Position numbers and translations under genes: made by a program
Origin: a virus
Direction: 5' to 3' (one strand)
Length of the DNA: 48,050 nucleotides
Virus record (IMG/VR): IMGVR_UViG_3300030451_002683
Span: 1-48,050 of that record
Shown here: positions 1 to 48,050 of the stretch, one piece after another
How positions within the stretch are numbered: the stretch's first letter is position 1
How the letters are laid out: each line of letters begins with the position of its first letter
The notes under the pieces: model-generated
What the model saw: only the letters and a program-made list of their open reading frames with translations
Databases searched by the model: none
What the model was told of the DNA's origin: nothing

Positions 1-2
1 TG

Positions 3-314
3 GAAATAGTTAAATTACTTGCAGAATGCCCTGATAAACCAACATTTGTTATTGACGGTAGGATGGGTGCAGATCAATACCAACAATACATATATGATAA
101 CATTACTGTTAAAAAATATGAAAAAGATTGGTATTCTGATGAAGATTCTGATCCAGAGCCATGTACTCGTAAAGCTACATCTTATTGTAGTAATATGAGT
201 GGCAGCTTTATAACTAATACTGTTAAGAACATAGTTATGAAACAACCATACTTTAAAGAAATTATATTCAATTTTTCAACATTAATACTTGATAAAAAGA
301 AATTAGTTTCTTAA
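3..314 (+). CDS. ThiF/MoeB/HesA (E1-like) family protein, C-terminal part, 5' truncated
   Basis: The frame is open from base 3 to the stop at 314, so the gene begins outside the window. The visible 103 residues contain the C-terminal signature of ThiF-like adenylyltransferases: VIDGRMGAD, then YEKDWYSDEDSD, then PCTRKATSY. In this family the ATP-binding Rossmann core lies upstream and activates the C-terminal carboxylate of a small protein or carrier by adenylation. Phage copies of E1-like proteins are known, but their targets are mostly unknown. An internal ATG at 63 lies inside the conserved motif and is not a believable start. Family assignment is fairly secure; substrate cannot be inferred. 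Confidence 0.75.
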   Translation, partial: EIVKLLAECPDKPTFVIDGRMGADQYQQYIYDNITVKKYEKDWYSDEDSDPEPCTRKATSYCSNMSGSFITNTVKNIVMKQPYFKEIIFNFSTLILDKKKLVS

Positions 315-317
315 ATT
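289..317 (+). promoter_or_regulatory. possible sigma70-like promoter before the erf gene
   Basis: TTGATA at 289-294 and TAAATT at 312-317 are separated by 17 bases, overlapping the end of the ThiF-like gene. The spacer contains an AAGAAA/TTTCTT inverted repeat at 297-312. AT-rich DNA produces such matches by chance, so this is weak. Confidence 0.3.
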
Positions 318-320
318 AGA

Positions 321-385
321 AACCCTTCTTTAGGGTTCAATCGATAAAATAGAACAGGGTAGATACTCTAATGTTTGCCCTGTTC
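321..385 (+). promoter_or_regulatory. two consecutive hairpins in the leader of the erf gene
   Basis: AACCCT (321-326) pairs with AGGGTT (332-337) around a 5-base loop, and GAACAGGG (352-359) pairs perfectly with CCCTGTTC (378-385) around an 18-base loop. The second helix ends about 20 bases before the ATG at 405 and just before the AAGGAG ribosome site. No T-run follows, so neither is a classical terminator; an RNA leader or processing element is more likely. Confidence 0.45.
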
Positions 386-404
386 AACAACATAAGGAGA
401 GAAG

Positions 405-908
405 ATGTCAAACATTGATATATCTAAACAAACAGGTGTCGTAAAAGACATACTAGAAAATAAAGAAAAGCATGAAAATGCAGGTTTAGAAGTTTTAGTA
501 GACGAAACACCTGATGCTTGGAAGTCACCTGAAATTGGTGAATTAGCTGGCGCACTTGCAAAAGCTCAAACTGAAATGGAAGGTGCAAAGAAAGAAAGCA
601 CAAATCCATTCTTTAAATCTAATTATGCAGATTTACACGCTGTAATCAAGGCTTCGTTCCCATATTTGAGTAAAAATGGATTATCTGTTACTCAAGGTAA
701 TGAGCCTATTAAAGGTGCAGTATGCGTAACAACAACACTAATGCATTCATCAGGTCAATGGATTAGATCAAAAGTTAAATTACCACTTGCAAAAGTTGAC
801 GCACAAGGTGTCGGTTCAGCAATTACATATGGTAGAAGATATGGTCTATCATCTATGGTAGGTATTGCACAATTTGATGATGATGCTAACTCAATTCGTA
901 AATCATAA
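405..908 (+). CDS. erf: ERF-family single-strand annealing recombinase
   Basis: 167-aa protein of the ERF superfamily, which anneals complementary single-stranded DNA during phage recombination and genome circularisation or repair. Visible family motifs are NPFFKSNYADL (67-77), a central hydrophobic strand region, GSAITYGRRYGLSS (137-150) and the acidic DDDAN (158-162). Length is usual for short phage ERF proteins. The ATG at 405 follows a good AAGGAG site. The next gene, 9 bases downstream, looks like an SSB, the natural partner of an annealing protein, so the two probably form one transcription unit. Confidence 0.92.
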   Translation: MSNIDISKQTGVVKDILENKEKHENAGLEVLVDETPDAWKSPEIGELAGALAKAQTEMEGAKKESTNPFFKSNYADLHAVIKASFPYLSKNGLSVTQGNEPIKGAVCVTTTLMHSSGQWIRSKVKLPLAKVDAQGVGSAITYGRRYGLSSMVGIAQFDDDANSIRKS

Positions 909-917
909 GGAGAAGAA

Positions 918-1442
918 ATGCGAACAATAACAATTAAAAAACAAACTGGTGGTAAATTTACTCCAGGATGGAAAGAAGTAGAGATAACAAAAGCTGCATA
1001 TGGTGACTTTAATGGCACTAAATACATCGATTGTTTCTTTAATGACTATCCAGATTCACTTAACCTAAGAATATACGAGAAAAAGGGCAAAGATGGTGAA
1101 GAATTTGCTATAGGTAGATTATTCAGATTTGCTAATGCTGGTATAGCTGAGGTATTAAATGGACCTGATGGTGATAGTATAGTAAAAATTGATGATAGCG
1201 CGCAAAGCTTGATTGGTAAGAAAGTAAATGTTTACTTTTACAAAGATGGTAAATACAGTAGAGTATTATCATCTGTTGCTCCAACAGCATTTGAGAATCA
1301 ATTAGAAACATTTTCTGAAGAAGATGTTACTTATTGGAAAGGCGCTGCAGAGAATTATTTTCATAAGTTCGTAGCAAATAAGTTACAAAATGAAGATACC
1401 TCCGAGAGTACAACTAGTAATGATGACGAAGTTCCATTCTAG
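918..1442 (+). CDS. candidate single-stranded DNA-binding protein
   Basis: 174 aa. I do not recognise the fold from sequence, but the last residues (about 159-174) form an acidic, disordered tail ending DDEVPF. This closely resembles the C-terminal tip (DDDIPF type) through which bacterial SSB recruits repair and replication proteins. The first 130 residues are rich in beta-type sequence with many aromatic and basic residues (FYKDGKYSRV, RLFRFANAG), compatible with an OB fold. It lies directly after the ERF annealase with a strong GGAGAAG site before the ATG. SSB function is inferred from the tail and neighbours. Confidence 0.6.
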   Translation: MRTITIKKQTGGKFTPGWKEVEITKAAYGDFNGTKYIDCFFNDYPDSLNLRIYEKKGKDGEEFAIGRLFRFANAGIAEVLNGPDGDSIVKIDDSAQSLIGKKVNVYFYKDGKYSRVLSSVAPTAFENQLETFSEEDVTYWKGAAENYFHKFVANKLQNEDTSESTTSNDDEVPF

Positions 1443-1459
1443 TTGATTGTTGTTAACTA

Positions 1460-1540
1460 ATATAGAGAGTCAATAACTGGTCCTGATAAGTCCTGTAAAT
1501 TGTGATATAAGGCAATAGGAATATGTGAGGCTCTCTATAT
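1460..1540 (+). ncRNA. helix-closed structured RNA element A
   Basis: A perfect 10-bp helix joins ATATAGAGAG (1460-1469) to CTCTCTATAT (1531-1540), enclosing 61 bases. Inside, TCCT/AGGA and ATTG/CAAT arms nest around a small loop. No convincing ORF occupies it. It lies in the 268-base gap after the SSB-like gene. Function unknown; may be a leader RNA or a separate small RNA. Confidence 0.45.
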
Positions 1541-1550
1541 AAAAGATTTT

Positions 1551-1689
1551 GGTAACAGTATAAAAACTCCCTAGATAGTACTCAGTTTACTATCTGACAT
1601 TTCAGAAATCTTTCATAGATTCCGATTATTTGTTTATGAGTTATCATATGTTGTTTACTATTGCCTGGCTGGAAGTTGCAGGAGTTACC
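1551..1689 (+). ncRNA. helix-closed structured RNA element B
   Basis: GGTAAC (1551-1556) is the exact complement of GTTACC (1684-1689), and AACTCC (1565-1570) of GGAGTT (1681-1686); these two helices compete for the same 3' strand, so they could switch. Inside is a strong hairpin, GATAGTA (1574-1580) with TACTATC (1588-1594) and a 7-base loop, plus an AATCT/AGATT arm. It ends 12 bases before the AAGGAG site of the gene at 1711, a place where alternative pairing could control translation. Confidence 0.4.
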
Positions 1690-1710
1690 AAAAATTTAAA
1701 AGGAGAAAAT

Positions 1711-1887
1711 ATGGCAGGTTTAGCGAAATTAGGAGATAAATCAAGATCAAAAAAAGGTGCTCAAGAAGCAAATAAGACAAAAGGTAAAAGAGCAGAGCCT
1801 TACCATAAAAAAGTTGAAAGGCTAAAAAAGGAATTACCTTGGCCTTATAATATGTTGATTGAATTTAAAAAAGGGGGGAAAAGATGA
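1711..1887 (+). CDS. small basic protein of unknown function
   Basis: 58 aa, strongly basic (MAGLAKLGDKSRSKKG start, ending FKKGGKR). The ATG at 1711 is chosen because it follows AAGGAGAA at the right distance; an in-frame ATG at 1630 has no ribosome site and would run through structured RNA. Its last codons overlap the ATG of the primase-helicase by 4 bases, suggesting translational coupling. No family recognised; charge suggests nucleic acid contact. Confidence 0.65.
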   Translation: MAGLAKLGDKSRSKKGAQEANKTKGKRAEPYHKKVERLKKELPWPYNMLIEFKKGGKR

Positions 1888-3656
1888 TAAAAGAATTTGC
1901 ATTTGGACTATCTAATAGATGTCACTTTCAAGAAGCTTCTAAAGCTAGTGAGTGGATGGGATTAGATAGAGATACTTTTGTATCTTTGTATGATTATGAT
2001 GATGATGTTCAAAAGTATGTGCAAAAGAAGGGTAAATTAGCAGGATATACAGGATTAATATATATGCCTGATGAATTTATATTAGATGTAGATGGAACAA
2101 ATAGCCTAAATGCGAGAGATAAATTACTAGGCTTATACGTTATACTAGAAGATATGAATCTTGCCTATAATACGTATTTTAGTGGTACAGGATTTCATGT
2201 AGGTATACACTCATCTGCATTTAGATGGAAACCATGTGATGATTTACATATGAAAGTTAAACAAGAGTTGACTAGCAAAGGTATATTTGAGTATGCAGAT
2301 CCATCAGTTACAGATAAAACAAGAATTATAAGGTTGTTAAATACTAAAAATAGTAAATCTAACTTATATAAAGTTCAGATTGACCCTATTATAAATGTAT
2401 TAGATAAAGATGATAATGAGTTTTTACAAGAATTAGAATCTTATGCTAAACAACCACAAAAGATATTAAATGATGACATTGAATGTAATGTTGTCTTTGA
2501 TGTATTAGGAGCAAATCAGCAATCTTCGCACACAAAACAGCTGATTGAGGAGCCTGTCTCCTCTAAAGGTAGACAACCAGACCCGATGAATTATCCATGT
2601 ATACAAAGAATGTTATATGGTAGCGTTATTGGTAGCAGACATATGGTAGCACTTAGACTATCAGCATGGATGAGATGGTTATACCCAGAGGAAACAGTTA
2701 GACTGATTATGAATGATTGGAGAGAGAGAGTAGATAGTAAAGAAAAACCATTTACTCAAAAAGAATTAGATGCAATTATTGATAATTGTTACGAAGGACA
2801 TGATGGCAATGGCTATAGATATGGTTGTAATGACGTACTTATGGATAAGCATTGTCAAAATACATGCAGATTATTTAAATCTAAAAAGTCTCAAAATACT
2901 ATGGATGCAGAATCTATGGAGAAAGAAATGATTGAGTTCTATAAAAGAGATTTAAATCCTATAAACTTTAAAGAAGCCTATGGATGTGATTTTCCTATAT
3001 ATCCAGGTGAAGTAGTAATCTTACAGGCTCCTCCCGCTTCTATGAAGACAATGTTTTTACAAAATATGATGGTTGCATTTAAAAGACCAACATACTTTAT
3101 AGAAATGGAGATGTCACCTAGACAAATATGGTCTAGATTTGCTATGATTGAAACTGGTATGTCAGAAGAAGAATTAGCAGAACACTATAGAAAGTATAAC
3201 AATGGTATTAGTCAGAAGTTTGATTGGCTAACTGTAGACTTCGGATCTCTATATACACATGAATTAGAGAAAAGAATTGCTACCCTACCTGTTAAGCCAG
3301 AAATAGTAGTTGTTGACCATATGGGGCTATTTAGGAGCAAAAAGAACGATCATAACATGAAAGTTGAGGAAGCTAGTCAAGCATTAATGGAACTTGCGGT
3401 AAAACATAATGTAATTGTATTTACTGTTAGTGAGATTAGTAAACAAGCTATGGTAGAAGGTATGAATATAGCTTCATCTAGAGGATCATTTAGAGTTGCT
3501 TACAATGCAAATAAAATATTATCTCTTAAACCATTTAAGGATCAAGAAGGTAAGATACAAATGTTGCAGCTTGTAAGTGATAAGAACAGAGAGAAAGAAT
3601 CAATGAATATTAAACTAGGATTTGATAACTTACGAATGGTTCCATATGAGGGCTAG
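1884..3656 (+). CDS. primase-helicase fusion (AEP-like primase plus RecA/DnaB-like ATPase)
   Basis: 590 aa. The N-terminal part resembles archaeo-eukaryotic-type primases: LDVDGT (67-72) would supply metal-binding Asp residues, YFSGTGFHVGIH (98-109) the nucleotide-binding strand, and KTRIIR (145-150) a later basic motif. A middle PriCT-like segment has a Cys cluster (C315, C324, C328). The C-terminal half is RecA/DnaB-like: an ATP-binding loop APPASMKT (382-389), YFIEMEMS (404-411), Walker B EIVVVDH (473-479) and a VFTVSEIS strand typical of the helicase core. Both glycines of the usual Walker A loop are replaced, but the Lys-Thr pair is kept. It probably unwinds the replication fork and lays primers for a polymerase outside the window. 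Confidence 0.8.
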   Translation: MIKEFAFGLSNRCHFQEASKASEWMGLDRDTFVSLYDYDDDVQKYVQKKGKLAGYTGLIYMPDEFILDVDGTNSLNARDKLLGLYVILEDMNLAYNTYFSGTGFHVGIHSSAFRWKPCDDLHMKVKQELTSKGIFEYADPSVTDKTRIIRLLNTKNSKSNLYKVQIDPIINVLDKDDNEFLQELESYAKQPQKILNDDIECNVVFDVLGANQQSSHTKQLIEEPVSSKGRQPDPMNYPCIQRMLYGSVIGSRHMVALRLSAWMRWLYPEETVRLIMNDWRERVDSKEKPFTQKELDAIIDNCYEGHDGNGYRYGCNDVLMDKHCQNTCRLFKSKKSQNTMDAESMEKEMIEFYKRDLNPINFKEAYGCDFPIYPGEVVILQAPPASMKTMFLQNMMVAFKRPTYFIEMEMSPRQIWSRFAMIETGMSEEELAEHYRKYNNGISQKFDWLTVDFGSLYTHELEKRIATLPVKPEIVVVDHMGLFRSKKNDHNMKVEEASQALMELAVKHNVIVFTVSEISKQAMVEGMNIASSRGSFRVAYNANKILSLKPFKDQEGKIQMLQLVSDKNREKESMNIKLGFDNLRMVPYEG

Positions 3657-3816
3657 TGAATTTGTACACTTTATGAATAGAACAGATATAGGTTTAGGTC
3701 AAAATCCTAAAGAACGTGACTATACTCACTATACACCTAGAATGTACGCTAAAAGATGTAGATATGAATACCAAAAAATGCTAAGAGAAAAACAAAAGGA
3801 GAGTAAAAATGGCTAA
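3646..3816 (+). CDS. small basic protein, unknown
   Basis: 56 aa beginning MRASEFVHFMNRTD and ending EKQKESKNG. I place the start at 3646, inside the end of the primase-helicase gene, which ends at 3656. An earlier in-frame ATG at 3622 would lengthen the overlap, and another at 3673 would avoid it. Rich in Arg, Lys and Tyr, with helical character at the C terminus. The overlap points to coupled translation. No family recognised. Confidence 0.55.
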   Translation: MRASEFVHFMNRTDIGLGQNPKERDYTHYTPRMYAKRCRYEYQKMLREKQKESKNG

Positions 3817-3973
3817 AAAAGAGCAAACAGATAAAATAGATGCAGCTAAAGAACAAATAAATGATTTAGAAGCGCAGATACAACATCTGACTAATCAGAA
3901 GAATCAGTTAGAGGTTGCATTTTATAAGTGTATTGGTGCATTAGAAGTCCTTGAATCAATGAAGGAGAAGTAA
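3809..3973 (+). CDS. small coiled-coil protein
   Basis: 54 aa. Starts at 3809 (MAKKEQTDKID) after an AAAGGAGAG site and overlaps the previous gene by 8 bases. Most of the protein is one heptad-patterned helix (DAAKEQINDLEAQIQHLTNQ at about 11-30), so it should form a coiled-coil dimer or bind another helix. It ends in TAATG, sharing one base with the next start codon. Function unknown. Confidence 0.65.
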   Translation: MAKKEQTDKIDAAKEQINDLEAQIQHLTNQKNQLEVAFYKCIGALEVLESMKEK

Positions 3974-4257
3974 TGTACTACAACACTAACAACGAAACAG
4001 GAGATGTACTTAGAAGTAGTATAAAATCATCTAATAAACAAGAAGAAGTTATAATGGCTATATTTAATCATTACAAAAGAAACTTAAGTCCTGATGAAAT
4101 ACAGGGCATATTAGTTGATAATTCAGAAACTACATATCCTATTACTAGCATTAGAAGAGCTATGACTAACTTAACTAATGATGGTAAACTTAAGAAGACT
4201 AATATAATGAAAAAAGGTGTGTGGGGTAAGATGACCCATACATGGAAACTAATATAA
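3973..4257 (+). CDS. winged-helix-like small protein
   Basis: 94 aa. The middle reads like a winged helix-turn-helix: EVIMAIFNHYKRNLSPDEIQ, then TYPITSIRRAMTNLTNDGKL, then a basic beta wing ending THTWKLI. The pattern of a helix, TSIRRA recognition-type helix and LTNDGKLKK wing is common in phage HTH proteins that screen host growth state or regulate promoters. Family assignment is by pattern only. It is coupled to the preceding coiled-coil gene by TAATG. Confidence 0.55.
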   Translation: MYYNTNNETGDVLRSSIKSSNKQEEVIMAIFNHYKRNLSPDEIQGILVDNSETTYPITSIRRAMTNLTNDGKLKKTNIMKKGVWGKMTHTWKLI

Positions 4258-4262
4258 TACTG

Positions 4263-4313
4263 TATCCCCTCTCTCAAATTCCTATGTTTGTATCAAAAGA
4301 GGGAGGGGGTATA
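4263..4313 (+). promoter_or_regulatory. C/G-rich intercistronic hairpin
   Basis: A C-rich arm (4263-4274) pairs imperfectly over about 12 bp with a G-rich arm (4298-4313). The helix ends immediately before the AAGGAGG site of the gene at 4324. It may stabilise the upstream message end or tune access to the ribosome site. No T-run follows. Confidence 0.4.
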
Positions 4314-4323
4314 AGGAGGCAAT

Positions 4324-4581
4324 ATGATAGAAGATTTATTAAAACTAAAAAAAGAGATTGATTGTATGATAGAAACATATAAAGATCTACATCCAGATAG
4401 TTATGAGATAACTGGTGAAGGTCAATATAAAACTTTAAATCAAGATCAAATAGAACAAAATGATGCTCTTAGAAAAGTAAGGGAGGGAGAATATGAAAGC
4501 ACGTTCCGCAAAAAACAAAGGCAGAAAACTGCAAAACCTAGTGAGGGACCGCCTTCGCTCTGTGTCTACGGAGATTCTTGA
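4324..4581 (+). CDS. small helical protein overlapping the nuclease gene
   Basis: 85 aa. Excellent AAGGAGG ribosome site. The N-terminal half (MIEDLLKLKKEIDCMIETYK) is a charged helix; after about residue 57 the frame overlaps the next gene by 89 bases and the composition changes to a basic, Pro/Ser-rich tail ending PPSLCVYGDS. The C-terminal part may therefore be constrained mainly by the nuclease reading frame. Function unknown. Confidence 0.6.
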   Translation: MIEDLLKLKKEIDCMIETYKDLHPDSYEITGEGQYKTLNQDQIEQNDALRKVREGEYESTFRKKQRQKTAKPSEGPPSLCVYGDS

Positions 4582-4852
4582 GACGAATGATATAGAATCT
4601 CAGGTCATGGGAATGAGTGGTGAAGACATTGTTTTATCACCAGCAGCAAAAAAAGTAATACAGTACAGTTTTGAATGTAAGAATCAAGAAAGATTAAATT
4701 TATGGGGATCACTAGAACAAGCAGATGGTAATAGTGATGATAGACAACCTGTATTAGTATTTAAACGTAACAGATCAAAGATATACGTAGCTATAGAATT
4801 TGATCATTTTATAGAACTATTAGAGAAGGAGATAAATGCTTTACGGAAATGA
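4493..4852 (+). CDS. PD-(D/E)XK-type phage nuclease (Holliday-junction-resolvase-like)
   Basis: 119 aa. Visible motif: GEDIVLSP with D45, followed 16 residues later by FECKNQE with E61 and K63, the D...ExK metal site of restriction-like and Hjc/VRR-type nucleases. The basic N terminus (MKARSAKNKGRKLQ) would bind DNA. A GGAGGG site precedes the ATG. In a block with an annealase and primase-helicase, processing of branched replication or packaging intermediates is a reasonable role. The exact subfamily cannot be told by eye. Confidence 0.7.
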   Translation: MKARSAKNKGRKLQNLVRDRLRSVSTEILETNDIESQVMGMSGEDIVLSPAAKKVIQYSFECKNQERLNLWGSLEQADGNSDDRQPVLVFKRNRSKIYVAIEFDHFIELLEKEINALRK

Positions 4853-5012
4853 TTTAATTGGATTATATGTAGATAAAACTGAAGGTTATTATTATAGTTT
4901 AAATATATTAATGCTTTGTTTTACTTTGTCTGGAAATCAACTATCTGGACATGGAATATCAATTCAATTGTTTAATATAAACCTTAGTTTTTACATAAGG
5001 TTAGGTTGGTAA
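4836..5012 (+). CDS. short hydrophobic protein, last gene of the left + strand unit
   Basis: 58 aa (MLYGNDLIGLYVDKTEGYYY start, SFYIRLGW end). The ATG sits after GAGAAGGAGAT inside the end of the nuclease gene, overlapping it by 17 bases. The middle is Leu/Cys/Phe-rich but no clear membrane helix stands out. Its end contains an AACCTTA/TAAGGTT inverted repeat (about 4980-5003). No family recognised. Confidence 0.5.
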   Translation: MLYGNDLIGLYVDKTEGYYYSLNILMLCFTLSGNQLSGHGISIQLFNINLSFYIRLGW

Positions 5013-5022
5013 TTTGTTGCCT

Positions 5023-5062
5023 AGGGGTGGAGATTCTTTCCCTTTCTGTTCTCCACCCTTTT
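5023..5062 (+). terminator. Rho-independent terminator between convergent units
   Basis: AGGGGTGGAG (5023-5032) pairs with CTCCACCCTT (5051-5060) over 10 bp including one G-T pair, around an 18-base loop, followed by TTTT. It lies between the end of the left + strand unit and the end of the long - strand unit. The T-run favours the + direction; on the other strand the same hairpin lacks a T-run. Confidence 0.75.
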
Positions 5063-5065
5063 CCC

Positions 5066-7984
5066 TTATCTATTTAAATCTCTTAATAATTGATCAAGCT
5101 TTATACTATTACTATTCTTATCTTTCTTTCTAACATTCTTTTTATTTAAAAAATAGTTAGACCCTTTAATTTTACTTTGCTTAAAAAGTCCAGTCCACTT
5201 TCTAATTTTCTTTATCTCAGGAGTAGGGTAAGCTGCAAAAACGTGTCTTGGCATATCGCTAAATGCTCTGCCGTTATGTATACTAGGTAAAGCTTTATTT
5301 GCCATAAATCCTGAAAATGTACCAAGCCTATTCCAAAAAGCTCTATCTTTAGCTTCGCCTCCTTGAGACTCTAAATATTTGTCGTAACCAAATGCCATTC
5401 TCATTATATCATTATCAGGCATTTCAATAAATCTTGATGCCATCATTAAGAATGCTAAATCATCTACTATAGGTCCAGTAAAATCAGAAGCAATACCATA
5501 ATAACCTTTTGCATTATCTTTTATAGTTCCATTAGGATTTAACTCATCAGGATCGGGACCTTGTATATTTCTAAATAAGTTTTGTATTTTTTTTATTAAA
5601 TCATTTTCAAATATATTAAACAAATTAGCATTTAAACCTACAGAAGCTAATCCTATAAAAGCAGTAATTGCAGCATAGTTACCTAAATATCTAGCTTCAG
5701 GTGAACCTTTAAAACTTTTTGACATTAATCCATATACAGTACCTTCTAGTACTTTATATTGCATGTCCATAAAAAACATAGGATAATGTAATAATCCAGT
5801 ACCTAAAGAAGTGAGAGAAGTAGCACCTACTTCAAGTTTATTTAAAAGTTTATTATTTATATCAACTTTACCTGGATGTCCAGTTAATATTCTTGATTTA
5901 GCGTGAAGAGCATACTCACCTGCAAACCTATTAACAACAAACAAAGCTACATTAGCAGCATCTTTTACTATTTTGTTTGTCATTGGAGATTCAAGATTAA
6001 TTTTATCTCCGTTGTGTTTTAACCAATACTCAGGATTTTTTTGATAATTAAGTAGAGATTCTACAAATGCATAGTTAAACATTTTTTTTCTTGTGTAGTT
6101 TTCTCCCCATCTATGAAATGATAGTAAAATTTCAGGAGTTTTAGATAACAAAGAAGTTACACCTTGACCATCACCACCTGGAACTGGAACCTTGTTTATT
6201 TGAGCTTTTATAAAGTCTATTACAGGATAAAATCCAGCAGATCTGTTTTCTCTTACTTCTACTTGACCTGTTTCATCATTATACTTAAAATCTAATTTTT
6301 CAGCACCTTCTTTACTTAATATTCCTTCAGCATATAACTCTTGACCTATATCACCAAATGTAAATCCTTGTATTTTACCTACAGTTTCTGCAAGTTGAGA
6401 ATAGCTTATAGCTGACTTAACTTTAACGTTTCCAACTTTCTTTTCATTTATAATGTTCCCAGTTTTTAAAGCTGCCTTTACAGTTCTAATTGCAGATAAT
6501 CCCATATGTGCCATAAAAAATTGAGCAGAAGCAACGTTTCTAATAGCACCAGTAATACCAAGTCCCATAGCTTTTAATGTTTCAAACAGCCTTACATTTC
6601 TAGTCAATTTATTTAGCCATTCAGGTCTATTTTGAAGCCCTTTTGTAGCTATTGTAAATTCAGAATCAATAAAATTACTTAATCCCTTTAAATAACTAGC
6701 TGTTAATTTAGGATTTTGCATAACTTTTAGCACTCTTTGATACTCTCTAGCAATAGTATTTAATTTGTTAAATTGAATAGCTTGAGATCCATATTGTTCT
6801 AATATAAAGAATGGATTTTCTGAAAACCTTCTTTCTAAAAGTGTGTTTTGAGCTTTTACATTTGCTGGAAGATTAGTTTTTAACATAGCAGTTAAATCTT
6901 CTGCTATTACAGAAACTTGATCGTCTATACCTTTGTATGATTCTTGCTCTAATAATTTATTAACCTGACCTTTTAATCTAATAGCATCATTTAACAAAAC
7001 TTGAGGATAATATCCTCCCTCTTTCATACCTAATTCAATTCTTTGTACTGCAGCTTCAATATTTTTATCTATTGATTTTAATTTTCTATTTGTAAGATTT
7101 ACAATTTTTCTACTGTCTGAATATTCTTCATTTACAGTTTTTAACCATATAGCTTCCCTTAAAGTTTTTAAAGCCTGTATATTTACTTTACCCATTTCAT
7201 TAAGATAAATTCTTGCATTATTAACAGCATCAATAACATGGCTATTATATGCAGTCCCAATTCTACCTTGCTTTTCTTCTATGTCTTTACCGTATTTTAG
7301 GCCTTGTACACCCTCTTTTATAGCCTTTTTTAAATCTTTTGGACTTAATGCTATAAGAGTATTAAAGTCTCTTATAAATGCCCCTTCATTACTTTCTACT
7401 ATTTTCTTTATTTTTTCTTGAGTTTCAAAGATAAATTCAGGATCATCACTAAATCTTAACTTATCTTCATATTCTTTTAATTTTTTTATAACTTTAGGAG
7501 CAAAGAATCTATTTGCAATACCTTCTTCAATATAAGCTTTTCTAATATTGCTATATATATTTTTCATTGCATTACCTTGTATAAGTAACGCATTTCTTTC
7601 AAAGTTTTTCATTCTATCTAAGTTTTGATAAAACCGTTTAGTAGCAGGAGTTTTTCTTGAAATAGCAGCAGGTATCTTATATAGAGCTTCAAGCCTACCT
7701 AAGGGACTTTGCATTTGTCTATCATGCTTTTTTAAATCAGAATAAAATCTTCGTTCTTGCCTAGGAGTTAACAGATAAGCATCATCTAATACTAATGCTT
7801 CATCTTGCATTTTTAAGATTTGTTCCATTTCTAAAACTGATCTAGTACCATCATTAATATCATTTATCTTACCATACATTTCAACTCTTAAATTAGAGTC
7901 ATTGTATGCTTTAACCATTCTAGATAATCTTTCTTTATTTTCTATAACTTCTTTAGTTAATAAAGTATTATTACAATCTGTCAT
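5066..7984 (-). CDS. large internal virion/ejection-type protein
   Basis: 972 aa, last gene of the - strand block, starting within the stop region of the giant upstream gene (TAATG-type overlap at 7984). Almost entirely alpha-helical and Lys/Asn/Glu-rich, with two hydrophobic stretches near residues 470-495 (GLGITGAIRNVASAQFFMAH) and 770-790 (AAITAFIGLASVGLN) that could cross or enter a membrane. Size, position after the capsid and tail genes and next to other helical giants fit an ejected internal protein of a short-tailed phage. No enzymatic motif seen. Annotation rests on context. Confidence 0.6.
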   Translation of the reverse strand: MTDCNNTLLTKEVIENKERLSRMVKAYNDSNLRVEMYGKINDINDGTRSVLEMEQILKMQDEALVLDDAYLLTPRQERRFYSDLKKHDRQMQSPLGRLEALYKIPAAISRKTPATKRFYQNLDRMKNFERNALLIQGNAMKNIYSNIRKAYIEEGIANRFFAPKVIKKLKEYEDKLRFSDDPEFIFETQEKIKKIVESNEGAFIRDFNTLIALSPKDLKKAIKEGVQGLKYGKDIEEKQGRIGTAYNSHVIDAVNNARIYLNEMGKVNIQALKTLREAIWLKTVNEEYSDSRKIVNLTNRKLKSIDKNIEAAVQRIELGMKEGGYYPQVLLNDAIRLKGQVNKLLEQESYKGIDDQVSVIAEDLTAMLKTNLPANVKAQNTLLERRFSENPFFILEQYGSQAIQFNKLNTIAREYQRVLKVMQNPKLTASYLKGLSNFIDSEFTIATKGLQNRPEWLNKLTRNVRLFETLKAMGLGITGAIRNVASAQFFMAHMGLSAIRTVKAALKTGNIINEKKVGNVKVKSAISYSQLAETVGKIQGFTFGDIGQELYAEGILSKEGAEKLDFKYNDETGQVEVRENRSAGFYPVIDFIKAQINKVPVPGGDGQGVTSLLSKTPEILLSFHRWGENYTRKKMFNYAFVESLLNYQKNPEYWLKHNGDKINLESPMTNKIVKDAANVALFVVNRFAGEYALHAKSRILTGHPGKVDINNKLLNKLEVGATSLTSLGTGLLHYPMFFMDMQYKVLEGTVYGLMSKSFKGSPEARYLGNYAAITAFIGLASVGLNANLFNIFENDLIKKIQNLFRNIQGPDPDELNPNGTIKDNAKGYYGIASDFTGPIVDDLAFLMMASRFIEMPDNDIMRMAFGYDKYLESQGGEAKDRAFWNRLGTFSGFMANKALPSIHNGRAFSDMPRHVFAAYPTPEIKKIRKWTGLFKQSKIKGSNYFLNKKNVRKKDKNSNSIKLDQLLRDLNR

Positions 7985-10900
7985 TATTTACAACCCCCAT
8001 CTGATTTCTTTTTACTAGAAACAAACTTAATCTTCTTATTTTTAATAGTACTTTTAGTATATATTTTACCTTCATAATTTTTAGGTAACCAAGAGTTTGA
8101 CATTCCTGGATCAAAAAATCCATAATCTGCAAATAAGTTATCTATAAAAGTAGTAGTTCTATCTTTATTTAAAACATCTTTTACACTATTATTAGGAGAT
8201 TCATTATAATAAGTAGTTAATTTTTGCTCATATTCATCAGGATTTGCTTGATTTCTTATTATATCAACTCTAAGATTTTTTAAGTCAATATAGGTTTGAA
8301 GTCTTTCAGGTATAGCATCAGGATTTAAAAGCCCTCTATCTCCTAAAAACTGATACACAGCAGACTGTACTCTAGGACTTGAATAAACATAAGGTAAATC
8401 TGACATAGGGCCTTTAATATAAGCCCCTGACATTGCTCTTGGTCTAAGTAATAAAAATACTAAATCTAGACCAGGATCACTTTCACCAACCTTAAAGTTA
8501 CCATCTTTATCTAATGCTCCAAATTCTTTAAAAAACGATTCTAATTCTGCTTGATCTTTTAAAGAAGAATATCTATAAACTTCATTTCTTTCAGCGAGAT
8601 TGTCTTTAGCATAATTTCTTGCAAAAGAATAATTATCATTTAATCTACTAATAGTTTCAGAAAGTCTAGCATAAACAATATCCATACCAGCTTCTGTTTT
8701 AGAAATATTATCACTATTAAATAAATCATTTATAACGCTCCAAGATGCAAAGTTATGAACTGATTCAGAGTCTCCTAAATACTTTTTAATTAGAGGCTTT
8801 TTTAGCTCTACGTACGTAAATCCTTTTTGCATTTTATAAGTATTGTTTTTTGATTTTGGATTTACTTGAGCTATAAACTCAACTTTAGAAAAATCTTGGT
8901 TAATAATATCATTAGGATCAATTTTACCCTTAATTCTATATACATGAACAGTATTATTATTTACATATCTTATGTATCCAGGTGTATTATTATAAAATAT
9001 GCTAGCATCTCCAGAAGTTTTAACTAAACCTTGATATGCTAATTTTTCTAGAATTTGCATAGCACTTTCTATATCTCTTAATCTAGAAGATAATATACTA
9101 TGCTCATACTCGTTAATTTTATATTGAGAACCTTCCATCTTATTTAATTCAATTTTTAATCCAGAAGCTTCTTTATTTAACATGTGATATACAGCTGATC
9201 TAGTATTTACATTTTTAAAAGAAAGTTTATTTTTATGACCTTTTTGATCTAAAAGAGGCAGATTAAACATGTCGTCTTTAGATTCTTCTGAAAATAAATT
9301 CTTAACAGGATCTGACTCTGGATATAATGCTCTATATATAGCTAGATTATTTAATAAGTTATTTTTTCTGCTAATTATTTTAGACAAGTCTACTTCAGAA
9401 TCATTAGAAATTAAATCACCATAAAAATCATTATCCTTTAAAAGTCCAGTTTTATATATGTTTTCTAATACATAGCCTCCAGTATCCATATTTATAGCTT
9501 TACTAGGGTCATCATAAATGTTTTGTTTTTTAGTTGTAATTAAATTACCAGCATTATCTAAAGTAACAACAACGTTTTGAACTTTAGGAAACTTATTGGA
9601 AAAGAACTCTTGTAACTTAGCATTATCTAAAATATAATCTGATTCTCTTGTGCTAAAGAACTTTTGAGTAATAACTTGCATCATAGCTTGATTGCCTGAA
9701 AACTGCTGTATTAATTGATTAGCTATGAATTGATTAGGATTAGTTAAAAAGCTTTGTAAATCCTGGTATATTTTGCCTATATAATAGTCTGTAGGAGTAA
9801 ATTGACCACCTTCATTAAAAGGATCTGTCATAACTGCTTTAGGTTTAGTTAATACTCTTAATATAGTTTTTACTACAGCTTGATTAAATAAAGCTTCATT
9901 AGGATTGTTATTGTTAGCAGTTTTAAAATATTGGCTATTTGACATAACTCCTGGTAAGTCTATTCCAGCTTTAGATAATCTTTCTTTAATATTTGGGTGT
10001 AAATCTCCAAATAATGTAGCTCTAACTAAATCGTTTGTTAAATCTGTTTTACTATTATAGTCTACAGCATTTTGATTTATATTTGCTTTAGCAATTTCTG
10101 ACAACGCTTCTGGACTTTCAAGGCCTTTATTTATCATATCAATAGTACTACCATCTAAGAAAGAAACTTTTTCTCCATCTATGATTAGATTTATACCTAT
10201 GTTAGATGCCCAATTTAAAGAATTTTTTAAACTTATAGTTTCACCAATAACAAACTGATTTCTATTGACTTGATTTTTTAGATTAGTAAATCCTACTTCA
10301 TTTCTTAACTGACCAAAATAACCTTCAGAATCCATACCAAATATATTAGTTTTAAAAGGTAATTTAGGAGCTTGCACATAATCTGTTATAGTACCAGCCT
10401 TTTTAATAGATTCATGTATAAAAGAATTTGGTAGTGCAAAATAATGATAACCATGATCACCATCAAAATCACGCTGATGCATAACTCTCAAATCGTAGTT
10501 ATTAATCATACTATGATTTCCATCTTCAGGAGCTAAAAATCCTTCTAATCTATTAAATCCAAAGTCTAAACTTTTTTTAGGAATAGCAATAGTTCCTATA
10601 CCTATACCTAAGTCAAACTTATTAGTTAGAGTATTTATTGCAGATTCTGTTTTTTTAATATTAGACTCAACAATTGACTCTCCACTGTTACCTGGAACAA
10701 TTTTATAATTACCATTTAATATATTAAGCAACCCTTGATAAGTAAGTACAGTATTATCTATAGATTCAAGTTTAATAGATGAATTAACAAAAGATTCCAA
10801 CTCTTTTAATGCAGACATTAATTCTTTATTATCTTGTATTTTAGTAGCCTCAAATGTTTGCCCATCTAATGTAGTAATATGCTTTTTATTATTAACAATA

Positions 10901-13900
10901 TCATAAACTACATCAGTAACTTCCATCTTACCTTTAGTAAATCTAACTCTAACATCTCTACCTTCATGACTAATTATAAAATCTACATCACTAACGCTTT
11001 TTATTTGCTTTTTACCCATATGATATGGAACTTTTGTTTTACCATAATATGTCTGAACTCTTGATTTTACAACTGTTCTGCCATCTGGACCTAACTTATC
11101 TACATTGTCAAATTCAATAAACATAGAATTATCTAACTCATTTAATAAATCTGGTATTAAATAAGTATCTCCACCCTTTTCCGTCATATTTCTTCTTAAA
11201 ATATCAAATATTTTCCCTCTAAATAAATTTGATACACTTGCTTTTGCTACAGGATCATCAGTTCTTAACCCTACTCTTAATAAGTTTTGAACCAATCCAT
11301 AACTTCCTTCTGTAAAATCATAGCCAGTTTCATCTTCTAACTCTCTCATTAAAGATAATATGTATTCAGGTTCAGTCATTTTATTAGCATCAAACTTTCT
11401 ATCTAATAATTGCTGTATTTTTTTATCTAGCCCAGAGTATGTTCTAAGCTCTGATATTATAGATCCTGTCATAAAATCATTTAAAGAGTTTGATACTAAT
11501 ACATTATCACTATTTTTGGCTCTATGCCCTAATCCAATAGCTGAAAGAGGTATTTCATACACCCCATCATCATTTTCTGGTAATTTATTTTTTAAGTTAT
11601 CATATAAACTTAATCCTGGCCTAAGAACATAAGATTGAGATTGTTCTGATCCTTGTTTAAAAAATGACTTAGCCGCACTTTCACCAACTATTAAATCTAT
11701 ATTTTCCAAGTTCTTTAAATCTGCAAAAGAATTGTTTTTATGGAAATAACCTTTTGTAATTAGACTATTATAAGATTCAGTATTAAAACCTTCAGCATGT
11801 GCAATATTATTTTTAAATCCATTAGCATTTTTATCTCCAAAAAGATAACCTAATGCCATTCTTAATTTAGGATTATTTATTATAACAGCACCATCAATAG
11901 CAGAGCTATGTAAACTCTCAATCATTTTATCATTTAGTATATCTTTTTTAGCTTTTTCAGCAAAGGCTACTTTATTAGGATGGCTATTAGGATCAGAAAT
12001 AATTGCATCTAATTTAGCAACAATAGTACCTCTGTTACTAATTAATTCACTTTGAGAAAAATCACCATCATCCATTGCCTTTTTAAAATCTTCATCTCTT
12101 ACAATAAGAACTCTTGCTTTTCTTCCAGTTCTTGGATGAAATTCATTTAATGCATCTTTTACTTCTGGGTCTAATCCTTCTATTCTAGTTATAATTTCTT
12201 GATAACCATCATTTATATAGTCATAGTTTCTATTTACAGTTTGCTTAGTCTTTTTTAGAATTTTTGATTCTATTTCAGTAAAGAATCTATCTCTGTTATT
12301 ATCATCTCTAAAAATTTCACTTTCAAAAAACTTATCAAATTCTTTTGGAAGACTTCTATCAAGATTCATTAATAACATTTTAATTGGAATGTTTTGAGAG
12401 CTATCACCTATTCTTGAAATTGCAAACTCAAAGTTATTCATCTTATCTTTATTGTTTAATTCTAATTGAATTAGTTTGTTTTCTTTCCAAAGTTTAAATC
12501 CATCATTAATTTTTTGAACATTATTAGGACTTAATGGCACTACTATTGGAGCACCATCTGTCATGTCTAATAATACAAATAACTTTTCTTTACTTTTATC
12601 AGGAACTGTCTCTAGCAGTTCTTTCATAGAATCTACATCATTAAAATCTAGTTTGAATAACTGCTCTGCTAATTTAGGATTAGTATGTATATAAGTACTA
12701 ACCATTTGCTCAATTTTATCTTTTGAAAGATTTTGAGAATTTATAGTAGTTTTTCTACCATTAAATATAATAGATTCATTTACCTGCATAACTGTTATTC
12801 CCAACTCTTTTATAAGAGGAGAGTTTATTCCAGCTAATGTTCTTCTTCCTGGTATATTATCTACAACTATTGAATTTTCTCTTATGCTAAAAGTTTCAAT
12901 AGGTTCATCTAATGAGCTTACATATCTTAAAATGTCACCAGCTTTTTCCTTAAACATATCTATTTCACTGATGATTTTTTTAGGATCATTTATATATTTA
13001 TTTGCAATATTTTCTTCTACATACAATTGTAGTTTCTCTGCTTTTTGATCATATATAGCATTTAAAATATCTTTTTCCCAAATATCATTTAACTTTAAAC
13101 CACCATCTTTAAATATTTCACGCTGATCTTCAGGACTAAAGTTATCTTCAACAAACTTTTTAATTTCATGATCATAAACAAGTATACTTTCAACAGCAAT
13201 ATCTACAAAAGTAGGATCAATTTTATTGACATCTTCAGAATCGGTAAGTCCAAATCTTTTTAAACTCTTCATTGGAGAATCATTGTTATTATGAGCAGCA
13301 TTCTTCTTCATAAATTGTTTTAAATCATTTATACTCTCATCTAAATCAATTTTGTATTTATTTATAGTAACTTCACTCATAGAAATCATGTTATGCTTTT
13401 CTAATATATTATTTAAATCATACATGCTTCTGCTACTTTGATAATCATTTATAAGCTCTTCTAATGTTACTGTATTAGGATCTGTTTGTTTTAATAATAA
13501 GCTTAATTCTTTACCTAAATTATCTACAGTTCTTAAGAATCTACCAGATTGATAAGGGTCATTAGACAAGCTAATCATTTTAGTTAAATTATCTCTTACT
13601 TTCGTTGCTAAATTACTTTCATATTTAACTAAATTTTCTATAACAATTCCTATATCATTAATTAAAGGACTGTTAGATAATTCAGTAAATTGATTCTTTT
13701 TATACATATCTCTAACCGTATTAGTAGTTAATCTTAACTCTTCTACTAATGAGGCTATTTCTGGATGATTAGTAATTTTTGATTTTAAATTATCTATTAT
13801 TTTATTAACAGATTCATCAAAAGTATTTAATATATCTACATTTTTAGTTACACCTTGAGCCTGTAATTCTAATGCACTTTGTGTAAAAGTATTTATAGTT

Positions 13901-16900
13901 TCTATAAGTGCAGCCCCATCTTCAGCTAAAATATCGCTTTTACCTTCTATATCTATAGAATCTCTTATTCTTGTAACATTATCTACAACTTTATCTATAT
14001 TGCCTTTGAATGTCACATCATAAAGAAACTGTATATTATCTATATCTGTTATAGGTATTTCATTTAAAGGAGGGTCAACACCTTCTTTAATAGCTTTACT
14101 TTTAATTAACTTATCATAAACTACTTGATATTTCTTAATAGCATCGTCAACTTGACTTTCAGAATAACCAAAATCAGGATTAAGTAAAGCTTCTCTTAAT
14201 ACATCTGGTCTTAGTATAGTTTTATCAGCTAAGTCAAACACACCCATTTCTTTAGCTGCAGTTACAAGAGCTAATGTTTCTTCATTAAATTTTGCACCTT
14301 CTAAACTTCTTTGCATTACATATTGAGATAACCCATTCATAAAATCCATATTATCATATGCATTTCTAGGTATAATAAAGTTTAATTTTTGATAAATATC
14401 AAGAAGCTGTTGAGCTTGACTTTCAGTTATAGTATTCTTAAATTCTTCTGGAGCAACTCTTTCTGTATTTGCAGCGCTCATAAATTCAAATATACTATTT
14501 AATTTAGTTTGTTGTTTTGCTAAATCATTAGTAGCCTGCTTTAGCTTATCTCCTTCTAGTTTACTAAACTTTTCAGGATTATCAGGAACAATTTTAGGAG
14601 CATTTTTAATCATTTTACCATTTATATTGGCATCATCTCCATAACTAGTAGTATACTCTGAGTTTACAGTAAAGAATAATCTGGCTACTTGTATAAAATT
14701 CTTTTCTTCAGTTGTTAAATTTTCTAAATCTTTACCCTGACTATTTGCTAATCTGTAAGCCATCTCTTTATTTTCTGCTATTCTACCCATAACAATAGAT
14801 TGTAAGTACGGATTTCTAGCAAATAATTTGTCTATACGTAATGCAGAGTTATTTCCATGAACATTCTTAACTATTTTAGAAGTGTAATTTGAGGCAATTT
14901 TATCGATTATTTCAGCTATATTAGCTTTATTTGCACTATTTCTTATTATTATCTTTTTATCATTTCCTGAGCCTGATTCTACTATTTGTGTAGGTATTGT
15001 ATTTTCAATCTCAGAAGCTATACCTAAATCTTTAAATGTGTTTAACAAATAATACAAATCGTTTATTGTATTATGATATTGACCATCAACAGTTAAATCA
15101 ATATTACTAGGTAATGGTATAGGTTCGTATATCACTTTACCTGTATAAACATCTCTTTGTTCTGCATCTTTTTCGGTCTCAACTCTTATATCCAGTCCAG
15201 TTTTTTGAGCTATCTGATCAAGCATACTTAAATAAAACATTTTATTTTTTTCAGATATTTCTCTCATTGTAGTAGAAAACAAATCTCCTAAAGGTATTTC
15301 AGCAAGATTAGATTCACCAATCTTTAAAGAAGTTAATCCATCATAGATTTCTTTTATACGACTAGCAGGTAAGTTTTTAACGTTAATAGAAGAAACATCT
15401 TCAGGAGTAGAGCTATTCGTTCTTGCCATAGCTACAGCCAAGTCTACTGCTTCTTGTGTTCTTTTTACTACTTCATATGGTAAACTTTCATAACCATCTC
15501 CATCTCCATCTTTTAAATAAGAATTTGCAACATCAGTGTCAGTAGGATTTACTAAATCAAGTATAGTATTTCCAACTTCTGTCTGTCCTACAGTTAGACC
15601 TATTAAATCTCCCAGCTCTCTATTATGAGAATACACATCTAATACATCTATAAATTTATCCATGTCCATGTTTAAATAGTTAAATGTTTTTTCATAATTA
15701 GAAAAATCTTTAGCCCATTGGCCTGGATTTTCATCTCTAGCCCAAAGACCTCTATTTCTAGTCATAAATGCCCCAATAGCCATATGTTGAATCAATTCAG
15801 GGTATGTTAAATCATTAAATCTATCTGTCCAAAACATGTCAATATTCATAACTAAAGACCCAGTAAACATTCTTGGACTAGATTGCATTACGTCTTTTAA
15901 GTAAGCTTTTGAAAATTTAGGGAAAAAATCAGCTGTCCATTTTTTATATTGACCTAAAATATCTATTACATCTTCAATAGGCATATCATCAGCATTATCT
16001 ATAATTTCATTAGGATTATATGTCTTCCCTTTATTAGGTCCACTTTTTACAGTCCAGTTTCTACCGCTAAATCTACTAGTGTTAACAACATTTAAATCTG
16101 ATCCTTTAGTAAGTATATGTAATAACCCTCTTAAGCCCTTTTGCCCTTCAGGTCTACTAGCTATATCTTTATAGTTAAATTTATCTAATGCTTTATTTAA
16201 TTGACGTTTATTTTTAAGTATTGAAAAACCTTGTTTTAATGTAGCCTGTCCTCCTCCAGTAAAGAAGTATCTAACGCCTGGGAAAAGTGCAGCTTGAAGA
16301 GTATTTATCCCTGTTTGAAATCCTACCTCTTCTAAAGTTGGTGTTTCTCCATAAACTCCAGCTCCAACTAATCCAGTAATTGCTTGATGAGCAGTAAAAA
16401 CAGCAACATCTTGAGCTGCCATTCCAGCATATTTAGCCATAAAAGGATGTTTAGCCATCCACGGATGTTGAGTTAAACCTTTTTCAACCCAATCTTCAAC
16501 AGTATTTATATGTCTACCAGGTTTACGTAACTCTGTTGCAATATCTTCTGCAACTCTTCTTGTTAATCTTTTGTTAACTTCTTTACCAGAATTTTTAAAT
16601 CCAGTTCTTAAAGCAGCATCTACGTTATTAATTAACATATTTTCTACTTGAAGCATACCTTTATCAGTAATTCCATACCGATTTAATGTTTTTAATACTA
16701 TAGGATTTGTAAATAAATCTTCTTTAATAGCTTTTTCTACTATTGCTTTATCAGTTCCATTATCTATATGCTTTAATAAAGAAGGGTTGTTTTGTATCTT
16801 TTTAAGAATATTTTTAGTACTATTAGACGCAGCATGTTTAACAATTGCGTTGCCCCCTTTGCCTAAAAGCGCAAATGGAGAAAAGGGGTTCATATAAGCA

Positions 16901-17172
16901 ATACCAGTACCTAATCCTCTACCCATACGTTCTGCTAAATTCATTTTATTAAAATCTCTCTCACCAAATCTTGCAAGAGTAAATGATTCAGCTTCAATAA
17001 ATCCAGCACCTGCTTGACCAAAAAAGTCTAGTAAGCTTCCTCTTTCATAAAATTCTAAACTTCTTCCAGCAACTGTAGATTGATCATAAAGTTTAGGGAC
17101 TGCAGCATTATCATTATTTGCAATCTCTTCATCTAATTGCTGTAAAAAATCTTGCATATTTGTACTACTCAT
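7984..17172 (-). CDS. giant virion protein with DFDGD motif: candidate virion-packaged RNA polymerase
   Basis: 3062 aa. Residues 2235-2239 read DFDGD within RVMHQRDFDGDHGYHYF, followed by a hydrophobic LPNSF and an acidic helix. This is the order seen around the catalytic Mg-binding loop of the beta-prime double-psi barrel in cellular RNA polymerase (NADFDGDQMAVH) and in single-chain YonO and crAss-like phage enzymes. No T7/N4-type polymerase motif was noticed. The N-terminal 330 residues include hydrophobic stretches (near 255-265 and 280-310), and the rest is largely helical, like ejected cargo proteins. It is encoded among ejection genes, as in crAss-like phages where the polymerase enters the cell with the DNA. 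Polymerase identity rests on one motif and context; a second barrel must be confirmed structurally. Confidence 0.6.
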   Translation of the reverse strand: MSSTNMQDFLQQLDEEIANNDNAAVPKLYDQSTVAGRSLEFYERGSLLDFFGQAGAGFIEAESFTLARFGERDFNKMNLAERMGRGLGTGIAYMNPFSPFALLGKGGNAIVKHAASNSTKNILKKIQNNPSLLKHIDNGTDKAIVEKAIKEDLFTNPIVLKTLNRYGITDKGMLQVENMLINNVDAALRTGFKNSGKEVNKRLTRRVAEDIATELRKPGRHINTVEDWVEKGLTQHPWMAKHPFMAKYAGMAAQDVAVFTAHQAITGLVGAGVYGETPTLEEVGFQTGINTLQAALFPGVRYFFTGGGQATLKQGFSILKNKRQLNKALDKFNYKDIASRPEGQKGLRGLLHILTKGSDLNVVNTSRFSGRNWTVKSGPNKGKTYNPNEIIDNADDMPIEDVIDILGQYKKWTADFFPKFSKAYLKDVMQSSPRMFTGSLVMNIDMFWTDRFNDLTYPELIQHMAIGAFMTRNRGLWARDENPGQWAKDFSNYEKTFNYLNMDMDKFIDVLDVYSHNRELGDLIGLTVGQTEVGNTILDLVNPTDTDVANSYLKDGDGDGYESLPYEVVKRTQEAVDLAVAMARTNSSTPEDVSSINVKNLPASRIKEIYDGLTSLKIGESNLAEIPLGDLFSTTMREISEKNKMFYLSMLDQIAQKTGLDIRVETEKDAEQRDVYTGKVIYEPIPLPSNIDLTVDGQYHNTINDLYYLLNTFKDLGIASEIENTIPTQIVESGSGNDKKIIIRNSANKANIAEIIDKIASNYTSKIVKNVHGNNSALRIDKLFARNPYLQSIVMGRIAENKEMAYRLANSQGKDLENLTTEEKNFIQVARLFFTVNSEYTTSYGDDANINGKMIKNAPKIVPDNPEKFSKLEGDKLKQATNDLAKQQTKLNSIFEFMSAANTERVAPEEFKNTITESQAQQLLDIYQKLNFIIPRNAYDNMDFMNGLSQYVMQRSLEGAKFNEETLALVTAAKEMGVFDLADKTILRPDVLREALLNPDFGYSESQVDDAIKKYQVVYDKLIKSKAIKEGVDPPLNEIPITDIDNIQFLYDVTFKGNIDKVVDNVTRIRDSIDIEGKSDILAEDGAALIETINTFTQSALELQAQGVTKNVDILNTFDESVNKIIDNLKSKITNHPEIASLVEELRLTTNTVRDMYKKNQFTELSNSPLINDIGIVIENLVKYESNLATKVRDNLTKMISLSNDPYQSGRFLRTVDNLGKELSLLLKQTDPNTVTLEELINDYQSSRSMYDLNNILEKHNMISMSEVTINKYKIDLDESINDLKQFMKKNAAHNNNDSPMKSLKRFGLTDSEDVNKIDPTFVDIAVESILVYDHEIKKFVEDNFSPEDQREIFKDGGLKLNDIWEKDILNAIYDQKAEKLQLYVEENIANKYINDPKKIISEIDMFKEKAGDILRYVSSLDEPIETFSIRENSIVVDNIPGRRTLAGINSPLIKELGITVMQVNESIIFNGRKTTINSQNLSKDKIEQMVSTYIHTNPKLAEQLFKLDFNDVDSMKELLETVPDKSKEKLFVLLDMTDGAPIVVPLSPNNVQKINDGFKLWKENKLIQLELNNKDKMNNFEFAISRIGDSSQNIPIKMLLMNLDRSLPKEFDKFFESEIFRDDNNRDRFFTEIESKILKKTKQTVNRNYDYINDGYQEIITRIEGLDPEVKDALNEFHPRTGRKARVLIVRDEDFKKAMDDGDFSQSELISNRGTIVAKLDAIISDPNSHPNKVAFAEKAKKDILNDKMIESLHSSAIDGAVIINNPKLRMALGYLFGDKNANGFKNNIAHAEGFNTESYNSLITKGYFHKNNSFADLKNLENIDLIVGESAAKSFFKQGSEQSQSYVLRPGLSLYDNLKNKLPENDDGVYEIPLSAIGLGHRAKNSDNVLVSNSLNDFMTGSIISELRTYSGLDKKIQQLLDRKFDANKMTEPEYILSLMRELEDETGYDFTEGSYGLVQNLLRVGLRTDDPVAKASVSNLFRGKIFDILRRNMTEKGGDTYLIPDLLNELDNSMFIEFDNVDKLGPDGRTVVKSRVQTYYGKTKVPYHMGKKQIKSVSDVDFIISHEGRDVRVRFTKGKMEVTDVVYDIVNNKKHITTLDGQTFEATKIQDNKELMSALKELESFVNSSIKLESIDNTVLTYQGLLNILNGNYKIVPGNSGESIVESNIKKTESAINTLTNKFDLGIGIGTIAIPKKSLDFGFNRLEGFLAPEDGNHSMINNYDLRVMHQRDFDGDHGYHYFALPNSFIHESIKKAGTITDYVQAPKLPFKTNIFGMDSEGYFGQLRNEVGFTNLKNQVNRNQFVIGETISLKNSLNWASNIGINLIIDGEKVSFLDGSTIDMINKGLESPEALSEIAKANINQNAVDYNSKTDLTNDLVRATLFGDLHPNIKERLSKAGIDLPGVMSNSQYFKTANNNNPNEALFNQAVVKTILRVLTKPKAVMTDPFNEGGQFTPTDYYIGKIYQDLQSFLTNPNQFIANQLIQQFSGNQAMMQVITQKFFSTRESDYILDNAKLQEFFSNKFPKVQNVVVTLDNAGNLITTKKQNIYDDPSKAINMDTGGYVLENIYKTGLLKDNDFYGDLISNDSEVDLSKIISRKNNLLNNLAIYRALYPESDPVKNLFSEESKDDMFNLPLLDQKGHKNKLSFKNVNTRSAVYHMLNKEASGLKIELNKMEGSQYKINEYEHSILSSRLRDIESAMQILEKLAYQGLVKTSGDASIFYNNTPGYIRYVNNNTVHVYRIKGKIDPNDIINQDFSKVEFIAQVNPKSKNNTYKMQKGFTYVELKKPLIKKYLGDSESVHNFASWSVINDLFNSDNISKTEAGMDIVYARLSETISRLNDNYSFARNYAKDNLAERNEVYRYSSLKDQAELESFFKEFGALDKDGNFKVGESDPGLDLVFLLLRPRAMSGAYIKGPMSDLPYVYSSPRVQSAVYQFLGDRGLLNPDAIPERLQTYIDLKNLRVDIIRNQANPDEYEQKLTTYYNESPNNSVKDVLNKDRTTTFIDNLFADYGFFDPGMSNSWLPKNYEGKIYTKSTIKNKKIKFVSSKKKSDGGCK

Positions 17173-18130
17173 ATTTCCCCCTTGCTAACCCTATTTGTAA
17201 ATCTAAAATACCTTTTACATTTTTAATATTATCTAATTCTGTTTTAGCCATATTCATTGTTTCTATATATCTAGGTAAATTCTTTTTTACAACTATATAA
17301 TTATCATTATCCAACTTATCCATGTTGCTTTCTACTGAATTTATTAATTTACTTAACTGATCATCAGTTGGCAGGTATTGATTTAAATCTCCTAAATTTT
17401 CTTTCTTTAAATTTTTGCCTGCTAAAATATCTATTCTAGGCTCATATAAATCATCAGGAGTTATTTGAGTATCTTTCCTAACTCTTTTGTCTTTAAATTT
17501 TACATCAACTGGAGCTGGAGCATATTTACCATATTGAGGAGGAGTTATAATTGTGTCTAATTCAGAACTTAATAAGTCTTTATCTATATCACCAATATAA
17601 TTTTTTTCTCCTGTAATATTTGTTATAAAGTTACCCTCTTCAGTAAAGTTATTAAAAATGTCATCTACTAATATATCTGCATTTACTAACAAACCGTTTT
17701 CTCCAACTAGTCTACTTTTTTTAGTTTCAATGTATTGCATTAATTCTGCAGATCTTTCAAACGGATCTTCTATATTAGGCATAGTATTGATAGTAGAATA
17801 AAAGTCTCCTATTTCATCATAATCTAGCTCTTCTATACCATATTTTAATCTACCGCTTTCTATAAATTCCATTAGTACACTAGATGCAGAATTTCCTGTC
17901 ATACCTAAAAACATTGTAGAAGTATTAATATTTTGATTGTAAGATTGTTCAAATATAGAACCTAAATAACTTTGATATGCTGAAGCTTCTTCAGAAGGTA
18001 AAACACTATCTCCATAACTCTTTAGTTCAAGAGCCAAAGGAAATAGAGTGGACAACCCTTTGTAAAACTTTTTTGAAATATCTTCAGTTTCAGGATTGTC
18101 AGATAAGTTATATAAAGTAGATATAGACAA
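17165..18130 (-). CDS. virion/ejection-type protein, unknown
   Basis: 321 aa, starts 8 bases after the upstream gene and overlaps the giant gene by 8 bases. Acidic and mostly helical with several FE/YIET segments; a Pro-rich segment (TPPQYGKYAPAPVDVKF) lies near residues 195-212. No catalytic motif or membrane segment is visible. Context within the six-gene set downstream of the 20.9-kb promoter suggests a particle or cargo protein made together with the candidate polymerase. Confidence 0.55.
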   Translation of the reverse strand: MSISTLYNLSDNPETEDISKKFYKGLSTLFPLALELKSYGDSVLPSEEASAYQSYLGSIFEQSYNQNINTSTMFLGMTGNSASSVLMEFIESGRLKYGIEELDYDEIGDFYSTINTMPNIEDPFERSAELMQYIETKKSRLVGENGLLVNADILVDDIFNNFTEEGNFITNITGEKNYIGDIDKDLLSSELDTIITPPQYGKYAPAPVDVKFKDKRVRKDTQITPDDLYEPRIDILAGKNLKKENLGDLNQYLPTDDQLSKLINSVESNMDKLDNDNYIVVKKNLPRYIETMNMAKTELDNIKNVKGILDLQIGLARGKYE

Positions 18131-18138
18131 TTTACCCT

Positions 18139-19323
18139 CTAATCTTTAAAAAATGTGTCAGAATCTATATTTGTAGAGTTATTTTCTAAATTTTGATTCA
18201 CATTTTTAGCTTGACTCATTTTAATAAGAGTCTGATTTAGTTGTTCGATACCTAAATTAAGTTCTTCTATTTGCTTAAATTTAGATTCAATTGAAGGATT
18301 CATATTTTCATATATTCTTTTCATATATGCTCTAGTTTTTATATTATAAGCTGACTCTACATATTCAAGAGCAGCAGCATATTCAGAATAGTCTGTAACA
18401 CTACCAAAAATTTCAACAAAAGCATTTGTAAATTCATCTTCACTTAAACCAGTCTCTCTTTTAATAGTCATTCTTTTACCAGCAAAATCACCCCCTTCAG
18501 GATACTTAATGCTCTCTAACTCATCTCTAAATTGATTCATAGCATTTACTAGTCTAGAGCCTAATTGCATCATACTACCGTCAGTTCCTGAAGGTATAAA
18601 TGACATTGCAAATATGTCATCAAAAAATTCTTGTTGTTTTAATTTAGCTTGTTCTATTCCTGATTGAATTGTTGATGGAGTATAACCTGTATTTGTTTTT
18701 AAGAAATCTTCAGTAAGTATAGCTAAACTTTCATCAGTTTTATATTCAGTTTGAATACTTTCAAAAATTTGATCAGTATTAGCAAAACCACCTGCTTCTA
18801 TTTCATCTCTTAAATCAACTAATTTTTGACTAGAAAAAGCCGCATCAATATCTTCCCCTGTAATTCTAAAGTTCTTGTCAAAATCATCTAATTCAGACTC
18901 TAAGGTATTTTTAATTAAATTAATATCATTAAGATTATTTAGAAACCCTACTCTAGCACTATCTAATCTATTGATTTCATTTTTGAAAAACTTAATTTCT
19001 TCATTTAAAGATTCTAAACTTATTTCATTTAAATCTCTAGTTAACTCAACACCAGTAGATGTTTTGTATTGATTAGGTAATGCGTTAAATGCTAGCAAAC
19101 TATTTTCGTTTTGTTGACTTTTTGTGTTTAAACTTTCTAACTTACTATTATAAGTAGATTTTAGATTCTTTAAATCATTAACAGCTAGCTCTAATTTTAA
19201 TTGCTCTTGAGTTTCTTCTTTTTTTGTTTCTTGTAACCTAGCGTTTATACGTTCTCTTTGAGCTTGTAAAGCCATATTAGATAATAAACTACTCAATGCT
19301 TGTTCAGCTTTTTCAAATGACAT
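18139..19323 (-). CDS. coiled-coil virion/ejection-type protein
   Basis: 394 aa. The first 165 residues are long heptad-patterned helices (EKAEQALSSLLSNMALQAQR, then KLELAVNDLKNLKSTYNSKL), with another coiled-coil at the C terminus (EELNLGIEQLNQTLIKMSQA). Such proteins are common as internal core or ejection-channel components. No enzymatic motif. It is packed between neighbours with gaps of 8 bases on both sides. Confidence 0.55.
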   Translation of the reverse strand: MSFEKAEQALSSLLSNMALQAQRERINARLQETKKEETQEQLKLELAVNDLKNLKSTYNSKLESLNTKSQQNENSLLAFNALPNQYKTSTGVELTRDLNEISLESLNEEIKFFKNEINRLDSARVGFLNNLNDINLIKNTLESELDDFDKNFRITGEDIDAAFSSQKLVDLRDEIEAGGFANTDQIFESIQTEYKTDESLAILTEDFLKTNTGYTPSTIQSGIEQAKLKQQEFFDDIFAMSFIPSGTDGSMMQLGSRLVNAMNQFRDELESIKYPEGGDFAGKRMTIKRETGLSEDEFTNAFVEIFGSVTDYSEYAAALEYVESAYNIKTRAYMKRIYENMNPSIESKFKQIEELNLGIEQLNQTLIKMSQAKNVNQNLENNSTNIDSDTFFKD

Positions 19324-19331
19324 AAATTACC

Positions 19332-20222
19332 TTATCCAATTTCTGTTGTAAAATCTAAATCCTGCTCATCTAAAGCAGTATCAATAGTACTGTAAAATCC
19401 TCTAACTTCTTGCTCATCTGCTGTTCTAAAACCTTTCATAGCAGATGCAATATTAGACCAACTTAGAGCTCTATTTTCTCTTAATCCTTGTATTTCTTCC
19501 ATATAATTTTTTTCTAAATTATCTAACATTGTATTTGCTACTCCAGACTCTGCTATGCCTGTACTAGAAGAATAAAGTTTACTTTGCTTTTTAATTCCAC
19601 CGTAAGTTTCACCAGCAATTTCTAAATTTTTTTGTGATGTATCAAACTCTGATTCTAAGCCTTTTATTGTACCCATTCTATTTTCAATTCCATCTACAAA
19701 AGTTACAGCATCAGCATATGGATTTAAATTACCACCAATTCTTTTACCAATTAATTTATAAGAAGTCTTTAAAGAAGTTTCATTATCTTTAAAAAATTTA
19801 TTGAAAGCATCTAATGTATCTTGCCCTGTATTACCTGTAGGTGTATATTCTTCTCCTATATCTTCATAAAATCTTTGCAATCTTTCCTGTCTACTTAAAT
19901 TTTCACCATAATAATCTAATAAATCACTTTTAAAATCTTGGTAATCTTTTGGAACTCCATATCCTTCACCACCAAATAATCCTTTATCATCTACAATTAA
20001 TGATTTATACAACATAGGATCTAAAACTCTATTCATATATTCAGGATTTTCTAGTAATTCTGTTAAGGTCGGAGCATCATCTCCAAATCTAAAAAATTGT
20101 CTTCTAGGATCTTGTGCTTCTAATTGGTTGATTAAATTACTTTGATTTGCAGCTATGGAATCTATACTAGTTCCAAAACTATATTCTTCTGTATCAAAAA
20201 ATTCTGCGTACTTACCACTCAT
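19332..20222 (-). CDS. virion/ejection-type protein, unknown
   Basis: 296 aa, acidic, with many Phe/Tyr/Asp turns in the first half and a helical second half (MLDNLEKNYMEEIQGLRENR). ATG touches the stop of the upstream membrane-active candidate. No family recognised; role inferred only from position in the set of probable ejection genes. Confidence 0.5.
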   Translation of the reverse strand: MSGKYAEFFDTEEYSFGTSIDSIAANQSNLINQLEAQDPRRQFFRFGDDAPTLTELLENPEYMNRVLDPMLYKSLIVDDKGLFGGEGYGVPKDYQDFKSDLLDYYGENLSRQERLQRFYEDIGEEYTPTGNTGQDTLDAFNKFFKDNETSLKTSYKLIGKRIGGNLNPYADAVTFVDGIENRMGTIKGLESEFDTSQKNLEIAGETYGGIKKQSKLYSSSTGIAESGVANTMLDNLEKNYMEEIQGLRENRALSWSNIASAMKGFRTADEQEVRGFYSTIDTALDEQDLDFTTEIG

Positions 20223-20893
20223 TATAATCCCTTTTTAAAATTTTCCATAAATGTTACTCCTGAAGACATAGGGTCTGTATATGTATAACCTAGCTTTTCA
20301 CCAAGAGTTGCTAAATATGATCCAGGTTCTGCTTTAGAAAAAATATCACCTATACCCTTTACACCACCAGCAATACTGCCAACTTGAAGCCCTCTTGTTC
20401 CACCTCTTAGCAAAGCTTCTGTCATTGAATCTTTATCAACATTTCCATAAAGAGTATCTACTTCTGCTTGAAATTCTGTAGCTCCTGGACCAGTTAAAGT
20501 TTTAGATTCACCAACTAAAGATTCTAATTCTCCTATTTCATCAACATCGCCAAACAGCATTTTTGCTAAAGGACCTTTATAACCTGTAGTAGCTGCTCTT
20601 TCTCCAAGAAACGACCCAATACCAGCAGATGCTCCTGCTAATAATGGAGCACTAGCAACAGCTTTTGCAGCTAAAAGTGGACTAGCAGCTCCTCCAGTAA
20701 CTAATGTAAGCCCTATAGCAGCAAGAAGTCCTACACCAGTACCTACTAAACTACCTTTAGATTTTTCTTCAGTTAAAGCTTTGTTTGCTTTATCTATATC
20801 AGCACTTAGAAGTTTCTGCTCATTTAATGTTTTGGTTTTTCTAATCTGTCTTTGAATTTGATCTTTATCTCTATTTAAAAGATATGTCGCCAT
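20222..20893 (-). CDS. glycine/alanine-rich hydrophobic protein, candidate ejection-channel component
   Basis: 223 aa. A charged helical N terminus (1-46) is followed by a long Gly/Ala/Leu-rich hydrophobic stretch at 47-98 (GTGVGLLAAIGLTLVTGGAA and following), resembling glycine-zipper segments that insert into membranes. More Gly-rich sequence lies near 165-185. The ATG follows TTAGGAGCTATT. It is the first gene after a promoter region and heads the set leading to the candidate virion polymerase. A membrane-spanning role in genome delivery is a reasonable inference but not shown. Confidence 0.55.
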   Translation of the reverse strand: MATYLLNRDKDQIQRQIRKTKTLNEQKLLSADIDKANKALTEEKSKGSLVGTGVGLLAAIGLTLVTGGAASPLLAAKAVASAPLLAGASAGIGSFLGERAATTGYKGPLAKMLFGDVDEIGELESLVGESKTLTGPGATEFQAEVDTLYGNVDKDSMTEALLRGGTRGLQVGSIAGGVKGIGDIFSKAEPGSYLATLGEKLGYTYTDPMSSGVTFMENFKKGL

Positions 20894-20916
20894 AATAGCT
20901 CCTAATTTTTAGGTTA

Positions 20917-20946
20917 AATATAATATTGCTTGACTATTAAATGCAA
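20917..20946 (-). promoter_or_regulatory. sigma70-like promoter P2 for the ejection gene set
   Basis: On the - strand, TTGCAT (20946-20941) and TATATT (20922-20917) are separated by 18 bases, directly ahead of the gene starting at 20893. Same spacing and -10 box as the candidate late promoter at 43955-43984. Confidence 0.45.
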
Positions 20947-20964
20947 GACTATATATTTAATAGT
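20933..20964. promoter_or_regulatory. perfect 10-bp inverted repeat, operator-like
   Basis: ACTATTAAAT (20933-20942) and ATTTAATAGT (20955-20964) are perfect inverted copies 12 bases apart, about one helical turn. The repeat overlaps the -10 box of P1 and the -35 box of P2, where a dimeric regulator could block both. It could alternatively be a recognition site for the phage polymerase. Confidence 0.45.
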
Positions 20965-20991
20965 TTAGCGAAAGTTATTTATTAAAGTCAA
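20962..20991 (-). promoter_or_regulatory. sigma70-like promoter P1 for the ejection gene set
   Basis: On the - strand, TTGACT (20991-20986) and TAAACT (20967-20962) are separated by 18 bases, in the 107-base gap between the fibre gene and the ejection genes. Confidence 0.45.
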
Positions 20992-20999
20992 TATTTTTA

Positions 21000-23900
21000 T
21001 TATCTAGTAACAAACTTTAAAGTTATGTTACCTCTTACAGCTTTACTTGATCCTGAGTTTTGATAAAATGTAGGTACTACAATATCACCTGCATCTAAAT
21101 CTACATCATATGTAGCATTACCTCCATAAGATCTTCTCATAGTTCCAATACTAACAGTTGTAGCTGTTCCTGCTAAAGCTAATGTAGTATCACTAGTAGT
21201 ATCAAAATTTGGCGTTCCATGATAAATTGCTATTTTTATATCATCATTACTACTAAAATTAGTACATATAACATGCATAGCTTTTAAAGTACAGTTTTCA
21301 GGAACTATGTATTGTCCAGGCAAGTTTAAATAACTAAATGATGTAGGATCAGTATCAGTAGCATCCCATAAACCTGCGTTATTAGTTGTATCATCTACAT
21401 CTTTAAAATGATAAGTTCCACTAGCTGCTGCGGCATTAGCAAATGCAAATCTTTCCCATACTACTGCTCCTGATGTTATTTCTGTTGCAGATAAATTACC
21501 ACTTATATCAACATCTGCATTTATGTCTACTGTTGTAGTATTTATTTCTATTTCATTAGCACCATTTTCATTAGCAGCAATAAGCATTCTGTCCATATCA
21601 GAATCCATACCAAGATATGCAACTCTATCATTGTTATTTTTTCGCCACTCCATATAACCCCAATTATCATCAGTCATTTTAAATGTTGCGACTGCATCTG
21701 AATTTGTAGTTACACTTAATTTGCTAGTTGCTGTTAAGTTAGTAGCAGTAAGTGTTGTAGATGTTAAATTTCCATTTGTAGAATCGTACGTTAAAGCACT
21801 ACTGTCTGTATGTAAATCTCTATCTCCTGTATTAGCAGTTGAAAATACAGGAAAACAAGTTGAGTCACCACCTTGGTCTGTTAATGTTACTTGAGTTGCT
21901 ACATCAGCAGTACCTATTGTTCTTGATGCGATAGGAAAGTTACCTGTCAATGTTTCATCAATAGTTGGTAAGCTTGTTTCAAAAGTTATTGTCCAATCAC
22001 CTTTATAATCATCTATATCAGCAGAATAACCTACTTGCACATTTCTAACTGTAACCTGCATATAATTCCAAACAGTATCTACTTCACCAATTAATACACA
22101 ATGATTACTTGAATCGTGTCCAAATCTTACTGCATAATTATTTTGTGATAAATTTCCAAATATTTGTGCCGATACATTATGCCACTCATTAGCACCTACA
22201 TCTTGATATACATACCCTGCTATATATGCAGTAAATGCTTGATTAGTTCCATAGTCAAATACATCTACCCAAAAACTTATCATATCTGCAGGATTAGAGC
22301 CTGTACCACGAGGAACTGTAATTTTAATTGCTCCTGTATGAGTATTTGAACTTGTTCTGTACATACCACCTGCAGGTTGAATAATACTACCACCATTACC
22401 TGCTGCACTATTTTCTATAAATATTCCACCTTCACCACGAAGCATTAAATCACCTGTTAAATCTACATTACCTGATGTATCCATTAAAAATCTATTAGTA
22501 GATGTAGTTTCATTTCTTATAATAAAATTGTCACTACTACCACCATCTACTCTTAAATCCCAAATTTGAGCATCATTTTCAAGCCTTGTATATGCTACAC
22601 CATTAGTATTAGTAGTTTGTACTCTTACTCTTGCATTTGTACTATTTTTCTTAATATGAAGTTCAGCACTAGCGTTGATTACATCGCCAATAGCAAGAGT
22701 ACCTGTTACATTAACATTTGCAGCTGATGTTGCATGTCTATCAAAATTTTGTATAAAAGGTTGTTGGTTAGTATTTTGACTTGAGTAAGAAGACATTACT
22801 CCTATATTTTTAATATTAATAGTTTTACTTGTATCGGCATATTCAGGGAATGTTACAGTAACTCTTATATGTGTTTCTGCATTATGTTGGTCTGTCACAT
22901 AAAACATTGCTAAACCAAAATTATCCCAAATTCCTGTTGTATGCCAATCAGTAGTAAATCCTGGATTTGTAGTCCAATCATTATTAGAATCATCAGAAGC
23001 ATCAAAAGAACCATCTAATCTTTCTACCTGCATTGTAGGTGTTAAACTACCACCTCCTGAGGCACTTGTACTCCAAGTACCAATACTACTCCAAGTATTT
23101 TCTATGTAAAATAACTGGTCATCTGCCCAAGTACTTGCTCTTTCTATAACAAATCTAAATTTTCTTTTTGTATTAGATACTGAATAACTAGTTGCTCTTC
23201 TACCATCAAGCATATTTTTTAAATTATTAACATTACTTATATCATCTACCCAAGCACTCCCTGAATAATCATAATACTCCCAAGTAATAGGTGTTTGAAA
23301 TCTTATTAAATCTGTTTGTGTAGCATTAATAAATAAAGGTAAAAACATACTTCCTGTTGGAGCAAAATATCCATGGTCATGTTCAAACTCAGGACCTCGC
23401 AATGGCATATTCATTCTACCATTATTACCTACTTTTAAAGCATAAGTAGATTGAGCGCCTTCACCTATTGTAACTGTTCTAGCGCCTGAATCAAGATATA
23501 GTATACTTTCAGCACTACTATTATGCCATTGAAAGTTTATATCATTATCAGATGTTTTTAAAAGAAAAGTATTAGTTGTTAAACCTGCATCTACATAGTC
23601 AGTACCACTATCGTCACTAAATCTAACTTGAGGCCACGCTCTGTAAAATCTAGTTGATGCAGCATGGGTTACTCTATTACTACTTCTATCCCATACAGTC
23701 ATATCATCTTGATTATTACTATCTACTGATAAAGTATTCATATTACCATCATAACTAAGTTGTATATAATTACTACCATTTTCGTCTTCTGCAAATCTTA
23801 AACTTGCAGCATCTGCAGGATTACTACCACCTGCAGTAAGCCATAATTTTGTACCACTTGTAGAATGTATTTGTAAATTAGCATCAGGAGTTGTAGTACC

Positions 23901-25613
23901 TATGCCTACTCTTTGATTAGTACCATCAAATGTAACATAATTAGTAGTACCACAAGCTATAACTAAATTATCATCAGGCCTTAAATACATATCTTCATCT
24001 GATTCTATATATAAATCTTCAGGGTTATCAGAATTAGTATATATTGTTGTATCCGCACTATCAAACTGTATTTTTTTCTCACCTGGTATATATAAATCCC
24101 CTGTAAATACTGCATCACCATCATTTTCTATTCTAAATAATTCAGTAGCAGTAGAGTCTGTTCCTGCTTTTAATACTTCAAATTGTCCTGTATTATTACC
24201 ATTACCGTCTACTATTAAAGCAACATTTGTTACACTACTTACAATAGTTTGATTTTCAGGACTACCTGAATCATCATCAAATTCTATAAAGTTATGAGTA
24301 CCTGTTGTATCGCTTTTAATTTTATTATCAGCATTTAATGTAATATCACCACCAAAAATAGTCCCTGCACTAAATGTTTTTGTTCCACTAAAAGTTTGAC
24401 TTCCTGTTAAATGAGCAGTATCACTATCTAAATATGCACTTGCTATTACATCGCCATTCCAAGTTGCATTTGTAATAGTTCCAGTTATATCAACATTACC
24501 ACTACCATCTATTACCATTCTTGTAACATTTTGGGTTATAAATTGTAAAGGTTTATTTTCTACTGAGCCTATACATAAACTATCACCTAACCCTCCACCT
24601 GTATTATCATTTGTTCTTATTGTATGTACAAGATTATCAGATTCATCTCTAAATTCAATTATATGGTCATCATCATCTGTCGAATCTTTAAATATTAAAG
24701 TTGGTGAAGCTGCTAATAAATTTACAGTTGATGTAAATGTTTTTGTACCTGCTATTGTTTCATCACCTGTTAATCCTACCTTAGTTGCTATACTATTAGT
24801 AACTGTAGTAGCAAAATTAGCATCGTCACCAAGTGCAGCAGCAAGTTCATTAAGTGTGTCTAAAGCACCTGGCGCAGAGTCTACTAGTCCTGTAATTTCT
24901 GAATCTACATACGCTTTAACTGATTGTTGTGTAGGTATTTTAGTAGCACTATTAGATGCCATATTATCTTCATCTACAAAATCTGTAATAGTTATAGTAC
25001 CATCAGATAAACTATCAAACTCTAATGTTCCTGTAATATCTGCACCTGTATTAGTAGTTTCAAATTTTAATGAATTATCATAGTATAATTTTACAGAATC
25101 ATTTTGGGTGAACTTTGCCATATTTTCACCACCAGCTGCATTTTTAACTTGAAATTGATTAGTTAATACTTTTAGGTGAGTTCCAGTAGGATCAGCTATA
25201 TAACCGTCACTACCATCATGGTATATTTGTAAATCATTATCAGAACCTAAATAAAGTTTTTTGCTATCAGCAAGTTCTATTTCATCAAAGTTTGCTTTAT
25301 TTATATTTGTAGAACCTTGATCTGTAGTCCAATTTAAAACATCGTTTTTACCTATACCTAATTGTTTTAACTTTACTTGCCTTAAACTACTTTCTACATT
25401 TGTAGATTTAGATAAAGTTTGCTCTAATCCAATACTTAACCATTTATTATTAAATTTTATGTATAATCTAGCGCCCCCAGGCATGTTGGCTAGATGCATT
25501 GATCCATTCTCACCTTGTTTAGGTAAAGGTGCAGAAGTACCTGTTGTTAGTTTAGGTTGTTTTGTGCTTTGTAGTTTATTATATAATTCATTTATTTTCT
25601 TACTATTTAACAT
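21000..25613 (-). CDS. large tail fibre protein
   Basis: 1537 aa. The N terminus (MLNSKKINELYNKLQSTKQP) leads into a compact head domain ending near residue 80. The rest is beta-rich and repetitive, with recurring segments such as LQIYHDGSDGY, KLYYDNSLKFETTN and many ITGTL or VDITG units, the pattern of trimeric beta-helical fibres common in marine phages. The C terminus (from about 1400) looks like a beta-sandwich receptor-binding domain. It should attach to the particle through its N terminus and bind the host surface. Its start overlaps the end of the tail-hub-like gene by 11 bases. Confidence 0.8.
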   Translation of the reverse strand: MLNSKKINELYNKLQSTKQPKLTTGTSAPLPKQGENGSMHLANMPGGARLYIKFNNKWLSIGLEQTLSKSTNVESSLRQVKLKQLGIGKNDVLNWTTDQGSTNINKANFDEIELADSKKLYLGSDNDLQIYHDGSDGYIADPTGTHLKVLTNQFQVKNAAGGENMAKFTQNDSVKLYYDNSLKFETTNTGADITGTLEFDSLSDGTITITDFVDEDNMASNSATKIPTQQSVKAYVDSEITGLVDSAPGALDTLNELAAALGDDANFATTVTNSIATKVGLTGDETIAGTKTFTSTVNLLAASPTLIFKDSTDDDDHIIEFRDESDNLVHTIRTNDNTGGGLGDSLCIGSVENKPLQFITQNVTRMVIDGSGNVDITGTITNATWNGDVIASAYLDSDTAHLTGSQTFSGTKTFSAGTIFGGDITLNADNKIKSDTTGTHNFIEFDDDSGSPENQTIVSSVTNVALIVDGNGNNTGQFEVLKAGTDSTATELFRIENDGDAVFTGDLYIPGEKKIQFDSADTTIYTNSDNPEDLYIESDEDMYLRPDDNLVIACGTTNYVTFDGTNQRVGIGTTTPDANLQIHSTSGTKLWLTAGGSNPADAASLRFAEDENGSNYIQLSYDGNMNTLSVDSNNQDDMTVWDRSSNRVTHAASTRFYRAWPQVRFSDDSGTDYVDAGLTTNTFLLKTSDNDINFQWHNSSAESILYLDSGARTVTIGEGAQSTYALKVGNNGRMNMPLRGPEFEHDHGYFAPTGSMFLPLFINATQTDLIRFQTPITWEYYDYSGSAWVDDISNVNNLKNMLDGRRATSYSVSNTKRKFRFVIERASTWADDQLFYIENTWSSIGTWSTSASGGGSLTPTMQVERLDGSFDASDDSNNDWTTNPGFTTDWHTTGIWDNFGLAMFYVTDQHNAETHIRVTVTFPEYADTSKTINIKNIGVMSSYSSQNTNQQPFIQNFDRHATSAANVNVTGTLAIGDVINASAELHIKKNSTNARVRVQTTNTNGVAYTRLENDAQIWDLRVDGGSSDNFIIRNETTSTNRFLMDTSGNVDLTGDLMLRGEGGIFIENSAAGNGGSIIQPAGGMYRTSSNTHTGAIKITVPRGTGSNPADMISFWVDVFDYGTNQAFTAYIAGYVYQDVGANEWHNVSAQIFGNLSQNNYAVRFGHDSSNHCVLIGEVDTVWNYMQVTVRNVQVGYSADIDDYKGDWTITFETSLPTIDETLTGNFPIASRTIGTADVATQVTLTDQGGDSTCFPVFSTANTGDRDLHTDSSALTYDSTNGNLTSTTLTATNLTATSKLSVTTNSDAVATFKMTDDNWGYMEWRKNNNDRVAYLGMDSDMDRMLIAANENGANEIEINTTTVDINADVDISGNLSATEITSGAVVWERFAFANAAAASGTYHFKDVDDTTNNAGLWDATDTDPTSFSYLNLPGQYIVPENCTLKAMHVICTNFSSNDDIKIAIYHGTPNFDTTSDTTLALAGTATTVSIGTMRRSYGGNATYDVDLDAGDIVVPTFYQNSGSSKAVRGNITLKFVTR

Positions 25614-28600
25614 TCTTTCCTCTGTAAATGATATTTATATCATGAATTATAATAGGACCTGCATTTAATATATCTGTTGATGATGTGTTTAAATCAGAAG
25701 AAGGATCATCAATAATTTCAAAATTATTTATATCTATTGATTGTAAGTTAAAAGAAGAAGGACACATTCCTACTGAAACAGATAAACAATTTTTTAACAA
25801 ATTTTTACTGTCATTAAAATATATTTCAGCAGTAGAACTACCATATATTTGATTTGTAGCTGCATTTCCATAATCTATTTTCTTAAGACTAGAAATATGA
25901 AAAGATTCAATTTCTCCTGGATTTAAATTAGGATCAATAGTAATTCCATCTATATCTGGATTATGTAATATTCCATAATTTTTTGATTTATCATTATTTG
26001 GAAACATTACATTAACACCATCTTTTGTAGTTACTAATAAAAATATTCTTAAATTTGGAATATTAACAGAAGTGCTATAAGTAACGTAAACTTTATATAT
26101 TCTTTTTGATCTAGATGGTTCTCCAAAATCAAAATCTTTTGTTATCAAAAAGAAAGCTCCAGGCTGTGGGGTTCTTGACATCATCTGCATATTACTTATA
26201 GGAATATATGTATAATATTGGTCGGAAAAACCTGTAACTTTACCAGTTCTAGCCATTGGTCTATTGCTTCTTAAATCATAGTAAAACCTAGAAAAATTAG
26301 GATTATTACCACCTTCAAACATATTAAAATTACCATCTCCAAAATATTTAGATACTTTTACTAATTGTGAAGATTCTATTTTTTCTATTTTATAGTTACC
26401 ATCAAAATAATTACTTTTATTTAATAAGTTACCTCTACTGACGTTTTCTAATCTATCCTTTTCAAATAGAGTGTTCCAATTTAATGATTGTAAACTTAAA
26501 GATTCATCTGTAAGATTTATAATAATATTCTCTTCTTGTGTAGTGCTATTAGTACTTCTTATTTGACTTATTATAGAACTTGAAACATCTATACCTGTTG
26601 CATTATCATAAATTTTTAAATTATTTACATGCTCTCCAACTCCAACATCAGTTCTTTTTATCATTTGAAATGAATATGGATAATTTACTCCTTCTAATAT
26701 ACTTACATCATCTTCTTCCCCTTCATCTGTATCTGGAGTAGTTCTTTCTATAACTTCATCTTCTTCAGGAACAAAAGTTGCTTGAGGTCTAACATTTTCA
26801 ATTTGCCAATATCCTGATAATCCTTCTATTCTGTATACAGTATCTTCAAATCTAAAATATCTTACATTGTCATTAAGTTTTATAATATCTCCTACATCTA
26901 AATGCGGAGCCGTTTCTCCAGTTACAGGATTTGTAAATAAAGTAATTGAAGTATTTATACTTCCTGTAAAAAATGAAAATTTATGAAAATTTAATCCATT
27001 AGATGTAACATAAGAACTAGTTAACCCTGTATTTTTAATATTTAATATGTCCCCTACTTTAAACTTTTCTTCAAAAGAAAAAGCTACATTATTTACATCT
27101 ACAGGATTAGCAGATGAAGTTCCTATATAATGTCCGCCACCATTATCAGTATCATTTTTTTGAAAATACAAACCATTTACATTAATTCCACCTATATTAG
27201 AATTATAAACAGAAAATACTAAATTACCTTCTTCATTATTAGTAAAGTTAGAAACTAACCCATCAACAGGAAAGTAATCCCGATGAAAAGTCCATGATTG
27301 TGTATCTAAATTATATTTATATATATTAGACTTTGTTTTAATATATATATCTCTAGTTATTTGATCATAGCCTAAAATTGGAGGAAATTCTTTAAAATTA
27401 CGAAAAGCGTCTGCTTTCAATTTATTTTCACTAACATCTATAACATCTTCGCCTGTAAATATATATGCTCCAAAATAATTTACCCAAAATACTTCTTTAT
27501 CAGTTTTTACTACTTGGTAAGGTTTGTCTACACCTTTAAATTTATAAGTACCTGCTACTTGGTGTGATACTGAACCTTCTGTAGCTGTAACATTAATTAT
27601 ATATAAAACATCTCTTTTAAATTGAAGTAAATAAGATCCTAGAGATTCTAAATGAGTTATTTCATCACCATCATTAATTACTACATCAACATTATTTTCA
27701 GGTGTTAATATATCATATTGACCAGGAATTTGCATAATCATTCTATCGCCATACTTAGTCCCTCTAGTTAAATCTTCAAAAGAAGCATCTTGAACTTCTG
27801 ATTTAGTTTCATCCCAATTTACAGGATAACATACATTACCAACATGTCTAATTCCATTTACTTCAGTAGAGCATTTGTATAAAACGTTTGTTAATTCTCC
27901 AGAGTGTCCATTTAAATTAAAATAAGTTTGTCCAGCAGGAGGAGCATCAAACATCCAAGAATTACCAGAATTTCCAATAGCAGACAAATCAATTCTATGT
28001 GAATTGTTTATATTGACACTTGTGTCATCACTTTTGCTAGATATTCTATAATGTGATTTTTTAATATTAGCGCCATTACCATAGTTTACAGGGCACCAAG
28101 GCATATATCTTCCACCCTCTCTCTTTATACCACCATCTTCATTAAAATTAGCATGAAGTAACAAAAACTTTTCACTATTATTATCTTCACTAGACGAATA
28201 ATATATCCTACAACCTACAACCCTTGGATTTATATACAATTCTTTATTTCTTTCTGTTTCAGCAGTAGTATGTTCTTTGTTAATTAAGTGACTATCAGTT
28301 CTTCGTTGAGTGTTGTCTTTATTTTTTCCTGTCCACTTAACAGAAAGATTACATCTTAATTTACCTTGTTTATTTAATATATTAGAATTTATAGGAGTAA
28401 TATCAGTTAAAGTAGATTCTTGTCCATTTATATCTGGATTACCATCATATAACAACGTTGCGTAAAATCTATATTTATATCCTTTGTTCCAAGCAATTTC
28501 ATCTAAATCTGTTTGCTCAACAAAGTCATACATAAATTGTATACCATCAAATTCTTGAGACCAGTTATTCATCCCATCTGTTGCAAGACCCCATCCATAT

Positions 28601-29781
28601 GTTGTATCTGAATCATGAGTAGTATTGTGAGTTGCATCATCAAAATCTGAAGCTACTAACATAGGGGTTGCATCTTCATACATTTCAGAAGCACTATCAG
28701 AATCAGTAAAATCTAAAGCAATAACTTGAGCATTATAATCTTTGTGACTTAAATTTTTATTATTTAAAGAAGGATAATATCCATAGTTAAATGGACTATA
28801 AACTTCATTAGATGTTGAGTTTCTCCAAACAAGATAAACTAAATCATTATCTGTATGTGATGTTTTTTCAGAGCCATAAGCTCCTCTAACTACAGTTAAA
28901 TTATCTGAAGTAATACTTACAACAAATAATAATTCACTATTTATTAATAATATATCTCCATCTTGAAAAGTTGCACCAGTATCAACGCTAACAGTAGTTG
29001 TAGAATTGTTGTGACTTCCAGAAGATGGAGAGCTTAGTGTATTATTTTGCCAATTAGTATCTTCTATTCTTTTAAATAATTCAGATTGTATAGATGTAGG
29101 AGGTTTACATTCTGCATGTGTGTATAACCATGCGCTTTCTCTATTCCAATTTGGTGTTTTGGTAGTATCATAATTAACATTATCTTTACCAATAAATTTT
29201 GTTTCTTTAATAACTCCCAACCATTTGTTTGTCATTGCAAACTGTTTAAAATTAGAATCCCAAATTCTTAAAGCCCCATTTTTAGTTTGAAAATTAGAAT
29301 TTATTGGAGCTTTTACATAATCTTCGTCTTCATATAAAGGTAATACATTTGTTAAGGAAGTCCACATTTCAGTATTGTTTTCTCTTAACGCTATACCAGC
29401 TTTTGTTCCAGTATCTGTATCTACAGGGTCAAATAGTTTTGCTAAAATACTTACAGATTCTTCACTACCTAAATTAGAATTTATATTTCTACCAAACTCA
29501 TCTGACCCATGTAAATATGTACCACCCCTTAATAATCCATCATCATCAATAATGTCATAATCGCTTCTAAAAAAGAACAATCCCCATCCTGCTTCTCTAA
29601 TTTCAATTTTATCAACTTCTTCTATATAATTAACAGCAGATCCAGAATTAGTAATTTGTCCAAGTTTATTTATATCAATATTACTTAAATCCTGACACTG
29701 ATTATCTTCAATATTTCTAGGGTCTGCATCTTTATTGATACCTCCCTCAAAACGATCTATTTTTAATGATGATTTAGGCAT
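25603..29781 (-). CDS. tail hub/stabilisation-type protein (P22 gp10-like architecture inferred)
   Basis: 1392 aa. The start (MPKSSLKIDRFEGGINKDAD) followed by a DLSNIDINKLGQI segment is typical of phage head-tail stabilisation or tail-tube hub proteins. The middle has repeated beta-blade sequence, for instance HLESLGSYLLQFKRDVLYII and VFWVNYFGAYIFTGEDVIDV, suggesting a beta-propeller. It is unusually long, with an acidic linker (VPEEDEVIERTTPDTDEGEE, near residue 1010) before further beta domains. It sits between neck-type genes and the fibre. Family call is by pattern and position. Confidence 0.6.
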   Translation of the reverse strand: MPKSSLKIDRFEGGINKDADPRNIEDNQCQDLSNIDINKLGQITNSGSAVNYIEEVDKIEIREAGWGLFFFRSDYDIIDDDGLLRGGTYLHGSDEFGRNINSNLGSEESVSILAKLFDPVDTDTGTKAGIALRENNTEMWTSLTNVLPLYEDEDYVKAPINSNFQTKNGALRIWDSNFKQFAMTNKWLGVIKETKFIGKDNVNYDTTKTPNWNRESAWLYTHAECKPPTSIQSELFKRIEDTNWQNNTLSSPSSGSHNNSTTTVSVDTGATFQDGDILLINSELLFVVSITSDNLTVVRGAYGSEKTSHTDNDLVYLVWRNSTSNEVYSPFNYGYYPSLNNKNLSHKDYNAQVIALDFTDSDSASEMYEDATPMLVASDFDDATHNTTHDSDTTYGWGLATDGMNNWSQEFDGIQFMYDFVEQTDLDEIAWNKGYKYRFYATLLYDGNPDINGQESTLTDITPINSNILNKQGKLRCNLSVKWTGKNKDNTQRRTDSHLINKEHTTAETERNKELYINPRVVGCRIYYSSSEDNNSEKFLLLHANFNEDGGIKREGGRYMPWCPVNYGNGANIKKSHYRISSKSDDTSVNINNSHRIDLSAIGNSGNSWMFDAPPAGQTYFNLNGHSGELTNVLYKCSTEVNGIRHVGNVCYPVNWDETKSEVQDASFEDLTRGTKYGDRMIMQIPGQYDILTPENNVDVVINDGDEITHLESLGSYLLQFKRDVLYIINVTATEGSVSHQVAGTYKFKGVDKPYQVVKTDKEVFWVNYFGAYIFTGEDVIDVSENKLKADAFRNFKEFPPILGYDQITRDIYIKTKSNIYKYNLDTQSWTFHRDYFPVDGLVSNFTNNEEGNLVFSVYNSNIGGINVNGLYFQKNDTDNGGGHYIGTSSANPVDVNNVAFSFEEKFKVGDILNIKNTGLTSSYVTSNGLNFHKFSFFTGSINTSITLFTNPVTGETAPHLDVGDIIKLNDNVRYFRFEDTVYRIEGLSGYWQIENVRPQATFVPEEDEVIERTTPDTDEGEEDDVSILEGVNYPYSFQMIKRTDVGVGEHVNNLKIYDNATGIDVSSSIISQIRSTNSTTQEENIIINLTDESLSLQSLNWNTLFEKDRLENVSRGNLLNKSNYFDGNYKIEKIESSQLVKVSKYFGDGNFNMFEGGNNPNFSRFYYDLRSNRPMARTGKVTGFSDQYYTYIPISNMQMMSRTPQPGAFFLITKDFDFGEPSRSKRIYKVYVTYSTSVNIPNLRIFLLVTTKDGVNVMFPNNDKSKNYGILHNPDIDGITIDPNLNPGEIESFHISSLKKIDYGNAATNQIYGSSTAEIYFNDSKNLLKNCLSVSVGMCPSSFNLQSIDINNFEIIDDPSSDLNTSSTDILNAGPIIIHDINIIYRGKNVK

Positions 29782-29957
29782 TACTTACCTTTTTTGTTTA
29801 ATACACCTTCAAGTACTTCCATGAAAGCATCAAATAAAGAACCAAAGATTTTTTCTTCTTTAGCTTCAGAAATTAAAGGTAAGTTAACTTTTTTGTTAAT
29901 ACCATCAATTATTTCTTCTCTATTACTTTTTAGATAGGCTATAATCATGTCTACCAT
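29781..29957 (-). CDS. small helical protein, unknown
   Basis: 58 aa (MVDMIIAYLKSNREEIIDG start, VLEGVLNKKGK end). Start and stop each share a base with a neighbouring gene in TAATG overlaps. Amphipathic helices with an acidic, Phe-rich centre. AAAAGGAGAA precedes the ATG. Function unknown. Confidence 0.6.
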   Translation of the reverse strand: MVDMIIAYLKSNREEIIDGINKKVNLPLISEAKEEKIFGSLFDAFMEVLEGVLNKKGK

Positions 29958-30055
29958 TATTTTCTCCTTTTCATTTTAGGTTTAGGTTTAGCAGGTTTTC
30001 TTTTTTTTGGAGGTCTTCCTACTTTAGACCCATATGTACCTTTACCGTATGGCAT
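29957..30055 (-). CDS. very short basic Pro/Lys-rich protein
   Basis: 32 aa starting MPYGKGTYGSKVGRPPKKRK, then Lys/Pro repeats. Short phage proteins opening with MPYGKGTYGSK are a recurrent, conserved type in aquatic phages, so I count it as real despite its size. AAAAGGAG precedes the ATG by the right distance. The GRPPKK segment resembles an AT-hook, which would bind the minor groove of AT-rich DNA. Confidence 0.65.
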   Translation of the reverse strand: MPYGKGTYGSKVGRPPKKRKPAKPKPKMKRRK

Positions 30056-30071
30056 AGTATCTCCTTTTTAG

Positions 30072-30365
30072 TTAATCATCCTCTGTTTTGCGCAAAAACT
30101 TGTGTTTTAGGCCATTTCCTGATAAAGTGGCTATTATCTCCACTAAAGCTTTATATTGCCTATTTAACCCCTTCTGCTCGATTTGTATTATCTTTTGCTG
30201 ATCTATCAGCTTAATAATAATACCTTCCAACCTCTTGAAGTCTTGGTCTAGTTCTTGCATAAGAGTATGTTGGATGAATCTGTTTTGTTTCCAAATGAAG
30301 AATCCGAACGCCATGGCTACTGCCACGGGTAATCCAAATTCCTCCAATATTGTAATCATGTCCAT
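30072..30365 (-). CDS. membrane-anchored coiled-coil protein, holin/lysis candidate
   Basis: 97 aa. One N-terminal membrane helix at about 7-24 (EEFGLPVAVAMAFGFFIW), followed by a coiled-coil and a basic C terminus (KHKFLRKTEDD). The layout matches BhlA-like holins and some spanin-like proteins. G+C is visibly higher than in neighbours, as in the next gene, with which it shares a TAATG-type overlap. Confidence 0.5.
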   Translation of the reverse strand: MDMITILEEFGLPVAVAMAFGFFIWKQNRFIQHTLMQELDQDFKRLEGIIIKLIDQQKIIQIEQKGLNRQYKALVEIIATLSGNGLKHKFLRKTEDD

Positions 30366-31141
30366 TATTTATTCCCATCTATTAGCTCTCCCCATAATGA
30401 TGTTCTTCCGTTAATAATTTGGATGATATGTACCGTAAACAACCCTCGAGCGTAAAAATCAACGATGGCAAAAGCATGAGCCCAATTAATTCTTCTATTA
30501 TCCAGCCACTCATTTGAGTTTGGCCCCATGTCTTTTAAACATCCTATACTCCATGCTGATTTTGGTCCTTCCATATGTGTAGCACTCATTTGTTGTAAAT
30601 CGTGCCAATGTCCATACATTATGTTGCATCCTAATTTGCGAATATGGTTAGCAGTATGATATTGACCCCCATATTGATGACCATGATAAAAGTATAATTT
30701 TCCCATTTTAAGGTGTTTTCCAAATTTGACATATTTGTACCCACGGTCAGCAAGCTTAACAGCAGAAGCAAATCTATACTGAGGAATATAGGGATATTTC
30801 TCAACTGCCAAATTAAGCCAATTGTCATGATTACCCTCAGTAATATACTTTTCTTTACAACCTGCTTTATCGAGAGATTCATCAATTTGATCCATACCTT
30901 TGTTAACATCTTTTACATCCTTATCAAAGTCTTTTATTAAATATTCTAATGGTGGTGCTTTCTTTCTTTTAAACTTCCAAGCAGAAAACCCTTCCCATTC
31001 TCCTACATCTCCCAGATCTACATAAGCATCTGGTTTAACTATTTCTATTGTCTGTTTTAGACAATTTATGGCTGGTTGATCGTGTAACGGAAAATGTTTA
31101 TCTGGTGTTACTACGACTCTTTTTACAACCCCTTTATCCAT
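30365..31141 (-). CDS. calcineurin-like metallophosphoesterase
   Basis: 258 aa with a full set of family motifs in order: D14-x-H16 (TPDKHFPLHD), GD at 44-45 (DLGDVGEW), GNHD at 103-106, FYHGH (H153, H155) and GHWH at 177-180. These bind a dinuclear metal centre that hydrolyses phosphoesters. Members act on nucleic acids, nucleotides or phosphoproteins; the substrate here is unknown. It is unusual that the gene lies among structural and putative lysis genes. Higher G+C than its neighbours suggests a different history. Confidence 0.88.
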   Translation of the reverse strand: MDKGVVKRVVVTPDKHFPLHDQPAINCLKQTIEIVKPDAYVDLGDVGEWEGFSAWKFKRKKAPPLEYLIKDFDKDVKDVNKGMDQIDESLDKAGCKEKYITEGNHDNWLNLAVEKYPYIPQYRFASAVKLADRGYKYVKFGKHLKMGKLYFYHGHQYGGQYHTANHIRKLGCNIMYGHWHDLQQMSATHMEGPKSAWSIGCLKDMGPNSNEWLDNRRINWAHAFAIVDFYARGLFTVHIIQIINGRTSLWGELIDGNK

Positions 31142-31159
31142 AACTCCCCCTTTATTAGT

Positions 31160-31321
31160 TTAGTTTTTTAATTGTTTTCTTAGCAGAGCTATTTTATAAC
31201 CAAAGTATACGATAGTAATAATTCCAACTCCTACACGCACCATATCTGGTAACATATCTAAAAATTGTATTGTTATACCACCACTACCTACTGCTACTGA
31301 TTTTAGTGTATCTAAATCCAT
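31160..31321 (-). CDS. small membrane protein, holin candidate
   Basis: 53 aa. A short Gly/Ser-rich N terminus (MDLDTLKSVAVGSGG) precedes one membrane helix at about 26-46, then a basic tail (LLRKQLKN). Position between a LamG-like protein and another membrane protein, plus the size, suits a class of one-helix phage holins. The ATG shares a base with the upstream stop. Holin function is inferred. Confidence 0.55.
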   Translation of the reverse strand: MDLDTLKSVAVGSGGITIQFLDMLPDMVRVGVGIITIVYFGYKIALLRKQLKN

Positions 31322-32073
31322 TATTCTATTGTTCCTTTTTGTATTGCAGCGTCCCCAATTAAGGTACCATGATTATTAAGTGCTGACATATCGTATATTG
31401 TAGTCCCACTTCCTGCTTCAGTTCCTGCTCCCATTCTCCACCATCCAACACAATTACCTATACTTGTTGCATCATAAGAATGAACAGAAGCTAAGTTAGA
31501 CATTTCACCAGAAGTAACTAAATCACCAAATATAGCTACATTAGCTATTCTTCCATATAGTTCACCTGAAGTTCCTGATTCTGCTAAAGAACCGATTCTA
31601 GCATTTGTATCGTGAACAACTCCTGGAACATTTTTACTTGTAAAAGTATCAGTAACAGAACCATTTACATAAATTTTAATTGTTTCTGCAGAATCATCAT
31701 GAGTAAGACCTACATGATACCATGTATAATCATTTAGAGCAGAACTAGCAGTACCATTGATGTAATCAACATTAACTGTACCTGATGTCCCAAAATAAAA
31801 ATTTAGTTTATCATTTTGTATTTTAAACCTAAAAGTATTACCACTTACTATACTTCCTGTTGAAAAAATAAGACCTGAAGTAACAGCAGTATCATCTCCA
31901 ATATGATATATCCAAGCAGATATTGACCAATCTTTTGCATCAAATATATTATTAAAAGATGAAGATAAGTTTATATAATCAGCATCTCCATCCATTGCTA
32001 CCCAGTAATCATTACCTCTTACAACTCCTGAAGATGAAACTGCTAAGTTATTTTTTAATCCTAAGCTAGGCAT
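31321..32073 (-). CDS. LamG/concanavalin A-like lectin-fold virion protein
   Basis: 250 aa. Typical LamG_3 features: WVAMDGDADYINL near residue 27, DWSISAWIYH, then TWYHVGLTHDDS, IKIYVNG and a terminal NCVGWWRMG block. This jelly-roll fold binds carbohydrates or decorates virions. Among neck and fibre genes it is probably an accessory adhesion protein. It begins 6 bases after the preceding gene. Confidence 0.78.
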   Translation of the reverse strand: MPSLGLKNNLAVSSSGVVRGNDYWVAMDGDADYINLSSSFNNIFDAKDWSISAWIYHIGDDTAVTSGLIFSTGSIVSGNTFRFKIQNDKLNFYFGTSGTVNVDYINGTASSALNDYTWYHVGLTHDDSAETIKIYVNGSVTDTFTSKNVPGVVHDTNARIGSLAESGTSGELYGRIANVAIFGDLVTSGEMSNLASVHSYDATSIGNCVGWWRMGAGTEAGSGTTIYDMSALNNHGTLIGDAAIQKGTIE

Positions 32074-32078
32074 ATTTA

Positions 32079-32354
32079 CTAACCGTAATAAGCGATAACT
32101 TTACCGCTATCAAGTTCTATTGATGCAAATTGTCCAAATATTGTAGCTCCTTTTGGAATTGTAAAATCTGCTACATCTTCCATATAAGACATATCACATT
32201 CAGATACATCAACTGCAGCATCTTCAAGTGCTGTAATTGCAACAAATACACCTGTATGCTCTACTTGATCATCTATTAATATACAACCTGCTTGTCCTAA
32301 AGCTGCGTTTTGAGCTTCTTGAACGGTTAATCTTTGTAATGTTTTTTTTGCCAT
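32079..32354 (-). CDS. small virion accessory protein
   Basis: 91 aa beginning MAKKTLQRLTVQEAQNAALG. Beta-rich with an acidic middle (VDVSECDMSYMEDVADFTIP). Such short proteins with a TIFGQFASIELDSGKVIAYYG-like ending occur beside phage neck genes, but I cannot name the family. GGAGG precedes its start. A GCCC/GGGC imperfect hairpin lies in the 48-base leader. Confidence 0.55.
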   Translation of the reverse strand: MAKKTLQRLTVQEAQNAALGQAGCILIDDQVEHTGVFVAITALEDAAVDVSECDMSYMEDVADFTIPKGATIFGQFASIELDSGKVIAYYG

Positions 32355-32402
32355 TTTTACCTCCTGCCCTAAGCACTGGCTGTGCGTGAATGGGCTTGTT
32401 TA

Positions 32403-33074
32403 TTATCTTATTGCGTGTGAACCAGGAGCTACAACTCTCATTGTAGACACCCTAGTATTATTAAATTTTTCTACCTTTTTTCTAAATTCTTTCATAAAAT
32501 ATTCTTTTGCTTCTATATTTAACACTTCTTCTGCAAGCTTAGCTTTAACATAATCTACTAATGCTTTAGAAAGATACTCTGGTAAATCTATTTCAGAATC
32601 TTCATCTGATAAATAACTTACATCTTGATAGATAAATGGTAAATCAGAAACACTTGAAGAAAAGTTTTGAACGCCTTCATTATATTTTGTAGTTAAAAAC
32701 AAACTGCTAGCACTAGCATCTTGTGCAATTTCATGAGGGCCATTTAAAGTTTTATGCCCTTTTATAACTATATAATCACCTTTATTAAAATTAACAGAAC
32801 TTTCTAATGTTAATCTAATTTTGCCAGAACCATCTTCTGTTAAAGAAGTAATATTATTAGTATCAGAAATATCGTTTATTTTGTAAACAGGAGAATATAC
32901 GTATTGAAATTCTAATCCATCTGTAATACTTGATAATGGAGATTTCCATTGTGCTCTATCACTACCAGGTCCAAAATCTTTAGAATTAAGATCATTATCA
33001 AATGTAGTGTCTCTTTCTACAATAGCAATTTTATTGCCCTTTACATAATATCCATATTGTTTTAATTCTGCCAT
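32403..33074 (-). CDS. neck/tail connector-type protein
   Basis: 223 aa. The N-terminal half is beta-rich (YGYYVKGNKIAIVERDT; QWKSPLSSITDGLEFQYVYS), the C-terminal half helical (LSKALVDYVKAKLAEEVLNI). Encoded immediately after a putative adaptor, in the place where short-tailed phages keep head-tail joining proteins. Role is inferred from position and shape, not from a diagnostic motif. Confidence 0.5.
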   Translation of the reverse strand: MAELKQYGYYVKGNKIAIVERDTTFDNDLNSKDFGPGSDRAQWKSPLSSITDGLEFQYVYSPVYKINDISDTNNITSLTEDGSGKIRLTLESSVNFNKGDYIVIKGHKTLNGPHEIAQDASASSLFLTTKYNEGVQNFSSSVSDLPFIYQDVSYLSDEDSEIDLPEYLSKALVDYVKAKLAEEVLNIEAKEYFMKEFRKKVEKFNNTRVSTMRVVAPGSHAIR

Positions 33075-33075
33075 A

Positions 33076-33357
33076 CTATACTCCGTCTGAATCTACTATT
33101 TTAGGTTCATATAATAATCTAGGAATTTGTCTATACTCATCTTTATTATTTAAATGATTTTTAGCTCTTACTTGTAATACTTTAATAACATCTTTAGGTA
33201 AATCGTAAAATCTTTGACCAGAAGTTATATCTGCTTGTTCTGTTGTAACATGAGTTTCTGATATAGTATTTAATTCTTCTAAACCATCTTTTATATATGC
33301 TATTACTTTACCAGTAGCATTACTATTTACTCTTTCCATTAATTCTCTAACTTTCAT
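33076..33357 (-). CDS. head-tail adaptor-type protein
   Basis: 93 aa. A helical N terminus (MKVRELMERVNSNATGKVIA) is followed by a beta segment QRFYDLPKDVIKVLQVRAKN, a pattern common in gp4/gp6-like adaptor proteins that bind below the portal. It overlaps the upstream gene by 11 bases and ends 1 base before the next start. Confidence 0.55.
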   Translation of the reverse strand: MKVRELMERVNSNATGKVIAYIKDGLEELNTISETHVTTEQADITSGQRFYDLPKDVIKVLQVRAKNHLNNKDEYRQIPRLLYEPKIVDSDGV

Positions 33358-34192
33358 CTACTTGCCTCTCTTGTTGTTCTTGAGGTTTTGAAAATAAATT
33401 AAAAAATTGATTGTATTGATCTTGATAAGATATTTTAGACTCTCTCAAAGTTCTTACCAATTCTTCATCTTCTTCTTCATTTCCTGCTTTTATAATTAAA
33501 GTGTTAATTAATTGCATTATAACATATACAAATAATATATGTTGATATTTATCAGGATATTTGTAAAATATAGAACTATCTGATGATAATAATATTTTAA
33601 ATAACCCGTCTTCATTATCAAGAGGATTTAAAAATTCAGCATTTTCTAATAAACTCATAGATCTAACGCTGCTGTCAATATTATAAACTATTTGCTTTAC
33701 TATAACTTTTGTATTTCTTGTAAATCCTGGCAAAGGTACAACTTTTACAGAATTTCCGACATCACCTACTTGACCATTAATTTCTTGAGAAGTTTCTAAT
33801 CTAGGAACAATAACATATCCAGGATTTGTAGAACTTCTATATTTTAAACTTGTCTTATCTTGTGCTATATAAAAATCATTCAAAGATATTTTTTCAGCAC
33901 TTTTTATAAAATTTCGATTTACTTCTTCTCTCATTACTGATACAACATCTCCTAATACTATAAGATTAGATTCATAATCATTAGTATCATTAATATTAGG
34001 GTCATAATCATAAAGTTCAGATGTTTGTATAATAAAATGTTCTGCTTTATTTGCATCTAAAGATATAATTCTTTGAGTTATTTCAGAAACTCCATCACAA
34101 AAAAGATTAATTAAAAAAATGTCACTTTCTTCATGCTGTACTATTGATTGTATTTTATCTCTTAATTTCATTTTATCCTTTATTTGCCCCAC
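33347..34192 (-). CDS. head or neck protein, unknown
   Basis: 281 aa, mixed alpha/beta, acidic, ending in a helical segment with Gln/Glu repeats (KPQEQQERQVDES). Lies between the head decoration-type gene and the adaptor. No motif recognised. A very G/C-rich hairpin precedes it. Confidence 0.5.
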   Translation of the reverse strand: MGQIKDKMKLRDKIQSIVQHEESDIFLINLFCDGVSEITQRIISLDANKAEHFIIQTSELYDYDPNINDTNDYESNLIVLGDVVSVMREEVNRNFIKSAEKISLNDFYIAQDKTSLKYRSSTNPGYVIVPRLETSQEINGQVGDVGNSVKVVPLPGFTRNTKVIVKQIVYNIDSSVRSMSLLENAEFLNPLDNEDGLFKILLSSDSSIFYKYPDKYQHILFVYVIMQLINTLIIKAGNEEEDEELVRTLRESKISYQDQYNQFFNLFSKPQEQQERQVDES

Positions 34193-34226
34193 CCCCCAGG
34201 GGGAGAGAAGAATCCCAGCGGGGGGC
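34186..34226 (-). promoter_or_regulatory. GC-rich hairpin after the capsid genes (attenuator or mRNA stabiliser)
   Basis: Runs of C at 34187-34197 face runs of G at 34199-34203 and 34220-34225, giving strong alternative stems in a region otherwise mostly A/T. No T-run follows in the direction of transcription, so this is not a simple terminator. Being placed just after the two most abundant head proteins, it could limit read-through or protect the 3' end of their message. Confidence 0.5.
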
Positions 34227-34255
34227 AGAACAATATTAAACTATCCAGTTAATCT

Positions 34256-34723
34256 TTAAGAACTAGCTGGAGCAACAGCCATAATCATTACAATTGTAAC
34301 TGTTATTGTTTTACTTGAATCAACTGTATTTACGTCAATTGAAAGATGCACATCTTCTGAACTACTAGAAACAAACTCATGTGCTTTTAAAGCATATAGC
34401 CCATCACCTTGTAATCCATAGCCAGCTCCAAAATCAGCAGCACCTGCAGTTAGACCTAAATCAAAATCTAATGCACCAGCTTCTTCATCAGAACCTACAC
34501 CTTCTACTCTAACAAATCCACCCCAAACAGATGTATTTGTATCAACAGCTATTATTGCTCCTGAGTTTGCAGAAGTTGCTCCTTTGAAAGTATGTACAGC
34601 TTTTTTTGTAATAAAGCCTTTTCCTTCAACTTGACCTATTTGATTTGGACTAAATAAATCAACAACGTCTTGAATATCAACGCCATCTCCATTTTGTCCA
34701 TACATTGGTATACTTTTTGCCAT
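34256..34723 (-). CDS. head decoration/accessory protein
   Basis: 155 aa directly after the major capsid gene (9-base gap). Small, acidic and Gly/Ala/Ser-rich with beta character (KAVHTFKGATSANSGAIIAV), as expected of decoration or stabilisation proteins of HK97-fold capsids. Strong GGAGG site. No specific family recognised. Confidence 0.55.
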   Translation of the reverse strand: MAKSIPMYGQNGDGVDIQDVVDLFSPNQIGQVEGKGFITKKAVHTFKGATSANSGAIIAVDTNTSVWGGFVRVEGVGSDEEAGALDFDLGLTAGAADFGAGYGLQGDGLYALKAHEFVSSSSEDVHLSIDVNTVDSSKTITVTIVMIMAVAPASS

Positions 34724-34732
34724 CTTAACCTC

Positions 34733-36331
34733 CTATACTGTCCAGACAGCGTGAGCTTCTGGCATAGACCATTCCATTCCCGCTTCTGTCAAGATTAAGT
34801 CAACTCTACGGTCAACACCTGAGTTTTCTAGTGTTTGCACACCAACATAAACTGAAGTATCTCTGTTGACACCGTTACCTACTAAAGGTCTATAAGCACA
34901 ATGTTTCATATCAACACCAAGCATTTGTATGTTTGTTCCATCTAAGTGAATATTTCTTGCAACATTCATATCACCATATGGAGTAGAGAAAGTAGTGATG
35001 TCTACACCAAATACTTTTTTCTTACCCATAATAGCAATATCAGAACTATATACGCTACCGCCTACATATTCATCACCTGCTGCATTTTGGACTCTACCAA
35101 GATTAGCATTATTTAAGAAATATCCGCCTAGTTTATGCATCCAGTTATAAACTGCTGTACTTACAAAAAATACAGTTGCAGATGCATTATTATATCTAGG
35201 ATCAAGATAGTTTGACATATCATCTAAGAAATCATCAGAAGTCTTAGTTGCTGTGTTTAATGTGAACTTGTTACCATAATTTAATACGTAATCAATAGCA
35301 CCTTGTGTAGTATTATAGTCTTCGTTCTGAGAACCAAAAAGTAAAGCTGTTTCAATATCATATTTGTGCTCGATTAGCTTTTCTTTCCAGATTCTAGCCC
35401 ACTCATTAGAATCATATTTTAGAGATGTAGCTCTTGCAGTATTTGTCATAGCACAAGAAGTTTTCCATATCTGTGTGATTCCATATTGAGTAGAAAATGG
35501 TTGATCCATCCATGTTTGAGGGTATCCACTACCTTCATCATGAGCTGTACCAATTACATATGTTCTAATTTTTTCTAATTGAGTAGCAATATCTCTATCG
35601 TAACTTTCATTAGAACCATTAGTTGAGCCAGTGTTAAATCCTGTATTAGCAGATCCATTTAAAGCAAATGAAGCTAATTCATTACCAGCAGCATCTTTTT
35701 TAACAACTTTACCTGTTACTTTTACGCATTCAGCATTATCATTATCAACACCCATATTACCTGTTAAATCAGCTTGTTGAACTGATGTTATTTTTACAAC
35801 ATGATAGCCATCTACATCAGTACCTGTTGTAGCATTCATAACTGGGACTTTTATTAATTGTCCAGGTAAGAAAAATGTTGGTCTAGTTCCAGCTCCACCT
35901 ACAGTAACTTTGTTACCAGATTGACCATATACATTTTGAATATTACCTTTTGACTCATAGTCTGTTGCCATATATAGTGCAACTTCACCACCTGCAGCTA
36001 CAGCACCACCGATAGATGAATCATCTAACTCTGAATCGTGAACTTCTATTGATCCTGCTGAATCAAAAGCTACAACATAAGCGTAACGTTTATGCCATGA
36101 GCCTCTTCTTTCAGTATATTTAAAAGTAGGATCATCAGTTGGTTTTTTACTTGCTTTCGATACAAATCGGAAAAAAGGGTCTTGAGCAATTGCTAATTCG
36201 GAAACTCTGTCACCGAAATTAAACTTTCTACGAAGATCACCAGTATTTGCATTTGCAGTACTAGTACCAGGTCCTCCACCAAGGACATCTGTTTTCCCTA
36301 GATCCGATAACTCTACGAAATCGTTTGGCAT
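34733..36331 (-). CDS. major capsid protein
   Basis: 532 aa. Placed directly after a scaffold-type gene and before a decoration-type gene, with the strongest ribosome site of the block (AAAGGAGG). The N-terminal arm (FGDRVSELAIAQDPFFRFVS), the TERRGSWHKRYAYVV strand, and late segments such as SVYVGVQTLENSGVDRRVDL fit a HK97-type capsid protein of marine short-tailed phages. Moderately longer than average, with an extended middle domain (about 100-260). Confidence 0.8.
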   Translation of the reverse strand: MPNDFVELSDLGKTDVLGGGPGTSTANANTGDLRRKFNFGDRVSELAIAQDPFFRFVSKASKKPTDDPTFKYTERRGSWHKRYAYVVAFDSAGSIEVHDSELDDSSIGGAVAAGGEVALYMATDYESKGNIQNVYGQSGNKVTVGGAGTRPTFFLPGQLIKVPVMNATTGTDVDGYHVVKITSVQQADLTGNMGVDNDNAECVKVTGKVVKKDAAGNELASFALNGSANTGFNTGSTNGSNESYDRDIATQLEKIRTYVIGTAHDEGSGYPQTWMDQPFSTQYGITQIWKTSCAMTNTARATSLKYDSNEWARIWKEKLIEHKYDIETALLFGSQNEDYNTTQGAIDYVLNYGNKFTLNTATKTSDDFLDDMSNYLDPRYNNASATVFFVSTAVYNWMHKLGGYFLNNANLGRVQNAAGDEYVGGSVYSSDIAIMGKKKVFGVDITTFSTPYGDMNVARNIHLDGTNIQMLGVDMKHCAYRPLVGNGVNRDTSVYVGVQTLENSGVDRRVDLILTEAGMEWSMPEAHAVWTV

Positions 36332-36368
36332 TTTATGCCTCCTTTTCTGTTTTGTTTAATTTGACTTA

Positions 36369-37208
36369 TTAGCCAAATAAGTTATCTAGTTCCTCGTCTA
36401 CTCCCTTTAATGCATCAAATACATTATCATTTGCATTAGTATTTTGAGGAGCAGAGTTTAACCCGCTAGCACTTGCTGGAATGTTCCGAGCATTTTTCAT
36501 TTGCTCTACCATATCTTTTTTTACATTTTGAGCTACCTTGTTATTGGCCTCATCTCTATTAATGATATAATGAATATCTTCTAATGATAGTGTTCTTTGT
36601 GAAGCTTTTACCAATAAATCTTGATATTCGTCATCACCCATTTCTGGATGATTTGCTCTAAACTTTTTCTCTTCTTCAATTCTTTTTTGTTTTAAAGAAT
36701 CTCTTTGAGCTTGTTCAGCTTGAGCTTGATTCATTTGCGAAACTCTACTTTGAACTAATTTATCAACATGAGCATTTAAAACTTTAGATGAATCTGAGCT
36801 TGGATCGCCAAGTTCATTAGCGTCAAACTCAAAATCTTCGTCAAGTCCTAATTTACTTTGTATTGATTGATTAGTACCACCATTTTCTAAATATCCTCTA
36901 ACATGATCCACAAGTCCGCCATCCTTTTTCATAGCATCTATGATGGCAGCATAAGGTTTTAGATCTTTAACTTCAGAGTGCAATCTTTGCGCTTCTCTGC
37001 TAGAGTCTTGATACCTTTTTTTCCAATCTATTCTTTGAGAGCCAGTTTTTGCTGTGTTATTAGCTTGAGTATTCTGGGTTGTCTCACTAATTGGTTCTGT
37101 TTGAGATTCTCCTGTTACTACGGAATTTACATCTTTTTCCATAGCATCAAAAAAGTCAGTAGAAGAGTCAGAAAAATAATCTTCTGAGTTACTTTCATTT
37201 GCTTTCAT
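36369..37208 (-). CDS. capsid assembly scaffold protein
   Basis: 279 aa. Acidic, disordered N terminus (MKANESNSEDYFSDSSTDFF), then a long coiled-coil with Gln/Lys/Glu repeats (QAEQAQRDSLKQKRIEEEKK), ending in a short conserved-looking helix (EELDNLFG). This layout between portal and major capsid genes is that of a scaffold, which templates procapsid assembly and leaves before packaging. Confidence 0.78.
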   Translation of the reverse strand: MKANESNSEDYFSDSSTDFFDAMEKDVNSVVTGESQTEPISETTQNTQANNTAKTGSQRIDWKKRYQDSSREAQRLHSEVKDLKPYAAIIDAMKKDGGLVDHVRGYLENGGTNQSIQSKLGLDEDFEFDANELGDPSSDSSKVLNAHVDKLVQSRVSQMNQAQAEQAQRDSLKQKRIEEEKKFRANHPEMGDDEYQDLLVKASQRTLSLEDIHYIINRDEANNKVAQNVKKDMVEQMKNARNIPASASGLNSAPQNTNANDNVFDALKGVDEELDNLFG

Positions 37209-37247
37209 TACTTCTCCTTAAATTTTTTGCCCTTAATATAATACTAA

Positions 37248-39563
37248 TTATTCTTCAGTTGCAAGACTATCTTTTTCTATTTCAACTTTTCTTATTATAT
37301 TATTGACATTTTGTTTCATTCTATTTTGTTCGTTAGCAACTTCCATTGCTAATTTTTGCTGTTGAGTTATCTGGTCATTTTTAACTTTACCTGCAGCTAC
37401 AGTAACATTAGCTTTTTCTTGTTCTTTCTTTTTAGTAATTTCCATTTCAGCTTGCATTACTTTACCTTTAATACCTGCTTGAACAAGTTGTCTTTCAAGA
37501 GTTTCAATAGTACCTTCTTTATCTTTTAAAGATTCCTGCATAGATTGCATTTGTGATTGCAACTGAGAATATAAAGATTTTCTTTGTGCTATTTTATCTT
37601 TGTTTCTAATATCAGTTTCTGCTAGTAAAGCTATATCATCAATAACTCCTAAACTCATTAATTGTTTTAATTCTTCTAAATAAGCCCATCTATTAACTGG
37701 TAATGTAGAGCCAGCTATAATTCTTACATCAAACTTTGCAGATGCATAATCATTAAATTTACCAATAACATCTCCAAAATCATTATACATAGGCACATTA
37801 ATTCTTACTTCTTTTTCTTCTTTTATATTATTAGGCTGAACTATTCTAAATACTTTTTCTGCAGTATAAACAGCTTGAGAAAATTGCATCATAACAACAC
37901 CTAAATGTTTAAGTGCTGGCTCTATAGAATTAGTAAGCCATTGTTTAATTCTTCTTGTTCCATATTCATCCATAGCAAGCATACCTCTGTATGTATCTGC
38001 TTGACTTCCAGTATCTCCCATCATTGAACTATATATACCTGCAAGATATTCCATATCACCTTTACCTTCTTGGACTATACCAAAAAATGCATTTGATAAT
38101 GGAGCTGGTTGAATAGGAGTAGGAGGTGTTGCACCTGGCCTTACAGGTAGTAATGCTCCAGGGCTACTAGAATATTTCTCCCAGTAATCTGTATCTACAC
38201 TTCCTTCTTCATATAAATATCTTAAGCTACTACCAAGAGAAGCATTATGAACCATTATTTGATGAGCTTTATTTAACTCTCTTTGTTTTCCAACTAACGG
38301 AGAAACTGCACTTATAGGATAAGGAGTACCTGTCCATTTATAGTGAAATGGTATAATAGGATACTCTGTTATTCCAGGAGGCAAATAAATATCAAACAAT
38401 GTTTTGTCGCCTACAACTGTAGTATGTTTAATTCTTGGTTGATAAAACTCTACAGAATCTACTATATATTTTGCAAAATCTTCATTTTCTTGCATAATAG
38501 TAAATTCTTTTTTTGTAATAATTTTATTATCTATAACAGAAGACTTTGTAATCAACTCACTCATCATTTCTTTTTCTGCTGCTTGAATTTGTTGATCCAT
38601 CATTTCTTTTGCATTTTTCATTTCTAGTTCAAATCTTTCAGGTAACATTTTACCTTCTTGAACTGCCATTTGCATTTCTTGCTGTTGCTCTAATAACTGA
38701 ACATTCATTTCTTCAGCCATCTTAGCTATCTGAACTCTTACCTGATTTCTTACATTTGAAATTTGCTCTTCATTAGGAGGTATTCTAAAAAATACATTAC
38801 AATAAAGAATGTTTTCTTTTTCATACATTTCATACACTTCAATTAAATCATCGTGTTCAGCGCTATCTGGATCTAAAGATTCTGAATGAGTTATATCTTT
38901 ATAACCAAAATCTTTTAATTGTGTACCATAAGATTTTTCTGATAAATCGTATTGATTTTCATTATCAGCAGTAGCATTTTTAATTTTGGTTTTATATTCA
39001 GGATACAATTCATACAAATGTTTTTTAGGTAATATCTTTCTTAACATAATATAAGAAGCATCTCTAAATAACATATCTCTAGATTTTGGATCTACAAATA
39101 AATCAAACGGTTCAGGCTGTTTAATTACAACTTCTCCCATACCATGATCTTGATTTACATCAACGGTAACTTGTAAATACCCTATAGATTTAGTTATAGA
39201 ATCATTTATAGCATTTGCGTATAATGTACTAGCATCAGAATTATACCACATATAATCTGCCATATCAGAAAAGACTGCAGCAACATCAGTATCAGAACCC
39301 TCTGTAGCAACTGCTTGCCATCTAGGAGTATTAGCTGTAGCATAAAAATTTAACATTTCTACAACAGGTGTTATTCTGTTTATAGTAAATGTAGGCATTC
39401 CTTGCTGCTCTAATAATTCTCTTTCAGTTTCTGTTAACTGATTGTCATTAGAAAAGTCATAACCTTTTTGATTAATATATTCCCATTGAACTCTATTATT
39501 ACTATTTACTTGATTAAATAGCTGCTTTACTCTTTCAGCTTTTTTGTCTTTTCTTTTGGCCAT
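37248..39563 (-). CDS. portal protein, P22-like
   Basis: 771 aa from the ATG at 39563, chosen because it follows AAAGGAAATAAT; an in-frame ATG further upstream at 39620 would overlap the preceding gene. The sequence has the phage P22-type portal features: PTFTINRITPVVEMLNFYAT early, PFDLFVDPKSRDM near residue 160, PIIPFHYKWTG mid, and a long C-terminal coiled-coil rich in Gln/Lys. It forms the dodecameric channel for DNA packaging and ejection. Confidence 0.88.
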   Translation of the reverse strand: MAKRKDKKAERVKQLFNQVNSNNRVQWEYINQKGYDFSNDNQLTETERELLEQQGMPTFTINRITPVVEMLNFYATANTPRWQAVATEGSDTDVAAVFSDMADYMWYNSDASTLYANAINDSITKSIGYLQVTVDVNQDHGMGEVVIKQPEPFDLFVDPKSRDMLFRDASYIMLRKILPKKHLYELYPEYKTKIKNATADNENQYDLSEKSYGTQLKDFGYKDITHSESLDPDSAEHDDLIEVYEMYEKENILYCNVFFRIPPNEEQISNVRNQVRVQIAKMAEEMNVQLLEQQQEMQMAVQEGKMLPERFELEMKNAKEMMDQQIQAAEKEMMSELITKSSVIDNKIITKKEFTIMQENEDFAKYIVDSVEFYQPRIKHTTVVGDKTLFDIYLPPGITEYPIIPFHYKWTGTPYPISAVSPLVGKQRELNKAHQIMVHNASLGSSLRYLYEEGSVDTDYWEKYSSSPGALLPVRPGATPPTPIQPAPLSNAFFGIVQEGKGDMEYLAGIYSSMMGDTGSQADTYRGMLAMDEYGTRRIKQWLTNSIEPALKHLGVVMMQFSQAVYTAEKVFRIVQPNNIKEEKEVRINVPMYNDFGDVIGKFNDYASAKFDVRIIAGSTLPVNRWAYLEELKQLMSLGVIDDIALLAETDIRNKDKIAQRKSLYSQLQSQMQSMQESLKDKEGTIETLERQLVQAGIKGKVMQAEMEITKKKEQEKANVTVAAGKVKNDQITQQQKLAMEVANEQNRMKQNVNNIIRKVEIEKDSLATEE

Positions 39564-39564
39564 A

Positions 39565-39714
39565 TTATTTCCTTTTAGCAGTTCTTTTCGATCTTCTAAA
39601 CGCTTTTGCAGTAGGAGCACCTTTACTTCCAGGTTTCCTCATTTTTTCTTTACTACCTGCTTTTATTCTTTTTCTTTTAGCATGTATATTTGCGTATAAA
39701 CCTCTTTTAGCCAT
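39565..39714 (-). CDS. short basic conserved phage protein
   Basis: 49 aa starting MAKRGLYANIHAKRKRIKAG, ending FRRSKRTAKRK, nearly 40 percent Lys/Arg. Short proteins opening with GLYANIHAKRKRI are a recognisable conserved type between terminase and portal genes of aquatic phages; the function is unknown. The stop is one base before the portal ATG. Confidence 0.7.
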   Translation of the reverse strand: MAKRGLYANIHAKRKRIKAGSKEKMRKPGSKGAPTAKAFRRSKRTAKRK

Positions 39715-39720
39715 AATAAC

Positions 39721-40182
39721 CTACGTAGTTACTATAATATATTCACAATCACATGCAGCAGTGTCAGCTCTTAAGTGTATTGATTCAGCAGTGATTAATG
39801 TTCCTGCAAAATCTACATCTGAATCATCATTTGCATAAAAATCATCTGTTGTAAAGAAATAACTAGACCCTGGTTCTACTTTTATAGCACATTCATGCCC
39901 TGCTCCAGAATCATATGTAATTACTGATATAAAATTAGTATCATCTAAATTAGTAATTCTAAAATACTTTAAATTTGCACCCACAACTACACCTTTAGCA
40001 TCAGCAGAACCAAAAGAAGCTATCTCAACGTTACTATCATGAGCAACTGACATAATTCTTTGGTCTACTTGACCGCAAGATGTTTTTGTAAATGTATTAG
40101 AACCACCATAAGAGACACCATTTAATGTTATTGACTCACTTACTTTTACTGTAAGTGTGGCTGGTGTTACTTTAGTTGCCAT
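39721..40182 (-). CDS. beta-rich small virion protein
   Basis: 153 aa. Starts MATKVTPATLTVKVSESITL after AAGGAGAAT. Reads as a beta-sandwich (NLKYFRITNLDDTNFISVIT; CAIKVEPGSSYFFTTDDF) with a final CDCEYIIVTT strand. Probably a head or head-tail accessory protein given its position between TerL and portal. No family name supported. Confidence 0.55.
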   Translation of the reverse strand: MATKVTPATLTVKVSESITLNGVSYGGSNTFTKTSCGQVDQRIMSVAHDSNVEIASFGSADAKGVVVGANLKYFRITNLDDTNFISVITYDSGAGHECAIKVEPGSSYFFTTDDFYANDDSDVDFAGTLITAESIHLRADTAACDCEYIIVTT

Positions 40183-40243
40183 TATTATTCTCCTTGTTAG
40201 TTGGTTTTTTAGGACTAAGGTCCTTCAGTTTTATTAAATCCAT
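40172..40243 (-). CDS. possible 23-residue leader peptide
   Basis: Begins with an ATG overlapping the upstream stop and ends inside the next gene, spelling MDLIKLKDLSPKKPTNKENN and three more residues. It fills the gap exactly and includes the ribosome site for the next gene. It may be a translated coupling peptide or only chance. Confidence 0.3.
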   Translation of the reverse strand: MDLIKLKDLSPKKPTNKENNNGN

Positions 40244-40395
40244 TATTTGCCTTCTTCGTATTTAGTATTAGCTATTTTATAAGCTTTCCCTACTTTTACA
40301 ATCTTTTTACCAGTTTGTTTTTTATAGAAATTTTCCATAGTCTTCTTACTAAATACTTTACCAGACTTTTTATCTTTATATGTTACTTTTGCCAT
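40243..40395 (-). CDS. short basic protein, unknown
   Basis: 50 aa (MAKVTYKDKKSGKVFSKKTM start). The ATG at 40395 follows AAAGGGAAT; a longer in-frame ORF reaching 40599 lies inside TerL in another frame and is not credible. Lys-rich with a KKIVKVGKAYKIANTKYEEG ending. Function unknown. Confidence 0.65.
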   Translation of the reverse strand: MAKVTYKDKKSGKVFSKKTMENFYKKQTGKKIVKVGKAYKIANTKYEEGK

Positions 40396-40405
40396 AATAT
40401 TCCCT

Positions 40406-41965
40406 TTATGCTGTAACCCAGCTTCTTGCTTTAGGTTTATGTTTAAAAATTCTACCTTTTTCTGATTTAACTGACTGTAATGGGTATGCATACTTGCAAG
40501 CATAAGCGAGTGCATCAATAGTATCGTCATGACCCATCCTAGGTCCAAAAGTATATATTTCTCTTTGTAAGTCATACATATCTTTTTTAACAAACACACC
40601 TCCTACAGCAAATCTCTGAGCTAGTATTTCTTGTATTCTATCTCTTTTACTCATTCTGTTACCAGGCTTTTCAGCGCAGTATTTAACAGTAAAATCATTT
40701 CTTCTTCTCATTTCAGCATTTAAAGCTTGAAAAACAGGCTTACTCATAGTAGTATCTTCTACTGTAAATAAACTTGGTTTATATTTTTTGTTCATATCGA
40801 ACATATAATCTACTATGCCTTTTTTGTTATCCCCAGGTATCCCAACAACAGGGAGACTACGCATTCTAAGATACTCCAAAACGTAGACATTATTATCAGG
40901 GCATACAGCACAAATGATAATAACACTAAAATCACTATCCCTACGGGTACTATCAGTAGCAGGGTCAACCCCAGCAAAAATGTTGACTGGCTTAGTATCT
41001 CCATCACTTGTGACGATATATGAGATGTCACCTTCTGCATCATATCTATAACTACCCTCCCAAAATTTTACATGATCTCTAGTAAATATAGAGTCTTGTT
41101 CACTTTGAACTTCCATCATATATTCTTGGTAAAACTTTTGTGGCTGTCCTGAGTCTGCATAGAACTTTTTCTTTCTATCCATCTCTTTTTGACCAAACCA
41201 AGAAGACCATAATGGTGTTCCGTCAGGTTGGATTGCCTTATATGTTACGACTTTCCAACTAAATTCTTTTTCTTTTCCTTCACCTTTTGCTTTATCGTAT
41301 CCAACAAGGATGTTATTAATAAAAGCATCGTAATGAACAGGTGTGCCATTAATACGCAAACGGCCGCTGCCAGGCTCAAGAGCAGGGAATACAACAGCTG
41401 TAACCAGATTCGAGATTTTAGCTCTAGACTCAGGCGTAACGGTATTATTTTCATCTTCGAAATCATCCAGCACGATAAGATCGTACCTTTTGTGTAGCTT
41501 AGCGCCTCCTCTAATACCTGAAAGGTTGGATTTACTAATGAGTTTACAACCGTTTTTAAGCTCGATGTCATCTTCTGTCCACTTTTTCCCTTTTAAATTA
41601 CCGAAATAATACGACACTTTATCATTATATTCCAAATGATATTTTATATAATCTAAATTTGGCACACTAATTTTAGACGAGGCAGCTACCCAGCCATAAA
41701 ACAAAGGTTCTTCTGAAAAACAAAAATCACGCATAATATTACACTTAGTAAGAACTGTTTTACCATGTCCTCTAGGTAATATAACTGCCATTTGTCTATA
41801 ATCTGGATTAGATATAGCATCTGCTACTTCATAATGAAAGAATGGTGTCTCGCTTCTCATAAAATCATCAGGTAAAAATAGTTTACCAAATGCTATCATA
41901 TCATTTTTAGCAAGCATTAAAGCTTCTTCTGCTTTACTTACATTCTGTGTATTAATGTTTGCCAC
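40406..41965 (-). CDS. terL: terminase large subunit
   Basis: 519 aa. ATPase: Walker A PRGHGKT (64-70) and Walker B LIVLDD (163-168). Nuclease of RNase H type: D334 in FAGVDPATDST, E403 in TVEDTT, and the acidic pair in GHDDTIDAL (479-486). This is the packaging motor and headful nuclease or cohesive-end cutter. The first codon is GTG (41965-41963). It overlaps the 3' end of the small membrane protein gene by 14 bases. Confidence 0.95.
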   Translation of the reverse strand: MANINTQNVSKAEEALMLAKNDMIAFGKLFLPDDFMRSETPFFHYEVADAISNPDYRQMAVILPRGHGKTVLTKCNIMRDFCFSEEPLFYGWVAASSKISVPNLDYIKYHLEYNDKVSYYFGNLKGKKWTEDDIELKNGCKLISKSNLSGIRGGAKLHKRYDLIVLDDFEDENNTVTPESRAKISNLVTAVVFPALEPGSGRLRINGTPVHYDAFINNILVGYDKAKGEGKEKEFSWKVVTYKAIQPDGTPLWSSWFGQKEMDRKKKFYADSGQPQKFYQEYMMEVQSEQDSIFTRDHVKFWEGSYRYDAEGDISYIVTSDGDTKPVNIFAGVDPATDSTRRDSDFSVIIICAVCPDNNVYVLEYLRMRSLPVVGIPGDNKKGIVDYMFDMNKKYKPSLFTVEDTTMSKPVFQALNAEMRRRNDFTVKYCAEKPGNRMSKRDRIQEILAQRFAVGGVFVKKDMYDLQREIYTFGPRMGHDDTIDALAYACKYAYPLQSVKSEKGRIFKHKPKARSWVTA

Positions 41966-42125
41966 GTTTTAATATACCTTTTATCCATATACCTAAAACT
42001 TTAATACCTATAAAGAATACAGCAAATACAAGTACAACACTTACTACATCAAATATAGGACTATCAGTATCTGATTCAACTGTAAGCGCAGGCGTCTCTA
42101 TTTTAAATTGATTCGGCTTATTCAT
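41952..42125 (-). CDS. small membrane protein, holin candidate
   Basis: 57 aa beginning MNKPNQFKIETPALTVESDT, with one hydrophobic helix at about 25-49 and a basic tail (ILKRGKH). Start overlaps the end of TerS by 8 bases and the end overlaps TerL. One-helix proteins beside a muramidase (one gene further upstream) are holin candidates, though portal-end membrane proteins are also possible. Confidence 0.55.
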   Translation of the reverse strand: MNKPNQFKIETPALTVESDTDSPIFDVVSVVLVFAVFFIGIKVLGIWIKGILKRGKH

Positions 42126-42849
42126 TTTCTATAACATCTGGTCTTTCAGCTTTTAATAAGTCTTTGTCTTTAAATCCTTGAAATAATGCACCAGTTACTT
42201 GAGTAACAGTAGTTTTATTCTTATCTTCAAGATCCATAATATCAGATAGTTTAAATAATGCTTTTAATCTTGTCTCATCTTTTTCAGATGTTAATGCAAT
42301 ATTATTAATATTTTCTAATATAGATTTTTCATCTACACCTATTTCTTCTAATATAGGCTTTAACTCTTCTTTCATAGCAGTTATTATCCTTTTAGTTTTT
42401 ACTAGTTGTGCTGATTTGTGCTTAGCATATCCAGGATTAGTAGTAGGAAAAGCTTTTATATAAGCTTCTTGAGGTGATAGCCCTGACGCTATATATACAA
42501 CGAAAAGATGTTCATGCTTACTCAGTACGGTCCGATCTAGCAGAACGTCTGCAGAGTTCTTATTCCCTCCAAAAGAATAAATATTGACTCTGCGTGAAGT
42601 GTCCATCTTCACCCTGGAGGAGACTGGAAAAGTTCCAGTGCACGTGCCAACATATTCCCTAACCTTGTTCCGCCCTTTCGGCACAACCATCTTTCCTTTG
42701 CGCAATATTTGAATAAAGCAGCCATCATCAGCCTTAACCCAATCTCCTACTTTAGCTGCTCTCCAATCTATATAATTAAAATCTTTAGGTAATTCTTCTT
42801 CAGTATCATACACAGTATGATCAATCCCATTTACTTTATAAAATCTCAT
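42118..42849 (-). CDS. terS: terminase small subunit-like protein
   Basis: 243 aa directly upstream of TerL. Residues about 110-145 contain the helix-turn-helix pattern typical of TerS: KHEHLFVVYIASGLSPQEAY followed by AFPTTNPGYAKHKSAQLVK. The N-terminal 100 residues form a separate beta-rich domain, so the protein is longer than simple TerS. DNA coding residues 45-120 (42480-42720) is visibly richer in G+C than the flanks. TerS recognises packaging sites and loads TerL. Confidence 0.75.
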   Translation of the reverse strand: MRFYKVNGIDHTVYDTEEELPKDFNYIDWRAAKVGDWVKADDGCFIQILRKGKMVVPKGRNKVREYVGTCTGTFPVSSRVKMDTSRRVNIYSFGGNKNSADVLLDRTVLSKHEHLFVVYIASGLSPQEAYIKAFPTTNPGYAKHKSAQLVKTKRIITAMKEELKPILEEIGVDEKSILENINNIALTSEKDETRLKALFKLSDIMDLEDKNKTTVTQVTGALFQGFKDKDLLKAERPDVIENE

Positions 42850-43448
42850 TATGGCCTATAGTTTGCTCTTTCTTCCCAACCATCTCTAAATATTGCTTGA
42901 GTACTATCTTGCTCAACTATATTATCGTAGTATCTTTTTTGTTTAAATATTAGTTTATTCATAATAACATCTGGACCTACTGCATTTAAAACCTTTTTAT
43001 AAGCTTCTCTAGTTTCATTGCCCATTAAATCATCTTCTGCAATAACTCCACCAGAAATATTCATATTATTGTTTATAATAATATCATTTAATGCTTGCTG
43101 CATAATTAATGTAGAGTTACCAGTATTTATTTGTATATCACTCATTTTAAATGCTATATTTCCTTTACCATAATTAGCTTCTGCATTTTTTAAGAAATCA
43201 TTATTATATATCATCATAGCTTGCATTTGTGATAAATTCTTAATATCTAAATTAGGATACTGTCTCTTACTAATTCCAAATTTAGTTTCACCACCTTTAT
43301 CATTAGGGTCATTTATATAACCCCCAGTTGATTCATAGCCTCTTATTTCATGCAGTATAACATCATTAAGAAATTGCTCTCTTCTTAACTCATAAGGCAT
43401 ATCTTCATTAATTACCATGTCTTGAGGTGACATATCTATATATTCCAT
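42849..43448 (-). CDS. GH108-type muramidase
   Basis: 199 aa. The segment ILHEIRGYESTGGYINDPND followed by KGGETKFGIS (about 31-60) matches the glycoside hydrolase 108 / N-acetylmuramidase signature, in which the early Glu (E34 or E39) is catalytic. An RGYEST insertion splits the usual HEGGY. It cuts peptidoglycan during lysis or genome entry. The position in the late block upstream of TerS, with nearby one-helix membrane proteins, suits an endolysin. Confidence 0.8.
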   Translation of the reverse strand: MEYIDMSPQDMVINEDMPYELRREQFLNDVILHEIRGYESTGGYINDPNDKGGETKFGISKRQYPNLDIKNLSQMQAMMIYNNDFLKNAEANYGKGNIAFKMSDIQINTGNSTLIMQQALNDIIINNNMNISGGVIAEDDLMGNETREAYKKVLNAVGPDVIMNKLIFKQKRYYDNIVEQDSTQAIFRDGWEERANYRP

Positions 43449-43496
43449 TTAGTACTCCAGCTTACTTGTCCGAAGGACAAATTAATTCTATTTAAC

Positions 43497-43682
43497 TTAA
43501 CACTCAGCTATTATATAAGATGTAATCATGCTAATAGATTCATCATCCATACAATCTATAGCTTCTATATTACCTATAAATGTTAGCTGCCTGTCATCAC
43601 TAATAACACATTCGCTAACACTTTCTATTTCATCACTGTCAGAATCATACTCTATTATTAGTTCATATCTTTTTAATGCCAT
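43497..43682 (-). CDS. small acidic protein, unknown
   Basis: 61 aa starting MALKRYELIIEYDSDSDEIE. I choose the ATG at 43682 because it follows AAAGGATCT; an upstream in-frame ATG has no site. Acidic, with Cys residues and a beta-type start resembling small phage proteins of unknown function. Confidence 0.6.
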   Translation of the reverse strand: MALKRYELIIEYDSDSDEIESVSECVISDDRQLTFIGNIEAIDCMDDESISMITSYIIAEC

Positions 43683-43737
43683 ATAGATCCTTTCAGTTTT
43701 TATAAGTTTAACGATTGTTGTCAATATAAAACAATAG

Positions 43738-43926
43738 TTATTTAGAGTTTTTTTCTTCTTCTTTAGCTTTATCCTCTACAAACTTAGTAAAATTATCCAT
43801 ATCATCATTCATTTCAATATACATAAGAAACAGTTTATACATTCTTTCATTGAAGAAATATAATTGATTTAAATGATTTTCTATCTGTTTGTTAGTTAGT
43901 TTAGGTTTATTTTTACCTTTAGCCAT
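43738..43926 (-). CDS. first gene of the late block, small helical protein
   Basis: 62 aa, MAKGKNKPKLTNKQIENHLN start with basic N terminus, central aromatic helix and acidic tail (KEEEKNSK). Preceded by a G-run and a candidate promoter at 43955-43984. No family recognised. Confidence 0.6.
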   Translation of the reverse strand: MAKGKNKPKLTNKQIENHLNQLYFFNERMYKLFLMYIEMNDDMDNFTKFVEDKAKEEEKNSK

Positions 43927-43954
43927 TTAAAGCCCCCCTTTTATTTTATGCAAT

Positions 43955-43984
43955 AATATACAAAAAAGTTAGTTTTCAAAGCAA
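43955..43984 (-). promoter_or_regulatory. sigma70-like promoter of the late block
   Basis: On the - strand TTGCTT (43984-43979) and TATATT (43960-43955) are 18 bases apart, about 30 bases before the first gene. Same -10 and spacing as P2 near 20.9 kb. Confidence 0.5.
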
Positions 43985-44008
43985 CTTTTAAAAATTGTAG
44001 GATTTTAT

Positions 44009-44029
44009 CGTGCGGTGTTGTAATACAAC
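44009..44029. promoter_or_regulatory. CGTGCGG plus small inverted repeat, copy 1
   Basis: CGTGCGG (44009-44015) followed by GTTGT-AAT-ACAAC (44017-44029). A similar arrangement recurs at 44543-44565. It lies between the divergent late and right-arm transcription units. Confidence 0.35.
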
Positions 44030-44034
44030 CACAC

Positions 44035-44052
44035 CCCCTATTAGGGGTTTTT
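44035..44052 (+). terminator. short hairpin with T-run in the divergent intergenic region
   Basis: CCCCT-ATT-AGGGG (44035-44047) followed by TTTTT to 44052. This has terminator form in the + direction although no gene precedes it on that strand; it may end antisense or leader transcription, or serve as a promoter-proximal hairpin. Confidence 0.45.
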
Positions 44053-44127
44053 CACATTCGTGATTACGTTATTTTTGATTTTAGTTGATATATTTTTTGA
44101 TACTATTAACTTAACATAGGAGAATAA

Positions 44128-44442
44128 ATGGTAGACGATAGAACACATGAAGATGCTAAAGATATGGCTAATCAGGACAAAGAAGTAGAAGCTAGGAGCA
44201 TCAATGAAATCGGTGAATTAATTGCAGAAGGTAGTTATGATGATGCAATAAAAGTTATTAATAAAACTGCTAATGGTATAAAGTTTAACACTAAACTAAA
44301 CAAAGCAGCAAAGAAAAGAGCTATGGACAATCTTCGTTCAATTCTTGCTAATGTTCAATCAACAGCTAGAGCAATGGGTGAAGATAGATCATTAAGATCA
44401 GAGTTCAAACAATCTTGGTCTCTTTGCTACGTTAGCAGATAA
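44128..44442 (+). CDS. small early-type protein, unknown
   Basis: 104 aa, MVDDRTHEDAKDMANQDKEV start, helical, acidic N-terminal and basic C-terminal half (KLNKAAKKRAMDNLRSILAN). AGGAGAA precedes the ATG. It is alone between a divergent intergenic region and its own terminator at 44468-44490, so it is probably a monocistronic early message. No family recognised. Confidence 0.65.
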   Translation: MVDDRTHEDAKDMANQDKEVEARSINEIGELIAEGSYDDAIKVINKTANGIKFNTKLNKAAKKRAMDNLRSILANVQSTARAMGEDRSLRSEFKQSWSLCYVSR

Positions 44443-44467
44443 ATTGTTAATTAGTTACTTGATAATT

Positions 44468-44490
44468 GGGTGTATTAATTACACCCTTTT
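44468..44490 (+). terminator. Rho-independent terminator after the gene at 44128
   Basis: GGGTGTA (44468-44474), a 5-base loop, TACACCC (44480-44486) and TTTT. Perfect 7-bp stem 25 bases after the stop codon. It separates the upstream gene from the structured RNA region. Confidence 0.8.
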
Positions 44491-44542
44491 ATCTATTCTA
44501 TTTACTATTATTTACTGTTACACCTAAGAGTATAGGCGGAAG

Positions 44543-44565
44543 CGTGCGGTTGTATTGTTTTACAA
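44543..44565. promoter_or_regulatory. CGTGCGG plus small inverted repeat, copy 2
   Basis: CGTGCGG (44543-44549) followed by TTGTA (44550-44554) and TACAA (44561-44565). Like copy 1, it lies about 110 bases before the start of the following transcribed element (44651 here, 44128 there). A CCTA/TAGG hairpin (44523-44536) precedes it, so it may instead belong to the 5' end of the large RNA. Confidence 0.35.
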
Positions 44566-44650
44566 GGTTATCGATACGCGACATAACTCAAAGGTGTGCA
44601 TGTGTGTGTAAGTATATATATAAACTTATACCAAACAATAAGAATTAATA

Positions 44651-45613
44651 ATAGGCGTTATGCAGGACTGTGGTATACAATATTAGTAAAAAGCATAATA
44701 TAATATAGCTAGTGTTACATAGCGCCTAGACGGTTTAATAGACTTAATTGGGATCATTGTTAAAGAGTTGCTAGCTCTAAGTATTAATACTGCAATGGGA
44801 AACCATCGGTTTGAATCCGTAAAAGGTTATGTTGTACAGACTGAAATTATACATAGCCTTATGACAGGAAATTATACCTGCTGTGTCTGTATAGCCTGAG
44901 CATGCTTAAGGGGTAGCGTGTCCTAACTGCTCAAGTATTAAAATTGTGGGAGTTGATAGAGCAAAGGTATTACACAATGGTGAAAGTCCGTGTAATCTTA
45001 ATCTGCAGATAAGTCTGACCCAATGGGAAAGATCCAACTCTATTTATCGTATAGAGATCCATGAGATCCCAAAGGAGAATTTCCTGCGTGCGATAATCTC
45101 TCACAATAGCTATTAAAATTGCAGAGTGGTTGGATTGAGTAGGGTTGCTGAAAAATCTTAGAAAACCTTCGGGATTGCCCCATGTAGCGCATGGAATCTC
45201 TGCAATACGTGTTGACCGAGAAGTCCAACGCCCTGAAAAGATCCTTTAGCGGGGATACTGCGTGACTATAAAAGCTGACGGCATAGAATTAAAATAAAAC
45301 TTATCCTATATCAATGTTAACTTGCCCTTGGCTTATACCCAAGAAGGCGAGAGTCCTGAGATAACAACAGGTAAGGTATAGGAGCGCATTAAATTTATCT
45401 GGTAACGGAGGTCGTGGGACTGAGATGTTATCACAGCTGAGGTAGACTATAGGTAGAGAGAAAGTTCTAGGCCTAGAAAACAACAAGCTTACCTGTAGCG
45501 GGAGGTCTAAAAGCATGCTCCTAACTGGGGTATTCGGATGACTCTTGAGTGGTTTTGGAGACGTTACCACAATAAATATAAACGTCTCTAATAATTTAAT
45601 AACTCTCAAACCA
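44651..45613 (+). ncRNA. large ornate non-coding RNA, GOLLD/ROOL-class candidate
   Basis: About 960 bases without a credible gene, between a terminator and the ribosome site at 45628, and clearly richer in G+C than surrounding DNA. Helices seen: TAGGCGTTATG (44652-44662) with 44718-44728; ATGG-GAAA-CCAT (44795-44806); CGG-TTTGAAT-CCG (44807-44819); TACAGAC (44835-44841) with 44885-44891; TGAGCA (44897-44902) with 44928-44933; GAGTTG (44950-44955) with 45035-45040; ATTACAC (44969-44975) with 44990-44996; ATTGCAGAG (45118-45126) with 45198-45206; CCATG/CATGG (45180-45194); TCCTATA (45304-45310) with 45377-45383; CTTGG/CCAAG (45327-45343); ACAGGTAAG (45367-45375) with 45488-45496; GAGACGTT (45558-45565) with 45581-45588; TGGTTT (45550-45555) with 45608-45613. 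Giant ornate RNAs without ORFs are known from phages. Family identity and exact ends are not determined; the 5' end may extend to about 44520. Confidence 0.75.
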
Positions 45614-45627
45614 ATAAGGAGAAACAA

Positions 45628-46446
45628 ATGAGTAAAGAATATGATAGATATGCAGATCATAGTTGTGTAGATGAAGAAGGTAATCAATTACTTGATACAA
45701 TTATAAGAAATGAAGATGATGAAGAAGTTTTAGATAGAGCTGTAGAGGTGATGAACCTTGCTAGTGATATATCTGGTGAAGAATATGTAATGTTTAAAGA
45801 AATAGTTGACAGAGTAAGAAATGAAATGGTATTAGACCATGAACAAATAGATATATTTCACAACAATAACAGTACTGGAATGAAACCTAGAACAGATTTC
45901 TTTTCTGGTATTACAAAAATGAGCTCTCTGTTTAAAAGATATTTTATAGAAAATCAATGGAAATATGTTTATACTTATAAAGATAATTCTTGGCAGCCTT
46001 TAAACAGTAAAAAGGACATTATTAAAAGTATTAGACAATTTGTTTATGATAGACATTGTACAAATTATGATTGGCCTAATAAAATATATATGGCTTCAGT
46101 ATGTTATGAAGATTATTGGGGTAATTATCCTGCTTTTAGTGGGAAACTTAAACCAATAGATTTTGCTAGATGTTTTGCTGATGTTGTTTATGCTTTAGGT
46201 AGATTCATGCATTATGTTAGTGAACAACCTCATCTTAAAGGAGGTGATTATAACTCTTATGAGCCAAGTTTTAAAGTTGAAGAAGTATATTTAGGTGATG
46301 TTGAACATTTTCTAGAAAACTATATAAAATGGTATAAAGATAATGATAAAGAGCATGTATATGAGTTATTAGTTGATGTATATACAGATATAGTAGATGC
46401 AGATAATTATGAAGATTATGAAAAAAGTTTAGGAGAAGAATCATGA
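45628..46446 (+). CDS. unknown 272-aa early-type protein
   Basis: Starts MSKEYDRYADHSCVDEEGNQ after AATAAGGAGAAA, directly behind the large structured RNA, so the RNA may be part of its leader or be processed from it. Acidic, helical N-terminal third; the middle has many aromatic residues (FIENQWKYVYTYKDNSWQPL; VCYEDYWGNYPAF) and an FARCFADVVYALGRFMHYVS helix. No catalytic motif recognised. Its end overlaps the next ATG by 4 bases. Confidence 0.75.
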   Translation: MSKEYDRYADHSCVDEEGNQLLDTIIRNEDDEEVLDRAVEVMNLASDISGEEYVMFKEIVDRVRNEMVLDHEQIDIFHNNNSTGMKPRTDFFSGITKMSSLFKRYFIENQWKYVYTYKDNSWQPLNSKKDIIKSIRQFVYDRHCTNYDWPNKIYMASVCYEDYWGNYPAFSGKLKPIDFARCFADVVYALGRFMHYVSEQPHLKGGDYNSYEPSFKVEEVYLGDVEHFLENYIKWYKDNDKEHVYELLVDVYTDIVDADNYEDYEKSLGEES

Positions 46447-46556
46447 TGCAAATTAAATGTAGAAATATAGTAATTACTTGTACTTGTACTTGTACTTATA
46501 ATATTCTAGGAAATACTACTCACAGATATGGTTTTTGTGAATGTTGTTATTCTTAA
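46443..46556 (+). CDS. tiny Cys-rich protein
   Basis: 37 aa starting MMQIKCRNIVITCTCTCTYN, with a final FCECCYS. Eight or so Cys residues could bind zinc. The CT repeats arise from three copies of ACTTGT in the DNA. The ATG overlaps the end of the previous gene, but no strong ribosome site is visible beyond AGGAGAAG. Moderately convincing. Confidence 0.45.
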   Translation: MMQIKCRNIVITCTCTCTYNILGNTTHRYGFCECCYS

Positions 46557-46565
46557 ATAAATACC

Positions 46566-46727
46566 CGACACACTGGAGCGATTCGAAAGTGAACCTTGAC
46601 AGGTTATGTACTACCTAGGGAGTATATTTAGAACACTATTAGATACCAATCTCGGCCCTGTTGATGGATGCTACCGATAGAACCTTTATGGTCACTAAGC
46701 TAAAGCAATCACCAGGGCTGGTGTGTT
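46566..46727 (+). ncRNA. helix-closed structured RNA element C
   Basis: The ends pair: ACACAC (46568-46573) with GTGTGT (46721-46726), extended by wobble pairs. Inside are AACCT-TGAC-AGGTT (46592-46605), ATGTACT (46606-46612) with AGTATAT (46621-46627), and GCCCTG (46655-46660) with CAGGGC (46713-46718). This is a multi-branched RNA of about 160 nt without an ORF, richer in G+C than neighbours. It ends about 40 bases before the gene at 46769. Confidence 0.6.
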
Positions 46728-46753
46728 AAACAGTTAATATAAAACAGTTAATA
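46728..46753 (+). repeat. two tandem copies of AAACAGTTAATA
   Basis: Exact copies at 46728-46739 and 46742-46753, period 14, directly after structured RNA element C and before the AAAAGGAG site of the next gene. Confidence 0.7.
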
Positions 46754-46768
46754 AAAGGAGATCCTACC

Positions 46769-46951
46769 ATGGGAAAAAAAGAAGTTTTTAATGTATTACC
46801 AGAATCAATAATAGAGAATGATAGTTTAGATAATATCTTGAAGGCATTTCTTATTGCTAGAAAAGATATAATGAAAGCTAAATCAAGAAAGCAGGCTAAG
46901 TCTGTTATAACTCTTGGGAAAGGTAGTAAGGTAATAGAGAAATGCATATAG
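46769..46951 (+). CDS. small protein, unknown
   Basis: 60 aa, MGKKEVFNVLPESIIENDSL start after AAAAGGAGATCC. N-terminal acidic, C-terminal basic helix with KAKSRKQAKS. Overlaps the next gene by 10 bases. No family recognised. Confidence 0.6.
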   Translation: MGKKEVFNVLPESIIENDSLDNILKAFLIARKDIMKAKSRKQAKSVITLGKGSKVIEKCI

Positions 46952-47124
46952 AATCATTTGTATTAATAATACTTGGCCTTATAAGTATTATAACATTTAC
47001 TATGGCAATACATGGCATACTTATGTTCTTCAGACAATTAAATGATGATTGGAAAATTAGAAAAGTGCAGCGCAAGTATGCTGAGAAGTATGATGATCCA
47101 TTCTATGTAGAGGAGGATAAGTAA
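46942..47124 (+). CDS. small membrane protein
   Basis: 60 aa: one strong membrane helix at about 5-30 (SFVLIILGLISIITFTMAIH) followed by a charged cytoplasmic-type tail ending DDPFYVEEDK. Ends in TAATG overlap with the next gene. May modify the host membrane or anchor partners; function unknown. Confidence 0.6.
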   Translation: MHIESFVLIILGLISIITFTMAIHGILMFFRQLNDDWKIRKVQRKYAEKYDDPFYVEEDK

Positions 47125-47297
47125 TGGCAGGTAATTATACAGAAATGTTAGAGATAGTCAAGCGACTACAAGAGGCAAAAGCCAAAATACTTTCTAAGAT
47201 TGAGACTGAGACTAAAGCTTTGGAAGCATTAGATAAGGATATTAAGAAGTTTCAGTTTCAAATGTCAAAAGGAATTGGTAGGAGAGTAGACCTGTAG
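47124..47297 (+). CDS. small coiled-coil protein
   Basis: 57 aa, MAGNYTEMLEIVKRLQEAKA start, with GAGGAGGAT site. A continuous charged heptad helix and basic end (SKGIGRRVDL). Its TAG stop lies inside the 5' arm of a perfect 8-bp hairpin, ACCTGTAG (47290-47297) with CTACAGGT (47320-47327), so message end and structure are linked. Confidence 0.65.
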   Translation: MAGNYTEMLEIVKRLQEAKAKILSKIETETKALEALDKDIKKFQFQMSKGIGRRVDL

Positions 47298-47333
47298 GAG
47301 TAGACAAGGCTCAAAACAGCTACAGGTTAACAT

Positions 47334-47401
47334 AACACCCATCATCGATAGTACTGCACTAAGGGCTTAAACTGACTGGTTTAGGCCTGTTGGTGGGTGT
47401 T
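47334..47401 (+). ncRNA. three-way-junction structured RNA element D
   Basis: Closing helix of 10 pairs, AACACCCATC (47334-47343) with GGTGGGTGTT (47392-47401). Inside lie TAGT/ACTA (47349-47361) and a 10-pair hairpin GGGCTTAAAC (47363-47372) with GTTTAGGCCT (47379-47388). AATTTTT follows, which could give terminator activity, but the branched body is more than a terminator needs. An 8-bp hairpin (47290-47327) stands immediately before it. Confidence 0.6.
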
Positions 47402-47422
47402 AATTTTTAAAAGGAGAATAAT

Positions 47423-47512
47423 ATGTATTTATTAATATCACTGTTAATAATAGCTTTAGGAATATTATGGTTAATATTAACAAGGGCAGGTATAGATGAC
47501 CTCCACGATTAA
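47423..47512 (+). CDS. 29-residue membrane peptide
   Basis: MYLLISLLIIALGILWLILT followed by RAGIDDLHD; nearly all is one membrane helix. AAAAGGAGAATA gives an excellent start at 47423. Its end overlaps the next gene by 17 bases. Short phage membrane peptides of this kind are common but of unknown role. Confidence 0.6.
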   Translation: MYLLISLLIIALGILWLILTRAGIDDLHD

Positions 47513-47861
47513 TTATGTTATATATCACAGAAATAACAGACAACTTGAACTAACAAACCACATTGAACCAGATGGTGATCTTGATCCTAACTATACACTA
47601 ATTAGGAACAGAGCCTTAACAGGAATATATATCAATGATGAATTTGTAAGTCAAGATGCAAAATCATTTAAATGGCTCATAGAATGTGCTAAAACGCAAA
47701 AAGAAGGGCAATATTGTCCTATATGTAGTGGCATATTTGAAGATGCATTAAATAATAACTATAAAATAACTAAGTTTTATAGAGATAACGTAGTAGACGC
47801 TGATATACCACATCCATTGCTTGATGAGGTAATTAAAGTGTTTAAAAATAAGGAGAAGTAG
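47496..47861 (+). CDS. unknown protein with a CxxC pair
   Basis: 121 aa, MTSTINYVIYHRNNRQLELT start. Contains C-P-I-C (near residue 74), which with C64 could form a small metal site, but a full zinc finger is not clear. Helical C-terminal end (LLDEVIKVFKNKEK). The start has GGGCAGG upstream and lies in the preceding small gene. Confidence 0.6.
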   Translation: MTSTINYVIYHRNNRQLELTNHIEPDGDLDPNYTLIRNRALTGIYINDEFVSQDAKSFKWLIECAKTQKEGQYCPICSGIFEDALNNNYKITKFYRDNVVDADIPHPLLDEVIKVFKNKEK

Positions 47862-47862
47862 T

Positions 47863-48050
47863 ATGGGATTTGATTTAAGTGGTATGAACCCTAAAATACA
47901 CAAACATGAGTCTGAATACAAGTATTTTAAAGAAGATAGCGACTTGTGGAAGGATGAGAACATAGAAAGACGTAAAAAGTATTTTCAAGACATGGAAAGG
48001 TATCATGAAGACAATCCAGGCGTGTATTTTCGTAATAATGTGTGGTGGTG
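47863..48050 (+). CDS. conserved phage protein, 3' truncated by the window
   Basis: The first 62 residues begin MGFDLSGMNPKIHKHESEYK and reach PGVYFRNNVWWW at the window edge. Proteins with an MGFDLxGxNP start and a Y-F-R-N-N-x-W-W-W block are a recognisable conserved phage type in aquatic phages; their function is not known to me. The ATG follows AAGGAGAAG. Confidence 0.7.
   Translation, partial: MGFDLSGMNPKIHKHESEYKYFKEDSDLWKDENIERRKKYFQDMERYHEDNPGVYFRNNVWW

Follow-up and report, generated by a model that had tools for sequence, protein, structure and literature searches.

A conserved folded RNA at the head of a gene cluster among uncultured tailed phages

What is the hairpin and branched fold that lies just ahead of a gene near the end of a 48,050-base stretch of phage DNA, and does it act as RNA? 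The stretch (the window) comprises bases 1-48050 of the 104,488-base IMG/VR record G000, a tailed-phage genome with portal, terminase and SU10-like capsid genes. The record appears to join two related, collinear phage genomes, with position 1 of the window corresponding to about G000:53304; a run of N lies near G000:103498, and the join is likely a scaffolding artefact. The uncultured phage group is large, with at least 599 terminase matches, and its terminase stays below 60% identity with that of every one of the 512 matching named phage records. Judging from the comparison of related phages, the fold, here called element D, is a conserved RNA that heads a gene cluster and probably controls or protects the message that follows. 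The features in the window are as follows.

44602..44637, + strand: promoter-like conserved element GTGTGTGTAAGTATATATATAAACTTATACCAAACA with the core TATATAAACTTATA; putative promoter
47275..47285, + strand: conserved 5' tail UUGGUAGGAGA, from alignment A2
47290..47327, + strand: hairpin P1, ACCUGUAG/CUACAGGU, from pairing and two-sided changes
47298-47300 and 47310-47312, + strand: inner stem P1a, GAG/CUC, with the loop GACAAG and the 3' bulge AAAACAG
47334..47346, + strand: 5' strand of P2, AACACCCAUCAUC
47349..47361, + strand: P3 arm, UAGU/ACUA, in the minimum-energy fold of the window; weak in type A
47363..47388, + strand: P4 arm, 11 pairs in the window
47389..47401, + strand: 3' strand of P2, GUUGGUGGGUGUU
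47410..47425, + strand: ribosome-binding site AAAGGAG and start codon of the following gene (ATG 20 nt past element D)
47423..48050, + strand: start of the co-directed gene cluster behind D

In the window, positions 47274-47403 fold into the hairpin P1 and a branched domain with a z-score of -4.09, and 47285-47420 reach -46.9 kcal/mol with a z-score of -4.37; none of 200 shuffles folded as well in either case, and the hairpin and branched domain of the preliminary description hold at the positions given there. P1 consists of 8 Watson-Crick pairs between 47290-47297 and 47320-47327, and the TAG at 47295-47297, inside its 5' arm, terminates an ORF at 47124-47297. The 68-nt domain at 47334-47401 is closed by P2, a helix of 12 pairs around one U-U mismatch, and contains a 4-bp arm (47349-47352/47358-47361) and an 11-pair arm (47363-47373/47378-47388). 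When the homologous stretches were folded singly, 6 of 13 beat all shuffles, and for the other 7 between 1 and 23 of 200 shuffles did as well, so that fold energy alone is insufficient to establish the fold; the comparison does establish it.

Relatives were sought by pattern scans of viral contigs. The scan anchored on P1 returned 11 stretches, of which 10 were real and L088 was judged chance, and the scan anchored on the branched domain returned 31, with 15 real and 16 judged chance. A looser pattern gave no further member, its new loci being judged chance, and the matches L088, L173 and L174 were rejected. On 56 loci consisting of chance and other pattern matches, the model R1 scored at best 13.4 bits (E 1.5). 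The family comprises 15 other IMG/VR records, which answers the earlier call to look for the junction in other phage genomes, and a second copy in G000 (102862-102974, 78% identical), a counterpart in a related genome. Its members are about 113-130 nt long. Among 16 records searched for copy number, each of the 14 with a full-length match held one copy, the L024 record gave a partial match and L131 none; a weak antisense match in one record was not counted.

R1 was also run over 83 sources (the window, two other G000 stretches and 80 terminase loci, many of them short), where it matched the window, L003, L005, L006, L080 and a new partial form in L024 (31 bits). Among 20 terminase loci with the gene family F4 by tblastn, it found D in 3, the partial form in L024 and nothing in 16, and D is therefore restricted to part of the phage group. 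No match was obtained with the strict pattern in bacterial genome contigs, or by blastn of window positions 46400-48050 against named phages.

Covariation was counted in alignment A2, which has 13 rows; the partial L024 was excluded before counting, as were the near-duplicates L085, L087, L089, L090, L091, L095 and L115. Over 31 pairs, 93.5% of the cells were paired, compared to 86.9% in shuffles and 34-45% in slid controls, the cells not being independent because L005, L006, L093 and L094 are closely similar. Two-sided changes occurred in 10 pairs and 25 cells, against 5.0 and 7.6 in shuffles, none of 500 shuffles reaching these values, which kinship among the aligned sequences inflates. Further pair types were less striking, the observed value being reached by 29 of 500 shuffles. 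Two-sided changes affected 3 of 8 pairs in P1 (95.2% of cells paired), 2 of 3 in P1a (88.9%) and 2 of 12 in P2 (99.4%), with examples such as C-G/U-A and G-C/A-U in P1, A-U/G-C in P1a and A-U/G-C in outer P2. Inner P2 is invariant, in part because the search pattern required those letters; similarly, GACAAG..GCYCAAAACAGCT and CATCGATAG..CTGTTGGTGG owe part of their invariance to the search patterns, which demanded both anchors. Four relatives, L102, L107, L108 and L110 (and L115, a duplicate of L107), were found by the branched-domain anchor alone, and in these, obtained without the P1 anchor, P1 and its loop do vary. With the structure withheld, RNAalifold recovered P1, P1a, P2 and a 3-bp P4 from the 13 rows, and P3 was absent. 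A long-range AACAG-CUGUU pairing was rejected, being 90.8% paired, equal to shuffles, and lacking covariation.

The alignment contains 41 G-U cells versus 2 A-C cells, and D was assigned to the + strand on this basis. Ahead of P1, the 5' tail reads UUGGUAGGAGA in 10 of the 13 aligned sequences, UAGGUAGGAGA in L108, and AGUGAGGAGA in L002 and L086; the L094 row begins two letters late, and the full tail is present in its sequence. The tail lies outside any detected upstream ORF in six relatives (L005, L080, L102, L107, L092 and L110), which suggests that it is conserved as RNA and not as codons.

The inner part of the branched domain divides the family. In type B (L080, L086, L102 and L110), the consensus is a clear three-way junction with a 4-bp P3, UAGG/CCUR, and P4 is variable. 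In type A (8 sequences including the window), the RNAalifold consensus has P2 and a 4-bp P4 and leaves P3 open. The third arm is thus firm only in the four type B relatives and weak in type A, and counts of P3 across the types hinge on the alignment register, the loop being 5 in type A and 4 in type B. Of the two long helices reported originally, both are present in the window fold, but the long inner arm is specific to the window: it stems from a 14-column insertion that 8 of the 12 other aligned sequences lack and for which 4 have shorter, different inserts, and no other of the 13 aligned sequences has a long P4. In L024, the 5' tail and the P1 stem are kept and the rest is swapped for a domain closed by UAACAGCC/GGCUGUUA, a replacement by which the two modules of D may be exchangeable.

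Behind D, the gene family F1 was found in 11 of 12 contexts, accompanied by F3, F7, F2, F4 or F10 wherever these were detected; in the window, the stretch behind D ends too soon to reveal F1. The immediate neighbours of D on the upstream and downstream sides change from one context to another, and between the window and L003, which both carry D, no similarity was detected between the flanking genes on either side. Because the first downstream gene changes, no single regulated gene stands out. The first Shine-Dalgarno sequence and start codon lie 19-33 nt past D in 10 of 13 full members, the exceptions being L086 (3 nt), L080 (53 nt) and L102 (73 nt). Two proteins of the cluster in L177, a small one weakly like ThiS at 3982-4200 (E 0.0025) and a Prok-JAB-like one at 5549-6517 (E 8.5e-5), were both below the cut-off, and the pair could possibly represent a ubiquitin-like pathway; the small ThiS-like protein gave weak DegQ matches only against PDB sequences, the best with E 0.09.

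Upstream, the core TATATAAACTTATA was present 555-2657 nt ahead of D in 10 of 14 stretches, among them L024, the other 4 possibly being too short. Genes and noncoding stretches occupy this interval, and 0.55-2.66 kb between the promoter-like element and D is a long way for a classical leader. GOLLD RNA was found upstream of D in 2 of 11 sources, at L178:1467-1882 (168.4 bits) and L179:2048-2467 (155.2 bits), with a gathering score of 150 for the model (RF02032); a search of the window stretch 44300-46700 and of L002 gave no match. In clade members with F4 but without D, among those listed and by crude ORF and shuffle rules, other noncoding stretches lie upstream of F4. The region upstream of D also holds a tRNA-Met and a tRNA-like gene with the anticodon TTA in L003 (13257-13329 and 13668-13756), and matches of about 80 nt to the tmRNA model in L181 (3734-3815) and L178 (845-925), one above and one below the gathering score. 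The transcripts of this group would also carry giant and tRNA-like RNAs. Long noncoding stretches occur at window 44650-45630, at L002:1-900 and in many intergenic regions of L008-L054, with no Rfam match where searched, and some of them fold well against mononucleotide shuffles.

With Rfam 15, no match at the gathering score was found in the window, and at E 10 the structured part of D was unmatched, one minus-strand chance match (E 2.7) touching the 5' tail. The GOLLD covariance model matched upstream of D and not on D; GOLLD is likewise a phage noncoding RNA, from which D is separate and far smaller. The structured RNAs manA and wcaG come from marine metagenomes and cyanophages, manA occurring in potential 5' UTRs (PMC2864571); D differs in having no Rfam match at the gathering score. 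No published description of D was found in the titles and abstract beginnings of open-licence PMC papers. D adds to the large uncultured phage group a structured RNA family with real covariation and no match in Rfam 15.

Among the functions that such an RNA might have, two concern the end of the upstream gene. The UAG in the 5' arm of the window's P1 could make D a site of recoding by readthrough or bypass, an idea that is hardly credible and is largely refuted by the 14 contexts, a set that includes near-duplicates such as L005 and L093: the upstream ORF stops within P1 in 6 of them and at or just before D in 5, and none was detected in the remaining 3, although the start rule may have overlooked one in L086. 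The stop codon first noticed in the hairpin is real in the window, but a function for it there is not supported, since a stop lies in P1 in only those 6 contexts. That D terminates transcription of the upstream gene is very unlikely. An AATTTTT follows P2 in the window and is shared with L006 and L094, but it is no conserved terminator tail, since TTTTT occurs in only 3 of 14; T residues within 8 bases after P2 number at most 5 in 5 of 14 and 3 or 4 in 9 of 14, and the next gene mostly begins some 20 nt further on. A terminator scan, which is blind to branched helices, did not list D. The case of a plain terminator without conserved branching, against which the preliminary description set its proposal, does not apply, because the hairpin and branched RNA are conserved in other phages with covariation.

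The remaining alternatives look to the genes behind D or to a role elsewhere. A ligand-binding riboswitch would suit a compact element that lies ahead of a ribosome-binding site and has conserved unpaired residues, but the structured part has no Rfam match even at E 10, the regulated gene is not consistent and informal inspection showed no expression platform, and this reading appears improbable. Somewhat better, yet still doubtful, is the proposal that D is cut from the transcript as a trans-acting small RNA, such as one that works with neighbouring RNAs or titrates a host factor as a decoy; it is consistent with the GOLLD and tRNA-like genes in the same region of some relatives and with a single copy per record independent of the flanking genes, but the place of D before the same cluster is constant, a 3' terminator is not conserved, and the end of the upstream gene overlaps P1 in 6 of 14 contexts. 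More plausible, though on the whole unlikely, would be an mRNA processing or stability element, in which upstream cleavage leaves D as a structured 5' cap split from the RNA-rich region. D stands where variable genes and noncoding RNAs, including GOLLD in two relatives, give way to a protein gene cluster, has a start codon some 20 nt behind it in most contexts, and is tied to the cluster and not to one gene; simple caps, however, need no conserved loops such as GACAAG and AAAACAG, whose conservation is partly imposed by the search. This processing or stability role ranks next, as a minority possibility, after control in cis by a bound factor.

Control of the gene cluster in cis by a bound factor is the reading we favour, tentatively, and D is most likely a cis-acting leader element as far as can be judged from sequence. 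In the proposed mechanism, transcription from the upstream promoter-like element would pass through D in what is presumably an early transcript. The + strand RNA folds into P1 with P1a, leaving the conserved GACAAG and AAAACAG unpaired, and into the branched domain closed by P2. D sits at a seam between variable genes and noncoding RNAs upstream and a conserved cluster of small-protein genes downstream. A putative phage or host factor would recognise the fold on the nascent or finished message and might set expression of the cluster, in either direction, at the level of transcript elongation or mRNA processing; the target would be the whole cluster and not one particular gene. An alternative fold that would mask the ribosome-binding site was not noticed on informal inspection.

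A precedent is HK022 put, a cis-acting antiterminator RNA of a phage, which suppresses pausing and termination by binding RNA polymerase. It has two folded domains and precedes a gene set in the transcript (PMC9378689). At about 70 nt, put is shorter than D; putL directly follows the promoter and putR lies some 270 nt past the start site. D too has two folded domains ahead of a gene set, a likeness of architecture and setting and not of sequence, and R1 gave no match over the HK022 genome (NC_002166) at E 10 with default filters. D differs in its length of 113-130 nt and its place 0.55-2.66 kb after the promoter-like element. We hypothesize that D, like put, acts in cis on the following genes. 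It is conceivable, if rather speculative, that D is the first representative of a new class of operon-control RNAs in phages, which would act directly on transcription or mRNA without a dedicated metabolite. If D controls the cluster in cis, it would offer a compact model for RNA-based phage gene control in the vicinity of GOLLD RNAs.

Element C (window 46560-46725) is, like D, a candidate structured intergenic RNA on the same strand. The kinship of C and D proposed originally did not survive: 12 letters of a 14-nt stretch are alike, but this similarity is at chance level, since 383 of 2000 shuffled versions of C and 143 of the 1092 other segments of the window score as well. R1 gave no match on C, and a link by circular permutation, suggested by CGAUAG and CUAAG in both elements, was dropped. 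C differs from D in having its own relative in L125/L131. The diverged relative at L125:7218-7435 retains conserved blocks, and a helix in it is changed yet kept by eye (CCCUG/CAGGG and CUCUG/CAGAG).
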